The translations under genes were made by a program, and so were the position numbers. Below are positions 1 to 64,000 of a stretch of DNA of 64,000 nucleotides, in pieces. The stretch is from contig CP048485.1 in the NCBI GenBank assembly GCA_025560025.1, positions 1,674,001-1,738,000 on the forward strand, written 5' to 3'. Source of the DNA: Agrobacterium tumefaciens. Its GTDB lineage: Bacteria > Pseudomonadota > Alphaproteobacteria > Rhizobiales > Rhizobiaceae. The notes beneath the pieces were generated by a model. The model ran no database searches. It had not been told where the DNA came from and worked only from the letters and a program-made list of their open reading frames with translations. Positions within the stretch are counted from its first letter, which is position 1, and each line of letters starts with the position of its first letter.

Positions 1-526
1 CGGCGGCAAGCGTCTGCGCATGGATCAGCGCCGCACCCGAGGTCAGCGGGCTCGGCATGGTCACGAGACCCTTGGCTTCTGCCTTGGCCAGATCCTTCCA
101 GCTCGTCGGCTTCATCGCGGCGGCAGTGTTGTACATGATGCCTGTCGTGATGAGCTTGGTGGAATAATAGAAGCCGTCCGCATCGTAGAGCGAGGCGTCG
201 ATATTCTTCGCTTCCGCAGACTTGTGGGCGAGAAGCTGGCCAGCCTGCTTCATGCGCTCCAGTGTCACGGTATCGGCGATCAGAAGCACGTCGGCAACCG
301 GATTGCCGGCATTGATCTCAGCCATCAGCTTCGCCATGATCTTCGGCGTTCCGTCACGTACCCATTCAACCTCGAGACCGGGATTGGCGGCCTTGAAACC
401 ATCAACGGTCGCCTGCGCGTCCTCGTTGGGCTGGCTGGTGTAAAGCACCAGATCGGCGGCATTGGCGGCGGTGGCGATGAAGCCGAGCGATACGATGGCG
501 GTGAAAGCGGAGAGCAGCGTTTTCAT
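1..526 (-). CDS. ABC transporter substrate-binding protein (3' end cut by window)
   Basis: This is the N-terminal 175 residues of a periplasmic solute-binding protein; the C-terminal part lies outside the window. It starts with a clear Sec signal peptide (MKTLLSAFTAIVSLGFIATA, then a NAA-type cleavage site), and the mature protein begins ADLVLYTSQPNEDAQ, the usual opening of the COG1840 (iron(III)/phosphonate-type) binding proteins. The ligand cannot be read from this fragment. The permease and ATPase genes are presumably beyond the left edge, since the right-hand side holds only a repeat and an unrelated aminotransferase. The 326 bases upstream (527-852) carry no gene, only a palindromic repeat. 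Confidence 0.85.
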   Translation of the reverse strand, partial: MKTLLSAFTAIVSLGFIATAANAADLVLYTSQPNEDAQATVDGFKAANPGLEVEWVRDGTPKIMAKLMAEINAGNPVADVLLIADTVTLERMKQAGQLLAHKSAEAKNIDASLYDADGFYYSTKLITTGIMYNTAAAMKPTSWKDLAKAEAKGLVTMPSPLTSGAALIHAQTLAA

Positions 527-660
527 GGGTCCAGTCCCTGTTGTTTGGTGGGACCGCTAAAACATGATTGCATAACATGTATGTGACAGGCAGGATTTTT
601 GGGTGTGATCTGTTGGGGTCAGCGGGATTGAGGGAAACAACGCCCCTTGGCGCTTGCGGC

Positions 661-820
661 TCACCCCCCTCTGCGCTGCCGGGCATCTCCCCCTCAAGGG
701 GGGAGATCGGCAAGAGGCGCTGACACCACTTCGGTCTCAAACATCGAGATGGGCGAAACCTGCCCGCGAGTCGATCTCCCCCCTTGAGGGGGAGATGTCC
801 GGCAGGACAGAGGGGGGTGA
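661..820. repeat. Long palindromic mosaic repeat, family A copy 1
   Basis: Two inverted arms of about 48 bases (661-709 and 771-820) contain the signature CCCCTCAAGGGGGGAGATC and its complement and flank a non-palindromic core of about 60 bases. A second copy lies at 5942-6119 in the opposite orientation. The structure resembles the rhizobial intergenic mosaic elements (RIME-like), but I could not compare it with a reference. It fills most of the gap between the solute-binding protein gene and the aminotransferase gene. Confidence 0.85.
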
Positions 821-852
821 AGCCACAACCTCCGTCGTTGCCGCAAAGCCCC

Positions 853-2097
853 TCAAATCGCCGGCAGCGCCTCGCCCGTTTCCGCCTGCGCCGTCGCGAT
901 CAACCGGCCAAGCCGCTTCATGCCCTCCTCGATCATCGCCTCATTGGCGCAGGAGAAGCTGATGCGCAGCGTATTCGTACCGGAGCCATCCGCGAAGAAA
1001 GCCCGGCCGGGAACGAAGGCGACCTTTTCCGTGGCGATGGATTTCGCCAGCAACGCCGCGCCGTCCATACCTTCAGGCAACGTCACCCAGATGAACATGC
1101 CACCTTCCGGCTTCGTCCAGCGCGTACCCCTCGGCATGTATTTGTCGAGCGCGGCCAGCATCGCGTCGCGACGGGCGCTGTAAGCGGCCTTGATCTTGGC
1201 GACCTGCTTGTCGAAGCCGCGCGAGGCGACACGTTCGATGGCGATCTGGTTGATGGTGGAGGAATGCAGGTCGGCTGCCTGCTTCATCAGCACCAGCTTG
1301 CGGATGACAGGTGCGGAAGCGACGATGTAACCGACACGAAGGCCCGGTGCGAGCGTCTTCGAAAAGCTGCCGCAATAGATGGTGCGGGTGTTCTCGATGC
1401 CGCCCGAGCGGGCGATGTCGAGCGCCATGATCGGCGGAACAGCCTCGCCATCGTAACGCAGCGACTGATAGGCTGCATCTTCGATGACGGCGATATCCAG
1501 CTCATCGGCCAGCGCCAGAACCTTTTCGCGGCCGGCCAGATCAACGGTTTCGCCGGTCGGATTGGAGAAATCGGCCGAAAGATAAGCGAACTTCACCGCA
1601 CCGCCGAGCTTGGCGGCATTCTCACGGTAGGTCTCGGGCGTGCGGTTGCCGCCGGGATTAAGCTGGTCGTAATTCGGCTCATAGGCGTTGAAAGCGGAAA
1701 GCGCGCCGAGATAGGTCGGCCATGTCACCAGCGCCGTATCCTTCGGCGACAGGAACAGCTTGCCGAGATAATCGAGACCCTGCTGCGAACCGGAAACGAT
1801 GAAGACATTGTCGGCGGTGCAGTCGATGCCGATCTCGGCCATTTCGCCGGCCAGCCATTCGCGCAGCGGCTTGTAACCTTCGCTCACCGAATATTGCAGC
1901 GCCGAGTTGACCTGCGAACCCGAAAAAATTTCCGCATAAGCCTGCTGGAACTCCTCTGCGGGGAAGAGAGCCGGGTCCGGAATACCGCCGGCAAAGGAGA
2001 TGATATCGGGCTGCTCGAGCAGCTTCAGCAACTCACGGATTTCGGACGCTTTCATGCGCGAAGAGCGCGTGGCGAAAATTTGTTCCCAATTGAGCAT
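853..2097 (-). CDS. PLP-dependent aminotransferase, 2-aminoadipate/LysN-like
   Basis: A 414-residue fold-type I aminotransferase of the MocR/2-aminoadipate transaminase group. Visible marks are the N-terminal SFAGGIPDPALFP segment, SGSQQGLDYL around residue 100 (phosphate-cup region), SNPTGETV, and the Schiff-base lysine in GSFSKTLAPGLRVGY near residue 246. There is no GntR DNA-binding domain, so it is an enzyme and not a MocR regulator. An AGAGGAAA ribosome site precedes the ATG. The amino-acid substrate is not readable; 2-aminoadipate, aromatic or branched-chain amino acids are all possible. It is divergent from the FucU-like gene across about 270 bases that hold the promoters of both. Confidence 0.9.
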   Translation of the reverse strand: MLNWEQIFATRSSRMKASEIRELLKLLEQPDIISFAGGIPDPALFPAEEFQQAYAEIFSGSQVNSALQYSVSEGYKPLREWLAGEMAEIGIDCTADNVFIVSGSQQGLDYLGKLFLSPKDTALVTWPTYLGALSAFNAYEPNYDQLNPGGNRTPETYRENAAKLGGAVKFAYLSADFSNPTGETVDLAGREKVLALADELDIAVIEDAAYQSLRYDGEAVPPIMALDIARSGGIENTRTIYCGSFSKTLAPGLRVGYIVASAPVIRKLVLMKQAADLHSSTINQIAIERVASRGFDKQVAKIKAAYSARRDAMLAALDKYMPRGTRWTKPEGGMFIWVTLPEGMDGAALLAKSIATEKVAFVPGRAFFADGSGTNTLRISFSCANEAMIEEGMKRLGRLIATAQAETGEALPAI

Positions 2098-2369
2098 GGG
2101 TACGTTTCCTCTTGTGTCGTTTTTATGCGTGCATCTTTACAGAAATGTCGATACGTCAGCAATACTGACTTATCAGTTTTTCGAATATTTCTGCCTCCCT
2201 GCACATTGCCCGCAACCGACCTGCCTTAAGGCCGGATTTTGCGGACAAAGCCAAATACACCCTTGCGCAAAGCTTCACAATCACACCTTTGCGATTGACG
2301 CAGCATGGTTTTCCGGCTGGATTGCGCGCGCGCCGCAACACGGCGAAAGCATCACGGGAGTTTGACGAC

Positions 2370-2822
2370 ATGCTGAAAAATATCGACCCGGCGCTGAATG
2401 CCGATGTCCTGCACGCGCTGCGCGCCATGGGTCATGGCGATACGCTGGTAATCTCCGACACCAACTTCCCTTCCGATTCCGTTGCCCGCCACACGACCGT
2501 CGGCAAGGTGCTGCATATCGACAACGTCTCCGCAGCCCGCGCCATGAAGGCGATCCTCTCGGTCCTGCCGCTCGATACACCGCTGCAGCCTTCCGTCGGC
2601 CGCATGGAAGTGATGGGCGCGCCGGATCAGCTGGAGCCGGTACAGGTGGAAGTGCAGAAGGAAATCGACGCGGCGGAAGGAAAATCCGCACCCATGTATG
2701 GCATCGAGCGCTTCGCCTTCTACGAACAGGCAAAAAAAGCCTATTGCGTCATCACCACGGGCGAAACCCGGTTTTATGGCTGCTTCCTTCTGACGAAGGG
2801 TGTCATTCCGCCGGCGAAGTAA
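2370..2822 (+). CDS. RbsD/FucU family sugar mutarotase
   Basis: A 150-residue protein of the RbsD/FucU family, which interconverts anomers of fucose or ribose in the cytoplasm. The start MLKNIDPALNADVLHALRAMGHGDTLV with its conserved GHGD and the C-terminal YGCFLLTKGV segment are typical, and the length fits FucU (about 140-150). The ATG at 2370 is chosen because the open frame upstream (from 2289) has no family similarity. It stands alone, without sugar transport or fucose catabolism genes, so its physiological sugar is unknown. Confidence 0.88.
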   Translation: MLKNIDPALNADVLHALRAMGHGDTLVISDTNFPSDSVARHTTVGKVLHIDNVSAARAMKAILSVLPLDTPLQPSVGRMEVMGAPDQLEPVQVEVQKEIDAAEGKSAPMYGIERFAFYEQAKKAYCVITTGETRFYGCFLLTKGVIPPAK

Positions 2823-2930
2823 GGCCAAAAACGGGAAAATTGCGCCGGCCGCCCACCTTCATGACAATTTCAAGTTGTTATGGCAAAAACTTCCACTAGG
2901 CTTGAAAAACCAACCGGAGGTGTGCGGATC

Positions 2931-3962
2931 ATGACCCAATATGTCGTGGCGTTCTGGAATGTCGAAAACCTGTTTGCGCCGGAGGGTTATCCGGCGCGTG
3001 AGCCGTGGATTGCCGAACGGCTGAAGAACGATCTGAAAGGCTGGACCGAGGATTTGTTCAAAACCAAGGTCAAGCAACTCGGCCTGATCATAAGCCAGAT
3101 CGGCGGCGCGGGACCGGATCTGCTCGGTGTGTGCGAAGTCGAGAACCGTTTCGTTCTGGAGACGCTGGCGGAACATCTGAACGACCTCATGCCCGCACGT
3201 TCTTATCGTGTCGTGCATGCCGATTCCAGCAAGGACCAGCGCGGCATCGATACCGCCTTCATCTATGACAGCAAAAAGCTGCTGATCAACGAGAACGAGA
3301 TTTTCAGCCATTTCGTGATGCGCCGCACCGGCACGCGCGACATTACCCAATGCACCTTCATCACAAAGGGCGGCCGCCAGCTTATCGCGCTCTCCAATCA
3401 CTGGCCGTCGCGCTCTGGCGGCGCGGTGGAAAGCGCCGGTTTTCGCATGACGGCCGGCGAAACGCTGGGCTACTGGCACCAGCGTATCCGGGAAGAGAAA
3501 GGCAACGACATTGCCGTCGTCGCCTTCGGCGACTTCAACGACGATCCTTCCGATGCATCGCTACGCTACCACGCCAATTCCACCCGCGAGCGCGACGATG
3601 TCGAGAACTCGCAATCGGCCATGTTCTACAATCTCACATGGAATTATCTGCGCCAGCCGGTAGTCGATTCCGTCGGCACGGCAAGAACGATCTACGGCAC
3701 GCTCTATTTCAACGGAGACGCCAATATCTTCGATCAGATCCTCGTTTCCCGATCGCTTCTGACCGGTAGCAGCGGCTTCAAGGCGCGTGAGGAGACGGCA
3801 AAAATCGAAGCCATTGCCGCCATGGTCAGCCACAGCAAGAATGAGGGGCCGATCCGCTTCGGCCTGTCGAAAGGCGATGCGGTCAAAAACGTCAATCTCG
3901 GTGGGTTCTCCGATCACTTCCCCGTTTCGGTGGTTGTCGAGGAAGACGACACCATCGTTTGA
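2931..3962 (+). CDS. Endonuclease/exonuclease/phosphatase (EEP) family protein
   Basis: A 343-residue EEP-fold metal-dependent phosphodiesterase. Motifs in order are FWNVENLF (N-terminal Asn), GVCEVENR (metal-binding Glu), GIDTAFIYD, NHWPSRSGG, AFGDFNDDPSD (catalytic Asp/Asn) and FSDHFPV (Asp-His) near the C-terminus. No signal peptide is present with this start. The ATG at 2931 follows CCGGAGGTGTG; an in-frame ATG at 2880 is also possible but lacks a ribosome site. Family members cleave nucleic acids, phosphoinositides or phosphoesters, and the substrate cannot be chosen here. It converges on ilvC with a terminator hairpin between them. Confidence 0.88.
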   Translation: MTQYVVAFWNVENLFAPEGYPAREPWIAERLKNDLKGWTEDLFKTKVKQLGLIISQIGGAGPDLLGVCEVENRFVLETLAEHLNDLMPARSYRVVHADSSKDQRGIDTAFIYDSKKLLINENEIFSHFVMRRTGTRDITQCTFITKGGRQLIALSNHWPSRSGGAVESAGFRMTAGETLGYWHQRIREEKGNDIAVVAFGDFNDDPSDASLRYHANSTRERDDVENSQSAMFYNLTWNYLRQPVVDSVGTARTIYGTLYFNGDANIFDQILVSRSLLTGSSGFKAREETAKIEAIAAMVSHSKNEGPIRFGLSKGDAVKNVNLGGFSDHFPVSVVVEEDDTIV

Positions 3963-3975
3963 CAGCACATCGAAA

Positions 3976-4004
3976 ACAAAAAGGCCGGAGCTTTCGCTCC
4001 GGCC
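3976..4004 (-). terminator. Rho-independent terminator of ilvC
   Basis: A 9-bp perfect stem GGCCGGAGC/GCTCCGGCC with a four-base loop is followed, reading on the minus strand, by TTTTTGTTTT. It lies 29 bases past the ilvC stop and probably also limits read-through from the convergent EEP gene. Confidence 0.88.
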
Positions 4005-4032
4005 TCCATATTTTCCCAACAAGCAATGAAGC

Positions 4033-5755
<1,723 letters not shown>

Positions 5756-5783
5756 GTCTTTCCACTCCAGGGGCTTGATTAAT

Positions 5784-5797
5784 GTACCGTACGGTAC
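5784..5797. promoter_or_regulatory. Palindromic operator candidate for the TetR gene
   Basis: The perfect 14-base palindrome GTACCGTACGGTAC begins 29 bases before the TTG start of the TetR gene, where a repressor would block transcription. Perfect short dyads of this kind are usual for TetR proteins. The remainder of the 399-base gap (5756-6154) is a family A repeat and featureless flanks. Confidence 0.65.
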
Positions 5798-5941
5798 GGT
5801 TCGAGCGCCATTTAAGCGGAGGCAGCGTTGGGGTCAAGCGGATTCTTCGGGGGAGGACGAGAATTGACGTGTTGCCCCGGAGCGGGACTGCAAGCTTGAG
5901 GTGAACCTCCAGGGAATTTTGCGTGGGTAGCGGACCGAGGT

Positions 5942-6119
5942 GGGTGGGGCTTACCCCCCTCTGCCCTGCCGGGCATCTCCCCCTCAAGGGGGGAGATCGA
6001 CTCGTTGTTGGGTCTCGCCCATCTCAACGTTTGCGAATGGAGCGGTGGTAGGGCCTCCTGCCGATCTCCCCCCTTGAGGGGGAGATGCCCGGCAGGGCAG
6101 AGGGGGGTAAGCCCCACCC
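5942..6119. repeat. Long palindromic mosaic repeat, family A copy 2
   Basis: Near-perfect inverted arms of about 57 bases run from GGGTGGGGCTTACCCCCCTC to its complement and enclose a unique core. The core aligns with the reverse complement of the core of copy 1 at 661-820 (shared stretches include GAGATGGGCGA and CGAGTC), so the two copies are in opposite orientation. It lies between the TetR and AraC genes. Confidence 0.87.
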
Positions 6120-6154
6120 GCCACGATCCACTAACCGACGCACAACCTTCCCAA

Positions 6155-7063
6155 CTACCCAGCCGCGCTGATCTCCCGCGATGCATCGATATCCCGCGAC
6201 GGCGACAGTCCGTAAAAGCGGCTATATTCACGACTGAACTGCGACGGGCTCTGGTAACCGACGCGATGACCGGCGGTGCCCGCATCCAGCCGCTCCAGCA
6301 GCATCAGCCGGCGCGCCTCATGCAGCCGCAGCTGCTTCTGGTACTGAACCGGTGTCATGGCCGTGATCGTCTTGAAGTGATGATGGAAGGACGAGACGCT
6401 CATGCCAATATGATCGGCCAGATCCTCGATACGCAGCTGGCGTGCGAAATTCTCGCGCAGCCAGGCAATGGCGCGGGCGATGCGGTTGCCATGGCTGCCG
6501 GCCGCGATGATGTTCATAAGCTGCCCACCCGCCGGTCCGGTCAGAATGCGATAGAGGATTTCCTGCTCGATCAGCGGTGCCATGGCCGCGATGTCCGCCG
6601 GACGGTCGAGCAGACGCAACAGGCGAATGGCCGCATCGAGAAGTTCCGGCGTGGCCGTATTGACGACGATGCCGCGCTGCGCATTCGCGGGCTCGGCGGG
6701 CGGATCGATGGGCACGCGCCGCATGAGATCGAGCAGTTTTTCGCTGTCGATGGCAAGCGCAATGCAGAAATGTGGCACCTCCCTGCTCGCCTCCACCACC
6801 CGCCACGCAACCGGCAGATCAAGCGAGGTCAGGAGATAATCGCCCGCGCCGTAATTGATGGTGTCGGTTCCCAGCTGAACGCTTTTCGAGCCCTGGATCA
6901 CCATGGCGAGACGGGGGCGATAGCTGCCGTGGCATGGGGCGCTTGGCGTCGTGCGCCGGCTGATGCCGAGGGAGTCGATTGCCGTCTGCACCTCGCCGTC
7001 CTCGGCGGTATGCCGCGCGGCGATGGAGGCGATCTCCTGATAGACATTGAACGGCAAGGACAT
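6155..7063 (-). CDS. AraC family regulator (AraC_N type)
   Basis: A 302-residue regulator with an N-terminal AraC_N-type cupin domain ([19 protein letters not shown], about residues 47-65) and two C-terminal HTHs of the AraC class (about residues 200-290; [20 protein letters not shown] and [16 protein letters not shown]). It is divergent from the zinc alcohol dehydrogenase gene across 190 bases. This arrangement parallels the YqhC/YqhD pair, in which an AraC_N regulator senses aldehydes and induces a reductase; I infer a similar role here. No specific operator could be picked out. Confidence 0.9.
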
Positions 7064-7253
7064 GGGGGGAAATCCCTTAACTGAAAGCAGAGATGCGGCT
7101 GATGCCTTTTATCTAGAAAGCCGCGCGGCCTGCGCAAAGAGTGCCCCACCATATTTTTGCAGGATCGTGCAAAAAGCTCGGAGGATCGCTCTAACGCCGC
7201 GTCCCGCTTCCATCGCATATTCCGTCGTCCCCAACTCCCGAAAGGATATTCAG

Positions 7254-8300
7254 ATGGCTATTGCTAGAGGTTACGCTGCGACCGATGCGTCCAAGCCGCT
7301 TACCCCATTCACCTTCGAACGCCGCGAGCCGAATGATGACGACGTCGTCATCGACATCAAATATGCCGGCATCTGCCACTCGGACATCCACACTGTCCGC
7401 AACGAATGGAAGAACGCCGTCTACCCGATCGTTCCCGGCCATGAAATCGCCGGTGTCGTGAAAGCTGTCGGCTCCAAAGTCACGAAGTTCAAGGTCGGCG
7501 ACCATGTCGGCGTCGGCTGCTTCGTCGATTCCTGCATCGGCTGCGCCACCCGCGATCTCGACAACGAGCACTACATGCCCGGCCTCGTCCAGACCTATAA
7601 TGACGTCGACCCCTTCACGAAAACCGCGACCCATGGCGGTTACTCCGACTCGATCGTCGTCAAGGAAGGTTATGTCCTGTCGATCCCGGACAACCTGCCG
7701 CTCGACGCTTCCGCACCGCTGCTGTGCGCCGGCATCACGCTCTATTCGCCGCTGCGCCGCTGGAATGCCGGCCCCGGCCAGAAGGTCGCGATTGTCGGCA
7801 TGGGCGGCCTTGGCCATATGGGCGTCAAGCTCGGCGCGGCCATGGGCGCGGATATCACCGTCCTTTCCCAGACCCTGTCGAAGAAGGAAGACGGCCTGAA
7901 ACTCGGCGCGAAGGACTATTACGCCACCAGCGACGCCTCGACCTTCGAGAAGCTGGCCGGCACCTTCGACCTGATCATCTGCACGGCCGGCGTCGCCATC
8001 GACTGGAACGCCTATCTCGGCCTCCTGAAGCCCAAGGGCAGCATGGTCGTCGTCGGTGCGCCGGAACATGCTATCCCGGTGCACGCCTTCTCGCTCATCA
8101 TCGGCGCGAAGAACCTGTCCGGCTCGATGATCGGTTCGATCAAGGAAACCCAGGACATGCTGGATTTCTGCGGCGAGCACAACATCGTCTCGGAGATCGA
8201 GACGATCAACATCCAGGACGTCAACGAAGCCTATGAGCGCGTATTGAAGAGCGATGTGCGGTATCGCTTCGTCATCGATATGGCGTCGCTCGACGCTTGA
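7254..8300 (+). CDS. Zinc-type NAD(P)-dependent alcohol dehydrogenase
   Basis: A 348-residue medium-chain dehydrogenase close to the cinnamyl alcohol dehydrogenase/YahK group, interconverting aldehydes and alcohols. Catalytic zinc ligands are present: Cys in AGICHSDIH, His in VPGHEIAG and Cys in [10 protein letters not shown]. The coenzyme motif [10 protein letters not shown] lies near residue 182. The structural zinc loop is incomplete: after DSCIGC the third and fourth cysteines are replaced ([11 protein letters not shown]). The ATG at 7254 follows AAAGGA. The divergent AraC_N gene is the likely regulator, pointing to an aldehyde-detoxifying role. Confidence 0.93.
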
Positions 8301-8335
8301 GTGTTGGATTGGGCACACACGCCACATCCACACGC

Positions 8336-8449
8336 CGTCGCCCCGGACTAGATTCGGGGTCCAGCCAGCCCAAGTCCTTGGGCTGAAAAAACTCTTCTCG
8401 CCGCGCAGACACGCGTCGGCTGGATGCCGGATCAAGTCCGGCATGACGG
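8336..8449. repeat. Palindromic mosaic repeat, family B copy 1
   Basis: Outer arms CGTCGCCCCGGACTAGATTC and GATCAAGTCCGGCATGACGG are imperfect inverted repeats, with GGTCCAGCC/GGCTGGAT inside them. The interior carries a small hairpin GCCCAAGTCCTTGGGC and a segment matching copy 2 (62747-62860). Copy 3 is at 36205-36338. It lies between the convergent alcohol dehydrogenase and ndh genes. Confidence 0.83.
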
Positions 8450-8479
8450 AGGAGTAGTTTGGTGCAGCTATCATAACAC

Positions 8480-8508
8480 AAGGGCGGGAAGCCATGCTTC
8501 CCGCCCTT
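8480..8508. terminator. Hairpin between convergent adh and ndh genes
   Basis: A strong stem AAGGGCGGGAAG(C)/(G)CTTCCCGCCCTT with a tiny loop lies 21 bases past the ndh stop. The T-tract is poor on both strands, so it may act as a weak bidirectional terminator or a 3'-end stabiliser. Confidence 0.6.
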
Positions 8509-8528
8509 GTCATTTGCCCGCCCGACCC

Positions 8529-9794
8529 TCAGGCCTCGTCCTTCAACGTCTCTTTCTGGGTGATCAGCCGCGCGCTGTGCTGGCCGCTCAGGTAAATCCA
8601 CAGCCAGCTCCACGCCACCGCCAGCCGCGACCGCGTCCCGATCAAAAAGTAGATATGGGCAAGCCCCCATATCCACCATGCCAGCACGCCCTTGAGCTTG
8701 AACCTGCCGAAATCGATCACCGCCGCACGTTTGCCGATGGTCGCCAGATTGCCCTGATGGCTGTAGCGGAAGGGCGGTGGTGACGGCTGGCCGGCCAGCC
8801 GCGCCTTGATGACCTTCGCGACATAGGCGCCCTGCTGCTTTGCCGCAGGGGCTATACCCGGCACCGGCTTGCCGTTCTCCTGATTGACGGCGGCCGTATC
8901 ACCGATGACGAAGATATTCGGATCGTCTTCCAGACTGAGATGAGGTCCGACGATGGCCCGCCCTGCCCGGTCGGCGGCGGCGTTGAGCCATTTCGCGGCT
9001 GGCGACGCCTGCACGCCGGCGGCCCAGACAACGGTGCGGCATGGATAATAGGTCTCGCCGACCGTCACGCCCTCATCGCTGCACGCCGTCACCGGCGTAC
9101 CGAGCAGAACCTCGACACCGAGTTTTTCGAGCGCTTCCTTCGCATAGGCCGAAAGATCCTCCGTGAAGACCGGTAGAACGCGAGGGCCGGCCTCGACGAG
9201 CAGTACCCGGGTCTTTCTGGTATCCACATTACGGAATTCCGCCGGCAGCGCCTTGTGGGCCAGTTCGGCGATCATGCCCGCCATTTCCACACCCGTCGGG
9301 CCTGCGCCGATGATAACGAAGGTCAACAGCGCCTGCCGTTCTTCTTCACTGGTGGCGAGTTCGGCCCGCTCGAAAGCCAGAAGCAGGCGGCGACGGATTG
9401 TCGTCGCATCTTCGAGTGTCTTGAGACCGGGGGCAGAACGCTCCCACTCGTCGCGGCCGAAATAGGCGTGGCGGGCGCCGGTGGCCAGCACCAGCGTATC
9501 GAAGCCGATGACCTGACCCGAACTAAGATGCACGGTCCGCGCCGTCCGGTCTATGCCGTTCACCTCCGCAAGCAGGGTCGTGACCTCCTTGCGGTCGCGA
9601 TAGAGATGGCGGATCGGCCAGGCGATTTCGGATGTCGCGAGAGCCGTCGTCGCAACCTGATAAAGCAATGGCTGGAACAGGTGGTGATTGCGACGATCTA
9701 TCAATGTGATGCGGACAGGGGCCCCCTCCAGCCCGTGTACCAGTTGCAAACCGCCGAAGCCTCCACCCACGACGACAACATGATGTTCTTGCAT
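8529..9794 (-). CDS. ndh: Type II NADH dehydrogenase
   Basis: A 421-residue single-subunit, non-proton-pumping NADH:quinone oxidoreductase. The FAD motif VVVGGGFGGLQ is at residues 6-16, and the NADH motif VIIGAGPTGVEMAGM at about 165-179. FVIGDTAAV and the C-terminal membrane-associating hydrophobic segment (LAWWIWGLAHIYFLI) are typical of the family. It passes electrons from NADH to quinone at the inner face of the cytoplasmic membrane. It is a single-gene unit. Confidence 0.95.
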   Translation of the reverse strand: MQEHHVVVVGGGFGGLQLVHGLEGAPVRITLIDRRNHHLFQPLLYQVATTALATSEIAWPIRHLYRDRKEVTTLLAEVNGIDRTARTVHLSSGQVIGFDTLVLATGARHAYFGRDEWERSAPGLKTLEDATTIRRRLLLAFERAELATSEEERQALLTFVIIGAGPTGVEMAGMIAELAHKALPAEFRNVDTRKTRVLLVEAGPRVLPVFTEDLSAYAKEALEKLGVEVLLGTPVTACSDEGVTVGETYYPCRTVVWAAGVQASPAAKWLNAAADRAGRAIVGPHLSLEDDPNIFVIGDTAAVNQENGKPVPGIAPAAKQQGAYVAKVIKARLAGQPSPPPFRYSHQGNLATIGKRAAVIDFGRFKLKGVLAWWIWGLAHIYFLIGTRSRLAVAWSWLWIYLSGQHSARLITQKETLKDEA

Positions 9795-9865
9795 ATGTCT
9801 CTGCCTTCATAAGCTCGCGCACGGAGCATGCGCCGGCAAACTATAGGCAAAAAAATTGACTTTGG

Positions 9866-10621
9866 TTATGAAATAGCCTGACCGCAGGCCTGACAAAAAC
9901 GCCGGACTGTTTCAGCCATGCCATATTCAAGCGCATCCGCCGTCAGCCCGTGACCGATGGAAACCTCAGCCAGATAAGGGATACGTTTCATCAGACTGGG
10001 CAGGTTTGCGACGGTGAGGTCATGGCCGGCATTGACGGCAAGCCCGAGCGCTCTGGCATGATCCGCCGTCTGTCCGAGCTTTTCGAGAAGCGCCTCACCC
10101 TTTTGCGGATCGTCAAAACAGCCGCCATAGGGGCCGGTGTAAAGTTCGATACGCGCCGCGCCCGTTTCCGCCGCCAGTTCCACCGGCTCGCGCTCCCCAT
10201 CGCCATCAGCAAAAAGCGAGACGCGCATGCCGCCAGCCTTCAGGCGTCCCACAACGTCTCTCAGAAAAACGCCGTGCTTGCGGAAATCCCAGCCGTGGTC
10301 GGAGGTCGCCTGCGACGGATCGTCGGGCACCAGCGTCACCTGTTCCGGCTGCGTCTTTTCGCAAAGAACGAGAAAGTCCTCGGTCGGATACCCCTCAATG
10401 TTGAATTCCGCGCCGGGGAAGCTGTCATCGATCAGCGCGCGCAGGACGGGCAGGTCCGAAAAGCGGATATGGCGCTGGTCGGGACGAGGGTGTACAGTGA
10501 GCCCGCTTGCACCCGCAGCGAGTGCCAAATGCCCGAAATGCGCGACATCCGGCCATGGAAGATCGCGACGGTTGCGCAGCATGGCAATTGCGTTCAGATT
10601 GACGGAAAGTTTCGCGGGCAT
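9866..10621 (-). CDS. pdxJ: Pyridoxine 5'-phosphate synthase
   Basis: PdxJ condenses 1-deoxyxylulose 5-phosphate with 3-amino-2-oxopropyl phosphate to give pyridoxine phosphate, the last ring-forming step of vitamin B6 synthesis. The 251-residue TIM-barrel protein shows [47 protein letters not shown] and VNAGHDL, which hold the conserved His/Glu catalytic residues. The start MPAKLSV is preferred over a longer in-frame extension because it fits the family and is preceded by CGGAG. It is divergent from the MerR-type gene. Confidence 0.96.
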
Positions 10622-10729
10622 GACATCGGGCTCCGGTTCGGAATTGACATCCTGTTTCACGCAGGTTGACGCCAACCGCAAGGAGGCCGATAAAATTTTT
10701 TGGAATACGGGAACGAAAACACACAATAC

Positions 10730-10752
10730 ACGTTACGGTTCTTATGTAGCGT
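10730..10752. promoter_or_regulatory. Inverted repeat between pdxJ and MerR-type gene
   Basis: ACGTTAC and GTAGCGT form an almost perfect inverted repeat (6 of 7 bases) with a 9-base spacer in the 231-base divergent intergenic region. It could be a binding site for the neighbouring MerR-type regulator. There is no other support. Confidence 0.3.
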
Positions 10753-10852
10753 TTGGCATGATGTCTTGATCAGAGGGGTCGTCGCAGGGGAACACGCGAT
10801 CGGCGCCAGTTAAAAAACGGGCACACTGTCAAAGAGCGCAAAGGGGGAGACG

Positions 10853-11548
10853 ATGCAGGATGGCCGTATGCCGTTTGAACACGGCGACGAGGACAAACCC
10901 AATTCAAGAAACAGCGGTTTCCTTCCGGATATAAGTCTGCCCTCCTCCCTGCCCGCGGAACCAGTCCCCATCGCCGACATGGCCAATATCTTCGGAGTAA
11001 CGCACCGGACCCTGCATTTTTATGAGGAGAAGGCGCTGCTGACGTCGAAGCGCATTGGCCAGATGCGGGTCTATACCCACCGCAACGTCAAGCGCATGGC
11101 GGTCATCAATGTCTGTCGCGAAGTGGGCATTTCCGTCGCCGCCATTACCGAGATCATGGAAAAACTTGTCCGCTCGCTCTCGCAGGAAGAGGCGGACGAC
11201 ATCTTCCACGCGGCGCTGAGGCAGCGAAAGAGGGAATTGACGGCCGAGCTTTCCACCCTTCAACGTCAGGCGCAGCAGATCGAGGAACTGCTCGTCACCG
11301 ACAGCGATGCGGACGGACTGGATGCCGGGGAACGGGCGCCAACCAGGGACATCGCGCTGACCGACGCCGAGCGGAAATGCCTGGAGCTGATGGCGGAGGG
11401 TTATGCGCCGGTGCGGCTCGCCCGTGCCCTTGGTATTTCAGGCAGCGACCTCAATGTGCTGGAAGCGAAAATCATCGGCAAGTTCAATGCCAGCAACCGC
11501 TTTCAGGCGGTCGCCAAGGCGGTCCTGCTCGGCGTCATCCGCGCTTAG
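10853..11548 (+). CDS. MerR-type regulator with C-terminal LuxR-like HTH
   Basis: A 231-residue regulator. After a 35-residue polar tail, a MerR winged HTH occupies about residues 37-105 (IADMANIFGVTHRTLHFYEE, then RVYTHRNVKRMAVI), followed by a coiled-coil linker (about 115-145). The last 60 residues (TDAERKCLELMAEGY, then LARALGISGSDLNVLEAKI and ASNRFQAVAKAVLLGVI) match the LuxR/GerE HTH pattern, so the protein has two DNA-binding modules. No metal-binding cysteines of the metal-sensing MerR type are present. A strong ribosome site AAGGGGGAG precedes the ATG. The target and effector are unknown. Confidence 0.85.
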   Translation: MQDGRMPFEHGDEDKPNSRNSGFLPDISLPSSLPAEPVPIADMANIFGVTHRTLHFYEEKALLTSKRIGQMRVYTHRNVKRMAVINVCREVGISVAAITEIMEKLVRSLSQEEADDIFHAALRQRKRELTAELSTLQRQAQQIEELLVTDSDADGLDAGERAPTRDIALTDAERKCLELMAEGYAPVRLARALGISGSDLNVLEAKIIGKFNASNRFQAVAKAVLLGVIRA

Positions 11549-11554
11549 TCAAGA

Positions 11555-12682
11555 TCAGCGAACGATTGTCAGTGTCTCTGCTGCACGGGTAATGGCGGTG
11601 TAAAGCCACCTTTCGCGCGAATCCCGGAAGGCATAACTCTCATCGAAGAGAACCACATTGTTCCATTGCGAACCCTGCGCTTTGTGCACTGTGAGCGCAT
11701 AGCCGAAATCGAACTCGTCATAACGCTTGCGCGTGGACCACGGAATTTCCGTCTCCACATCCTCGAACGCGGCCTTCAGCAATTTGATCTTGGCAGCACC
11801 GCGATCCATATCGTCGTCTTCGGGCCGGATCATGAGATTGATGCCGGGCTTCACCGTCTCACGCGAAGAACTCATGACCTGCCAGAGCGAACCGTTCAGC
11901 AGGCCCTTGGCCGGATCGTTCCTCAGGCAAACCAGCTTGTCGCCGGATTGCGGATAATCGGCCGTAAAGCCCTTCAGCTCGCGAAGCCGCTGGTTATAAC
12001 GGCGGCGGGTGCGATTGGTGCCGACAAGCACCTGGTCGGCATCGAGCACCAGCGACTGCGTCACCTCGGATTTGGAGATCACCTGTGCTGCGCCGTAATC
12101 GCCACGCATGATCTCGCGGCCCTCCCGCACATCCATGGCAAGATGGATGATGGGATTGTCCTTGGCCTGACGATGGATTTCCGACAGCAGATAATCGGGC
12201 TCCTGCTCGGTGAAGAAGCCACCACCCGAAACCGGCGGCAGCTGGCCGGGATCGCCAAGCACGAGGATCGGCGTGCCGAAACTCATCAGATCCTTGCCGA
12301 GCTGCTCGTCCACCATGGAACATTCGTCGATGATGATGAGTGCCGCCTTGGCAAGCGGGCTCTGGCGGTTGATGGAGAACATCGGCGCGATGGATGTCTT
12401 GCCGGTTTCCTCATCTTCCACCGTTTCTTCACCGCGCGGGCGATAGATTAGCGAATGAATGGTGCGGGCGTTGGTGGCGCCGCGTGAGCGCAACACCTGC
12501 GCCGCCTTGCCGGTGAAGGCCGCAAACAGCACTTCACCATCGACATTTTCCGCGAAATGTTTGGCAAGCGTCGTCTTGCCGGTTCCGGCATAACCGAACA
12601 GCCGGAAAACCGGCGTCCGGCCTTCCTTCAGCCAGCGGGAAACAGCCTTCAGCGCTTCGTCCTGTTGCGGTGAAAATAACAT
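11555..12682 (-). CDS. RecD-like/AAA_30 DNA helicase
   Basis: A 375-residue superfamily 1 helicase of the RecD/Dda type. Walker A GYAGTGKTT lies at residues 29-37, Walker B IIIDECSM at about 115, motif III GDPGQLPPVSGG at about 142, and the C-terminal UvrD_C_2 block (YALTVHKAQGSQW, YTAITRA) supplies motifs V-VI. It lacks the N-terminal domain of RecD1 and is shorter than RecD2, so it is an isolated helicase core, as in stand-alone exonuclease V alpha-like proteins of alphaproteobacteria. It converges closely on the MerR-type gene (6 bases apart). Confidence 0.9.
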   Translation of the reverse strand: MLFSPQQDEALKAVSRWLKEGRTPVFRLFGYAGTGKTTLAKHFAENVDGEVLFAAFTGKAAQVLRSRGATNARTIHSLIYRPRGEETVEDEETGKTSIAPMFSINRQSPLAKAALIIIDECSMVDEQLGKDLMSFGTPILVLGDPGQLPPVSGGGFFTEQEPDYLLSEIHRQAKDNPIIHLAMDVREGREIMRGDYGAAQVISKSEVTQSLVLDADQVLVGTNRTRRRYNQRLRELKGFTADYPQSGDKLVCLRNDPAKGLLNGSLWQVMSSSRETVKPGINLMIRPEDDDMDRGAAKIKLLKAAFEDVETEIPWSTRKRYDEFDFGYALTVHKAQGSQWNNVVLFDESYAFRDSRERWLYTAITRAAETLTIVR

Positions 12683-12806
12683 GCGCCCTCATCGCAGGAT
12701 TCGAGCACCATGCGCAACAGAAAAAGAACGAAAGATGAATCGCCGCGTGAGAATGCGGCAATAAAACACGGCTGGTTTTTAAGCCGTGGTCGCTATCATC
12801 CCTCGT

Positions 12807-14093
12807 ATGAAGATATTGATTCTCGGCGCAACAGGTTTCATCGGTTCGGAGGTTCTTAAAAGCCTGCACCTCCACGGGCATGCCGTGACGGGGCTGGCGC
12901 GTTCGGTCACCCGCGCCCGCGACAAATGGCCTTTCGCCAACTGGGTCTCAGCCGATCTTTCCAAGATGACTCACGCGACAGACTGGTCATCGCTCGTCCA
13001 TGACCATGACGCCATTGTCAATTGTGCGGGCGCTCTGCAGGACGGCCTGTCGGATAACCTTGCCGCGACGCAGGAAAAGGCGATGCTGGCGCTTTATGAA
13101 GAAGCGGCACAGACGGGCGGCAGACGGATAATCCAGATATCGGCCCGCACGGCGGGGGCCGCATCCGGCCTGCCCTTCCTCGCCACCAAACGCCGCGCCG
13201 ATGAGGCGCTCGCCGCAAGCGGTCTGCCTCACGTCATTCTGCGCCCCGCACTGGTGGTTGGGCGAAACGCGCACGGCGGCACGGCACTTGTGCGCGCACT
13301 TGCAGGCTTTCCCTTCGTGGTGCCGCTCGTCAATGGACAAATCGCCGTCCGGACGGTCGCGGTGGAGGATGTGGCAGCCGTGGTATGTGCGGCGATCGAC
13401 GGCGAAATCCCGGCGGACAGCGATCTCGAACTCGCCGCGAAGGAAACGCTGACATTGCAGGACGTGGTCGCCAGACACCGGCAATGGCTGGGCCTGCCCC
13501 GTGCTCCGATCATAAATCTTCCCGCCGCCTTAATGCGCCCCGTCGGCCTTGTGGCGGATGCCGCAGGCAAACTCGGCTGGCGGTCGCCGCTGCGTTCGAC
13601 CGCCATGACGGTCATGTCGGAAGGCGTCGTGACGGAGAATGAAGCAGGAGCGGCGATGGCCTCACTCAAGACCCTGGAACAGACGCTGGCCGCTCACCCT
13701 TCCGGCGTGCAGGACCTGTGGTTTGCCAGATTATATCTGCTGAACCCCCTGATCGTTCTCTGCCTGTCTCTATTCTGGCTGCTATCCGGCCTCATGCCGC
13801 TGCTGAATATCACTGGAGCAGCGGCGCATTTCCTGCCCTTTATGCCGCACACGTCGGCTGTCATTCTAACGCTCGCCACCTGCCTCATCGATATAGCTCT
13901 CGGCATCGCCGTCCTGCTGCGGCCTCTCGCCAGAAAGGCGCTTGTCGCCATGCTGCTGGTCAGCGCCGCTTATCTGGCCGGCGGCAGCCTGCTGGAACCG
14001 ACCCTTTGGCTCGACCCGCTCGGTCCTCTGGTCAAGGTTCTGCCTTCCGTCGCCCTGACGCTCGTTGCCCTCGCCACCTTGGATGAACGCTGA
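12807..14093 (+). CDS. SDR/NmrA oxidoreductase fused to a DoxX-like membrane domain
   Basis: A 428-residue two-domain protein. The first 290 residues are an atypical SDR (NAD(P)-binding ILGATGFIGSEV at residues 4-15; LRPALVVGR) as in NmrA or NDUFA9-type proteins. The C-terminal 130 residues carry four hydrophobic segments (beginning LYLLNPLIVLCLSLFWLLSG) resembling DoxX. The ATG at 12807 begins the Rossmann fold directly; no clear ribosome site is seen. The stop overlaps the start of the DUF2269 gene by one base, implying co-translation. Such fusions are annotated widely but have no firm biochemical role that I know of. Confidence 0.85.
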   Translation: MKILILGATGFIGSEVLKSLHLHGHAVTGLARSVTRARDKWPFANWVSADLSKMTHATDWSSLVHDHDAIVNCAGALQDGLSDNLAATQEKAMLALYEEAAQTGGRRIIQISARTAGAASGLPFLATKRRADEALAASGLPHVILRPALVVGRNAHGGTALVRALAGFPFVVPLVNGQIAVRTVAVEDVAAVVCAAIDGEIPADSDLELAAKETLTLQDVVARHRQWLGLPRAPIINLPAALMRPVGLVADAAGKLGWRSPLRSTAMTVMSEGVVTENEAGAAMASLKTLEQTLAAHPSGVQDLWFARLYLLNPLIVLCLSLFWLLSGLMPLLNITGAAAHFLPFMPHTSAVILTLATCLIDIALGIAVLLRPLARKALVAMLLVSAAYLAGGSLLEPTLWLDPLGPLVKVLPSVALTLVALATLDER

Positions 14094-14575
14094 TGACACT
14101 TGAGGAACTGCTGCGGCTTGCCCATGTCATCGGCGCGACGGTGCTGTTCGGCACCGGCGCGGGCATTGCCTTTTTCATGGTGATGGCACGGCGGACGGCC
14201 AGCCCGGCGCTGATCGCCCATGTCTCAGGCACCGTCGTCATCGCCGACACGGTCTTTACCGCCACCGCCGCGATCATCCAACCGGTCACCGGATATTTTC
14301 TCGCGCGCATCATCGGCTGGCCGCTGACCGAGGGCTGGATCGCCCTTTCGCTAGGCCTTTATGTCTTCACCGGCATTTTCTGGCTGCCGGTGGTGTGGAT
14401 ACAGATCAGGCTGCGCGATATCGCCCGCGACTGCGCCGCCAACGGACAGGCCCTGCCGGCGCAATGGTTCCGCCTTTACCGCATCTGGTTCGCCTGCGGT
14501 TTTCCCGCCTTTTTCGCGGTTCTCGGCATCATCTGGCTCATGCTCAACAAGCCGGACATTCCCCTGTTCGGCTGA
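14093..14575 (+). CDS. DUF2269 family integral membrane protein
   Basis: A 160-residue membrane protein with four predicted transmembrane helices (about residues 8-30, 45-68, 80-103 and 132-154) and a conserved early His (LRLAHVIGATVLFG). This matches DUF2269, a family of unknown function. It is translationally coupled (ATGA-type one-base overlap) to the SDR-DoxX gene, so the two probably form one membrane complex or pathway. Confidence 0.85.
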   Translation: MTLEELLRLAHVIGATVLFGTGAGIAFFMVMARRTASPALIAHVSGTVVIADTVFTATAAIIQPVTGYFLARIIGWPLTEGWIALSLGLYVFTGIFWLPVVWIQIRLRDIARDCAANGQALPAQWFRLYRIWFACGFPAFFAVLGIIWLMLNKPDIPLFG

Positions 14576-14581
14576 TGCGGC

Positions 14582-15064
14582 TCAATTGACCGCCTGTCGT
14601 TCGACAAGCTGCGCCAGCTGCTCCGCAACCGTGTTCCAGCCGTCGAAGAAACCCATCTCGGCATGCCTGTCGCGATCTTCAGGATTTCTGTGCATGGCAT
14701 AGGCCACATATTCCATGCCGTCAGGGTGGTCGCGAAATGTCATGACGGCGGTAAGAAACGGGCGGGCGGATGGACGAAAGCCTTCGGTCAGCGCATCGGT
14801 GAAGACCAGACGCTCCTCATGATCCACCGCGAGAAAACATCCGCTTATGTGATCGCCGAATGCCTTGCCGTCCTCACTGTAGCGCGTCTCGAACGCGCCG
14901 CCGGGGTAAAGCTCCATTTTCTCGACGCGGCATTGGCCGGGATGCGGCACCCACCATTGTTCAAGGCTGGTCTTGTCGACCCACGCGTTCCAGACGAGCC
15001 GGCGCGGCGCCCTGATGATGCGTGAAATCTTCAGGTCGAGATCGGGATTGAAACTCTCGGTCAT
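14582..15064 (-). CDS. SRPBCC/AHSA1 domain protein
   Basis: A 160-residue START-like protein of the activator of Hsp90 ATPase homologue 1 (AHSA1) family: ISRIIRAPRRLVWNAWVD, EQWWVPHPGQC and GWNTVAEQLAQLV are the usual blocks. Such proteins bind small hydrophobic ligands. Its start overlaps the stop of the upstream ArsR gene by four bases, making a two-gene operon. A second ArsR/AHSA1 pair lies at 19052-19943. Confidence 0.9.
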   Translation of the reverse strand: MTESFNPDLDLKISRIIRAPRRLVWNAWVDKTSLEQWWVPHPGQCRVEKMELYPGGAFETRYSEDGKAFGDHISGCFLAVDHEERLVFTDALTEGFRPSARPFLTAVMTFRDHPDGMEYVAYAMHRNPEDRDRHAEMGFFDGWNTVAEQLAQLVERQAVN

Positions 15065-15420
15065 TGGTCATTCTCCCCTTTGCTGGACAGCCTGTCCTGT
15101 TGCGCAATGACGAATTGTTCGAGCCTGTCGGTGCGGCCTTCCCAGATGGCGCGTTGTTGCGACAACCAGCCATCGAGCATCGAAAATCGCTGCTTTTCCA
15201 GTGAGCAGAACCGCACCCGCCCCTGCTTGCGCGTCACGATCAGCCCGGCCTCTTCCAGCTGGCGGATATGTTTCATGAACGACGGCAAGGCCATGGCGAA
15301 GGGTTCCGCAAGCGTGCCGATGCTCGCATCGCCACCCCCCAGCCGCAAAAGAACGGCCCGGCGGGTCGGATCGGCAAGAGACTGGAAGATATCGTTGAGC
15401 GCTTCTGAATAGTTTTCCAT
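15061..15420 (-). CDS. ArsR family repressor (SdpR-like, non-metal)
   Basis: A 119-residue winged HTH of the ArsR superfamily: FQSLADPTRRAVLLRL, IGTLAEPFAMALPSFMKHIRQLEEAGLI (recognition helix) and VRFCSLEK. The metal-binding ELCVCDL motif is absent, which fits the ArsR subgroup that pairs with AHSA1 genes. The ATG at 15420 is chosen over an in-frame GTG at 15435. An imperfect dyad ACTTA(10)TAAGT at 15444-15463 is a possible operator. It is transcribed with the AHSA1 gene and divergent from the COG4315 operon. Confidence 0.9.
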   Translation of the reverse strand: MENYSEALNDIFQSLADPTRRAVLLRLGGGDASIGTLAEPFAMALPSFMKHIRQLEEAGLIVTRKQGRVRFCSLEKQRFSMLDGWLSQQRAIWEGRTDRLEQFVIAQQDRLSSKGENDQ

Positions 15421-15491
15421 AAGGCTAACTATCACGACAAAACACTTAGCTCAATGGATAAGTTTAAAAATCGCAAAAATCGCGATGCAAT

Positions 15492-15521
15492 GGGGAATAA
15501 ACCGGTATCCTGCGGTGTCTC
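15492..15521 (+). promoter_or_regulatory. Candidate ECF-sigma promoter
   Basis: GGGGAATAAACCGG followed about 16 bases later by GGTGTCTC resembles the GGGAATAA / cGTCT-type elements seen before some ECF sigma operons. It lies about 50-75 bases before the COG4315 gene start, where an autoregulatory promoter for this sigma factor operon would be expected. The match is from memory and untested. Confidence 0.45.
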
Positions 15522-15568
15522 TTGATGTGCTGGCGGCAGAGGCCGCCCGAACCAAGGAGGATATGTCC

Positions 15569-15943
15569 ATGAAGATCCGCTTTATCGTTCCCGCCCTCGT
15601 TCTGGCATTTGCCGGAACGGCCTATGCGGCCCCTGCGGTCGAAACGGTCAAGACCGAAAAAGGCAATGTTCTTGCCGGCGAAAAAGGCATGACGCTCTAC
15701 ACTTTCAAGAACGACAAGAAGGGCGTATCCAATTGCTATGACAAATGCGCGGTGAACTGGCCGCCGTTTTTCGCAGCCACAGGCGACAAGGCCGAGGGGG
15801 CCTATTCGATCGTGACGCGCAAGGACGGCAAGATGCAATGGGCAAAGGACGGCATGCCGCTCTATTACTGGGTCAAGGACACGAAAAAAGGCGACGCCAC
15901 CGGCGACGGTATGAACGGTGTATGGGATGCCGCAAAACCCTGA
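15569..15943 (+). CDS. Secreted COG4315-type protein (PF03640 repeats)
   Basis: A 124-residue exported protein. Residues 1-20 (MKIRFIVPALVLAFAGTAYA) are a signal peptide with an AXA cleavage site and no lipobox, although the family is often labelled lipoprotein. The mature part has two family repeats, GMTLYTFKNDKKGVSNCYDKC with its Cys pair, and GMPLYYWVKD. The start at 15569 is fixed by AAGGAGG eight bases upstream; an ATG six bases earlier is too close. It leads a three-gene operon with the ECF sigma and anti-sigma genes. The family function is unknown. Confidence 0.9.
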   Translation: MKIRFIVPALVLAFAGTAYAAPAVETVKTEKGNVLAGEKGMTLYTFKNDKKGVSNCYDKCAVNWPPFFAATGDKAEGAYSIVTRKDGKMQWAKDGMPLYYWVKDTKKGDATGDGMNGVWDAAKP

Positions 15944-15947
15944 TGGC

Positions 15948-16484
15948 ATGAATGACGAAAAGCGGGGGAGCCTCTCCCCCGCAGCCGGCAGCTTCGAAAC
16001 GGAGATGCTGGCGCTGATACCCATGCTGCGGCGTTATTCCCGCAGCCTTTCCCGTTCCGACGCAGATGGCGAAGACCTTCTGCAGGATTGCGTGGAAAAG
16101 GCGCTGACGAACAGGCGGCAATGGCGCGGAACGGCCCTGAAATCATGGGCTTACACGATAATGACGAATCTTTATCGCAACCGCCACCGCGCCGAGAAAC
16201 GTCACCCGTCCGAGAGCCTCGACGGCCATGAGAGCATCGCCATTGCCGACACCCTCGGCGATACGCTGGAGAATGACCGGCTGCACGGCGCTCTGGCGCT
16301 TCTTTCACCCGAAATGCGCGCCGTGCTGATGCTGGTGACGGTGGAAGGTTACAGCTATCAGGAGGCGGCCGAGACGTTGTCGATCCCGGTCGGAACCGTC
16401 ATGTCCAGACTGTCCCGCGCCCGCGAAACCCTTCGCCAGCATCTGGCGGCGGATAATATCATTCCCCTGCGGAGACCAAGATGA
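15948..16484 (+). CDS. ECF-type RNA polymerase sigma factor
   Basis: A 178-residue sigma-70 family factor with region 2 (MLRRYSRSLSRSDADGEDLLQDCVEKAL, about residues 25-52; WAYTIMTNLYRNRHR) and region 4 (LSPEMRAVLMLVTVEGYSYQEAAETLSIPVGTVMSRLSRAR split over about 115-155). There is no C-terminal extension. The ATG at 15948 follows the upstream stop by four bases; an in-frame ATG at 15927 is possible. It overlaps the anti-sigma gene by four bases. The stimulus is unknown. Confidence 0.93.
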   Translation: MNDEKRGSLSPAAGSFETEMLALIPMLRRYSRSLSRSDADGEDLLQDCVEKALTNRRQWRGTALKSWAYTIMTNLYRNRHRAEKRHPSESLDGHESIAIADTLGDTLENDRLHGALALLSPEMRAVLMLVTVEGYSYQEAAETLSIPVGTVMSRLSRARETLRQHLAADNIIPLRRPR

Positions 16485-17269
16485 AAAGGCTAGAGGCCAT
16501 AACCGAAGACGATCTGCACGCCTATGTCGACGGACTGTTGTCCGACGATGACCGCGCGGCTGTCGAGGCCTGGCTGACCGAGAGGCCGGAAGAGCAGAGC
16601 CGCGTGGAGGACTGGAAAAAACAGGCCGAAACCCTGCGACAGACATTCGCCGCCTATGCCGCTTCGCATCCGCACGACATGTCGATGCTTGCTGCCAAGA
16701 AAACCAGGCCCGCATGGCGGCTGAAACCGCTTCTCCTGCGAACGGCCGCCGCCTTGCTGATCTTCACCGCAGGTGCCGTGGCCGGCAGGCTTTTGCCGCA
16801 GTCCTTCTCCACACCGCAGGACGTGGTGCTGGCAGCGCTGCCGACGGATATTCCCGCACAGGCAAAATCCGCCTATCTCATCTATGCGAGCGAGGTGCGC
16901 CATCCCGTCGAGGTCGGAGCCGGAGAGCAGCAGCACCTTGCGACATGGCTCGGCAAGCGGCTCGGTTATCCCTTCGCCATCCCTGATCTTTCCAAACTCG
17001 GATACGACCTGGTTGGCGGGCGTCTCATTCCCGTCAGCGGCAAGCCCGGCGCGATGCTGATGTATCAGGACAAGACCGGCCGCCGGGTGACGGTTCTGAT
17101 CGGCCATAATGAGGAAAACCGTACCACCAGCTTCCGCATGGCCAGCGCCGATGGCATCGAGACCTTCTACTGGATCGACAACGAACTCGGTTACGCCGTG
17201 TCAGCCGAACTGACACGCGACGAGGTGCAGGCAATCGCAGAGGAATGTTACCGTCAGTTTCCGGCTTAA
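16481..17269 (+). CDS. Membrane anti-sigma factor
   Basis: A 262-residue protein whose start overlaps the sigma gene by four bases, the standard sigma/anti-sigma coupling. The N-terminal 80 residues (DLHAYVDGLLSDDDRAAVEAWL) form an anti-sigma domain resembling the RsiW/ChrR family, but the zinc motif HxxxCxxC has lost its cysteines. One transmembrane helix lies at about residues 87-104, followed by a 160-residue periplasmic domain. This topology fits a sensor that releases sigma on an envelope signal. Confidence 0.88.
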   Translation: MKRLEAITEDDLHAYVDGLLSDDDRAAVEAWLTERPEEQSRVEDWKKQAETLRQTFAAYAASHPHDMSMLAAKKTRPAWRLKPLLLRTAAALLIFTAGAVAGRLLPQSFSTPQDVVLAALPTDIPAQAKSAYLIYASEVRHPVEVGAGEQQHLATWLGKRLGYPFAIPDLSKLGYDLVGGRLIPVSGKPGAMLMYQDKTGRRVTVLIGHNEENRTTSFRMASADGIETFYWIDNELGYAVSAELTRDEVQAIAEECYRQFPA

Positions 17270-17271
17270 AC

Positions 17272-17865
17272 CTATTTCAGCATCGGCCAGAGGCTGATGA
17301 CGAGAAGGACCGCCATGGTGATGTTGAACCATTTGAGCCGCACGGGAACGGACAGCCAGTCGCGCAGCGCCGAGCCGAAGCCCGCCCAGCTTGAAACACT
17401 GGGCAGATTGACGGCGGCGAAAACCACACCGACGATCAGAACGGTGACAAAATATTGTCCCTCATCCGTATAGGTCGCCATGGCGGTCACGGCCATTACC
17501 CACGCCTTGGGATTGACCCACTGAAAGGCGGCAGCGGCGGTAAAGCTCATCGGCACCGAGGCCGCCGTCCCCTCGTTCAGGCTGCGGGATGTGCCGATCT
17601 TCCAGGCGATCCAGACAAGATAAAGCCCGCCTGCAAATTTCAGCCCGGTATAAAGCAGGGGCACGGAATGCAGCAGCGCGCCAAGCCCAAATCCGACGCC
17701 AATCAGCAGCGACAGGAAACCGGCTCCGATGCCCAGCATATGGGGAATGGTGCGGCGGAAACCGAAATTCACGCCGGAGGCAAAAAGCATCATGTTGTTC
17801 GGGCCGGGCGTGATGGAGGTGGTGAACGCAAACAGCACCAGCGCGATGAAGGTTTCGGGATTCAT
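17272..17865 (-). CDS. LysE/RhtB family amino-acid exporter
   Basis: A 197-residue six-helix membrane exporter. The N-terminal FTTSITPGPNNMMLFASG carries the family hallmark PGPNN, and the proline-rich FQWVNPKAWVMA block is present in the middle. AGGAGAAAT precedes the ATG. Substrates of the family are amino acids or homoserine lactone-like compounds; the one here is unknown. It converges on the anti-sigma gene (two bases apart) and is divergent from the aldo/keto reductase gene. Confidence 0.92.
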   Translation of the reverse strand: MNPETFIALVLFAFTTSITPGPNNMMLFASGVNFGFRRTIPHMLGIGAGFLSLLIGVGFGLGALLHSVPLLYTGLKFAGGLYLVWIAWKIGTSRSLNEGTAASVPMSFTAAAAFQWVNPKAWVMAVTAMATYTDEGQYFVTVLIVGVVFAAVNLPSVSSWAGFGSALRDWLSVPVRLKWFNITMAVLLVISLWPMLK

Positions 17866-18028
17866 GATTTCTCCTGTGAAAAGACCCTATCCACTAGCCC
17901 ACCATCAAACCAGCCCGATCATCCGATCGGCGAAGTCAAATTTTTTGATGGATCGATCATTCCCATGCCGGGTTTGAGAAGTCGGAACAAAGGACTATTG
18001 TCCCATCAACAAGCGCTGGAGCAAACCG

Positions 18029-18874
18029 ATGTATGACGACATTCCTTCCGTCACCCTGCCATCCGGAAAAGAGGTTCCAGCCCTTGGCCTCGGCACCTGG
18101 AACATGGGCGATAGCCGATCATCCGCGACCCGGGAGGTTGAGAGCATTCGCAAGGCGATCGATCTCGGCATGACACTGATCGACACAGCTGAAATGTATG
18201 CGGACGGCCGATCTGAAGAGGTGGTGGGCAAGGCAATCTCCGGCCGCCGCGACGAGGTGTTTCTGGTCAGCAAGGTCTATCCCTGGAACGCCAGCGCCCG
18301 AGGCACAGTGGAGGCCTGCGAAAACAGCCTCGCAAGGCTCGGCACTGACCATCTCGATCTTTATCTGCTGCACTGGCGCGGCGAACATCCGCTGGCAGAA
18401 ACGGTTGCGGCTTTCGAGAGGCTGAAAAAAGACGGCAAGATCGGCAACTGGGGTGTCTCGAATTTCGATACCGATGACATGGAGGAGCTTTTCGCTGTCC
18501 CCGACGGCAAAAATTGCGCCGCCAATCAGGTTCTTTACAACCTGTCCCGACGCGGGCCGGAATTTTTGCTTCTGCCCTGGTGCCAGCAACATGGCGTGCC
18601 TCTGATGGCCTATTCCCCCATCGAGCAGGGCCGCATCCTCAACAACCACGAACTCATCCGCATCGCCAAGGCCTATCAGGCAACCCCGGCACAGCTGGCA
18701 CTGGCCTTTCTGCTGGAAAGGGACGGCGTCATCGCCATCCCGAAATCCGCCAGCGTCTCCCGCGTCGAGGAGAACCGTGGCGCCACCGACCTTGAAATAA
18801 CCGAAGAGGACTGGGCCGCGCTGGACGCCGCCTTCCCGCCGCCGACGCGCAGGATACCGCTGGAAATGCTGTGA
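18029..18874 (+). CDS. Aldo/keto reductase
   Basis: A 281-residue AKR of the DkgA-like group. The catalytic tetrad is visible: Asp and Tyr in [15 protein letters not shown] (about residues 50-64), Lys in [10 protein letters not shown] (about 83) and His in [10 protein letters not shown] (about 112). The NADPH-binding [13 protein letters not shown] block sits near residue 240. It reduces carbonyl compounds in the cytoplasm. The 163 bases shared with lysE hold the divergent promoters. The 177 bases downstream (18875-19051) contain only a GGCGCGG/CCGCGCC hairpin without a T-tract. Confidence 0.93.
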
Positions 18875-19051
18875 TCTAACAGGGCATTGAGAGGTTTTTC
18901 GGAATCAGGCAATCAAGCCTTTGAATCGAAATGTGAGCGTTTGGGGGGTACTTTGGCCACCGGGGCAATCGCGCCCATTGGCTACCCGCTGTAACCGCCA
19001 GCGACGGCGCGGCCAACCGCGCCGCCATGCCTTGGGACAAACCGTAATTTA

Positions 19052-19582
19052 TTACGGTATGCGCTGCTCATATTCCTCTTTCAGCCCCAGCCAGCTATCC
19101 CAGAAGGGTTTGGGCTCCTTTTCCTGAAGACGGGCGGCGAGAATATCGAGATGCGCGTGCCAGCCAGCGCTGACATTGAGCTTGGTCGTCCGGTCCACCA
19201 GCCTGCGATGGACCAGTGTCAGAAGCACATCCTTGCCCAGAGCCTGAAGCTCGATCGACACCTCTCCGCCCTCGCCCCAGCTGAAGACGAGGCGATGTGG
19301 CGGAATGACGGTGATGATGCGCGAGGCCATCCTGTTCTCTTCGGAAAACCCTTCCGGGCGGTGGCCAGGCGGATCGGAAAGCTCGTCGTTGCGCCAGACC
19401 AGTTCGAAAGGCGCATCAGGCGCAAGCCGCATTTCCCCCGATGCCAGCCAGCGGCGGCGAAGCTCGCTTTGTGTCAGATAGGCCCATACCCGGTCGATCG
19501 GCCCCGGCAGGAGCCGTTCTATCTTCAGGGTAGCCGGCTCGACGAGACGGCCATAGGCGTCAGGCATTGCAATATCAGCCAT
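19052..19582 (-). CDS. SRPBCC/AHSA1 domain protein (second cassette)
   Basis: A 176-residue AHSA1-like START-domain protein (LKIERLLPGPIDRVWAYL, ELRRRWLASGEM, PHRLVFSWGEG and GWHAHLDILAARL). The ATG at 19582 has GGAGG eight bases upstream and overlaps the last codons of the upstream ArsR gene by eight bases. It is distinct in sequence from the AHSA1 gene at 14582-15064 but has the same operon layout, so the two cassettes are paralogous in design and are not a recent duplication. Confidence 0.9.
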   Translation of the reverse strand: MADIAMPDAYGRLVEPATLKIERLLPGPIDRVWAYLTQSELRRRWLASGEMRLAPDAPFELVWRNDELSDPPGHRPEGFSEENRMASRIITVIPPHRLVFSWGEGGEVSIELQALGKDVLLTLVHRRLVDRTTKLNVSAGWHAHLDILAARLQEKEPKPFWDSWLGLKEEYEQRIP

Positions 19583-19943
19583 TGTCATTTCCTCCATCTG
19601 CAGGGGATTTTCCCTGATCTTCCTCCCTGAGCATCTGCTCAAGAATATCGAGGCGGCTGTTCCAGAACTGCCGGTAGAAATCCAGCCATTCATGCGCGTC
19701 TGCCAAAGGTTCCGGCGCAAGGCGGCAAACATGTGTGCGCCCCCTCACCTCACGGCGGATTAGCCCAGCATTTTCCAGCGCCTTGATGTGTTTCGAGGCC
19801 GCCGCAAGCGATATGTCGAACGGCTCAGCCAACTGGCTTACCGTTCGCTCCCCACGGGAAAGATCGCGCAGCATCGTGCGCCGCGTCGCATCGCCAAGCG
19901 CATGAAAGACAGTATCGAGATGTGGAACAGATAATTCAACCAT
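19575..19943 (-). CDS. ArsR family repressor (second cassette)
   Basis: A 122-residue SdpR-like ArsR protein: VFHALGDATRRTMLRDL, VSQLAEPFDISLAAASKHIK (recognition helix, about residues 36-55) and LENAGLIRREVRG. There is no ArsR metal site. Its start codon lies inside the dyad TTCAAC...GTTGAA, and a second perfect dyad lies 32 bases upstream, strongly suggesting autorepression. It is co-transcribed with the AHSA1 gene downstream. Confidence 0.92.
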   Translation of the reverse strand: MVELSVPHLDTVFHALGDATRRTMLRDLSRGERTVSQLAEPFDISLAAASKHIKALENAGLIRREVRGRTHVCRLAPEPLADAHEWLDFYRQFWNSRLDILEQMLREEDQGKSPADGGNDNG

Positions 19944-19990
19944 GTTGTTGAATATAGGCCATCAGCACGGAAAGTCAACCATATGGTTGA
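19934..19990. promoter_or_regulatory. Double operator of the ArsR/AHSA1 operon
   Basis: A perfect 16-base palindrome TCAACCATATGGTTGA lies at 19975-19990. A related dyad, TTCAACCATGTTGTTGAA at about 19935-19952, covers the ArsR start codon. The shared half-site TTCAACCAT and the location point to cooperative ArsR-dimer binding over the promoter. Confidence 0.75.
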
Positions 19991-20016
19991 ATATAAATTG
20001 ATCCGAGCGAAGCCCA

Positions 20017-20042
20017 TAAAAAAACCCGCGGCGAACCGCGGG
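20017..20042 (-). terminator. Rho-independent terminator of ilvBH
   Basis: The stem CCCGCGG/CCGCGGG with a TTCG loop is followed by seven Ts on the minus strand. It lies about 35 bases past the ilvH stop. Confidence 0.92.
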
Positions 20043-20075
20043 CTGATATTCCAGCATTTGCTCCGAAAACGGAAA

Positions 20076-20648
20076 TTACATCCCCTGCGAGCCACGGTTC
20101 ATCGCGGCAATACCCGTGCGGCAGATCTCGATCAGGCCGAGCGGCTTGATGATGGCGACGAACTGGTCGATCTTCGACGACTTGCCGGTGATCTCGAAGA
20201 TGAAATGCTCAACGGTCGCATCCACCACCTTGGCCTGAAACGCATCGGCAAGGCGCAGCGCTTCGGCGCGAACTTCACCTGTGCCAGCCACCTTGATGAG
20301 CGCCACTTCGCGCTCGATCGGCCGTTCCTGCCCGAGTTCACGGGCGCGAACGGTGAGATCGAGAACGCGATGCACCGGAACGATGCGTTCCAGCTGCGCC
20401 TTGATCTGCTCGAGCACGATCGGCGTGCCGCGCGTGACGATGGTGATGCGCGACAGATGCGCCTCATGTTCCGTTTCCGAAACGGTCAGGCTTTCAATGT
20501 TGTAGCCACGGCCGGAAAACAGGCCGATGACCCGGGCAAGCACGCCCGGCTCGTTGCTGACGAGAACCGACAGCGTGTGATTTTCGACGGCAGCCGTTTC
20601 CTTCTGGATGAAATAGGCGGAGCCGGTGGGTTGTAGGTGTGCGTTCAT
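20076..20648 (-). CDS. ilvH: Acetolactate synthase small (regulatory) subunit
   Basis: A 190-residue regulatory subunit with the N-terminal ACT domain (HTLSVLVSNEPGVLARVIGLFSGRGYNIESL split over about residues 22-52) that binds valine for feedback inhibition, and a C-terminal domain contacting the large subunit. It lies 19 bases downstream of ilvB in one operon that ends at a strong terminator. Confidence 0.97.
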   Translation of the reverse strand: MNAHLQPTGSAYFIQKETAAVENHTLSVLVSNEPGVLARVIGLFSGRGYNIESLTVSETEHEAHLSRITIVTRGTPIVLEQIKAQLERIVPVHRVLDLTVRARELGQERPIEREVALIKVAGTGEVRAEALRLADAFQAKVVDATVEHFIFEITGKSSKIDQFVAIIKPLGLIEICRTGIAAMNRGSQGM

Positions 20649-20667
20649 GTCCTTTTCCTCTCCCGGC

Positions 20668-22461
20668 TCAGACTAGCTGACGGCCCTTGGCGTCGATGGC
20701 GTTGGCAACAGCTTCATCCGTCGCCTCATCCGGCAACAGCATCTCGTTGTGAGCCTTACCAGACGGGATCATCGGGAAGCAATTGGCAAGATTGGCAACA
20801 CGGCAATCGAAGATGACCGGCCGGTTGACCGCGATCATTTCTGCAATCTTGTCGTCCAGCTCCTTCGGATCGTCGCAATACATGCCGACCGCGCCATAGG
20901 CTTCCGCCAGCTTGACGAAATCAGGCATGGCTTCGGTATAGGAGTTGGACAGGCGGTTGCCGTGCAGCAATTGCTGCCACTGCCGCACCATGCCCATATA
21001 CTGGTTGTTGAGGATGAAAATCTTCACCGGCAGACCATACTGGATGGCGCAGGACATTTCCTGGATGCACATCTGGATCGAGGCATCGCCGGCAATGTCG
21101 ATAACCAGTGCTTCCGGATGCGCAACCTGGACGCCGATGGCCGCCGGCAGGCCGTAACCCATGGTGCCAAGACCGCCCGAGGTCATCCAGTGGTTCGGCT
21201 CCTCGAAGCCGAAGAACTGCGCCGCCCACATCTGGTGCTGGCCGACTTCGGTGGTGATGTAGGTGTCGCGTCCCTTCGACGCCTCATAAAGCCGCTGCAG
21301 GGCATATTGCGGCATGATGACATCATTGGAGTTCTTGTAAGCGAAGGAATTGCGGGCGCGCCAGCGCTCGATCTGCGCCCACCAGTCGGCTGTCTGCGAT
21401 TTTTCCGGCTTCTTCGGCAAGGCGCGCCACAGGCGGACCATATCCTCCAGAACGTGGCCGACATCGCCGATGACAGGCACGTCAACGCGAACCGTCTTGT
21501 TGATCGACGACGGATCGATGTCGATGTGGATTTTCTTGGAATTCGGCGAAAACGCGTTGATGCGACCGGTAATTCGGTCATCGAAACGCGCACCGATGCA
21601 GACCATGACGTCGCAATCATGCATCGTCATGTTGGCCTCGTAGGAGCCATGCATGCCCAGCATGCCGAGCCAGTTCTTGCCGGAAGCCGGATAGGCGCCG
21701 AGACCCATCAGTGTCGAGGTGATCGGGAAACCCGTCAGCTCAACCAGCTCACGCAGCAGCCGGGTCGCTTCCGGGCCGGAATTGATGACGCCGCCGCCGG
21801 TATAGAAGATCGGCTTCTTTGCCTTCGACATCAGTTCGATGGCCGCGTGAATGGCATTGAGATCGCCCTGGACCTTCGGCTTGTAGCTCTTCTGCTGAAT
21901 GGCGGCGGAAGGCGGTGTGTAGGTGCCGGTGGCGAACTGGATGTCCTTCGGAATATCGACAACGACGGGACCGGGACGGCCCGTCTGCGCGATGCGGAAG
22001 GCCTCATGGATGATGCCTGCCAGCTCGTTGACGTCCTTGACCAGCCAGTTGTGCTTGGTGCAGGGGCGCGTGATGCCAACAGTGTCGCATTCCTGAAATG
22101 CATCCGAGCCGATCAGCGATGTCGGAACCTGGCCGGACAGGCAGACGAGCGGAATGGAATCCATCAGCGCATCCTGCAGCGGGGTCACCGCATTGGTGGC
22201 GCCGGGACCGGACGTGACGAGCATGACGCCGACCTTGCCGGTGGAGCGGGCATAACCTTCGGCCGCATGGCCGGCGCCCTGCTCATGGCGCACGAGAATG
22301 TGCTGAATGTCTTCCTGCTGGAAAATCTCGTCGTAGATCGGAAGTACGGCGCCGCCGGGATAACCGAAGATATGCTCGACGCCATTGTCCTTCAGCGCCT
22401 GCAGAACGATCTCCGCACCTGTCATGCGATTGCTGTTTTCCGTATTGTCCTTATCCGTCAT
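20668..22461 (-). CDS. ilvB: Acetolactate synthase large (catalytic) subunit
   Basis: A 597-residue thiamine-diphosphate enzyme that condenses pyruvate with pyruvate or 2-oxobutyrate, the first common step of branched-chain amino acid synthesis. It shows the catalytic Glu in VRHEQGAGHAAEGYAR, the FAD-region block LGMHGSYEANM, and the ThDP/Mg motif GDASIQMCIQEM...NNQYMGMV. The start MTDKDNTENSN at 22461 is preferred; an upstream extension to 22524 would run into the terminator hairpin of the leader. Transcription is governed by the attenuator 60-180 bases upstream. Confidence 0.97.
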   Translation of the reverse strand: MTDKDNTENSNRMTGAEIVLQALKDNGVEHIFGYPGGAVLPIYDEIFQQEDIQHILVRHEQGAGHAAEGYARSTGKVGVMLVTSGPGATNAVTPLQDALMDSIPLVCLSGQVPTSLIGSDAFQECDTVGITRPCTKHNWLVKDVNELAGIIHEAFRIAQTGRPGPVVVDIPKDIQFATGTYTPPSAAIQQKSYKPKVQGDLNAIHAAIELMSKAKKPIFYTGGGVINSGPEATRLLRELVELTGFPITSTLMGLGAYPASGKNWLGMLGMHGSYEANMTMHDCDVMVCIGARFDDRITGRINAFSPNSKKIHIDIDPSSINKTVRVDVPVIGDVGHVLEDMVRLWRALPKKPEKSQTADWWAQIERWRARNSFAYKNSNDVIMPQYALQRLYEASKGRDTYITTEVGQHQMWAAQFFGFEEPNHWMTSGGLGTMGYGLPAAIGVQVAHPEALVIDIAGDASIQMCIQEMSCAIQYGLPVKIFILNNQYMGMVRQWQQLLHGNRLSNSYTEAMPDFVKLAEAYGAVGMYCDDPKELDDKIAEMIAVNRPVIFDCRVANLANCFPMIPSGKAHNEMLLPDEATDEAVANAIDAKGRQLV

Positions 22462-22523
22462 TGCCTGTTTCCATCCCGCTTTGGCTTTGGATATCGAGGA
22501 GCCCGAGGGCCTGTTTGAAGACA

Positions 22524-22601
22524 TAAAAAAAGGCCCCTTAAGGAGCCTCGTTCAGCGCATGGGTGCTTTCGCCGGATGGTTACACCATCCTGCCCATGCG
22601 C
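22524..22601 (-). promoter_or_regulatory. Transcription attenuator of ilvBH
   Basis: Reading on the minus strand, a long hairpin GCGCATGGG...CCCATGCGC (22555-22601, with the inner stem GGATGG/CCATCC) is followed by the terminator AGGCTCC-TTAA-GGGGCCT and seven Ts (22524-22548). The leader peptide stop codon falls in the loop of the inner hairpin, so a stalled or a freely moving ribosome would change which structure forms. I could not define an antiterminator pairing by eye. The remaining upstream bases to 22843 hold the ilvBH and HerA-gene promoters. Confidence 0.85.
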
Positions 22602-22636
22602 CGTCCCACCACGATAAGTACGTTAAGATTTTTCAT
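22580..22636 (-). CDS. ilvBH leader peptide
   Basis: An 18-codon reading frame, MKNLNVLIVVGRRMGRMV, ends inside the attenuator hairpin. Residues 4-10 (LNVLIVV) include two Leu, three Val and one Ile, the three end products controlled by this operon. Codons at this run would stall the ribosome when charged branched-chain tRNAs are scarce and favour read-through into ilvBH. The peptide itself is presumably discarded. Confidence 0.85.
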   Translation of the reverse strand: MKNLNVLIVVGRRMGRMV

Positions 22637-22843
22637 GGGCCGGAGTGTTAGCCAGAAATGCGCCAGCCGTCAACGCATATTGCAGGAAAAAATCGGAGTC
22701 GCCTTCTTTTATTGCCGGAAAGGGCGCTTCCACGAAATTTTCGAACACAGCTGATACACCGGTTGTTAAGTATAATCGTTTAATATTGAAAACGCAGATG
22801 CTGCCCGAACCACCGCGATCATCCGCATGTACCGGGATAAGAC

Positions 22844-24856
22844 GTGAGTAACGACGAGTTTCATAAGGCGTCCCGTATGGACGACAACGAACGGCGGTCC
22901 GGCCAGCAGCCGGCTAACCGCATGCTGGGCCGCGTCATCGCCTGTGATGGCGCCCATGCGACCATTGCCGCCGAAACCGAGATCGGCTCAACCGATGTCG
23001 CCCAGCTCTGGTCCGTCGGCCGCCTGATTTCCATCGAAATGGGAACGAGCCGGGTAGCAGCGCTGGTATATGCCATGCGCACCGGCGAAGATTCTTGGTC
23101 ATCGGACAAGCCGAACAGGCTGTTGATCGACGTGGAACTCGTGGGCGAAGTCTATCGCACCGAGGACGGCAGCGAACGCTTTTCCTCCGGCATTTCCCGT
23201 TACCCCTATCTGGGCGCAGTGGCGCATCGCATCCGCACCGGCGACCTTGCCAAGATCTATGACGGCGGCAAGCGTGACAGCTGCGTCATCGGCAAGCTGA
23301 CGCAGGACGACACGATCGGCGCGGCCATCAACATCCCGCAAATGCTGGCCAAACATTTCGCCGTCGTCGGATCAACGGGTGTGGGAAAGACCACGGCGGT
23401 TACCCTGCTGTTGAACAAGGCGATCGAGACGGACCCCAAGCTGCGCGTCCTCATTCTCGATCCGCACAATGAATTTGCGGCCGCTTTTCCCGATCATTCG
23501 GTTGTTATTGACACCGATACGCTCGACCTTCCCTTCTGGCTGATGCGGCTCGAGGAATTCGCAGAAGTGATTTTCCGCGGCCGCAAGCCAGTTCCGGAAG
23601 AGATGGATGTTCTGCGCGAGATCATTCCGGAAGCGAAAAAGGCATTTCGCGGCACAGATGGCTCCGCCGTGCGCCGCACAACGGACAAGAGCGCGATCAC
23701 GCCGGATACGCCGGTTCCTTACCGCATGGCCGACCTCCTGGCCCTTGTCGACGAGCGTATCGGACGGCTGGAAGGGCGCGGGGAAAAACCGGTATTGCGT
23801 TCCCTGAAGGGTCGCATCCTCTCGGCCATCAACGACACGCGCTATAATTTCATGTTCTCCAGCAATACGATCAGCGATAATATTCTGGAAACGGTGGCGC
23901 ATATCTTCCGTATTCCCGGAGAAGGCAGGCCGATTTCGGTTTTCCAGCTGTCCGGCATCCCCTCCGAGGTGGTGAACTCGGTGGTTTCCGTCCTCTGCCG
24001 CATGTCCTTCGAGCTCGCAGTATTGGCGCGCGGTTCGCTGCATATGCTGGTGGTTTGCGAAGAAGCGCACCGTTATGTTCCGGCAGACCCCGAGCGTGGC
24101 TTTTTCCCCACCCGTCAATCAATCGCCCAGATCGCCAAGGAAGGCCGTAAATACGGCATCTCACTCGGCGTCATCAGCCAGCGGCCGAGCGAACTCGACC
24201 AGACCATCCTGTCTCAGTGCTCGACCGTTTTCGCCATGCGGCTGTCGAACGAGATCGACCAGAAGATCATTCTGTCCGCCGTACCGAATGCATCGACCTC
24301 AACCACCAGCTTTTTGTCGTCCATCGGCAATGGCGAGGCCATCGCCTTTGGCGAAGCGGTGGGTGTGCCAATGCGCATGCGCTTCGACCGCGTTCCCATG
24401 GCCAAATTGCCGAAGGCAAGCGGCGCGGTCAGCCATACGCCCCATGAAACGCCCGATACGGTCGACCTGAACAGCATCGTCACCCGCATGCGCGCCACGG
24501 CCAAACCGGTCATCACCGGTTTTCAGCAAAGTGTCGAGGCAGCCTTTTCCGATCCGCCGGAGTCCATTGCCGGCCTCAAAGAAACGGACGACATGGATCG
24601 CTGGAAACGCGAATTGGGGACGGCTGCAACGGAAGGCTACGAGCCTTATCGTCCGGACATGCTGCCTGGACGAGCGCCGTCAGCACCGCAAGATCCGCCG
24701 ACAGGGGCCGATACCGCCTCCGACGCCGTTAACGACCTGCGCAGGGCCGGTTTCCAGATGCAGACGCAGAATGGCCCGCCTCCCGGCGATACTCGCCCGT
24801 CGCTGAGGGAAAGCCTGCTGAAGAAGCCGCTCGGCAGCCTCTACCGCAAGGATTGA
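22844..24856 (+). CDS. HerA-like ATP-binding protein (DUF87)
   Basis: A 670-residue P-loop ATPase of the HerA/FtsK superfamily. An N-terminal HAS-barrel-like region (residues about 25-150) is followed by Walker A GSTGVGKTTAV near residue 177, Walker B MLVVCEEAHRYV near 402, and the SQRPSELDQTILSQC arginine/glutamine motif near 445. The C-terminal 130 residues are low-complexity and Pro-rich. The start is GTG with GGGA upstream; an ATG at residue 12 is possible. HerA proteins form hexameric DNA translocases with nuclease partners, but no NurA or Sir2 gene is adjacent. Confidence 0.87.
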   Translation: MSNDEFHKASRMDDNERRSGQQPANRMLGRVIACDGAHATIAAETEIGSTDVAQLWSVGRLISIEMGTSRVAALVYAMRTGEDSWSSDKPNRLLIDVELVGEVYRTEDGSERFSSGISRYPYLGAVAHRIRTGDLAKIYDGGKRDSCVIGKLTQDDTIGAAINIPQMLAKHFAVVGSTGVGKTTAVTLLLNKAIETDPKLRVLILDPHNEFAAAFPDHSVVIDTDTLDLPFWLMRLEEFAEVIFRGRKPVPEEMDVLREIIPEAKKAFRGTDGSAVRRTTDKSAITPDTPVPYRMADLLALVDERIGRLEGRGEKPVLRSLKGRILSAINDTRYNFMFSSNTISDNILETVAHIFRIPGEGRPISVFQLSGIPSEVVNSVVSVLCRMSFELAVLARGSLHMLVVCEEAHRYVPADPERGFFPTRQSIAQIAKEGRKYGISLGVISQRPSELDQTILSQCSTVFAMRLSNEIDQKIILSAVPNASTSTTSFLSSIGNGEAIAFGEAVGVPMRMRFDRVPMAKLPKASGAVSHTPHETPDTVDLNSIVTRMRATAKPVITGFQQSVEAAFSDPPESIAGLKETDDMDRWKRELGTAATEGYEPYRPDMLPGRAPSAPQDPPTGADTASDAVNDLRRAGFQMQTQNGPPPGDTRPSLRESLLKKPLGSLYRKD

Positions 24857-24865
24857 CACCGGCGT

Positions 24866-25759
24866 TCATGGCTTAAGCCGCGCCCAGTCTTCCCCCATCT
24901 GATTGCGGAACCAAGTCATCTGCCGCTTGGCATATTGGCGGGTGGCAGCCGCCGATTTTTCGATCACCTCCGCCTCACTCATGCGGCCGGCCAGCATATC
25001 GGCAATCTGAGAAACGCCGATCGCCTTCATCGCGGTCGCATCGGGCGCAAGATTGAGAGCGAGAAGAGCTTTCACCTCCTCCACCGCGCCGCTCTCCATC
25101 ATGGTTTCAAACCGCCGGTTGATGCGATCATGCAGCACCGGCCTGTCCGGTAAAACCACGATTTTTTGCGCCCGCTCGGGATCGATGATCACCGGACCAC
25201 TCGCCTTCTGGAAATCCCGGATCGACTTTCCGGTCGCCTCGATGACCTCCAGCGCCCGGACGATCCGCTGGCCGTCCCCCGGCTGAAGCCCTTCAGCCAT
25301 AGCTGGATCAAGACGCGACAACTCCGCGTGGAGAACCGCAGGCCCCTCTTCGATCAAACGGGACCGCAGCCTCTCGCGTATATCGTCCGGAATGGCGGGC
25401 ATATCGGACAGGCCGCCCGTCAGCGCCTTGAAATAAAGTCCTGTGCCACCGACGATGACCGGAAAGCGTCCTTGCTTGCGCAAATCGGGAAGCAGGGCCG
25501 AAATCTCACGCAGCCATTCGCCTGTCGAATAGAGGCTGCTTGCCGGTACATGGCCGTAAAGCAGATGCGGCACGCCCTCCATCTCGTCTTCGGATGGCCG
25601 GGCGGTCAGCACCCGCAGCGTGTCGTAAACCTGCATGCTGTCGGCATTGATGACGACACCGCCCCGCTCCCGTGCCAAACGAAGCGCAAGCGCGGACTTG
25701 CCGCTTGCCGTCGGGCCGGTTATCAGGATCGCATCAAAATTCTCATCAAGGTTTTTCAT
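24866..25759 (-). CDS. miaA: tRNA dimethylallyltransferase
   Basis: MiaA transfers a dimethylallyl group to N6 of A37 in tRNAs reading UNN codons. The roughly 297-residue protein has the P-loop ITGPTASGKSALALRLA near its start, DSMQVYDTL, and VGGTGLYFKALTGGLSDMP. Two adjacent ATGs (25759 and 25762) are possible starts; the first has better spacing from the weak upstream GAAAG. The start touches the serB start on the other strand, so each promoter must lie inside the other gene. Confidence 0.97.
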   Translation of the reverse strand: MKNLDENFDAILITGPTASGKSALALRLARERGGVVINADSMQVYDTLRVLTARPSEDEMEGVPHLLYGHVPASSLYSTGEWLREISALLPDLRKQGRFPVIVGGTGLYFKALTGGLSDMPAIPDDIRERLRSRLIEEGPAVLHAELSRLDPAMAEGLQPGDGQRIVRALEVIEATGKSIRDFQKASGPVIIDPERAQKIVVLPDRPVLHDRINRRFETMMESGAVEEVKALLALNLAPDATAMKAIGVSQIADMLAGRMSEAEVIEKSAAATRQYAKRQMTWFRNQMGEDWARLKP

Positions 25760-25760
25760 C

Positions 25761-26651
25761 ATGGCTTTCGTTGCCACGCTTATCGCCAATCCGTCAAATC
25801 CTGTTCTGACACCGGCCCTCGGCGAAGCCGCCGCAAAGGCCGTCAACGCATCCGGCCTCTATTGGCTGGCCGATGGCATTGCCTGCGATATTGCACTGCC
25901 CGAAGGAACGGACATGGAGGCGGCGGATCGTCTTCTGCGAATGGCAATCGTTGATCGGAAAATCGACATCGTCATCCAGGAACAGGATAAGCGCCGCAAG
26001 AAGCTCCTGATCGCCGATATGGATTCGACCATGATCGGCCAGGAATGCATTGATGAGCTGGCCGCCGAAGTCGGCCTCAAGGAAAAGGTTTCCGCAATCA
26101 CCGCCCGTGCCATGAATGGCGAGATCGCCTTCGAACCGGCACTCCGGGAACGTGTGGCGCTGCTGAAGGGCCTGCCGGTTTCGGTGGTCGACGATGTCAT
26201 CGAAAAGCGCATCACCCTCACTCCGGGCGGCAAAGAGCTGATCGCCACCATGAAGGCCAAGGGTTATTACACCGCCCTCGTTTCCGGCGGTTTCACCGTC
26301 TTCACCGGCCCTGTGGCCGCCATGCTCGGTTTCGACGAGAACCGCGCCAATCTGCTCGGCGAAGCCAATGGCGAGCTTGACGGCACCGTTGCCGAACCCA
26401 TCCTCGGCAAACAGGCCAAGGTGGATGCGCTGAACGATATCGCCACAAAGCTCGGTATATCGCCCGAAGAGGCGATGGCGGTCGGCGATGGCGCCAATGA
26501 TCTCGGCATGCTGCACCTAGCTGGTGCCGGCGTCGCCCTGCACGCCAAGCCGGCTGTGGCCGCCGAGGCGCAGATGCGCATCGACCATGGCGATCTCACC
26601 GCGCTGCTTTACATTCAGGGCTACCGCAAGACGGATTTTGTCATTCCATGA
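25761..26651 (+). CDS. serB: Phosphoserine phosphatase
   Basis: SerB makes serine from phosphoserine, the last step of the phosphorylated pathway. The 296-residue protein has an N-terminal ACT-like region (about 1-75) and a HAD domain: nucleophile motif LLIADMDSTMIGQECIDELA (DMDST), SGGFTVFTG and VGDGANDLGML. The ATG at 25761 abuts the divergent miaA start; a longer upstream frame would run antisense through miaA. It overlaps the GNAT gene by four bases. Confidence 0.97.
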   Translation: MAFVATLIANPSNPVLTPALGEAAAKAVNASGLYWLADGIACDIALPEGTDMEAADRLLRMAIVDRKIDIVIQEQDKRRKKLLIADMDSTMIGQECIDELAAEVGLKEKVSAITARAMNGEIAFEPALRERVALLKGLPVSVVDDVIEKRITLTPGGKELIATMKAKGYYTALVSGGFTVFTGPVAAMLGFDENRANLLGEANGELDGTVAEPILGKQAKVDALNDIATKLGISPEEAMAVGDGANDLGMLHLAGAGVALHAKPAVAAEAQMRIDHGDLTALLYIQGYRKTDFVIP

Positions 26652-27220
26652 TCATCCGTGAGACACAAAGGCTCATTCTGCGCGAGTGGAAGGAGAGCGA
26701 CCGTAACCTGTTCCGTGAAATCAATGCCGACGAAAAGGTGATGGAATTTTTCCCCTTCCGTCGCAGCCATGCGGAAGCGGACGCGGTTCTGGAAACCATC
26801 AATGGCATGATCCGTGGCAGCGGTTACGGCTTTTATGCCATGGAACTGCGCGAGACCGGCGAAGTCATGGGCTTTTGCGGTATCTCCCCCGTGATGAACC
26901 TCGATCCGCCCTTCCTGATCGGAACAATGGAGATCGGCTGGCGGCTCGCCACCCGCTACTGGGGCCATGGCTATGTCACCGAAGCCGCGCAATCGCTGCT
27001 CGTCATGGCCTTCGATGAAAAGGAGACGCCGGAAATCGTCTCCTTTGCCGTCCATGATAACCAGCGTTCGACGCGCGTGATGGAGCGCATTGGCCTGAAG
27101 CGTGACCCCTCGCGCGACTTCGACCATCCGCGCGTGCCGGAAGATACCCATCCGCATCTGCGCCCTCACGTCACCTATGCGCTGACGCTGGAGGAATGGC
27201 GGAAACGACAGGCGCGGTAA
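26648..27220 (+). CDS. GNAT family N-acetyltransferase (RimJ/RimL-like)
   Basis: A 190-residue acetyltransferase of the RimJ/RimL group: ETQRLILREWKESD at the start, EIGWRLATRYWGHGYVTEAA (acetyl-CoA loop, about residues 97-116) and SFAVHDNQRSTRVMERIGLK. It overlaps the serB stop by four bases, so the two genes are co-translated, but no functional link to serine synthesis is evident. Substrate unknown. Confidence 0.92.
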   Translation: MIIRETQRLILREWKESDRNLFREINADEKVMEFFPFRRSHAEADAVLETINGMIRGSGYGFYAMELRETGEVMGFCGISPVMNLDPPFLIGTMEIGWRLATRYWGHGYVTEAAQSLLVMAFDEKETPEIVSFAVHDNQRSTRVMERIGLKRDPSRDFDHPRVPEDTHPHLRPHVTYALTLEEWRKRQAR

Positions 27221-27248
27221 CGCCGCCCACCGCCCGCCAGTTCGGTAA

Positions 27249-27998
27249 TTATTTCACCGCCGCATTGCCGCCATCGGCAAACAGGGCCGATCCGGCAACG
27301 AAGCTCGACATCGGGCTGGAGAGGAAAAGGGCGGCCTGCGCCAGCTCCTCCGGCTCCGCGATGCGTTTCATCGCATGCAGCCCCGCGGCCCACTCCTTCT
27401 GGGCTGCATCTCCCGCCATCGGCGTATCGACGCCACCCGGAAGCAGCGCATTGGCGCGAATGCCCTTGACGGCGTAATCGGCAGTAATGCCTTTCACCAG
27501 CCCCATCAGCGCCGCCTTCGATGTGCCATAGGCTGCCATGCCGGGTATGCCGACACTGGTGCCGACGAAGCTGGAGATGAAGACGACCGAGCCGCCTCCC
27601 CGCTTCAACATCGCGGGGATCTGGCTGCGCACGCCAAGAAACGCGGAAGTGAGATTGGCGGCGATCACATGATCCCATTCCTCTACCGAAATCTCCGCAA
27701 GCGGCTTCATCGCCCCAACCGCACCGGCATTGTTGACGGCGATATCGAGACCGCCAAAGATGGTCATGGCTGCGTCCGTCAGGCGGGCATGGGTTTCCGC
27801 AATGCCGACATCACCCACGACGGTGTGAACGCGACCACCGGCCTGGCGAATGGCGGAAGCCACATCCTCAAGTGCCGCTGCGCCACGCGCGTTGATGATG
27901 ACGGCCGCACCCTGTTCGGCAAACAGCCTTGCCGTCGCCCGGCCGATGCCGGATGACGCGCCGGTGATGATCGCAACCTTGTTTTCGAGTAATTTCAT
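27249..27998 (-). CDS. SDR family oxidoreductase
   Basis: A 249-residue classical short-chain dehydrogenase: TGASSGIGRA at residues 12-21, NNAGAVGAM at about 88, the catalytic Ser in VVFISSFVG, YGTSKAAL as the YxxxK motif near residue 152, and a C-terminal FVAGSALFADGG. The substrate is not readable. It converges on the GNAT gene across 28 bases. Confidence 0.93.
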   Translation of the reverse strand: MKLLENKVAIITGASSGIGRATARLFAEQGAAVIINARGAAALEDVASAIRQAGGRVHTVVGDVGIAETHARLTDAAMTIFGGLDIAVNNAGAVGAMKPLAEISVEEWDHVIAANLTSAFLGVRSQIPAMLKRGGGSVVFISSFVGTSVGIPGMAAYGTSKAALMGLVKGITADYAVKGIRANALLPGGVDTPMAGDAAQKEWAAGLHAMKRIAEPEELAQAALFLSSPMSSFVAGSALFADGGNAAVK

Positions 27999-28088
27999 AT
28001 CCTTGGCCTCCGTTCGATGGAGACCAAGAATTAAAGAGCGGCCGGCATCCCAACCACCCGATTCCTGACGGACCGAGCGAAAGGCGCT

Positions 28089-29630
28089 TTATTCCAGCGG
28101 CAGCGCCACAACGCGCAGATTGCCCTGGGCATCTGCAACCATCATATGCGCATTCTTGCGGCCTTCCGATTTCAGGCCGTTGATGCGCACCAGCACGTCA
28201 CCCGGGACCTCCATGAAATCCTGCCCGACTTCGACGATGATATCGCCCGGTTTCATGCCCTTTTGTTCGGCCGGAGAGCCCTGATCGACGCTGGCGACAA
28301 GCACACCTTCGACACTTTCGGCAATGCCCTTCTCCGTCCGCAGCTCGTTGCTCAGAACAACGAGGTTCATGCCGAGAACACTCTGTGGCGCTTCGCGCAC
28401 CTCAGGCGTCTGGTCCTGCGCCTGATCGTCGCTGCCGCCATCATCAGGTGTCACCACGCCGCCGTCGCCGTCTTCGGCCTGCGGATCATCCGTCGAGGCC
28501 TTTTCGTCCGGCGTGTCGAGCAATTGGCCGAGCTTCACCTTGAGGGTCTCTTCCTTGCCGTCGCGCAGAACAACCACATCGACTTCCTTGCCAACAGGGC
28601 TTTCCGCCACGATCCGCAGGAGGTCGCGCATCTCGTGAATATCCTTGCCGTCAAACTTCAGGACGACATCGCCGGCCACGATCGGGCCGTTTTCCACCGG
28701 ACCGCCTTTGGCGACACCGGAAATCAGCGCGCCCTTTGCGCTTTCCATGCCAAGGCTTGCGGCCACGTCATCCGTGACAGGCTGCACGCGAACGCCGAGC
28801 CAGCCACGACGCGTCTCGCCGAATTCAATGAGCTGCTGCACGATATTCTGTGCGAGTTCCGTCGGAACGGCAAAACCGATACCGATCGATCCACCGCTCG
28901 GCGAAATGATCGCCGTATTGATGCCTATTACCTCACCCTTCATGTTGAAGAGCGGACCGCCGGAATTACCCTTGTTGATCGCCGCATCCGTCTGGATGAA
29001 ATTGTCGTAGGGACCGGCATTGATATTACGGCCGCGCGCCGAGATGACACCGACCGTCAGCGAGCCGCCGAGGCCGAAGGGATTGCCGATGGCCATCACC
29101 CAGTCGCCGATGCGCATGCTGCGCGAATCACCGAACTTGACGGCTTTCAGCGGCGCTTTCGGCTCCACCTTCAAGACGGACAGGTCGGTCTTCGTATCGG
29201 TGCCGACCAGCGTCGCCTTGAGCTTAGAGCCATTCGGGAAAATCACCTCGATGGCATCCGCGCCCTCGATGACGTGATTGTTGGTGACGACATAACCGGC
29301 CGGATCGATAACGAAGCCGGAGCCCAGAGAACTGACCTTTTCGCCGCCTTCAGGCTTCTGGCTGTCGAAATAATCCTTGAAGAATTCCTGAAAGGGAGAA
29401 CCGTCCGGCAGCTTCGGCGGAACAGGCCCCTTGCCGTCGGTCTTGACGTTCTGCGAGGTGGAAATATTCACCACCGCATCCAGAAGCGGCTCGGCAAGAT
29501 CGGCCACCGATTCCGGCCCATGGCTCTGCGCTCTCGCAGCAACCGGAGCCGAAAGGCTACCCGCCACAAGCGCGATGCCCGCGACTGCGGCAATGCTGCT
29601 GCGAAAAGGCGAAAGAAGGGTCACGGCCAT
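28089..29630 (-). CDS. degP: Periplasmic serine protease Do/HtrA family
   Basis: A 513-residue DegP/DegQ-type protease-chaperone of the periplasm. An N-terminal signal sequence (FRSSIAAVAGIALVAGSLSA) precedes the trypsin-like domain with the triad His (VVTNNHVIEGAD), Asp (TKTDLSVLKVE) and Ser (NKGNSGGPLFN), followed by two PDZ domains (about residues 280-365 and 420-510) separated by an acidic Asp/Gln-rich linker. It degrades misfolded envelope proteins. The gene lies downstream of hflKC but is separated by a terminator, so it has its own promoter. Confidence 0.96.
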   Translation of the reverse strand: MAVTLLSPFRSSIAAVAGIALVAGSLSAPVAARAQSHGPESVADLAEPLLDAVVNISTSQNVKTDGKGPVPPKLPDGSPFQEFFKDYFDSQKPEGGEKVSSLGSGFVIDPAGYVVTNNHVIEGADAIEVIFPNGSKLKATLVGTDTKTDLSVLKVEPKAPLKAVKFGDSRSMRIGDWVMAIGNPFGLGGSLTVGVISARGRNINAGPYDNFIQTDAAINKGNSGGPLFNMKGEVIGINTAIISPSGGSIGIGFAVPTELAQNIVQQLIEFGETRRGWLGVRVQPVTDDVAASLGMESAKGALISGVAKGGPVENGPIVAGDVVLKFDGKDIHEMRDLLRIVAESPVGKEVDVVVLRDGKEETLKVKLGQLLDTPDEKASTDDPQAEDGDGGVVTPDDGGSDDQAQDQTPEVREAPQSVLGMNLVVLSNELRTEKGIAESVEGVLVASVDQGSPAEQKGMKPGDIIVEVGQDFMEVPGDVLVRINGLKSEGRKNAHMMVADAQGNLRVVALPLE

Positions 29631-29801
29631 AAGCGTCCTCGCGTTTCAAATAGTCTCGCCTTGCATATATCGACAAAGCATAAGGCGGAATGATGAAGTG
29701 TAAAAATACCTTTTCGTGAACAGGCTGGTGACGCCTTGCCCTGCCCACAGCATTGGCACGAAAACCGAGTCAAAGGAAAGAGCTGGCCAAAACCAGTCCC
29801 G

Positions 29802-29836
29802 CCAAAAAGAAAGGGCCGGTCAAAACCGGCCCTTTC
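29802..29836 (-). terminator. Rho-independent terminator of hflKC
   Basis: A 12-bp stem GAAAGGGCCGGT/ACCGGCCCTTTC with a four-base loop is followed by CTTTTT on the minus strand, 20 bases after the hflC stop and before degP. Confidence 0.88.
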
Positions 29837-29855
29837 AACATCAGTTGATCCGCTA

Positions 29856-30773
29856 TCAGTTCGCCGGTGCCGGCGCAGCAGGCGCCGTAGACGGCGTGCC
29901 GTTGATGTCGTTGAAATAACGGAAGAAGGTCGAATCCGGGGACAGAACCAGCGTCGTGCCGTTTCCGCTCAGCGAATTGGCATAGGCAGCCATCGAACGA
30001 TAGAACTCGAAGAAGCTCGGATCGCGCTGGAAAGCCTCACCGAAGACCCGGTTCCGTTCCGCATCGCCCTCACCGCGCAGCACTTCAGACTGGCGACGCG
30101 CATCGGATTCGAATTCCACCACCTGACGGTCGGCAATAGCGCGGCGACGCTGTGCCTCTTCATTACCGCGGGCGCGGATCAGTTCGGCTTCGGCCAGACG
30201 TTCCGACTTCATGCGCTCGAAGGTCTGCTGGGACACTTCCTGCGTCAGATCGGTACGGCGGATGCGGACATCCACAATGCTGATGCCAAGCGATTCCGCA
30301 TCGGGACGCAGATCGTCGCGCACTTCCTGCATCATAGATGCACGCGCATCCGAGAGTGCGGATTCAAAGCCGCGCAGACCGTAGACCCGGCGCAGCGACG
30401 CGTCGAGACGGGTGCGAAGCCGCGATTCGGCCGACATCTGGTCACCCGAGACCGTCTGCCGGAAACGGCGCGCATCCGTGATGCGATAAACGACGAAGGC
30501 ATCAACCTCGTAGAACTTGCCGCCGGAAACCTGAACACGGATATTGTCGTGATCGAAGCGCAGGGCCCGGTTCTCGACATATTGCACCCGGTCGGCATCC
30601 ATGAAGGCGAAGGGCAGCTTGAAATAGAGGCCCGGCGCGGTTTTCACATCCTGGATCTGACCGAAGCGTACGACGATGGCCTGCTGGCGCTCGTTGACGA
30701 CGAAGATCGAGGAATAGCCGAAGAAAAGCAGAACGGCGAGACCGACGAGAACGGCCGTAAGACGGTTGCTCAT
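29856..30773 (-). CDS. hflC: Modulator of FtsH protease HflC
   Basis: A 305-residue SPFH/prohibitin-domain membrane protein with one N-terminal transmembrane helix (RLTAVLVGLAVLLFFGYSS) and the domain exposed to the periplasm. Together with HflK it forms the large complex surrounding the FtsH membrane protease. The start MSNRLTAV at 30773 follows the hflK stop by one base, indicating coupled translation. Confidence 0.96.
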   Translation of the reverse strand: MSNRLTAVLVGLAVLLFFGYSSIFVVNERQQAIVVRFGQIQDVKTAPGLYFKLPFAFMDADRVQYVENRALRFDHDNIRVQVSGGKFYEVDAFVVYRITDARRFRQTVSGDQMSAESRLRTRLDASLRRVYGLRGFESALSDARASMMQEVRDDLRPDAESLGISIVDVRIRRTDLTQEVSQQTFERMKSERLAEAELIRARGNEEAQRRRAIADRQVVEFESDARRQSEVLRGEGDAERNRVFGEAFQRDPSFFEFYRSMAAYANSLSGNGTTLVLSPDSTFFRYFNDINGTPSTAPAAPAPAN

Positions 30774-30774
30774 A

Positions 30775-31896
30775 TCAGTTGCCTCCCTGCTGTGCTGCGC
30801 CGGCATTGCCGCGCATGATCTCATTCAGAGGCAGATAAGGCACCACGCCCTGCTTTTCATCGATGATCACCTTGTTGGAGCCCTTCAGGACCTGTTCCAT
30901 GGTTTCCAGGAACATGCGCTGACGGGTCACATCCGGTGCCGTGCGATATTGGTCATAGATGGAAACGAAGCGCTGCGCTTCACCCTGAGCCTCGTTGACG
31001 ACACGCGATTTGTAAGCATTCGCCTCTTCGACGATCTGCGCTGCCTGACCGCGCGCGGCACCCAGCTTCTGGTTGGCGTACTGATTGGCTTCCTGAACGA
31101 AGCGATCCTCGTCCTGTTCGGCGCGCTGCACTTCATCGAAGGCATCGGCCACTTCGCGCGGCGGCGCCGCATCTTCAATGGCCACGGCATTGATGGAGAT
31201 ACCGGCGCCATAACCGTCCATGGTGGACTGGATGATGGTGCGCACGTCTCCCGCAATCGCCTGACGATTATCGCGGAAAATATCCTGCGCCGGACGACGG
31301 CCGACGACTTCGCGCATCGCGCTTTCGGAAACCTGCTGCAGGGTCTCGGCCGGGCTGTCGACGTTGAAGAGATAGGATTTCGGATCGGAAACCGTATAGA
31401 GCACAGAGAACTGCACGTTGACGATGTTCTGGTCGCCCGTGAGCATCACGCCGCTCGACGAGGAAGACGAGGCGCGCGAACCGATATTCTGCTGCTGTTC
31501 GGTGACCTTGACGATTTCAACCGTCTCGATCGGCCACAGATGGAAATGCAGGCCGGGCATCGAGATTTCGTCCTTCGGACGTCCGAAACGCAGCTCCACG
31601 CCGCGCTCGTCCGGCTGGACGGTATAGATGGACTGGATTCCGAGGAACACCAGAACGACGAGAACAACAATCGCAACGGCGCCGCCATTAAAGCCACCGG
31701 GCAGGACATTTTTGAAACGGTCCTGGCTGCGCCGGATGATCTCTTCCAGATCGGGCGGGCCGCCATTGTTGCCGCCGCCACCGCCGCGAGGCCGGTTAGG
31801 CCCCTGCCCCCATGGGCCGCCACCGCCGCCCTGGTTGTTTCCTCCACCGCCGCCACCCCAAGGGCCGCCGCCGCCATTCTGATTGCTCCAGGGCAT
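30775..31896 (-). CDS. hflK: FtsH protease regulator HflK
   Basis: A 373-residue partner of HflC. The first 60 residues are Gly/Asn/Pro-rich and disordered, as usual for HflK. A transmembrane helix lies at about 75-95 (AVAIVVLVVLVFLGIQSIY), followed by the SPFH domain (QPDERGVELRFGRPKDE) and a charged coiled coil. The ATG at 31896 has AGAGGT before it. hflK leads the hflKC operon. Confidence 0.96.
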   Translation of the reverse strand: MPWSNQNGGGGPWGGGGGGNNQGGGGGPWGQGPNRPRGGGGGNNGGPPDLEEIIRRSQDRFKNVLPGGFNGGAVAIVVLVVLVFLGIQSIYTVQPDERGVELRFGRPKDEISMPGLHFHLWPIETVEIVKVTEQQQNIGSRASSSSSSGVMLTGDQNIVNVQFSVLYTVSDPKSYLFNVDSPAETLQQVSESAMREVVGRRPAQDIFRDNRQAIAGDVRTIIQSTMDGYGAGISINAVAIEDAAPPREVADAFDEVQRAEQDEDRFVQEANQYANQKLGAARGQAAQIVEEANAYKSRVVNEAQGEAQRFVSIYDQYRTAPDVTRQRMFLETMEQVLKGSNKVIIDEKQGVVPYLPLNEIMRGNAGAAQQGGN

Positions 31897-32039
31897 CAAT
31901 ACCTCTTTATAAAAGCCTCTCCCGGTTCCGTTCGTAAGCGAATGCTCGCGTGCGGCGGGAATATCGACCCGTTATAGGAAGGAGAAGCGTCCGTTTCAAC
32001 GCAGAGGTGGTAACTAAATACCCAATCAGGGTAAATAGT

Positions 32040-32567
32040 TCACTTTGACGCGGCTCTTCGCAAATAAGTGGTGAACAGAACCGGATAATTGTCGCTTTCC
32101 CCTGCGGGAGCGGCACTTTCCTCGATTTTTTCAAAGACGGCCGGATCGATTTCCGGAAAAAAAGTGTCGCCATCGAGCTTTACCGCCACATGGGTGACGG
32201 AAAGTTGATCGGCAAAGGGCATGGCCTGACGGTAAATCTCACCGCCGCCGGCCACAAAAACCTCATCCACGCCCAGTTCCGCGGCCTTGGCTTTTGCAAG
32301 TTTCAGGGCCTCATCCAGCGACGAAACGACATCCACACCTGCCGGCCTGTAGTCGGCATTGCGACTGACGATGATATGCGGCCGCCCCGGCAAAGGGCGC
32401 TCGCCCACGGACAGGAATGTCTTCCGACCCATGATGAGCGGTTTGCCCATCGTCATCGCCTTGAAGCGCTTGAGGTCGGTGGAAAGCTTCCACGGCATGT
32501 CGAGATCGCGGCCGATAACGCCGTTTTCCGAGACCGCAACGATGAGGGTAACACGCGGCTCGCTCAT
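32040..32567 (-). CDS. folA: Dihydrofolate reductase
   Basis: A 175-residue DHFR that reduces dihydrofolate to tetrahydrofolate with NADPH. It shows [20 protein letters not shown] (active-site acidic residue in DMPW), [18 protein letters not shown] and [14 protein letters not shown]. The start overlaps the thyA stop by four bases; ThyA produces the dihydrofolate this enzyme recycles, so coupling is metabolically sensible. Confidence 0.96.
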
Positions 32568-33358
32568 ACCGCGATCGGCGCCTTGATGCTTGAATCGGCC
32601 TCGTAATTCTCAAGCGTAAAGTCGTCGAACTTAAAGGCGAAAAGGTCCTTGACGTCAGGATTGAGGCGCATCGTCGGCAAGGCCTTCGGCGTGCGCGTCA
32701 TCTGCAGCCGCGCCTGCTCGAAATGGTTGGCATAGATATGCGCATCGCCGAGCGTGTGGACGAAATCGCCCGGCTTCAGGCCGGTGACCTGCGCCACCAT
32801 CAGCGTCAGAAGCGCATAGGATGCGATGTTAAAGGGCACGCCGAGGAAAATATCGGCCGAGCGCTGGTAAAGCTGGCAGGACAGCCTGCCGTCCGAGACA
32901 TAGAACTGGAACAGGCAATGGCAGGGCGGCAACGCCATCTCGTCCACCAGCGCCGGGTTCCATGCCGAAACGATATGACGGCGGGAATTGGGATTGGTTT
33001 TGAGTGCCTCGATCAGAAGCGCGATCTGATCGATATGGCGGCCATCAGGTGCCGGCCATGAGCGCCACTGCGCGCCATAGACCGGGCCGAGATCGCCATT
33101 CTCGTCGGCCCACTCGTCCCAGATGGAAACGCCGTTTTCCTTGAGATAGGCAATATTGGTGTCGCCCTTCAGGAACCACAGCAGTTCATGGATGATGGAG
33201 CGCAGATGCAGCTTCTTGGTGGTCAGAACCGGAAAACCTTCGGAAAGGTCGAAACGCATCTGGTAACCGAAGACAGAGCGCGTGCCCGTACCGGTGCGGT
33301 CTCCGCGGTCGGAGCCGGTTTCCATCACATGCCGGAGAAGATCGAGATATTGTTTCAT
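32564..33358 (-). CDS. thyA: Thymidylate synthase
   Basis: A 264-residue ThyA, the exact family length, methylating dUMP to dTMP with methylene-tetrahydrofolate. It has [13 protein letters not shown], the catalytic Cys in [12 protein letters not shown] (about residue 146), [13 protein letters not shown] and the C-terminal SIKAPIAV. The start MKQYLDLL at 33358 is chosen over a 15-residue extension. Confidence 0.98.
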
Positions 33359-33448
33359 GCGTTCTGCCGCCGATTCCCTGATATCCAGGGAATATAATAG
33401 CACAGGGCGGCAGAACCAATCATCTAATGCGGGCTTATCCCCGTTAAA

Positions 33449-33757
33449 TCAAAGCGACTGGAGTTTGCCCAGTTCCTTGGCGACAAGGTAATAGAAGGTC
33501 ACGCGCGACTTGGAGCGGTCTGCGGCCATGGCCTTGGCGACAGCATCGATCGCCTGATCGGCGCTGCCATCGGTCACACCGAGCTTCTTGCCGCACCAGC
33601 TCGCCTTCACACGCGCAAGCTCTTCCGGATCGGAAGCGGACACCAGCGAGGAATCCCGGTTGCGCAAGGCAATGCCGAGATGTTTGACGATCTTGCCGAC
33701 AATGGCTTCGTCGGCTGCTGCATCGTATTTCTTCACATCTGCGAGATAGTCGGTCAT
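33449..33757 (-). CDS. DUF2853 family protein
   Basis: A 102-residue acidic, all-helical protein (MTDYLADVKKYDAAADEAIV; FYYLVAKELGKLQSL at the C-terminus) matching DUF2853, a small family of unknown function found in alphaproteobacteria and Bacteroidetes. The ATG at 33757 fits the family. It sits between thyA and the tmRNA gene and reads away from the latter. Confidence 0.85.
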   Translation of the reverse strand: MTDYLADVKKYDAAADEAIVGKIVKHLGIALRNRDSSLVSASDPEELARVKASWCGKKLGVTDGSADQAIDAVAKAMAADRSKSRVTFYYLVAKELGKLQSL

Positions 33758-33935
33758 GTCCACTCCTTCGTGTGTCCCCGGCCCGGTGTTGCTTCTGGTG
33801 ACCGGTTGCATGGAGAATGTGTCAGCAATCTCCCGTCGTCAAGAATAGTCTAAATTGCCGGGGCCAAACACGAAACCTTTTCATGGAATTGTCATCGCCC
33901 CCCTTTTCTCGGGGACGGGAAACGCCTATATGAGC

Positions 33936-34270
33936 CTTGCCGGGGCAACCCGGCTATGGCGATAAACGGTCGGTGTAATAAACCTATTGGACCCGGGGGC
34001 GGTACCCGGCGCCTCCACCAAAAACCGGCGGGCTTTGCAAGATCGAGGCCGGCTTTTGATGGGGGCGAAATAGGATCGACAAGGGCGTAAAGATCGAACT
34101 TTTGCTCGGCATGATACCGCCGTTATCGGGTCACAAGTGTAGTTGCAAACGACAACAACGCTAAGGAATACGCTCTCGCTGCCTAATGGCGGTGCGGGAA
34201 TTCCGCTCTAAGTCCTCACGGTTAGCCCCGTGAGGCGGGGTTCGGAGGTACCTGGCAACAGAAACCTCCA
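33936..34270 (+). ncRNA. ssrA: Two-piece (permuted) tmRNA
   Basis: The gene has the circularly permuted alphaproteobacterial order. The upstream acceptor piece ends at 34020 with the T-arm GGACCCGGGGGCGGTACCCGG and GCGCCTCCACCA. After a spacer, the coding piece starts near 34061 with GGGGGCGAAATAGGATCGAC, whose first seven bases pair with the acceptor stem. The tag frame at 34145-34186 reads ANDNNAKEYALAA-stop, resumed at a GCA codon. A later hairpin near 34213-34258 fits a pseudoknot. The outer ends are estimates. The tmRNA rescues stalled ribosomes and marks products for ClpXP. Confidence 0.95.
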
Positions 34271-34501
34271 CCTTCTCCATTTTGCCTGAATTGGTTATAT
34301 GATAGCTGACTTGTGATCGGCATCGGCTTTTCCGTTGCTGCCGTTCAGGACATTGCGTATACTTGGGCAACGCGTAGCCGTCAGGATCGAAATTGATCCT
34401 GGCTCAAGGATTACGCAAAAATTCAAAGTGTTACAGCGTCCCTGGCGTGCATGACGCGCCGTGCATTAAAAGACGTTCGAATAAGGGAAAGACAGGACCG
34501 C

Positions 34502-35014
34502 ATGGGGCAGGATCATATCCGTTACGACATTCTCGCACAGGATGCCCTTCGCGGCGTTATTCGTAAAGTTTTGGGTGAAGTGGCCGCAACCGGCCGCCTG
34601 CCCGGCGACCATCATTTTTTCATCACCTTCCTGACCGGCGCGCCCGGGGTGCGGATTTCCCAGCACCTCAAGGCAAAATATGCCGAGCAGATGACCATCG
34701 TCATCCAGCACCAGTTCTGGGACCTGAAGGTTACCGAAACCGGCTTCGAAATCGGCCTGTCCTTCTCGGATACGCCGGAAAAGCTGGTCATTCCGTATAA
34801 TGCCATTCGCGGTTTCTACGATCCTTCCGTCAATTTCGAACTTGAATTCGATGTGCCCCTGGCCGATGAGGAAGAGATGGAAGACGCCGAAATCACCGCC
34901 TACCCCGTTTCCAATGAAGCAAAGCCCGCTTCCACCGCCGAAGCGCCCAAGGCCGGTGAGGAAAAGAAGGAAGGCTCCGTCGTCTCGCTGGATGCTTTCC
35001 GCAAGAAGCAATAA
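34502..35014 (+). CDS. sspB: SspB-alpha, ClpXP adaptor for ssrA-tagged proteins
   Basis: A 170-residue SspB of the divergent alphaproteobacterial type. The core (residues about 5-120: IRYDILAQDALRGVIRKVLGEV, HHFFITFLTGAPGVRIS, PYNAIRGFYDPSVNF) binds the ssrA tag. A flexible acidic linker leads to a C-terminal tail (GSVVSLDAFRKKQ) that matches the ClpX-docking module. It begins about 230 bases after the tmRNA, the RNA that writes the tag it recognises. The ATG at 34502 is preceded by AGGA. Confidence 0.93.
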   Translation: MGQDHIRYDILAQDALRGVIRKVLGEVAATGRLPGDHHFFITFLTGAPGVRISQHLKAKYAEQMTIVIQHQFWDLKVTETGFEIGLSFSDTPEKLVIPYNAIRGFYDPSVNFELEFDVPLADEEEMEDAEITAYPVSNEAKPASTAEAPKAGEEKKEGSVVSLDAFRKKQ

Positions 35015-35058
35015 CAGCCTCCTGCCCCACCGCGCGAAACTCAAGGAGACATATCCGC

Positions 35059-35262
35059 ATGGCCGCCGATATCGTCAATCTGCGTCAGTTTCGAAAGCAG
35101 AAGGCCCGTAGCGAAAAAGAAAAACAGGCGGAACAGAACCGCCTGTCTTTCGGCCGCACCAAGGCGGAAAAAAACCTCACATCCGCCCTCAATGAGAAAG
35201 CCGAGAAGGCGCTGGATCAGGGACGGCTCGAAAAGGACGATGACAGGACCGAGGGGGACTGA
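35059..35262 (+). CDS. DUF4169 family small basic protein
   Basis: A 67-residue highly charged protein (VNLRQFRKQKARSEKEKQAE, then QNRLSFGRTKAEK) matching DUF4169, an alphaproteobacterial family of unknown function. It lies 44 bases after sspB with AAGGAG upstream and is probably in the same transcript. The helical, Lys/Glu-rich character suggests an RNA- or protein-binding role, which is only inference. Confidence 0.85.
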   Translation: MAADIVNLRQFRKQKARSEKEKQAEQNRLSFGRTKAEKNLTSALNEKAEKALDQGRLEKDDDRTEGD

Positions 35263-35367
35263 TCATCCCGCTGACCGGAGCTCCTCCCCGGGAAAATCAG
35301 AAGAGAATCACAAAACAGGGACTTACCGGCGAGACATGATTCAGATTTCCAGCCGGAGAGCGATGTG

Positions 35368-35577
35368 ATGATCCGCAAACATTCCACGACATTGCATGGC
35401 CACCGGACCAGTATTTCGCTTGAGGATGCCTTCTGGGACGAGCTGAAAATCATCGCCGAAAAGCGCAAGATCAGTTTCGCCGCCTTGCTTGCGGAAATCG
35501 ACGACAACCGGCCCGCCGACAGCAATCTGTCCTCATCCTTGCGAGTCTATGTATTGAGCTGGCTCAAGACACGCTGA
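35368..35577 (+). CDS. Ribbon-helix-helix domain protein
   Basis: A 69-residue protein: TTLHGHRTSISLEDAFWDELK forms the strand-helix pattern and KKISFAALLAEIDD-like text (here KRKISFAALLAEIDD) the second helix of the RHH_4 family seen beside sspB in many Rhizobiales. It is probably a small DNA-binding protein. Start MIRKHST at 35368; an ATG one codon earlier is equally possible. Confidence 0.83.
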   Translation: MIRKHSTTLHGHRTSISLEDAFWDELKIIAEKRKISFAALLAEIDDNRPADSNLSSSLRVYVLSWLKTR

Positions 35578-35790
35578 GCATTTCTGGCAGCGTGTGAGAT
35601 CAAAGCCCGGGCCCGAATTCCGCTTTATGGCGACTACTAATATTCCTGCTGAAAACTCGTAACGCCGTGAAAGCATTCATTAAACATTAGCTGATTAATC
35701 TGCGCTCCAAGGCATCCCCGTATTGCGTAGCCTTGCTTTCAATTTGTGTTTCAGACCTTTCCCTTTCACACCTCCGCCACGAGGCGACCT

Positions 35791-36117
35791 ATGGTTTCTG
35801 CCGTTTCGGGAACGAACATCGCTGCTTCCGTTCTCTCGTCCTCAACCTCGTCTTCAACCGTCTCCGAACTGAAATCGCAGATTGCCGCAAAGCAGTCGGA
35901 GCTCGCCCAGACCACCGAAGCAAAAGCCCAGGAAGAGCTGAAGAGCACAATCGCATCGCTCCAGGCTGATCTCGAAACCCTCGAAAACAGCGCCGGCAAA
36001 TCGTCCTCCTCGGGCGAAAGCGCGGATAGGCTGAGCCTGTCTGGCGAAAGCAGCAGGATCGGCACCAAAAATTTCGACGCCGACACGCCCTTTGGCGAGC
36101 GCGAAAGCTGGATTTGA
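35791..36117 (+). CDS. Hypothetical Ser-rich coiled-coil protein
   Basis: A 108-residue protein that I do not recognise. A Ser/Thr-rich N-terminus (about 1-28) is followed by a heptad-like helix (SELKSQIAAKQSELAQTTEA and ELKSTIASLQADLETLEN, about residues 28-72) and a polar C-terminus. The ATG at 35791 has GAGG ten bases upstream. It has no signal peptide. The 213 bases before it hold nothing recognisable. It could be a flagellar or secretion-associated small protein, but nothing in the sequence proves this. Confidence 0.6.
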   Translation: MVSAVSGTNIAASVLSSSTSSSTVSELKSQIAAKQSELAQTTEAKAQEELKSTIASLQADLETLENSAGKSSSSGESADRLSLSGESSRIGTKNFDADTPFGERESWI

Positions 36118-36204
36118 CGGGCTGTCTGAGCTCGTCCGGTAAAGTAGCTGAAAGGGCAGGCTCCAGAGCGCGTCGAAATGCGCCCTGAGACAGGGTTGTG
36201 TGCC

Positions 36205-36338
36205 TCAACTTCTCTCCCAAACGCACCGTCATCCTCGGGCCTGACCCGAGGATCCATGATCGCGTCCGGTTGTGGATCCTCGGGTCAAGCCCGAGGATGA
36301 CGGCGCGTTTCAACTGCGCGTTTGGGAGAGAAGTTCAA
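36205..36338. repeat. Nested palindromic repeat, family B copy 3
   Basis: Outer arms CAACTTCTCTCCCAAACGC and GCGTTTGGGAGAGAAGTT enclose the family B palindrome CGTCATCCTCGGGC...GCCCGAGGATGACG (36227-36303), which itself encloses GACCCGAGGATCCA/TGGATCCTCGGGTC. Almost all of the 134 bases can fold into one long hairpin. It lies between the coiled-coil gene and the asmA-like gene and could block read-through. Confidence 0.85.
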
Positions 36339-36382
36339 TACTTCTGCAACCGGCGGAACGATTGCTGCCCGTCGCGAGAAAC

Positions 36383-40114
<3,732 letters not shown>

Positions 40115-40205
40115 TGACCTGCATCTCCCTTCGCGAACGCTGCAAACCTATTCTTTTTTGCCTTAACGGCAAGCAGCCTTTTGTACCAATCAAATATGAG
40201 AATGA

Positions 40206-41618
40206 TCAGACAAGACGGAACAACTTGCCCGGATTGAAGATGTTATCGGGATCGAGCGACGTTTTGATGGCACGCATCATATCCAGTGCATTTCCCGCCT
40301 CTTCGGCCAGAAAACTCATCTTGCCCTGGCCGATACCATGTTCACCGGTGCAGGTGCCGTCCATGGCGATGGCGCGGCGGTTGAGGCGGGCAACGAAGGC
40401 TTCGGTTTTCGCCACGCTTTCCGCGTCCTTGCCATCGAAGAGGATGAGGACGTGGAAGTTCCCGTCGCCCGCATGGCCGACGATCGGCGCCAGAAAGCCG
40501 TTTTCCTTGATGTCCTGCTGCGTTTCCACCACGCAATCCGCGAGCCGTGAAATCGGGACGCAGACATCGGTGGAAAGCCCGTCGAGATGGGGCGCAAGCG
40601 CGCGGGAAGCCCAGTAGGCGTCATGCCGCGCCTTCCAGAGCTTGTTGCGCTCGGCCGCGTCGCTCGTCCAGCGAAAGTCGACGCCGCCGCATTCGGCGGC
40701 AATCTCGGCGAACTGCTGCGATTGCAGTGCCGCCGTTTCCTCGGTGCCGTGGAACTCCACGAAGAGTGTCGGTTTCTCCGCGTAATTCAGGCCGGAATAG
40801 GCGTTGCAGGCCCGCACCTGCACTTCGTCCAGCAATTCGATACGGGCAACCGGAACCCCCATCTGGATCGTCATGATGACGGCATAGCAGGCCGCCTTGA
40901 CGCTGTCGAAAGTGCAGACCCCGCCGGCGATCTTTTCGGGAATGCCCTGCAAGCGCAGCGTCACGGAAGTGATGACACCCAGCGTCCCCTCTGCACCGAC
41001 GAAAAGCCGCGTCAGATCGTAACCGGCGGACGACTTGCGGGCACGGCGGGCGGTGCGGATTTCCTCGCCATTGGCAACGACGACGGTAACGGCCAGCACA
41101 TTGTCCTTCATCGTGCCGTAACGCACGGCATTGGTACCGGAGGCCCGCGTCGAGGCCATGCCGCCGATGGAGGCATTGGCACCGGGATCGATGGGGAAGA
41201 ACAGGCCGGTATCGCGCAGATAGACATTGAGGTCCTCACGCGTCACGCCCGGCTCCACCGTCACGTCAAGATCTTCGGCATTCACCTCAATGATGCGATT
41301 CATCCGGCTGAAATCGATGCAGATTCCGCCGTTCGGCGCATTCACCTGCCCTTCCAGCGAAGAGCCCGTTCCGAAAGGAATGACTGGCACCTTATGTTGC
41401 GCGCAGACCTTTACCACGGCCTTCACATCGTCCGCACTTTCGGCAAAAACGACGCCGTCAGGCGCCTGCAGGGTCAGATAGGTGGTGGTGTGGCCGTGCT
41501 GCTCGCGAAACGCCTGTCCGGTCTGGAGCCTGTCGCCGAGCTGCTGCTTCAACACCGCGAGTGCCGACGCGATGCCCTCTTCGTTCCGCTTTCCCGCCAC
41601 CACATCTTTCAGCGCCAT
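40206..41618 (-). CDS. FAD-binding oxidoreductase, D-lactate dehydrogenase type
   Basis: A 470-residue flavoprotein of the GlcD/DLD family (PF01565 FAD-binding plus PF02913 C-terminal domain). It shows VIPFGTGSSLEGQVN (about residues 82-96), DPGANASIGGMASTRASGTNAVRYG, FVGAEGTLGVIT and the C-terminal GTCTGEHGIGQGKM. The family oxidises D-lactate or glycolate to the keto acid and donates electrons to quinone or cytochrome. The start MALKDVV at 41618 is chosen over a short upstream extension. A perfect 23-base palindrome lies 27 bases upstream. Confidence 0.92.
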   Translation of the reverse strand: MALKDVVAGKRNEEGIASALAVLKQQLGDRLQTGQAFREQHGHTTTYLTLQAPDGVVFAESADDVKAVVKVCAQHKVPVIPFGTGSSLEGQVNAPNGGICIDFSRMNRIIEVNAEDLDVTVEPGVTREDLNVYLRDTGLFFPIDPGANASIGGMASTRASGTNAVRYGTMKDNVLAVTVVVANGEEIRTARRARKSSAGYDLTRLFVGAEGTLGVITSVTLRLQGIPEKIAGGVCTFDSVKAACYAVIMTIQMGVPVARIELLDEVQVRACNAYSGLNYAEKPTLFVEFHGTEETAALQSQQFAEIAAECGGVDFRWTSDAAERNKLWKARHDAYWASRALAPHLDGLSTDVCVPISRLADCVVETQQDIKENGFLAPIVGHAGDGNFHVLILFDGKDAESVAKTEAFVARLNRRAIAMDGTCTGEHGIGQGKMSFLAEEAGNALDMMRAIKTSLDPDNIFNPGKLFRLV

Positions 41619-41644
41619 CGTCCGTCTCCACCGCAACATCTGCC

Positions 41645-41667
41645 CGTAACGGATTCGATCCGTTACG
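41645..41667. promoter_or_regulatory. Perfect palindrome upstream of the D-lactate dehydrogenase-type gene
   Basis: CGTAACGGAT-TCG-ATCCGTTACG has perfect 10-base arms with a three-base spacer. It ends 27 bases before the gene start and has no T-tract, so an operator is more likely than a terminator for the RND operon upstream. GntR-type lactate regulators bind dyads of this kind, but none is encoded nearby. Confidence 0.6.
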
Positions 41668-41751
41668 AAATTCCGTCAGGTGGTATGGGATAAGGTTAAT
41701 GCTTTGTCCAGCATCGCGATTGCGCCAAACACTGTTTGGCGGCAACCGTTT

Positions 41752-44700
41752 TTATTCCGCCGCCAGCAGCGGCTTGTCCTCTTCCAGCGCCTTGCGGCGG
41801 GCGGCAAGCTCAAGCTCGCGGTGAAGGCGGATTTCCTCATCCGCCTGCGGTTTGGCGAAGCGGGCGATCAGCAGGTAGGAGACCGGCGTGATGTAAAGCG
41901 TTACCAGCGTCGCAAAACCGAGACCACCGACAATGACCCAGCCGAGCGCGATGCGCGCTTCCGCGCCGGCACCCTGCGCCAGCACCAGCGGCACACCGCC
42001 GAGAATGGTGGCGATCATCGTCATCATGACGGGGCGCAGACGGATGCTTGTGGCCTTCTCGATGGCTTCGCGCACGGTGGCGCCCTGATCGCGCAGGTGA
42101 TTGGCGAATTCGACGATCAGGATGCCGTTCTTGGCCATGACGCCGACAAGCAGCACAAGACCGATCTGACTATAGACGTTGAGGCTGGACCCAGTGACCA
42201 GCAGCGCGATGACTGCGCAGGCAAGGCCGAGCGGCACCGTGGTCATGATGATGACCGAACTCAGCACGCTTTCGAATTGCGCGGCCAGCACGAGGAAGAT
42301 GATGGCGATGGCAAAACCGAAGGTCAGCAACATGCCGCTCGAATTTTCCTCCAGCGTCGCCGCTTCACCGAGCGGCAGCAGGCGTGCGCCGGCCGGCATG
42401 ACGGATTGCGAAAGCTCATTCACCTTTTGCAGCGCCTCACCCAGCGAAACGCCATCCTTGAGGTTGGCGGTAAAGCCGACGGAGGGAAGCTGCTGCTCGC
42501 GGTTGAGCTGCGGCGCAACCGCATTTTCCTTCAGCGTGGCGATGACCGACATCGGCACGATCTTGCCGTCACCCGTTTTCAGGAAGACGTTTTCGAGATC
42601 GGTCGGATCGTTGATCGGCCGGGTGGAGGACAGGAGACGCACCGGGATCGCATCGCCATCCACGAAGACGTCGACAATCGAGCGCCCTTCCAGCAGCGAC
42701 TGCATGGCGCGCGACAGGCCGGTGATATCGATGCCGAGATCCGACGCACGCTCGCGGTCTATGGAGACGGAAATCTGCGCCTGATTGGGCTCATTGTCGA
42801 AACGCGGCGTATCGAACAGGCCGCTTTCCTCCATGGAAAGCAGCAATTTCTGCGTCGCCTCGGTCAGCGCCGCATAATTGCTACCAACCATCGCCATCTG
42901 CAGGCCATTGCCGGCACCGCGAATTCTGAGGCTGTTCGGCTGCATCGCATTGCCGCGCAGCGCCGGCACTCTGTTGGCAGCGGAGGTGACATCGGCGGCG
43001 ATCTGGTTCTGCGTGCGCTCACGGTCGGCCCAGGGCGCCAGCGTCAACACCATGAAACCAGTATTGGACGAGCCGTTCATGCCGGTGATCGAATAGATAT
43101 TGCGGATCTCACCACTATCGCGCAGCGGCTGCAGATTTTCCTCGATCCGCTGCAGCTGGTCGCGGGTATATTCAAGGCTGACGCCCTGTGGTGCGGTAAC
43201 CCGCATCATGACCGAGGCGCGATCCTCGCGCGGCGTCAGCTCGTTCTGGATCATGCCGAAGGCGATCCATGACAGGCCGGAAAAGATCAGCGCCACGACG
43301 ATGACGATCAGCGGATTGTTGAGGCAGGCGGAAAGCGTCGTTTTGTATGTGGAGGCAAAGACATTGCCGAACCAGGCAAGCGGTCCCGTCGGCTCTTTCA
43401 ATCCCTCCTTCAGCATGCGCGAAGCGAGCATCGGGCAAAGCGTCAACGCCACGATGGAGGACAAACCCACCGCGAAAGCCAGAACGAAACCGAATTCGCG
43501 GAACAGACCACCAAGCTGACCCGGCAGGAAAGAGAGTGGAATGAACACGGCGGCAAGCGTCGCCGTCGTCGCGATGACCGCGAAAAAGACTTCCTGCGTG
43601 CCGAGAACGGCAGCGGCGCGCGGCCCCATGCCTTCCGCCCGGCGGCGCACGATATTTTCCAGCACCACGATGGCGTCATCGACCACGAGACCGGTTGCCA
43701 GCACGATGGCAAGCAGCGTCAGGATATTCACCGAGAAGCCGACCATGTAGATCGCGACAATGGTACCGATCAGCGCAACCGGCATGGTAATCGCCGGAAT
43801 AAGGGTGGCGCGCCAGTCGCGGAGGAAGAGATAAAGCACAACGACCACGATCAGCGCAGAAAGACCAAGCGCCAGTTCAACCTCGTGCAATGCGCCTTCG
43901 ATGAAGACGGCGTCATCGCTGGTGATGACGATGCGCGTGCCTTCCGGCAAGTTGGCTGACATGGCATCGACAGCTGCCTTCACGCCGGTGGAAATGTTGA
44001 GCGTGTTCGATTGCGCCTGCCGGATGACGCCGAGACCGACGCCCTGCACGCCATTGGAACGCAGCGAGGTGGATTCGTCGTCCGCCCCCAGCATCACGGT
44101 CGCAACGTCCCGCAGGCGGATATTGTCCTTGATGAGAAGGTTGGAAAAATCCTCAGGCTTCGTCAGGCTGGCCGTGGCGCGCACGACGATGTCCTGCGTC
44201 GTGCTTTTCAGCGATCCCGCCGGCACATCGAGGGCGGCGCTGGCAAGCGCATTGGAAACGTCGGTCACGGTCAGACCACGGCTGGCGAGCGCCGCCTGAT
44301 TGAGATCGACCCGGAAAACCTTTTCCTGGTCGCCGTAAAGCTCCACATCGGCAACGCCGTCGACGGCGGCCAGACGGTCGATGATTTCGTCATCCACCAG
44401 CTTGGTCAGATCTTCCATGCTGAGCGTGGAGGAGGTGACGGCAAGGCGCATGATGGGCTGGCTGTCGGAATCCGCCTTGATGATCTGCGGTTCGTCGGCA
44501 TCATCGGGCAACTGGTTGGTGACGCGGCCGATGGCGTCGCGCACGTCGTTGGCGGCAACCGCCAGATCGACATTGTCGCCGAATTCCAGCGTCACGCGGC
44601 TGGTGCCGAATTGCGAGTTGGACGAAATGGACTTGACGCCGCTGACACGCGCCACCGCACCTTCGATGGTCTGCGTCACTTCCTGATCGATGGTTTCCGG

Positions 44701-44901
44701 CGCCGCCCCCTCATAGGTGGTCCTGACGCTGATCGTCGGCCGGTCGACGTCAGGCAGTTCGCGCACTTCAACGCCCACCAGCGCGGCAAGGCCGGCAACG
44801 ACCAGCAGCGTATTGATAACCGCCGCCAGAATGGGCCGGCGCACGAACAGTGCCGTAAAGGCGAGCTTGGAATCCTTAACCGAGGGCGGCTGCGTCGTCA
44901 T
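41752..44901 (-). CDS. RND efflux transporter permease
   Basis: A 1049-residue inner-membrane RND pump of the hydrophobe/amphiphile efflux family (AcrB-like), with 12 transmembrane helices and two large periplasmic loops. The proton-relay Asp pair is seen in LVVDDAIVVLENIVRR (about residues 405-420). It exports drugs or other amphiphiles in exchange for protons. It overlaps the adaptor gene by four bases. No outer-membrane TolC-type channel is encoded in the window, so it must use a protein encoded elsewhere. Confidence 0.96.
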   Translation of the reverse strand: MTTQPPSVKDSKLAFTALFVRRPILAAVINTLLVVAGLAALVGVEVRELPDVDRPTISVRTTYEGAAPETIDQEVTQTIEGAVARVSGVKSISSNSQFGTSRVTLEFGDNVDLAVAANDVRDAIGRVTNQLPDDADEPQIIKADSDSQPIMRLAVTSSTLSMEDLTKLVDDEIIDRLAAVDGVADVELYGDQEKVFRVDLNQAALASRGLTVTDVSNALASAALDVPAGSLKSTTQDIVVRATASLTKPEDFSNLLIKDNIRLRDVATVMLGADDESTSLRSNGVQGVGLGVIRQAQSNTLNISTGVKAAVDAMSANLPEGTRIVITSDDAVFIEGALHEVELALGLSALIVVVVLYLFLRDWRATLIPAITMPVALIGTIVAIYMVGFSVNILTLLAIVLATGLVVDDAIVVLENIVRRRAEGMGPRAAAVLGTQEVFFAVIATTATLAAVFIPLSFLPGQLGGLFREFGFVLAFAVGLSSIVALTLCPMLASRMLKEGLKEPTGPLAWFGNVFASTYKTTLSACLNNPLIVIVVALIFSGLSWIAFGMIQNELTPREDRASVMMRVTAPQGVSLEYTRDQLQRIEENLQPLRDSGEIRNIYSITGMNGSSNTGFMVLTLAPWADRERTQNQIAADVTSAANRVPALRGNAMQPNSLRIRGAGNGLQMAMVGSNYAALTEATQKLLLSMEESGLFDTPRFDNEPNQAQISVSIDRERASDLGIDITGLSRAMQSLLEGRSIVDVFVDGDAIPVRLLSSTRPINDPTDLENVFLKTGDGKIVPMSVIATLKENAVAPQLNREQQLPSVGFTANLKDGVSLGEALQKVNELSQSVMPAGARLLPLGEAATLEENSSGMLLTFGFAIAIIFLVLAAQFESVLSSVIIMTTVPLGLACAVIALLVTGSSLNVYSQIGLVLLVGVMAKNGILIVEFANHLRDQGATVREAIEKATSIRLRPVMMTMIATILGGVPLVLAQGAGAEARIALGWVIVGGLGFATLVTLYITPVSYLLIARFAKPQADEEIRLHRELELAARRKALEEDKPLLAAE

Positions 44902-46049
44902 TGGCTGGCGACCTCCTCGGGCTTCGGCTGGTTGCCAACGCGGACAGCGCCGCCTTCCCTGACACGCTGAAGGCCCTCGATCACGACAGGCTCACCATCC
45001 GCCAGTTCCGCCTTGACGAGAACCGCATCGGGATTGCGCTGCACGATCTGCACCCGCACCTTGTTTGATTTATTATCAGTCACACGCCAGACATAGGAGC
45101 CTTCCGCATCCCACTGCACGGCCAGCGGATCGACCGAGGCATAGGTTTCCCCGGCAAAACGCATGGTGACACCGAAGGACATGCCGGCCCTCAGCTCGTC
45201 TTCCTCATTGCCGAATTTCGCCCGGATACGGATCGTGCGGCTTGCCTCATCGACGCGGTTGTCGACGGCCTCGATCTCGCCCTTGAAAGTCTCACCCGGC
45301 CGGGAAATGGACGTGGCCTCCACCGGCATGCCGACCTTGATTGCGGTTGCAAACCGCTCGGGAGCCCAGAAATTGACGAGAATTTCGGACCGGTCGTCGA
45401 TACTGACGATGGTTGACTGCGTGGTGACATTATCGCCGATATTGGCGGCGACAATACCCGCCACACCCTCTATCGGCGCAACGATGTCGCGGCGCTTGAG
45501 ATTGAGTTCGGCGGTGCTCAGCGCAAGCTTGGCGGCTTCTTCGGCAATCTGCGCATCCATCACGTCAAGGCGGGAAACGGATTTCAGGTTCTTATAGGAA
45601 TTGGATTTTTCAACGGCGCTGCGCAGCACCACCTGTGCCTTGTCGCGCTCGATCACCTGCTCTTCATCATCGAGCCGCGCAAGCACCTGCCCTTTCACGA
45701 CACGTGCGCCGGAAGAGCTACGGATTTCGGAAAGCGTGCCGGAAGCCTGCGGCATGACAACGACGGACTGGATCGCCTCGCCATTGCCGATCGCATTCAG
45801 CCGGTCATTGACGGTGCCTTTTTTGACGGGAGCAGTCACGATCAGGGTCGCATTGTCATTGCGGCGTCCACCGCCGGCGTTTTGACCCGAACCGGGCGTA
45901 GCGGCGGCAACCTCAACGGCGCCGGCAGGCATTTTGCCTATCCCGATGCTGGCCAGCACATTGCGGGCTTCGGGCGAATAAAAGCCCCAGAGACAGAGCC
46001 CCGCTCCCACCACGGCAACACTGACACCCACCTGTTTCCAGACCCGCAT
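44898..46049 (-). CDS. RND efflux periplasmic adaptor subunit
   Basis: A 383-residue membrane fusion protein: an N-terminal membrane anchor (QVGVSVAVVGAGLCLWGFY), the split lipoyl/biotinyl-like domain (SGTLSEIRSSSGARVVKGQVLARLD and ...PIEGVAGIVAANIGDNV), an alpha-hairpin between them and a C-terminal beta barrel. It links the permease to an outer-membrane channel. It leads the two-gene operon. The 240 bases upstream (46050-46289) carry the divergent promoters for this operon and the AhpD-like gene; no regulator gene is adjacent. Confidence 0.95.
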   Translation of the reverse strand: MRVWKQVGVSVAVVGAGLCLWGFYSPEARNVLASIGIGKMPAGAVEVAAATPGSGQNAGGGRRNDNATLIVTAPVKKGTVNDRLNAIGNGEAIQSVVVMPQASGTLSEIRSSSGARVVKGQVLARLDDEEQVIERDKAQVVLRSAVEKSNSYKNLKSVSRLDVMDAQIAEEAAKLALSTAELNLKRRDIVAPIEGVAGIVAANIGDNVTTQSTIVSIDDRSEILVNFWAPERFATAIKVGMPVEATSISRPGETFKGEIEAVDNRVDEASRTIRIRAKFGNEEDELRAGMSFGVTMRFAGETYASVDPLAVQWDAEGSYVWRVTDNKSNKVRVQIVQRNPDAVLVKAELADGEPVVIEGLQRVREGGAVRVGNQPKPEEVASQ

Positions 46050-46289
46050 ATATTTCTCCGGTTGATCCGCGCAGCACTATATATTCCCGAAAACGACACG
46101 TTCCGGGACAGGTGCAGTATTCCCGCTTGGCCAAGGCAAGGCAACGCACAAATCCGTTCCTTACGTAATTGTAATTTGGGCGCAATTGCCGCCAGAAGCA
46201 GCCAATCCGCAATCCATCCGTGCATTCCTGTCGTAAATATCCGCCATTGGGCTAATCTGCGCCACCGCGAACCACGATGAGAGGAAGCC

Positions 46290-46700
46290 ATGAGTACCGT
46301 GACGAAAACCGAAAACCCGGAAACCGACCCGCGCGTGAAAGCGGTGTTCGATGATATCCGCGCCACCCGCAAATCGGATTTCATCAACAATATGTGGCTC
46401 TACCTCGCCTTCGATGCCGATCTGCTTGAAAAGACCTGGAGCGAGGTCAAGGCGGTGATGGCGACACCTTCCGCACTCGATCCCGTGGTGAAGGAAATGC
46501 TTTATATCGCCGTTTCCGTCACCAATGGCTGCTCCTATTGCGCCCATTCGCACACGGCAGCGGCCAAAGCCAAAGGCATGACCACCGAACAACATGCCGA
46601 TTTGCTGCGCGTCATCGCTCTTGCCGCCAAGACCAACCAGCTTGCGGTGGCGCTGCAAGTGCCCGTTGACGCCGCTTTCGACGCCGACAGGCAGGCATGA
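46290..46700 (+). CDS. Carboxymuconolactone decarboxylase (AhpD-like) family protein
   Basis: A 136-residue CMD-family protein with the peroxidase-type motif SVTNGCSYCAHSHTAAAKAKG (Cys-X2-Cys-X3-His, about residues 72-92), which supports a thiol-based hydroperoxide reductase role rather than lactone decarboxylation. There is no partner AhpC nearby. GAGAGGAAG precedes the ATG. Confidence 0.92.
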   Translation: MSTVTKTENPETDPRVKAVFDDIRATRKSDFINNMWLYLAFDADLLEKTWSEVKAVMATPSALDPVVKEMLYIAVSVTNGCSYCAHSHTAAAKAKGMTTEQHADLLRVIALAAKTNQLAVALQVPVDAAFDADRQA

Positions 46701-46801
46701 AGCGAAAAAATGCCTTGGAATGGACGTTTTGACTGACGATACCGGAATAAAAGCAGAACACGGTTCTGGCCTTTATATCCCGAATCACTACATTGGGCCG
46801 C

Positions 46802-49276
46802 ATGAGCAACAGTTTTGACGATATGCCGTTCTTCGATGAGGAACCCGTGGCGCCACGCAAGGCGACGAACAATGCCGGTGCGGAAAGCGGCGGCGGGCTT
46901 GGCATTGCCGCCCGCGCCATGGCGGCGCGCGATCAGACGCGTGCTGCGCCCGACTATCTTTCCGGTCTCAACCCGGAACAGCGCGAGGCAGTAGAGACGC
47001 TGGATGGTCCCGTTCTCGTGCTCGCCGGCGCCGGCACCGGCAAGACCCGCGTTCTGACCACCCGCATCGCCCATATTCTCGCCACCGGCCGCGCCTATCC
47101 AAGCCAGATTCTTGCCGTGACCTTCACCAACAAGGCCGCCCGCGAGATGAAGGAACGTATCGGCGTTCTCGTCGGCGGCGCTGTCGAGGGCATGCCCTGG
47201 CTCGGCACCTTCCACTCCATCGGCGTCAAGCTCCTGCGCCGCCATGCCGAACTCGTCGGCCTGAAATCGGATTTCACCATTCTCGACACCGATGACGTGG
47301 TGCGGCTGATCAAGCAGCTCATTCAGGCCGAAGGTCTGGATGACAAGCGCTGGCCGGCAAAACAGTTTGCCGGCATGATCGACGGATGGAAGAACAAGGG
47401 CCTGACGCCGCCGGATATTCCGGAGGGCGACAGCCGCGCCTTCGCCAACGGCAAGGGCCGCGAACTTTACACCGCCTATCAGAACCGACTGAAGACGCTG
47501 AACGCCTGCGATTTCGGCGATCTTCTGATGCACCCGATCAGCATCTTCCGCCGCCACACCGATATTCTGAAAGAGTATCACCAGAAGTTCCGTTACATTC
47601 TGGTGGACGAATATCAGGACACCAATACGGCGCAATATATGTGGCTGCGGCTTCTCGCACAGCGCGCCAAGGGCGAGCCGCAGAACGTCTGTTGTGTTGG
47701 TGACGACGACCAGTCGATCTATGGCTGGCGTGGGGCCGAAGTGGATAATATCCTGCGTTTCGACAAGGATTTCCCCGGCGCCAAGGTCATCAAGCTGGAA
47801 CGCAACTATCGTTCCACCGAACATATTCTCGGCACGGCCGGCCATCTGATCGCCCATAATGAAGGGCGTCTCGGCAAGACCCTGTTCACCGAACGCAGCA
47901 GCCCTGATGACGAAAAGGTCATGGTGCATGCTGCCTGGGATTCCGAGGAGGAAGCCCGCGCCGTCGGCGAGGAGATTGAGCAGCTCCAGCGCAAGAACCA
48001 TAATCTGAACGACATGGCGATCCTCGTCCGCGCCTCCTTCCAGATGCGCGAATTCGAAGACCGTTTCGTCACGCTTGGCCTCAATTATCGCGTCATCGGC
48101 GGCCCGCGCTTTTATGAGCGCCTCGAAATCCGCGACGCCATGGCCTATTTCCGCCTTGTCTGCCAGCCGGCTGACGATCTTGCCTTCGAGCGCATCGTCA
48201 ACACGCCGAAGCGTGGTCTTGGCGATACGACGATCCGCAATCTGCACGACTATGCCCGCGCCCGCGATATTCCGATGCTGGCAGCGGCCGCCGACATCAT
48301 CGAGACCGACGAGCTGAAGCCGAAGGCGCGCAAGGCGCTGTTCGATGTGGTGCAGGATTTCCGCCGCTGGCAGGGCCTCTTGGAAAACACCGAACACACC
48401 ACGCTTGCCGAGCAGATTCTCGACGAAAGCGGCTATACCGCCATGTGGCAGGCCGACAAGACGGCCGAAGCGCCCGGACGGCTTGAGAACCTGAAGGAAC
48501 TCATCCGCTCCATGGAGGCCTTCGAGAGCATGCGCGGCTTCCTTGAGCACGTCGCCCTCGTCATGGATGCCGAGCAGAATGAAAATCTCGATGCCGTCTC
48601 CATCATGACGCTGCATTCCGCCAAGGGGCTGGAGTTCGACACCGTCTTCCTGCCCGGCTGGGAAGAAGGCCTGTTCCCGCACCAGCGGGCGCTGGACGAA
48701 GGCGGGCGCTCCGGTCTGGAGGAGGAACGCCGTCTTGCCTATGTCGGCATCACCCGCGCCAAAAAGCTCTGCCATATCTGGTTCGTATCGAACCGGCGTA
48801 TCCATGGCCTGTGGCAATCCACCCTGCCCTCGCGTTTCCTCGATGAACTGCCGCCCGCCCATGTGGACGTTGCGGCATCCGACAGCAATTACGGTGGTTA
48901 TGGCGGACGCGGCGGCTACGGCCAGTCCCGTTTCGACAAAGCCGAGCCCTTCGCCAATAATTATTCCACCCCCGGCTGGAAACGCGCGCAGCAGAACCGC
49001 TCCGACGCCACCCGCGACAATTGGGGCACGCGCTCCGGCCATGCGGTCGAGCGGATCGGTTATGGCGAAAGCGGCCCACGCACCCGCACGATCGATGGCG
49101 AACTGGTGGCGAAATCCGTCGCCGACACACCATCGAAATTTTTTGTCGGTGACCGTGTCTTCCACCTCAAATTCGGCAATGGCAACATCTCCGCCATCGA
49201 AGGCAACAAGCTGACCATCGACTTCGACCGCGCCGGCCAGAAGCGCGTGCTGGATGGATTTGTGGAAAAGGCCTGA
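46802..49276 (+). CDS. uvrD: UvrD/PcrA-type DNA helicase
   Basis: An 824-residue superfamily 1A helicase for nucleotide excision and mismatch repair. The Q-motif LNPEQREAVETLDGP is followed by Walker A LAGAGTGKTRVL (about residue 76), VDEYQDTN, GDDDQSIYGWRGA, LERNYRS, TLHSAKGLEFD and YVGITRAKK (motif VI). The Gly/Tyr-rich linker (YGGYGGRGGYGQ) and C-terminal Tudor-like segment (KFFVGDRVFHLKFGNG) match PcrA/UvrD. The start MSNSFDDM at 46802 is used; a TTG three codons earlier is less likely. Confidence 0.96.
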   Translation: MSNSFDDMPFFDEEPVAPRKATNNAGAESGGGLGIAARAMAARDQTRAAPDYLSGLNPEQREAVETLDGPVLVLAGAGTGKTRVLTTRIAHILATGRAYPSQILAVTFTNKAAREMKERIGVLVGGAVEGMPWLGTFHSIGVKLLRRHAELVGLKSDFTILDTDDVVRLIKQLIQAEGLDDKRWPAKQFAGMIDGWKNKGLTPPDIPEGDSRAFANGKGRELYTAYQNRLKTLNACDFGDLLMHPISIFRRHTDILKEYHQKFRYILVDEYQDTNTAQYMWLRLLAQRAKGEPQNVCCVGDDDQSIYGWRGAEVDNILRFDKDFPGAKVIKLERNYRSTEHILGTAGHLIAHNEGRLGKTLFTERSSPDDEKVMVHAAWDSEEEARAVGEEIEQLQRKNHNLNDMAILVRASFQMREFEDRFVTLGLNYRVIGGPRFYERLEIRDAMAYFRLVCQPADDLAFERIVNTPKRGLGDTTIRNLHDYARARDIPMLAAAADIIETDELKPKARKALFDVVQDFRRWQGLLENTEHTTLAEQILDESGYTAMWQADKTAEAPGRLENLKELIRSMEAFESMRGFLEHVALVMDAEQNENLDAVSIMTLHSAKGLEFDTVFLPGWEEGLFPHQRALDEGGRSGLEEERRLAYVGITRAKKLCHIWFVSNRRIHGLWQSTLPSRFLDELPPAHVDVAASDSNYGGYGGRGGYGQSRFDKAEPFANNYSTPGWKRAQQNRSDATRDNWGTRSGHAVERIGYGESGPRTRTIDGELVAKSVADTPSKFFVGDRVFHLKFGNGNISAIEGNKLTIDFDRAGQKRVLDGFVEKA

Positions 49277-49380
49277 TTCGACAACCATGAGTGCCCGGGC
49301 GCGCGCTTTTTCCGTGGCACCCGTCATGCTGTTGCAATAAAGGAGTTGCAACAGGGTGTGAAAACCGGGCGAGGACTGCT

Positions 49381-50193
49381 TTGCATATTTTACCGAAAAG
49401 CCAGCGCAAGCTCGCCGTTTTTCTGATCAACATGGACAGCGCCACCAAGCGCCTCGAGGACATGAACACCCGCCTCGACGCCATCGGGCTGAAAGCGGAA
49501 CGCGTTCCCGGCGTCAATGGCAGGGAGCTGAGTTACCCGATCCCGGAATTCAGCGAGATTTCCTACATGCTCATGCATGGCCGCCGCACCTCGCCGCCGG
49601 AAATCGGCTGTTATCTCAGCCATGTCGCCTGCGCCAACCGGTTCATGGACAGTGATGCCGATATCGCCCTCATCCTCGAAGACGATGTCATCTTCGACAA
49701 TGATTTTATCAACGCGATCGACGAGGCTGTGCTGAATGGCGGCGACTGGGATCTGCTGCGGCTGACGACCGTCAGCAACGGCCGTAAATTCGCCTTCCGC
49801 CCGCTGTCCAATGGCCGCTCGCTCGCGATCGCATTGACACGGGAAAAGGGTTCTGGCGCCTATCTCGTCAACCGCCGCGCCGGCAAATGGATATCGAAAC
49901 TCATTCCCATGCGGCTGGCTTACGATATAGCGTTCGATCTGGAATATCTCGCGGGCCTGAAGGGCGCCTTCATCTACCCTCTCTGCGCCACGCAGGATGC
50001 GGACGGGGAAAGCCAGATCCAGAATAACCTGCGCATTTACCGCCTGCCGCGCTGGCGATATTTCACCGTGCTGCCCTATCGCGCCTATCTGGAAACCAGC
50101 CGTTTCCTGCTGCGCGGCATCCGCCTGGCCATCGCCAAGTTGAGCGTCGCGCTGCACGGCGTCAAGGGCAAGACTGTTCCGGCCGGCAACTGA
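49381..50193 (+). CDS. Glycosyltransferase family 25 (LPS-type)
   Basis: A 270-residue GT25 enzyme of the LPS galactosyltransferase/LpsA type: KLAVFLINMDSATKRLE at the N-terminus, ERVPGVNGREL, SPPEIGCYLSHVACANRF and the acidic metal/sugar-nucleotide motif ALILEDDVIFDNDF (about residues 98-111). The best start is TTG at 49381, with GAGGA seven bases upstream; a GTG at 49291 would add 30 unrelated residues. It probably decorates surface polysaccharide. It is an orphan, with no other polysaccharide gene in the window. Confidence 0.88.
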   Translation: MHILPKSQRKLAVFLINMDSATKRLEDMNTRLDAIGLKAERVPGVNGRELSYPIPEFSEISYMLMHGRRTSPPEIGCYLSHVACANRFMDSDADIALILEDDVIFDNDFINAIDEAVLNGGDWDLLRLTTVSNGRKFAFRPLSNGRSLAIALTREKGSGAYLVNRRAGKWISKLIPMRLAYDIAFDLEYLAGLKGAFIYPLCATQDADGESQIQNNLRIYRLPRWRYFTVLPYRAYLETSRFLLRGIRLAIAKLSVALHGVKGKTVPAGN

Positions 50194-50203
50194 ACTCGCT
50201 GGA

Positions 50204-50323
50204 TCACACCTCTCCGGGTGTAAAGCCGACCAGATAGACCGCCGCAATCACGGCTGCGAGAATGAAAATCGAAATGACGAAAATCGTCATCCGGTTCAAT
50301 GGTTTGCGCGTCGTTTTCTTCAT
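50204..50323 (-). CDS. Small single-helix membrane protein (39 residues)
   Basis: A 39-codon frame reading MKKTTRKPLNRMTIFVISIF and ending VGFTPGEV. A positively charged N-terminus is followed by one hydrophobic helix (residues 13-33), a typical small bitopic membrane protein with its N-terminus inside. It converges on the GT25 gene with a ten-base gap. No strong ribosome site is visible, which lowers confidence. Function unknown. Confidence 0.6.
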   Translation of the reverse strand: MKKTTRKPLNRMTIFVISIFILAAVIAAVYLVGFTPGEV

Positions 50324-50356
50324 GATGGAATAATGCGGCGCGCATGAACTGGTTCC

Positions 50357-50953
50357 CTAGCAAACCTTGGCTTGCTTCAGCGGTATCCTGTGGGACAGGT
50401 AATCCCGCATCTGTTCCATTGCTTCCGCACGCGTCAAACCGCCGGACTGCAGACCCGAACGCAACCACAGCCCGTCGATAAGCGTGGTAATCGCGAGTGC
50501 AACGATCCCGCACTCTTCCTTCGGCAAGAGATGCACCAGAGCCGAGAGAAGGTTCGATCGCATTCGTGCATGGATCACCTTCTGGATGCGAGCCAGCTGT
50601 GGCTCTCGCGGCACTTCGGCGCAAAGCGATAGCCAAGCGTGACATATGGATGGCTGAAAGAATCTTTCATCGAAATTTCCCTCGATAATGGCATCGAGAC
50701 GCTCGCGCGGGTTGCTCGCTTTATTGAGGCGCGCCACCACCTCCTCCTTCAGTTTCACATTGGCCTCACGCATGGCGTGCTCGAACAATTCCTGCTTGTT
50801 GGCAAAATAGTGAAGCACGATGCCTTTCGAGGCCCCGGCCTGCGCCGCCACCCTTTCAAGCGTCGCGCCCGCCATGCCTTCCCGCTGGAGGACCTCGAAC
50901 GCTGCCCGTCTGAGTTCCGCCCGGCGAATATCGCTTATTCTGGTTAGTCGCAT
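50357..50953 (-). CDS. betI: BetI-like TetR repressor
   Basis: A 198-residue TetR-family regulator resembling BetI, the choline-sensing repressor of glycine betaine synthesis genes. The N-terminal RISDIRRAELRRAAFEVLQR, the HTH TLERVAAQAGASKGIVLHYF (about residues 28-47) and the YLSHRIP C-terminal end are BetI-like. The start at 50953 has GGAG seven bases upstream. It is divergent from choX, and dyads in the 100-base gap are likely operators. The betA/betB/betC genes that usually follow betI are absent, so a different regulon is possible. Confidence 0.8.
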   Translation of the reverse strand: MRLTRISDIRRAELRRAAFEVLQREGMAGATLERVAAQAGASKGIVLHYFANKQELFEHAMREANVKLKEEVVARLNKASNPRERLDAIIEGNFDERFFQPSICHAWLSLCAEVPREPQLARIQKVIHARMRSNLLSALVHLLPKEECGIVALAITTLIDGLWLRSGLQSGGLTRAEAMEQMRDYLSHRIPLKQAKVC

Positions 50954-51003
50954 CATTGTCTCCTTGGAGGAGTACATTGACAAATTTTCCGCAAAGATCA
51001 ATT

Positions 51004-51030
51004 ATTGTCCCACTGGTCAATCTAATGACC
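51004..51030. promoter_or_regulatory. Overlapping dyads between betI and choX
   Basis: ATTGTCC-CACT-GGTCAAT (51004-51021) and GGTCA-ATCTAA-TGACC (51015-51030) overlap. Their position, 24-50 bases before the choX start and about 50 bases before betI, is right for repression of both genes. Confidence 0.55.
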
Positions 51031-51053
51031 CAATAGACAAAGAAGGTGGAACA

Positions 51054-51992
51054 ATGAAAAAATGGGCAGGCGTTTTTTCAGCCGCAGCACTCGTGATGAC
51101 GGTGGAGACTTCCGCGTTTGCGGCTGATTCCGCAGATTGCAGGGTGGTGCGACTGGCAGAACCGGGCTGGAATGATCTCGCTTTCACCACCGGCATTGCC
51201 ATGTCGCTTTTAAAAGCGCTGCAATACGAACCGCAAAGCCAGCTTCTTGGCATTGACGTCATCTACACGAGCCTCAAGACCAGGGATCTCGACGTCTTCG
51301 TGGGCTATTGGGATCCGGCAATGGTGAACTATTACAAGCCCTACAAGGAAGATGGATCGGTCGAAAAAGTTCGCACGAACCTTGCGGGCGCCAAATACAC
51401 TTTCGCGGTTCCGACCTACGTGTGGGAAGCGGGCGTCAAGGACTTTTCCGATCTTCAGAAATTCGCAGAGAAATTTGACAGCAAGCTTTACGGCATCGAG
51501 CCCGGATCCAACCAGTTGATGCTGGACGCCATCAAGGACCCGGCACTCGGCCTTCAAAACTGGGAAGTAGTCGAATCCAGCGAACAGGGCATGCTGTCGC
51601 AGGTCGCGCGTTTTATCCGCAACAAGTCTTTCATCGTATTCCAGGGTTGGGCTCCGCACCCGATGAACAGCAAATTCGACATCAAATATCTGACCGGCGG
51701 CGACAAATTTTATGGGCCGGATTTCGGCGCAGCCACGGTCGATACGCAGGTGCGCAAAGGTTATCTGCAGGAATGCCCGAATGTCGCGAAGCTGCTCGAA
51801 AACCTCGCATTCGACGTGGACTACGAGAACAGGGGCATGGGCTACATCATGAACGACGCAATGACGCCGGAGGACGCGGCGATGCGGGCGATCAAAGACG
51901 AGCCACAACGGCTGGACGTCTGGTTGAAGGGCGTATCGACATTTGACGGAAAGGATGGCCTTGCCACCGTCAAATCGGGACTCGGCCTATGA
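51054..51992 (+). CDS. choX: Choline ABC transporter substrate-binding protein
   Basis: A 312-residue periplasmic protein of the OpuAC/ChoX group. Residues 1-23 are a signal peptide (ending SAFAADS). Aromatic choline-cage segments are seen: AEPGWNDLAF, FVGYWDPAM, VPTYVWEAG and VFQGWAPHPMN, matching the Trp/Tyr box of rhizobial ChoX. AAGGTGG precedes the ATG. No permease (ChoW) or ATPase (ChoV) gene is adjacent, so it must share a transporter encoded elsewhere or act as a sensor. It overlaps the hydrolase gene by four bases. Confidence 0.9.
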   Translation: MKKWAGVFSAAALVMTVETSAFAADSADCRVVRLAEPGWNDLAFTTGIAMSLLKALQYEPQSQLLGIDVIYTSLKTRDLDVFVGYWDPAMVNYYKPYKEDGSVEKVRTNLAGAKYTFAVPTYVWEAGVKDFSDLQKFAEKFDSKLYGIEPGSNQLMLDAIKDPALGLQNWEVVESSEQGMLSQVARFIRNKSFIVFQGWAPHPMNSKFDIKYLTGGDKFYGPDFGAATVDTQVRKGYLQECPNVAKLLENLAFDVDYENRGMGYIMNDAMTPEDAAMRAIKDEPQRLDVWLKGVSTFDGKDGLATVKSGLGL

Positions 51993-52819
51993 CCTCAAAC
52001 TTCCTTGATGACTGGGAGAAGCGCAAACAATATGTCGAACTGCCCCGTGGCCTCCGGATGGCGTTCATAGATAGCGGCGGCCCCGGCCCGGTGTTGCTGA
52101 TGTTGCATGGCTTTTCGGATACCAGCCGCAGCTTTTCCATGCTGGAGCCCTATTTTCGCGAATATAGGCTGATTGTTCCCGACCTGCCCGGACACGGAGT
52201 TTCCTCCGTCGGGCAAGGCTTTCATGTGAAGGATTTCGCCGAAACAATCGAACAGTTTCTAACGCTTGTGGGTGTTTCGCGGTTGTTCCTGCTCGGCCAT
52301 TCGATGGGCGCGATGACCGCCATCGAACTTGCCGCCGGGCGGGGTGACACCATCCGGGGCCTTGCCCTCATATCGGCAACGGTTGAACCGGATTTCGGCG
52401 ACGAAAGCCAGTTGACCAAAGACATTCTCGCACTACGAGATCCTATCAGGCCAACGGCAGGCTTTCTGCACCAATGGTATTCCTGCAGCCGACCAGTCGA
52501 CCATGGTTTTCTGTCGAAAATGAAACAGGCCGCGGCCAACATGCCCGCCGCGACCTGGCATGGCGTCCTCAGAGGCTTTGCCGAAACAAATCTGCAGCAA
52601 AGCGCCGCCAGAATAAAAAAACCGGTATTTTGCCTTGCCGGCTCTGAAGACCCTCTATTCGACAAATCGCATCGCCAGCGGTTGGTCGAGGCCTTTCCCC
52701 AGGCTCGAACCGTCACACTCACGGGATATGGCCATAATCCGCATTGGGAAGATCCGCAGGGTGTATCGACGCTGTTAGCCGATTTCTTTGCAGATGTGAT
52801 GTCGGGCATCATGAATTAA
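51989..52819 (+). CDS. Alpha/beta hydrolase linked to choline binding
   Basis: A 276-residue alpha/beta-fold hydrolase: the oxyanion segment MLHGFSDTSRSF (about residues 35-46), the nucleophile elbow LLGHSMGAM (Ser about residue 105), the acid AGSEDPLFD (about 227) and the His in GYGHNPHWEDP (about 254). There is no signal peptide, so it acts in the cytoplasm. Translational coupling to choX suggests that it cleaves a choline-containing ester brought in by transport; the substrate is inference only. Confidence 0.88.
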   Translation: MTSNFLDDWEKRKQYVELPRGLRMAFIDSGGPGPVLLMLHGFSDTSRSFSMLEPYFREYRLIVPDLPGHGVSSVGQGFHVKDFAETIEQFLTLVGVSRLFLLGHSMGAMTAIELAAGRGDTIRGLALISATVEPDFGDESQLTKDILALRDPIRPTAGFLHQWYSCSRPVDHGFLSKMKQAAANMPAATWHGVLRGFAETNLQQSAARIKKPVFCLAGSEDPLFDKSHRQRLVEAFPQARTVTLTGYGHNPHWEDPQGVSTLLADFFADVMSGIMN

Positions 52820-52918
52820 GTGCGCGGAACAACTGATTTTAAGAACCTCTTATAAATCGATTTCGATTCAGGTGCCGATGCTGTAACGCTTTGCTGCGTA
52901 ACCATATATCGGCCCGCC

Positions 52919-53401
52919 ATGACAGACACGACGCATCCACGCCTCAACCCGTTGCATCTTGCCGCCGCTTTCGCCAGCGGCTGCCTTCTGACCCTGATGG
53001 TGCATTTTAACGGTCAGCTTGCCCACTATGGCAACGCGCTGTTTTCCTCCTGGACTGCGCATGGCACCGGCACGGTAGCGGCGCTGATTTATCTCGCCAT
53101 CATGCGCCCGAAGAAAGATGCGGGCGCCGCAGAGAAGCCGAAGGCACCGCTCTGGGCCTATTGCGGGGGCGTCGTCGGCGCTGCCATCGTCATCCTCACC
53201 TCCACCGCCGTCAATTCGCCGCTGGCGCTTTCAGGCACCATTGCGCTGGGTCTCGGCGGACAGGTGATCTTCAGCCTGCTGGCTGATCTTTTCGGCCTTT
53301 TCGGCCTGCCGAAACGGCGGCCGGATTTGCGTGACATGGCGGCGGTAGCGCTGATCCTGTGCGGTAGCGCCCTCATCATTCTGGTCGGGAGAACGGCATG
53401 A
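52919..53401 (+). CDS. DMT-family half transporter (DUF606/YdcZ), first subunit
   Basis: A 160-residue membrane protein with five predicted helices, matching the DUF606/YdcZ branch of the drug/metabolite transporter superfamily (LLTLMVHFNGQLA; NSPLALSGTIALGLGGQVIF). Its stop overlaps the start of a second DUF606 protein by four bases. The two half-size subunits probably make a heterodimer. Substrate unknown. Confidence 0.85.
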   Translation: MTDTTHPRLNPLHLAAAFASGCLLTLMVHFNGQLAHYGNALFSSWTAHGTGTVAALIYLAIMRPKKDAGAAEKPKAPLWAYCGGVVGAAIVILTSTAVNSPLALSGTIALGLGGQVIFSLLADLFGLFGLPKRRPDLRDMAAVALILCGSALIILVGRTA

Positions 53402-53823
53402 TCGTCTGGATCGCCATGGCTTTCACCGGCGGCGTCTTCGTTGCGCTCAGCCGGCAGATCAACGGCCGCCTCAGCCTGTCGAACTCGCCGCTCATCGCGT
53501 CCTTCTGGAACCATATCGTCGGCTTCGCGGTGCTGACCGTCATCGGCCTCATCGTCGGCGGCCTCATCCCGCCGGGCGCGGCCGATGCGCCCTGGCTCGC
53601 CTTTATCGGCGGCCCTATCGGCGTCGTCTTCATCGCCTCGGGTAGCTGGCTCATTCCCCGCATCGGCGCGGTCAATACGGCCCTTCTGGTCATCAGCGGC
53701 CAGATGGTGTCAGGCGTCGTCCTCGATCTTTTCAGCGATCATCCGCCGAAAATCTGGGCGAGCGCGCTCGGCATTCTGCTCATCCTCGGCGGCATGGTGC
53801 TGACGCAGCGGCGTGGCCGCTAG
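53398..53823 (+). CDS. DMT-family half transporter (DUF606/YdcZ), second subunit
   Basis: A 141-residue, five-helix protein of the same family (FTGGVFVALSRQINGRLS; LPRIG-like region LIPRIGAVNTALLVISGQM). It is translationally coupled to the first subunit. The two differ enough to suggest opposite membrane orientations, as in paired small DMT transporters; this is inference from the family. Confidence 0.85.
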   Translation: MIVWIAMAFTGGVFVALSRQINGRLSLSNSPLIASFWNHIVGFAVLTVIGLIVGGLIPPGAADAPWLAFIGGPIGVVFIASGSWLIPRIGAVNTALLVISGQMVSGVVLDLFSDHPPKIWASALGILLILGGMVLTQRRGR

Positions 53824-53849
53824 AGCACATACAGCAAGAGAGTGCAAAA

Positions 53850-55115
53850 TCAGGAATCGCTGCCGCGCGAGAACATGCCGAGCAGGGTCTTGCCACCGCT
53901 CTTCCCACCGCTGCTGGCGAGCGTCGGACGATTGCCGTTGAGCTTCGGCACCACCACCATGCGCTTGACTTCACCGCGCTTGAAGGCTGCGAGGAAGCGG
54001 GGATAATCCCGGAACACGACGCAGCCATTCGATTCACCGCGTTTCGCCAGCATGTAAGTATGGGCCAGAAGGCCATCGCGGCCATGGGGGTTGACGCCGT
54101 TTTCCGGTGTCAGCCGAATGGCCTCGACGCCATGGAAACGGGCTTCGCGCATTGTCAGCCTGTAGCTGGAAGGCGGTGTCGAGCCGCGCATTCTGACGTG
54201 AACATAATCCGGGTTGTCGCGCATCTTGCCGATGCCGGAATGGGCCTCGAGCTTCTCCCCATTCGGCATGTGCACCAGGCCGGAAGAAATATCGTAGATC
54301 GCCGTGCCATTGCCGCGATCCGGCCACGGAACCGCATCCATCTTGCTCGGCTCGCGTATCGGATTATCAGGCTTTGCAAAGGCGAGCATGGCGCCGGTGC
54401 CCTGTTTCGGCGGCTGCGGCGCGCGCAGCGGAACAGGGGCGTCGAATGCGGGCGCGGAAGCAACGTCGGCCTTGGAGAGGGCGGGACGCGGCGACGGCTC
54501 CACGGTCTCGGCAGCCGCCACCTCGGGCCTGAAGCTCGGAAGCGGCACGTCGTCCGGAAGCAGGCTGCTCGCCTCTTCCTCGATCTGCGGACGCGCCAGC
54601 GCCACTTCGAATGCCGGATGCGAAGCAGCACTCTGATAGGCAACCTCGGTGGTGCGCCCAAGCGCGGAATCGACAATTGCCGAAGGCCGGAGCGCAGCAA
54701 GCTCCTTGACCGTCGCCTGCCCTTTCGCATTCGCAGCCGCACCGAAACGCTCGCCAAATTCCTTCGCGCCGATCTCGGGCATCATGCCGGCAAGGCGGAC
54801 TGCCTTCTGCTGGCCATGGCTGTGGTCGCTCAGGCGGGAAAACTTGCGGACATGAATATCCCGCGCGACCGTCTGGCCAATCGCCGTCTCCGCGGAATCG
54901 AGCCTGGCCACCAGCGTCTTTTCAAACTGTCCGACGCCATGCGAAGCAGCCGCCATGCCGTGAAGCGAGGCGAAGGCAGCAAAGGCGAAAAGACCGGCAA
55001 AGGCACCGCCGCCAAGCAGCGCCGACATTCGACCAAGCGAAAAGGATTTGCTCTTCTTGAGGCAGGACGACCGGGCAGGACCGGCGCCATTATAGGCCGC
55101 AGCAGAAAACGCCAT
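53850..55115 (-). CDS. DUF2778 envelope protein (L,D-transpeptidase-like fold)
   Basis: A 421-residue protein with a cytoplasmic head, one transmembrane helix at about residues 32-54 (LLGGGAFAGLFAFAAFASL), a long Ala/Pro-rich periplasmic linker and a C-terminal DUF2778 domain (about 275-400). The domain holds EAHSGIGKM, RFHGVEAIRLTPENG and SNGCVVF, giving the His and Cys that serve L,D-transpeptidase-type peptidoglycan chemistry. Secreted Tlde1 toxins share the domain, but this protein is membrane-anchored and has no immunity gene beside it, so a housekeeping cell-wall role is more likely. Confidence 0.8.
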   Translation of the reverse strand: MAFSAAAYNGAGPARSSCLKKSKSFSLGRMSALLGGGAFAGLFAFAAFASLHGMAAASHGVGQFEKTLVARLDSAETAIGQTVARDIHVRKFSRLSDHSHGQQKAVRLAGMMPEIGAKEFGERFGAAANAKGQATVKELAALRPSAIVDSALGRTTEVAYQSAASHPAFEVALARPQIEEEASSLLPDDVPLPSFRPEVAAAETVEPSPRPALSKADVASAPAFDAPVPLRAPQPPKQGTGAMLAFAKPDNPIREPSKMDAVPWPDRGNGTAIYDISSGLVHMPNGEKLEAHSGIGKMRDNPDYVHVRMRGSTPPSSYRLTMREARFHGVEAIRLTPENGVNPHGRDGLLAHTYMLAKRGESNGCVVFRDYPRFLAAFKRGEVKRMVVVPKLNGNRPTLASSGGKSGGKTLLGMFSRGSDS

Positions 55116-55572
55116 GATACTCGTTACTCGAACCGTTCACGCACAACCGGGCAACGCCGGAGGGATTTTGGGGCATCCGAACAGCGGGCAGACACCACGC
55201 CTGTTTCGGAACTGACTGGTTCGAAGCATGACGAATTATGGTAACCAAAGTGTTTACGAGTCCCTGCAAAAATAATTCGTTAAGGTCTGCGCATTATCGG
55301 GCGAAGGCAAAACAATGACTTGCGTGGATAAGATGTGCATCCGCACCGCCTTGTCCCGGAAAAATGCCCTCAAGGGCGTCATCGGCCTTTAAAGTTTCCG
55401 TCGCCGCATCGTCAGGTAAATTCCGACTTGGCCGGAAATTTGCTGCAAATGCGGCAGGAAAACGACGGATACCGCTTTGCCGTAACGCCGTCATGCCGGC
55501 ACAAAGGTTGAAAGGGCACTTGATCCGCCAGTGCCGGCTTGGCATCCTGCTCGCAAATATGGGAGGCAAATC
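55116..55572. other. Intergenic region without a confident gene
   Basis: 457 bases separate the DUF2778 and pncA genes and must hold their divergent promoters. A 25-codon frame at 55315-55392 (MTCVDKMCIRTALSRKNALK...) with GAAGG nine bases upstream is possible but unsupported. No repeat, tRNA or strong terminator is visible. Confidence 0.6.
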
Positions 55573-56199
55573 ATGAAGGCGCTGCTGCTCATCGATATCC
55601 AGAACGGCTTTTGCCCGGGCGGCAATCTGGCCGTTGCCGAGGGTGACAGGGTCGTACCCGTTGCCAACGCCCTGATCGACAATGGCGGTTATGACCTGAT
55701 CGTCGCCTCGCAGGACTGGCACCCGGAAAACCACGGCAGTTTCGCCTCGCAGCATCCCGGTAAGAAACCGTTCGACATGGGCGAACTCTCCGGCAAACCG
55801 CAGATGATGTGGCCGGACCATTGCGTGCAGGGCACGCCGGATGCGGAATTTCACCCTGACCTGAAGACGGATGCTTTCGACTACATCCAGCAGAAGGGCG
55901 AAAACCCCGCCGTCGACAGCTATTCCGCCTTTCGCGACAACGACCAGGGGGCGACAACCGGCCTTGCCGATTATCTGACCCGCCAGGGCGTGACGCAGCT
56001 CGATGTCTGCGGCCTCGCCACCGATTATTGTGTCAGCTTCTCGGTGCTCGATGCGCTCGACATGCTGCCCGGCGTCAAAATCCGTTTTATCGAGGACGCA
56101 AGCCGCGGCATCGATCCGCAGGGCATAAGGGCGTCGATCACCGCCATGCGGGAAAAAGGCGTGGCCATTCTCAAGAGCCGCGACATATTACGCGACTGA
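55573..56199 (+). CDS. pncA: Nicotinamidase
   Basis: PncA deamidates nicotinamide to nicotinate for NAD salvage. The 208-residue cysteine hydrolase has the catalytic Asp in LLIDIQNGFCPGG (residue 8), the metal-binding DWHPENHGSF (about residues 50-59), MWPDHCVQGT and the nucleophile in CGLATDYCVSFS (about 155). The ATG at 55573 has GGGAGG upstream. It is monocistronic and converges on the DUF2164 gene. Confidence 0.95.
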   Translation: MKALLLIDIQNGFCPGGNLAVAEGDRVVPVANALIDNGGYDLIVASQDWHPENHGSFASQHPGKKPFDMGELSGKPQMMWPDHCVQGTPDAEFHPDLKTDAFDYIQQKGENPAVDSYSAFRDNDQGATTGLADYLTRQGVTQLDVCGLATDYCVSFSVLDALDMLPGVKIRFIEDASRGIDPQGIRASITAMREKGVAILKSRDILRD

Positions 56200-56206
56200 G
56201 TAAACT

Positions 56207-56443
56207 TCAGCGCAGCCTCGGCTTCTCCAGCACGTCGATATCGCCTGCCGCATCTTCCAGACGCCTCAGGATCGCGGAATGCGCATCCTTGAGCCCCTGA
56301 TTGTAAAAGACATACCCGACTTCCTCAGCCAGAAATTCCACGAAAATCTCTGCCTGCAGCAGCCCCATCTCGGTTTCGGTCTCCCTGGCGAGATAATCCT
56401 TGATACGCGCGGCCAGGACCGCCTTTTCCTGCTTCTCAAGCAT
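56207..56443 (-). CDS. DUF2164 family protein
   Basis: A 78-residue protein (ARIKDYLARETETEMGLLQAEIF split, then LAEEVGYVFYNQGLKDAHSAI) with the DUF2164 pattern. It is a soluble helical protein of unknown function, found singly in many proteobacteria. It converges on pncA with a seven-base gap. Confidence 0.87.
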   Translation of the reverse strand: MLEKQEKAVLAARIKDYLARETETEMGLLQAEIFVEFLAEEVGYVFYNQGLKDAHSAILRRLEDAAGDIDVLEKPRLR

Positions 56444-56593
56444 TCATTGTCCGCCATGTCGTGATTTGGGCGCCGATGCGCCGGGATGCAGCTAACGTAA
56501 CGGATGCTTCAAGGGAATCAATCGATCCATTCATGCAATTTGTTTGCCAGCCAGACGGGACGGCGATAGAGCGGCGGCAAGGAGTTCCCAAAA

Positions 56594-57313
56594 ATGTCCA
56601 AAACAGATTTTCGCGAGGGATTGAAGGCCGGCTTTCCGATCGCCCTTTCCGCCGCCCCCTTCGGCGCGCTGTTCGGCGCGGTCGCGGTCGATAACGGGCT
56701 GAGCATCGTCGAGGCCACGATCATGAGCGGCACCGTCTATGCTGGCGCCAGCCAGCTGGTCGGCATCGAATTGTTCGGCCAGAAGGTCGCGCCCTGGCTG
56801 ATTGTCCTTTCGGTCTTCGCCGTCAATTTCCGCCATATCCTCTATTCGGCCGCCATCGCCAGAATGATCTCCAACTGGTCTTTCCTGCAAAAGGCAGCGG
56901 GCTTCTTCGTGCTGGTGGATCCGCAATTCGCCGAATCGGTCAGGAAATACGAAAATACCGGCACGGTCGGTTTTGCCTGGTATATGGGCTTTGCCACACC
57001 GGTCTATGTCCTGTGGCTGGCCATGACCATTGTCGGCGCGTCGCTCGGCAACATGGTCGGCGATCCGAAAGCCATCGGTCTCGATGTGCTGCTGCCGATC
57101 TATTTCATGGGTATGGTCCTGAGTTTTCGCCAGCGCGAGAACTTCTACCCGGTGATGCTGGCAAGTGCACTCGGCGCAACGGTCGCCTATCACATCGTCG
57201 GCTCGCCCTGGCATGTCAGCCTCGGCGCGCTTGCCGGCATTCTCGTTGCAGTCCTCTATCCGCCCAAACCAGCCGGCGAGGCCAATCCTGAAAGCAAGGT
57301 GGAAAAGCCATGA
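56594..57313 (+). CDS. azlC: AzlC family branched-chain amino-acid exporter subunit
   Basis: A 239-residue membrane protein with about six helices: FREGLKAGFPIALSAAPFGALFG at the start (split), ATIMSGTVYAGASQLVGIEL and FAVNFRHILYSAA are AzlC hallmarks. With AzlD it exports branched-chain amino acids or analogues such as azaleucine. It is coupled to azlD by a four-base overlap. An export role would complement the ilv genes elsewhere in the window. Confidence 0.92.
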   Translation: MSKTDFREGLKAGFPIALSAAPFGALFGAVAVDNGLSIVEATIMSGTVYAGASQLVGIELFGQKVAPWLIVLSVFAVNFRHILYSAAIARMISNWSFLQKAAGFFVLVDPQFAESVRKYENTGTVGFAWYMGFATPVYVLWLAMTIVGASLGNMVGDPKAIGLDVLLPIYFMGMVLSFRQRENFYPVMLASALGATVAYHIVGSPWHVSLGALAGILVAVLYPPKPAGEANPESKVEKP

Positions 57314-57624
57314 GCGATTTTCTGCACGCCGATACACTGATCCTGATCGCGCTCGCCGCCGTCGCCACCTATCTCACCCGCATCGGTGGTTATGTTCTTA
57401 TGACGCGGATGAAATCCATCCCGCCGCGCATGGAAGCGGGACTGAACGCCGTTCCCGTCGCGGTCTTGACCACACTCGTCGCACCCGCCTTTTTCGAAGG
57501 CGGATACGAGGTGAAGATTGGCATGGTGGCAGCGCTTCTGGTCTGCCTGCGCTTTCCGGGCCTGACGATGCTGGCCATCGGCTGGGCGATCGTCATCGCG
57601 ATAAGGCACTCGTCGCTGTTTTAA
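57310..57624 (+). CDS. azlD: AzlD family exporter subunit
   Basis: A 104-residue, four-helix partner of AzlC (LIALAAVATYLTRIGGYVLM; LNAVPVAVLTTLVAPAFF). Its stop overlaps the convergent aminopeptidase stop by four bases, so no terminator lies between them. Confidence 0.92.
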   Translation: MSDFLHADTLILIALAAVATYLTRIGGYVLMTRMKSIPPRMEAGLNAVPVAVLTTLVAPAFFEGGYEVKIGMVAALLVCLRFPGLTMLAIGWAIVIAIRHSSLF

Positions 57625-59462
57625 GCCGCCCGCGTCAAGGGAAGCGTGGCCGCGCCAAGCCACGCTTTCACATCCTCATCCGCAATCAAGGGCGAAAGCT
57701 TTTCCAGAACGCCGGCGTGATAGGCGTTGAGCCAGTCAAGCTCGTCATCGGTCAAAAGTGCGGCCACGATCAGCCTGCGGTCGATGGGGCACCAGGTCAG
57801 GGTCTCGAAGGACAACATCGGCTGATCGCCGCCCGTAACCGCTTCCGCCTCGCGCACATAGATCAGGTTTTCGATGCGAATGCCAAAAGCACCGGGTCGG
57901 TAATATCCCGGCTCATTCGACAGGATCATGCCGGGCAGCAGCTCCTGCGTCGAAAGCCTTGCGATACGCTGCGGTCCCTCATGCACCGAAAGATAGGAAC
58001 CGACACCGTGGCCGGTGCCATGGGCATAATCCGCCCCGGCCTTCCACAGCGCGATGCGCGCCACCGGATCGAGATCGCAGCCACGCGTACCCTTCGGAAA
58101 CCGTGCAGCACTGATGGCGATCACGCCCTTCAGCACCAGCGTGAAGAAACGTCGCTGCTCTTCCGGAACATTACCAATCGCCACGGTACGGGTGATATCC
58201 GTGGTGCCGTTGACATATTGCGCGCCTGAATCGACGAGGAACATCTCGCCATCGGCAAGTGTCCGGTCCGTGTCGGTGGTGACGCGGTAGTGGATGATGG
58301 CGGCATGTGGGCCAGACCCTGAAATCGTGTCGAAAGACACATCCTTTAACGGGTTTTGCAGCCCCTGCCCCACCTTGGCGCGCGCCGCCTCCAGCGCCTT
58401 GACGGCCGCGATTTCGGTAACGCTGCCCGGCTGCTGCCTGTCCAGCCAGCAAAGATATTCGACCATCGCCGCGCCATCCTGCACATGTGCTGCGGCCGAG
58501 CCGGCAAGCTCCGCTTCGTTCTTGCAGGCACGCGGCAGGCGGACGGGATCGGCCTCCTCGATCAGGGTGCCACCCGCCGCCGTGATCGCCCCTGTCAGCG
58601 CCACGGGTGTCAGGTCGGCATCGACCATGATCCGGCCCTTGGCGCTGGCAATGGCGTGCAGGCGATCGGCAATCTTCGACGGCGGCAATTGCGTCGCCAG
58701 CTGCGCCAGATAGGCCTCGGCCTCGATCCCCGTCTTGCGTTTATCGAGAAAAATATCCGCCCTGCCATCCGCATAGATGATGGCGCGGGCAAGCGGATGC
58801 GGCGTATGCGGCACGTCGTTGCCGCGAATATTGAAAATCCAGGCGATGGAGGACGGATCGGTGACCAGCAGGGCGTCCGCTCCCTTGGCCGACACCGTCT
58901 CGGCCAGCGAAGCGATCTTTTCTTTCGCCAGCTTGCCCGTAAAGGCCTCCGGCTGGATGACGACCGGTTCCAGCGGTTCGGAAGGACGATCCTGCCACAG
59001 GGCGTCGAGCGGGTTGTTTTCAAGCAGGACAACGGAGCCGCCCTTGGCCGCAACGGCCTTTTCCAGCCGCTTCAGCTCAGCGCCGGTATGCAGCCATGGA
59101 TCAATGCCCAGCCTGAAGCCCTCGGTCGCATGTTCGGACAACCAGACGGAGGGCGGCGCGCCAACCAGATCGCCGCCGCTGAACACCGATTGGTCGACCT
59201 GCGACTTGAGCTGCGTCGTATAACGGCCATCGACAAAAACAACGGCCTCCGTGCGCGTCACCAGCGCAATGCCCGCAGAGCCGGTAAAGCCGGTCAGCCA
59301 GGACAGGCGCTCGGCGCACTCAGGCACATATTCCCCCTGATATTCATCGGCGCGCGGCACCAGGAAACCGTCGATACCGAGGGCCTCGAAACTGGCGCGC
59401 AGCGCCTCGACGCGAGCCTTGCCGAATTGCGGCGCGGATTTGTTTTCGAAGGTCTGGAACAT
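57621..59462 (-). CDS. Xaa-Pro aminopeptidase (M24B, three-domain)
   Basis: A 613-residue M24 metallopeptidase that removes N-terminal residues preceding proline. Two creatinase-type N-terminal domains (about 1-310) precede the catalytic pita-bread domain with the dimetal ligands: Asp-Asp in VDSGAQYVNGTTDITRT, His in GTGHGVGSYLSVHEGP, Glu in SNEPGYY and Glu in IRIENLIYV. The length fits the eukaryote-like XPNPEP1 type common in Rhizobiales. It is cytosolic. Confidence 0.95.
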   Translation of the reverse strand: MFQTFENKSAPQFGKARVEALRASFEALGIDGFLVPRADEYQGEYVPECAERLSWLTGFTGSAGIALVTRTEAVVFVDGRYTTQLKSQVDQSVFSGGDLVGAPPSVWLSEHATEGFRLGIDPWLHTGAELKRLEKAVAAKGGSVVLLENNPLDALWQDRPSEPLEPVVIQPEAFTGKLAKEKIASLAETVSAKGADALLVTDPSSIAWIFNIRGNDVPHTPHPLARAIIYADGRADIFLDKRKTGIEAEAYLAQLATQLPPSKIADRLHAIASAKGRIMVDADLTPVALTGAITAAGGTLIEEADPVRLPRACKNEAELAGSAAAHVQDGAAMVEYLCWLDRQQPGSVTEIAAVKALEAARAKVGQGLQNPLKDVSFDTISGSGPHAAIIHYRVTTDTDRTLADGEMFLVDSGAQYVNGTTDITRTVAIGNVPEEQRRFFTLVLKGVIAISAARFPKGTRGCDLDPVARIALWKAGADYAHGTGHGVGSYLSVHEGPQRIARLSTQELLPGMILSNEPGYYRPGAFGIRIENLIYVREAEAVTGGDQPMLSFETLTWCPIDRRLIVAALLTDDELDWLNAYHAGVLEKLSPLIADEDVKAWLGAATLPLTRAA

Positions 59463-59755
59463 GGGTGTCTTTCTGGAACTATCATGAGGAAAGCTGTTCG
59501 GTCACGCCCTCAAATCATTGGCGCGCAACGACAATGCCATGCGGACAAAGCCGGTTTCAAGCCAGATATGACAGATCCTATTTCGGCGATAAATTGTGCA
59601 TATTTTACAAAATAAGTAATACTGAAAACGTCAAGCCATGCGTATTTCGCATATCAACCCTGAAGCATTACCCCTAACCAAACAAAAACACATCGCTTAT
59701 CTTTGGATCAACACAGCGAGAGAGACACTCTCCTGGCAAACAAGGATTTGAAGCA

Positions 59756-59929
59756 ATGGCAAAATCTTTCCTCCGCACCGCCTTCGATCGCGTCGTTGAA
59801 GCACGCGAGCGTCAGGTCAGCCGCCATGTCAACGCAGCCCTTCTGAACCTCGACGACAAGTCGCTGGAAGCGCTCGGCATGAACCGCGCCGATCTGCGTC
59901 GCAAGGCAAAGTCCAGCTACGTATTCTGA
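59756..59929 (+). CDS. DUF1127 (YjiS-like) small protein
   Basis: A 57-residue basic protein (MAKSFLRTAFDRVVEARERQ; ALGMNRADLRRKAKSS) matching DUF1127, a family of Arg-rich small proteins in Rhizobiales, some of which bind RNA or affect phosphate and carbon metabolism. The AAGGA upstream region and the strong terminator at 60022-60050 support expression. The 293 bases before it hold only promoter sequence. Confidence 0.88.
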   Translation: MAKSFLRTAFDRVVEARERQVSRHVNAALLNLDDKSLEALGMNRADLRRKAKSSYVF

Positions 59930-60021
59930 TGACGTCCGGCGCGGCGATCCTCCCTCCACCGTGCCGAACAAGAATACGTCGACCCGCTTGAGCAAGCTCC
60001 TCCCATGCTCGCGGGTTTCCA

Positions 60022-60050
60022 GGCGGCGCGAAAGCGCCGCCTTTTCTTTT
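60022..60050 (+). terminator. Rho-independent terminator of the DUF1127 gene
   Basis: An 8-bp G/C stem GGCGGCGC/GCGCCGCC with a GAAA tetraloop is followed by TTTTCTTTT, about 95 bases after the DUF1127 stop. It may also slow the convergent prmA transcript. Confidence 0.92.
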
Positions 60051-60075
60051 GCCTGAAAGGAATATTGCCGCTGGC

Positions 60076-60954
60076 TCAGTCTTTGCGCAGATGCAGCGTG
60101 ACCCAGCCGTTGCGCCAGATGGTGCGGACATGGGAAAGCCGGGCGCCATTATAGGCGGAAAGCACCTTCCAGCGCTGCGACGCCAGAATGCCCGACAAGA
60201 TGACCGTGCCGCCGGGCGCCAGATGCGTGACGAGCTGCGGCGCCATCTTGATGAGCGGCCGGGCCAGAATATTGGCGATGATGAGATCGAACGGGCCATG
60301 CTTGCGGAAGGCGTCCGAGTGGAAGCCCGGCGCGGTCTCCAGCGCCATCCCGGAGACGATGCCGTTCAGCCGCACATTCTCCTTCGCCACCTTCACGGCG
60401 ATGGGGTCGATATCCGTCGCAAGTACGGGAATGGGACGCATCTTGCGCACCGCAATCGCCAGAACGCCGCTGCCGGTGCCGAGATCAAGCGCATTGCGCA
60501 CGGTCCGCGCCCGCAGAACTTCCTCGATCATCTCAAGGCATCCGGCCGTCGTGCCGTGATGGCCGGTGCCGAAAGCCTGTCCCGCCTCGATCTCGATTGC
60601 CAGATCGTTCGCCCGCACCTTGTCCCGATCATGCGCCCCATGCACGATGAAACGCCCTGCCCTGACCGGCTTCAGCCCCTCGAGCGACTTGGCGATCCAG
60701 TCGACATCAGGAACGATTTCCTTCTCGATGACCAGACCGGGAAAGGCGGGAGCGAGCAGGGCTTCGACACGCTCGCGAAACTCCTCTTCCTGCTCGGCCA
60801 TCAGATAGACGGAGGCTTCCCAGATGTCGCGCTTCTCATCCACCTCGGTGGTAGCAATCGCGACATCCTCCTCGCCGAAATAGTCCGACATGAGATCGAG
60901 GATTTCACCGGCCTTGATTTCGGTCGTGGTGACGTAAAGTCGGATTTCGCTCAC
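60076..60954 (-). CDS. prmA: Ribosomal protein L11 methyltransferase
   Basis: PrmA trimethylates ribosomal protein L11. The 292-residue protein has an N-terminal L11-recognition domain (EIRLYVTTTEIKAGEILDLM) and a SAM-dependent methyltransferase domain: AFGTGHHGTT, motif I ALDLGTGSGVLAIA (about residues 158-171), ATDIDPIAV and DLIIANILARPL (NILA motif). The start is GTG at 60954, giving the family-standard N-terminus; the longer ATG frame adds unrelated residues. Confidence 0.94.
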   Translation of the reverse strand: MSEIRLYVTTTEIKAGEILDLMSDYFGEEDVAIATTEVDEKRDIWEASVYLMAEQEEEFRERVEALLAPAFPGLVIEKEIVPDVDWIAKSLEGLKPVRAGRFIVHGAHDRDKVRANDLAIEIEAGQAFGTGHHGTTAGCLEMIEEVLRARTVRNALDLGTGSGVLAIAVRKMRPIPVLATDIDPIAVKVAKENVRLNGIVSGMALETAPGFHSDAFRKHGPFDLIIANILARPLIKMAPQLVTHLAPGGTVILSGILASQRWKVLSAYNGARLSHVRTIWRNGWVTLHLRKD

Positions 60955-61048
60955 GGCGGGCTGCTTTCTCTGGATGAGGTTATTGTTCTTGCCTTTGCCA
61001 CAAAACCTCGGCCAGTCCAATAAGCCCGGCGCAATTATGCCGCCTCTA

Positions 61049-61648
61049 TCAGCCCTTCAGAAGATTCTGAAGCTTCTGCTCGGCGACTTCAGGGTTTTCG
61101 CCATAAGCAATGGTACCGGAAAAACGGCCATTGGCGTCAAGCAGGATGACGGACGCCGTGTGATCCATGGTGTAGTCGCCATTCGGATCCTTCTCGTCCA
61201 CCGGCACCTTCTTGGCATAGATGCGGTAGCCCTTCAGCGTTTCGGCGATCTTGTCGGCCGGGCCGGTGATGCCGGTGATGCGCTTCGAGACGTTGGAGAC
61301 ATATTGCTGCATGATTTCAGGCGTATCGCGCTCGGGATCGACAGAGACGAAATAGGCCTGCAGCTTGTCACCGGCCGGGTCCACCTTCTCCATCCAGCCG
61401 TTCAGCTCGAAGAGGGTTGTCGGGCAGACTTCCGGGCAATGGGTGAAACCGAAGAAAAGCGCTGTCGGCTTGCCCTGAAACGCCTTTTCGGTGATCGGCT
61501 GGCCGTTTTGCGCCGTGAGTTGGAAGGGCACACCATAGGCGGTCTCCACCATCTCCTCACGCGTCTTCGTCATTTCGATCGTCAGCCAGCTGACGACGCC
61601 GGCGAGAACGACCACCACGGCCCACAATACGATACGAATATTTCTCAT
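61049..61648 (-). CDS. SCO1/SenC family copper chaperone
   Basis: A 199-residue thioredoxin-fold protein anchored by one N-terminal helix (IVLWAVVVVLAGVVSWLTIEM). The copper site is complete: CPEVCP in FFGFTHCPEVCPTTLF (about residues 73-88) and His in YTMDHTASVILLD (about 160). It helps assemble the CuA centre of cytochrome c oxidase in the periplasm. It is a single-gene unit; about 140 bases upstream hold the promoter. Confidence 0.94.
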   Translation of the reverse strand: MRNIRIVLWAVVVVLAGVVSWLTIEMTKTREEMVETAYGVPFQLTAQNGQPITEKAFQGKPTALFFGFTHCPEVCPTTLFELNGWMEKVDPAGDKLQAYFVSVDPERDTPEIMQQYVSNVSKRITGITGPADKIAETLKGYRIYAKKVPVDEKDPNGDYTMDHTASVILLDANGRFSGTIAYGENPEVAEQKLQNLLKG

Positions 61649-61790
61649 TGTCCAATCCTACCCCGAAGGCCGGCCTGATAGCGCGGGCTTTGGCCGACAG
61701 ATAGCGAACGGCGACGGGGACGGCAAATCAACTGGGCGGTATTTGCAGGAACCGCGCTGATTTGTCACAAATCCGCAGCCGGAAAACACG

Positions 61791-61949
61791 TCACAGGCAC
61801 CAGGCGATGCCGCTCTGTACCGTGGACAGGAAAATATCCGTGCCGTGCCGCACCCAGCCGTCGAAGGCAAGAAGCACGATGGCAAGCGAAGCCATGGCTG
61901 CAAGACTTGCCAGAATAAAATTCAGCGGATTGGAGACGAGCCCGTTCAT
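61791..61949 (-). CDS. Small hydrophobic membrane protein (52 residues)
   Basis: A 52-residue frame starting MNGLVSNPLNFILASLAAMA with one clear transmembrane helix (residues 9-28) and a C-terminal amphipathic segment. The codon bias matches neighbouring genes. An upstream in-frame ATG at 61991 is possible but would add a poorly coding stretch. Function unknown. Confidence 0.6.
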   Translation of the reverse strand: MNGLVSNPLNFILASLAAMASLAIVLLAFDGWVRHGTDIFLSTVQSGIAWCL

Positions 61950-62175
61950 ATCACCATCATAACCCGTTTGCGCGAGCGCGAAAACCGCCAAAACACTGGG
62001 TTTTGCGGTTGGAGCAGCGCAATTGTTAGGGAAAGTTTAAAATCTTGCTGTGCATTATGCACCATAGCGGTTTTTAAAGCCTCGACATGATGTCTCCCGG
62101 TCCATTCTCCGGCCACCGCATAAAGCTCAATCCTGCGCGGGCCTGTTAGAGAGCCATCAGAGGAAACCTGCCGTC

Positions 62176-62643
62176 ATGTCCAACGCCATCAAGCAATCCG
62201 GCGCATATCTCGAAATCGTTTCCTTCCATCTGGGCGATCAGGAATTCTGCATCGACATCATGGCGATCCGCGAAATCCGCGGTTGGGCGCCGGTTACCCC
62301 GATGCCGCACACCCCGCCTTATGTTCTCGGCCTCATCAACTTGCGCGGCGCCGTCATTCCCGTCATCGACATGGCCGGCCGCCTCGGCATGAAAATGACC
62401 GAACCCTCCGAACGCTCCGCCATCATCGTCACCGATATCGGCGGCAAGCTGGTCGGCCTCCTGGTGGAACAGGTCTCCGACATGATGACCATCCGCTCCG
62501 AAGACCTGCAGCCCGCGCCCGATATCATTCCGGAAGAACAGCGCAGCTTCTGCCGCGGCATCGTGGCGCTGGAAAAGAGCATGGTCTGCTTCCTCAACCT
62601 CGACACCGTCATTGCGGACGAGCTGGCACACGAAGCAGCCTGA
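62176..62643 (+). CDS. cheW: CheW chemotaxis coupling protein
   Basis: A 155-residue CheW domain protein: YLEIVSFHLGDQEFCIDIMA, IREIRGW, YVLGLINLRGAVIPVIDMAGRLG and VGLLVEQVSDMM. It links receptors to the CheA kinase. No other chemotaxis gene is in the window, so it is an orphan CheW that may serve the main che system or a receptor cluster elsewhere. CGTC-rich sequence precedes the ATG without a clear ribosome site (GAGAGCC). Confidence 0.95.
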   Translation: MSNAIKQSGAYLEIVSFHLGDQEFCIDIMAIREIRGWAPVTPMPHTPPYVLGLINLRGAVIPVIDMAGRLGMKMTEPSERSAIIVTDIGGKLVGLLVEQVSDMMTIRSEDLQPAPDIIPEEQRSFCRGIVALEKSMVCFLNLDTVIADELAHEAA

Positions 62644-62746
62644 TTAAGCCGGCTCTTGCCTCTTGATAGAATTTGGAGCGCCTAGCGCCAGCGCCGTTGA
62701 AGCGGCGCGGGTTGCATAGTCTGGCAGTCCCGTTTCAGAAGTACTC

Positions 62747-62860
62747 CGTCACCCCGGACCTGATCCGGGGTCCAGTGCGATCAAGTCATTGATCGCAAAA
62801 GACTCCCTTCACGGCGCAGACGCGCCGTGGCTGGATGCCGGATCAAGTCCGGCATGACGG
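62747..62860. repeat. Palindromic mosaic repeat, family B copy 2
   Basis: Arms CGTCACCCCGGACCTGATCC and GATCAAGTCCGGCATGACGG frame an interior with the hairpin GCGATCAAGTCATTGATCGC. Interior and arms match copy 1 (8336-8449) in the same orientation, and the hairpin stems differ by compensating changes. It lies between cheW and creA. Confidence 0.85.
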
Positions 62861-62878
62861 ACAGGGTCGGACAAAATC

Positions 62879-63370
62879 TTACGGCTTGCCCTTTTGCCAT
62901 GTAACCTGCTGGTTATAAAGCGGCACCGTGGAAATCGCCATCTTGGCCGAGCCGTCGGTCAGCTCCCGCGCATGCACCAGATAGATCAGCGTGTCATTGG
63001 CCTTGTCATAAACGCGGCTGACGACGAGCTTCTTCCAGACCAGCGACATGCCCTGCCGGAACACTTCCTCTCCACCCTTGGAGAGATCGATATCGCCGAT
63101 CTCCACCGGTCCCGTCTGGCTGCAGGAAATGGCATTGTTGGAAGGGTCTTCAAACCAGTTGCCGTTCTTCAGGCGGTCGATGACGCCGCGCTCGAAATAG
63201 GTAACATGGCAGGTCACGCCCTTGATCTTCGGATCGGCGATCGCCTCGATGACGATGTCATTGCCGATCCAGTCGACGCCGACCTCTCCCACCACCTGCG
63301 AATGCGCCGCTGTCACCGGAAGCAATGCCAGAAAGCCCGCAAACAAACCCGACAGAGTTCTCATCGTCAT
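62879..63370 (-). CDS. creA: CreA family periplasmic protein
   Basis: A 163-residue exported protein with a signal peptide (LSGLFAGFLALLPVTAAHS) and the CreA core: VGVDWIGNDIVIEAIADPKI, GVTCHVTYFERG and DPSNNAISCSQTGP with two conserved cysteines. The start at 63370 has GGAG upstream; an ATG two codons later is possible. The function of CreA is unknown. It lies just downstream of the exonuclease gene and reads in the same direction, so co-transcription is possible. Confidence 0.93.
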   Translation of the reverse strand: MTMRTLSGLFAGFLALLPVTAAHSQVVGEVGVDWIGNDIVIEAIADPKIKGVTCHVTYFERGVIDRLKNGNWFEDPSNNAISCSQTGPVEIGDIDLSKGGEEVFRQGMSLVWKKLVVSRVYDKANDTLIYLVHARELTDGSAKMAISTVPLYNQQVTWQKGKP

Positions 63371-63416
63371 CGCATCTTCTCCGTTACGTTGCTTCAAACA
63401 TAAGTGCGCGGAACGG

Positions 63417-64000
63417 TTACGCAACCCGGGAAACGGCGCGTTTTTTCATGCTGCAGGGCTGGTAACCGGTGGAGGTGAGACGCCCCGCGACCATGCCGAT
63501 CTTTTCCGGCAGTTCGCGGATATGGGCGACGCGCAAGGCCTTGGCCGCCGCAATCGAAGCGGCCGCGCAGACGACGGCATCCTCGGCGGCATTGTGGTGC
63601 ACGAAACGCAGCTGGAGATGATGGGCGATGACATTCAGCTTGTGCGACGCCAGATTGGGCCAGACATGCCGGGCGATCTTGACGCTGCACAGATAGGAAA
63701 GATCGGGATAGGACTGCCGGTATTTATCGAAAGACGCCCGCATGACGCTGAAATCGAAGGCGGCATTATGGGCGATCATGGTGGCGCCGTGGAAGTCGTC
63801 GATGAACTCCTCCATCACCTCGGGAAATTCCGGCGCATCTTCGACATCGGCCGGGCGGATGCCATGCACCGCGATGTTGAAGGGCGAAAACCGCATGTCC
63901 TTCGGCCGGATCAGCCGTTCCTCGACGCGAACGATCTCGCCGCCCTCTATCCATGCAAGCCCAACGGAGCAGGCGCTGCCCCGTTCCTCATTGGCGGTCT
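63417..64000 (-). CDS. DnaQ-like 3'-5' exonuclease (5' end cut by window)
   Basis: The C-terminal 194 residues or so of a DEDDh exonuclease related to the epsilon subunit of DNA polymerase III. The readable part starts TANEERGSACSVGLAWIEGG; the metal-binding DxE just before it lies outside the window. Further marks are IAVHGIRPADVEDAP, ATMIAHNAAFDFSVM (ExoII, Asp) and LQLRFVHHNAAEDAVVCA (His-X4-Asp ExoIII). It is a stand-alone proofreading or repair-type nuclease. Confidence 0.9.
   Translation of the reverse strand, partial: TANEERGSACSVGLAWIEGGEIVRVEERLIRPKDMRFSPFNIAVHGIRPADVEDAPEFPEVMEEFIDDFHGATMIAHNAAFDFSVMRASFDKYRQSYPDLSYLCSVKIARHVWPNLASHKLNVIAHHLQLRFVHHNAAEDAVVCAAASIAAAKALRVAHIRELPEKIGMVAGRLTSTGYQPCSMKKRAVSRVA

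Follow-up and report, generated by a model that had tools for sequence, protein, structure and literature searches.

The short stretch immediately upstream of ilvB in the 64,000-nucleotide segment of Agrobacterium tumefaciens DNA analyzed here (referred to as the window) very probably acts as a ribosome-mediated transcription attenuator of ilvBH. This assignment is supported by runs of Val, Ile, and Leu (V/I/L) codons in a short upstream open reading frame (uORF), a covarying hairpin, a pronounced codon bias within the runs, and a defined spacing between these codons and the stem, all of which are conserved in relatives. The array of uORF, hairpin, terminator, ilvB, and ilvH lies on the minus strand throughout and is composed of the following features (window coordinates).

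22668..22673, minus strand: predicted -35 element, TTGACG, based on the TTGAC spacing in Rhizobiaceae leaders
22645..22650, minus strand: predicted -10 element, TAACAC, with a 17-nt spacer and its end 8 nt before the ATG
22580..22636, minus strand: leader peptide uORF MKNLNVLIVVGRRMGRMV, 18 codons plus TAA, on a probably leaderless mRNA (sequence and relatives)
22607..22618, minus strand: control codons Leu7-Ile8-Val9-Val10 (CTT ATC GTG GTG) (sequence; codon bias in relatives)
22553..22603, minus strand: leader (pause) hairpin and inner hairpin, with the uORF stop codon at the inner loop (fold and covariation)
22525..22549, minus strand: predicted intrinsic terminator with an 8-bp stem (22549-22530) and seven Ts (22531-22525) (fold and aligned relatives)
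22515..22634, minus strand: match to Rfam family RF02502, Atu_C8 (121.2 bits, E 2.6e-26)
20668..22524, minus strand: ilvB (ilvI), acetolactate synthase large subunit, with a likely start at 22461 (NF006581, Pfam)
20076..20648, minus strand: ilvH, acetolactate synthase small subunit (NF008864; ALS_ss_C and ACT domains)

An earlier, sequence-only reading of this region had described an 18-codon V/L/I-rich frame that ends inside a hairpin and is followed by a terminator with seven Ts upstream of ilvB, without stating the strand. The frame is present as quoted, extending from ATG 22636-22634 to TAA 22582-22580; its stop codon falls within the hairpin at 22603-22553, and the terminator and its T tract occupy the predicted place. 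The identity of the controlled gene was likewise borne out, as the ilvB product matches the NCBIfam model NF006581 (acetolactate synthase 3 large subunit) with 1227.7 bits against a cut-off of 974 and contains three TPP-enzyme Pfam domains, while the ilvH product matches NF008864 with 220.5 bits against a cut-off of 119. The ilvB frame opens at 22524, directly after the terminator Ts; translation more probably begins at 22461, because the homologous region starts no earlier than residue 26 in 30 of 48 alignments, and residue 26 is also where the NCBIfam equivalog match starts.

The 117-nt leader RNA has a predicted folding energy of -49.9 kcal/mol (z score of -4.28), which was equalled by none of 200 shuffles. 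Its match to RF02502 is full length (model positions 1 to 122), exceeds the gathering threshold of 50 bits, and is the single match at an E value of ≤0.001 in the whole genome (5.68 Mb, 4 contigs). A generic scan of positions 22000 to 23200 returned one terminator-like site, against 1.2 expected, and no consensus sigma-70 promoter; the terminator and promoter assignments consequently rest on comparison with relatives. Elsewhere in the window, a gene for a HerA-like ATPase (22844-24856), whose best NCBIfam models are anti-phage-associated HerA proteins at scores far below their cut-offs, is located divergently on the plus strand, and a permuted alphaproteobacterial tmRNA gene is present at 33900-34272 (RF01849, 304.8 bits).

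Matches to RF02502 were detected in 240 of 247 genomes drawn from the Rhizobiaceae (234 above the family cut-off), and in 161 of 297 drawn from the order (49 above the cut-off). The class sample of 289 genomes gave 6 matches, of which 2 exceed the cut-off and 2 come from the window's order, the window's own genome among them; none of 14 control genomes yielded a match. A set of 132 leaders spread over genera and families, which by selection all resemble the Rfam model, was examined further. The gene directly downstream was ilvB in 128 cases and a major facilitator superfamily (MFS) gene in 4. The leader peptides comprise 13 to 20 codons, and every one contains a V/I/L run of at least three residues, with a run of at least four in 123. 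As the rule used to pick the uORF rewards V/I/L residues, the same rule was applied to 2,640 dinucleotide shuffles, 1,119 of which gave no ORF; runs of at least three and at least four occurred in 5.0% and 0.9%, respectively. Valine accounts for 415 of the 829 V/I/L residues (50.1%) in the 132 leaders, 4 of which are MFS leaders.

Codon choice within the runs departs markedly from that of 27 long ORFs of the window, a reference which represents the window only and not the genome of each leader. The valine codons GTA, GTG, GTC, and GTT make up 52.4, 34.9, 5.8, and 6.9% of those in the runs, compared to 3.6, 30.7, 42.9, and 22.8% in the long ORFs, while Leu CTG falls from 43.5% to 1.8% and Ile ATT rises from 21.7% to 67.3%. 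Such a bias would fit slow or tRNA-specific decoding, to which an RNA-level constraint could also contribute.

Loss of the frame or of its Leu/Ile/Val codons in close relatives, which the sequence-only reading had held to speak against its model, was seen in none of the 132 leaders examined, and erosion was encountered in two genomes outside this set. Seven Rhizobiaceae genomes, 1.2 to 2.0 Mb in size, lack a match to RF02502. Two of these (G369 and G385) have no ilvB match, one (G339) retains ilvB only as a 30-residue scrap, one (G164) has an ilvB interrupted by stops, and one (G301) has only a 28%-identical relative, while G458 and G516 possess an intact ilvB of approximately 70% identity. 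Inspection by eye of the eroded leaders of the latter two (L227 and L228) still shows a TTGACG box and a stem resembling a terminator; LIV is retained in a candidate uORF of G458, and no clear uORF was recognized in G516, which has MLCIGWGV at the hairpin. Both genomes (1.6 Mb) are genus-mates of G164; leader decay is seen here alongside pathway decay. Four genomes of 1.0 to 1.5 Mb from another genus have kept both ilvB and the leader. Duplication was also observed: L036 and L037 precede two ilvB genes lying approximately 2.6 kb apart on one strand with ilvH between them, each with its own leader, and G023 carries a second ilvB preceded by a leader of its own (L031; MKIAMVLAVVIGRMGRMV), ilvH not being found in the sequence stretch around it.

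Covariation of the hairpins, which the sequence-only reading had proposed as a check, was assessed in an alignment of 127 leaders (5 of the 132 were omitted, mostly near-duplicates), and the leader hairpin passed. Overall, 96.0% of 2,030 cells form standard pairs, compared to 87.7% after shuffling, and the covariation score is 0.356, compared to 0.203 (standard deviation, 0.006) in shuffled alignments, none of 500 of which scored as high, and 0.057 to 0.123 in slid ones. In the leader stem, seven of the nine pairs exhibit changes on both sides and 97.5% of cells are paired across the 127 sequences, while in the terminator helix 94.0% of aligned cells are paired and variation is mostly one-sided. 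The number of pairs with changes on both sides (nine) does not by itself decide for covariation, being reached by 12 of 500 shuffles and by slides of -3, -2, and -1 (9, 12, and 10 pairs, respectively). The terminator often contains one U-G wobble whose place is lineage dependent (GGCUCC or GGUCCC versus GGGGCC), and in several leaders its 3' arm has changed to GGAGCC with the 5' arm unaltered; the 5' arm is possibly kept because it also pairs elsewhere.

The position of the control codons relative to the stem is similarly constrained. In 107 of the 132 leaders, 5 nt separate the end of the last V/I/L codon from a GCGC-like stem base; the first stem pair obtained by folding lies 0 to 5 nt after that codon. 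At least two of the three stop codon bases are single stranded inside the hairpin in 117 leaders.

Transcription and translation of the leader probably begin at the same place in Rhizobiaceae, as judged from promoter spacing. All 75 Rhizobiaceae leaders (73 upstream of ilvB and 2 upstream of MFS genes) carry TTGAC 35 to 38 nt upstream of the uORF start. A -10 hexamer, picked as the best match among spacers of 16 to 19 nt, ends 6 to 8 nt before the start codon in 72 of them and has T at position 1 in 74 and A at position 2 in 73; the commonest arrangement, a 17-nt spacer and 8 nt to the start, is found in 38. A Shine-Dalgarno core is present in 2 of the 75 and missing from the other 73. Among the 57 remaining leaders, 29 contain a Shine-Dalgarno core and 37 carry TTGAC within 60 nt (at 53 to 60 nt in 23, 35 to 38 nt in 13, and 21 nt in 1). 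The 13 leaders with short spacing, which include the MFS leaders L013 and L014, indicate that the leaderless arrangement also extends beyond the Rhizobiaceae. Two initiation modes seem to serve the same attenuator, and the uORF is probably leaderless in Rhizobiaceae. Leaderless starts are documented in Sinorhizobium meliloti, for which 171 have been mapped according to a passage of PMC3616915, and where the trpL attenuator is described as leaderless in a portion of PMC10117765.

In the proposed mechanism, RNA polymerase would start at, or a few nucleotides from, the uORF AUG, and the first ribosome would load on the leaderless 5' end. When charged Val, Leu, and Ile tRNAs are plentiful, this ribosome would proceed to the stop codon inside the leader hairpin, whereupon the terminator would form and transcription would end, releasing an RNA of approximately 110 nt (the Rfam "sRNA" Atu_C8). 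When these charged tRNAs are scarce, it would stall at the Leu-Ile-Val-Val codons. With the base of the lower leader stem 5 nt beyond the last Val codon, the leading edge of the stalled ribosome would reach that stem, and a larger number of polymerases would be expected to continue into ilvB and ilvH.

The weakest step in this scheme, and its main gap, is how stalling prevents formation of the terminator. Attenuation is usually explained by a stalled ribosome that leaves the 3' arm of the first hairpin free to capture the 5' arm of the terminator. Stalling was modeled by masking 12, 15, or 18 nt beginning at the first position of the final V/I/L codon, and the terminator was still predicted in 131 of 132 leaders and, for the window's leader, at every register tried; without a ribosome, it fell below 0.5 in 3 of 132. 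Duplexes between the freed stretch and the terminator 5' arm were weaker than those of shuffles (mean z score of +0.70, with values below zero in 30 of 132 leaders), in a test for which the terminator arm was automatically misassigned in at least 11 of the 132. A profile of 8-nt windows gave its best mean, -4.58 kcal/mol, at -50; this site was rejected as an antiterminator partner, as in the window's leader it corresponds to the 5' arm of the leader hairpin, which the stalled ribosome would largely mask. A pairing scan of all alignment columns recovered the leader stem, the inner hairpin, and the terminator as its best helices; no helix joining the leader hairpin to the terminator arm was among the 25 listed, and a single column pair, 92:123, connects the two. 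A strong conserved antiterminator was, therefore, not found by masked folding, duplex energy, the 8-nt profile, or the all-columns scan across the 132 leaders. The architecture of ribosome-mediated attenuation put forward in the sequence-only reading stands with respect to the uORF, the covarying hairpin, and the terminator; a strong, mutually exclusive antiterminator was not found by these searches.

A short candidate helix was recognized, AGCC/GGCU, formed by columns 91 to 95 with 121 to 124, in which GGCU belongs to the terminator 5' arm. This helix was picked after the alignment had been viewed, a choice which favors it in the following comparisons. It pairs in 74.1% of 444 cells, compared to 69.7% in shuffled alignments (none of 500 as high) and 11.4 to 44.8% in slid ones, and its covariation score is 0.174, compared to 0.132 shuffled and 0.006 to 0.108 slid. 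Its pair counts and pair types are not clearly above those of shuffles (71 and 245 of 500, respectively), and its four pairs are unpaired in 42, 38, 8, and 27 of 127 leaders, with 58 gaps at the third. Of the 73 Rhizobiaceae leaders with GGCU in this arm, 34 contain an exact AGCC, as do 3 of 18 others, and the window's leader has only AGC/GCU, placing the candidate helix at 3 to 4 bp. These data lend modest support to a possible short antiterminator, which would be far weaker than the terminator.

The same observations bear on a scheme that dispenses with an antiterminator, in which the leader hairpin, staying folded beside the terminator when the ribosome stalls upstream, would itself hinder the terminator, and a ribosome at the stop codon in its loop would melt that hairpin. 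Such a scheme would accommodate the persistence of the terminator under modeled stalling, the lack of complementarity beyond shuffles between the freed stretch and the terminator arm, the location of the stop codon in the hairpin, and the short spacer between hairpin and terminator in the alignment. Against it, a ribosome stalled on the last Val codon would itself mask the lower stem, and we know of no precedent for attenuation of this kind; furthermore, the support for AGCC/GGCU (pairing in 74.1% of cells against 11 to 45% when slid, and covariation of 0.174 against 0.132 when shuffled) lowered its standing from unlikely to distinctly unlikely.

Two further explanations would place the function of the element elsewhere. 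The RNA could chiefly be a trans-acting sRNA similar to rnTrpL of S. meliloti, in which case attenuation would be incidental or would be one role beside another. In favor of this are the Rfam classification of RF02502 ("Gene; sRNA"), the stable fold predicted for the terminated RNA, and the example of rnTrpL, which, according to a section of PMC10117765, is a leaderless, attenuator-derived, dual-function sRNA. A free sRNA need not, however, remain directly before ilvB or an MFS gene, as all 132 copies do (128 and 4, respectively), nor need it keep V/I/L codons with a rare-codon bias, and we consider this explanation unlikely. It is highly improbable that the element represents a constitutive leaky terminator preceded by an incidental ORF, with ilvBH regulated by a protein elsewhere; while the unexceptional terminator in the generic scan would agree with that account, the V/I/L runs in 132 of 132 leaders compared to 5% in shuffles, the codon-to-stem spacing, and the covarying stem all argue against it. 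Ribosome-mediated attenuation is thus retained as the preferred interpretation.

The same cassette also precedes MFS genes, as in L013, L014, L032, and L033 of the 132 leaders and in the plasmid copies L051 to L054 (4 of 15 plasmid records, with one of the genes, on pRetKim5c, annotated "MFS transporter"). The best NCBIfam model for the MFS proteins is TIGR00710 (Bcr/CflA efflux), with scores above the cut-off in two of the four tested and below it in the other two, and, among solved structures, 2gfp ("Multidrug resistance protein D"; EmrD) gives the best sequence match. A profile search of genome contigs with an alignment of seven MFS proteins returned 146 relatives, and among the best 80 of these loci the leader profile was detected upstream of the MFS gene in 67 (E < 1e-3), of which L140, L169, and L219 appear to repeat L033, L032, and L013, respectively. 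The leader ends approximately 30 to 170 nt before the MFS match in the 66 loci tallied. RF02502 itself was recovered at the place of the leader in 15 of 20 MFS loci tried, the exceptions being L184, L196, L197, L200, and L213, the last a Paraburkholderia fungorum locus with a weak leader profile match (E 6e-4) and the peptide MNATFIIVLGSRRMVR. Of the 13 loci without a leader profile match, 5 are actinobacterial and 6 betaproteobacterial; the other two are L204, on a contig that begins at the MFS match, and L215, an alphaproteobacterial metagenome-assembled genome in which MKFVVVVAGDRRMDR, a hairpin, and a terminator are discernible by eye.

Hosts of the MFS leader include Rhizobium, Mesorhizobium, Phyllobacterium, Devosia, Pelagibacterium, Roseibium, and others; copies also occur on plasmids and in another order, and the one strong RF02502 match outside the order (G640) is likewise located before an MFS gene. 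No such leader is present in the upstream sequence read for the nearest MFS relative in the window's genome (39% identity). In the 63 of the 67 MFS leaders to which a uORF could be assigned, valine represents 278 of 423 V/I/L residues (65.7%), 58 leaders have TTGAC 35 to 37 nt upstream, and 1 has a Shine-Dalgarno core. In G127, the MFS leader, MMIAIDMVVVGRRMGTAA, seems closer to Rhizobiaceae leaders than the ilvB leader of that genome, MRAGNILVVGRRIAT (L034), is to them, which suggests horizontal transfer.

Judged from the leader alone, the MFS gene would be induced by a shortage of branched-chain amino acids or of valine, and since the MFS copies are richer in valine, the transporter would answer a shortage of valyl-tRNA. 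We tentatively suggest that the cassette may constitute a portable branched-chain sensor, leaderless and with at most a short antiterminator, which controls both acetolactate synthase and a Bcr/CflA-type MFS transporter; the substrate of the latter, which would be induced by valyl-tRNA shortage, may be a branched-chain amino acid or else a precursor or inhibitor of the pathway. An Rfam "sRNA" can be assigned a likely function, attenuation of the first branched-chain amino acid gene, in 240 of 247 Rhizobiaceae genomes, and an orphan transporter family a likely physiological address, namely, induction upon starvation for valine or branched-chain amino acids. Because the antiterminator is weak and natural variants number in the hundreds, a textbook assumption can be tested directly in this system.

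The attenuators of enteric ilvB, ilvGMEDA, and leu combine a Val/Leu/Ile-rich leader peptide, a hairpin, and a terminator with a described antiterminator and a Shine-Dalgarno start, whereas the window's leader has only a short candidate antiterminator and no Shine-Dalgarno sequence was found in it. The attenuation reading is well supported and not new in kind, as alphaproteobacterial ilvB leaders were predicted in 2004. An alphaproteobacterial ilvB leader peptide, likewise situated before ilvB, is mentioned as previously described (Vitreschak 2004) in a passage of PMC1273637. The element, for which the sequence-only reading was aware of no experimental study, is supported as an attenuator; it already constitutes an Rfam family, and an ilvB leader peptide had been described. 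The new points are the probable leaderless start, the weakly explained switching step, and the transporter branch; for a leader before MFS transporters, no description was found in the open-access literature, and one may exist elsewhere.

The window's element matches RF02502 over its full length. Rfam treats the family as an sRNA gene; here it is interpreted as an attenuator leader of ilvB that includes a uORF and a promoter and has a branch at MFS genes. According to part of PMC3738593, the Wilms 2012 sequencing of A. tumefaciens C58 used names like C3 and Ti2, and the label "Atu_C8" probably originates from that C58 sequencing study; in PMC5913331, the portion concerned is just a list of Rfam accessions. 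In Caulobacter crescentus, tandem codons for Ile and Val, together with a terminator, are likewise found ahead of the acetolactate synthase genes in the ilvBN/ilvIH leader, which a passage of PMC4117421 regards as an attenuator, citing Tarleton 1994. That leader may be too divergent to match RF02502, given the rarity of the family outside the order (6 of 289 class genomes, 2 of them in the window's order). The term "ilv" is absent from the main text of the S. meliloti ribosome profiling paper (PMC10117765) by term search. The trpL/rnTrpL system of S. meliloti, as presented in a part of that paper, likewise features a leaderless uORF that opens the transcript and an attenuator RNA released as an sRNA; it differs in its known trans function and in its Trp codons and target trpE, in place of which the present leader has V/I/L codons and ilvB.
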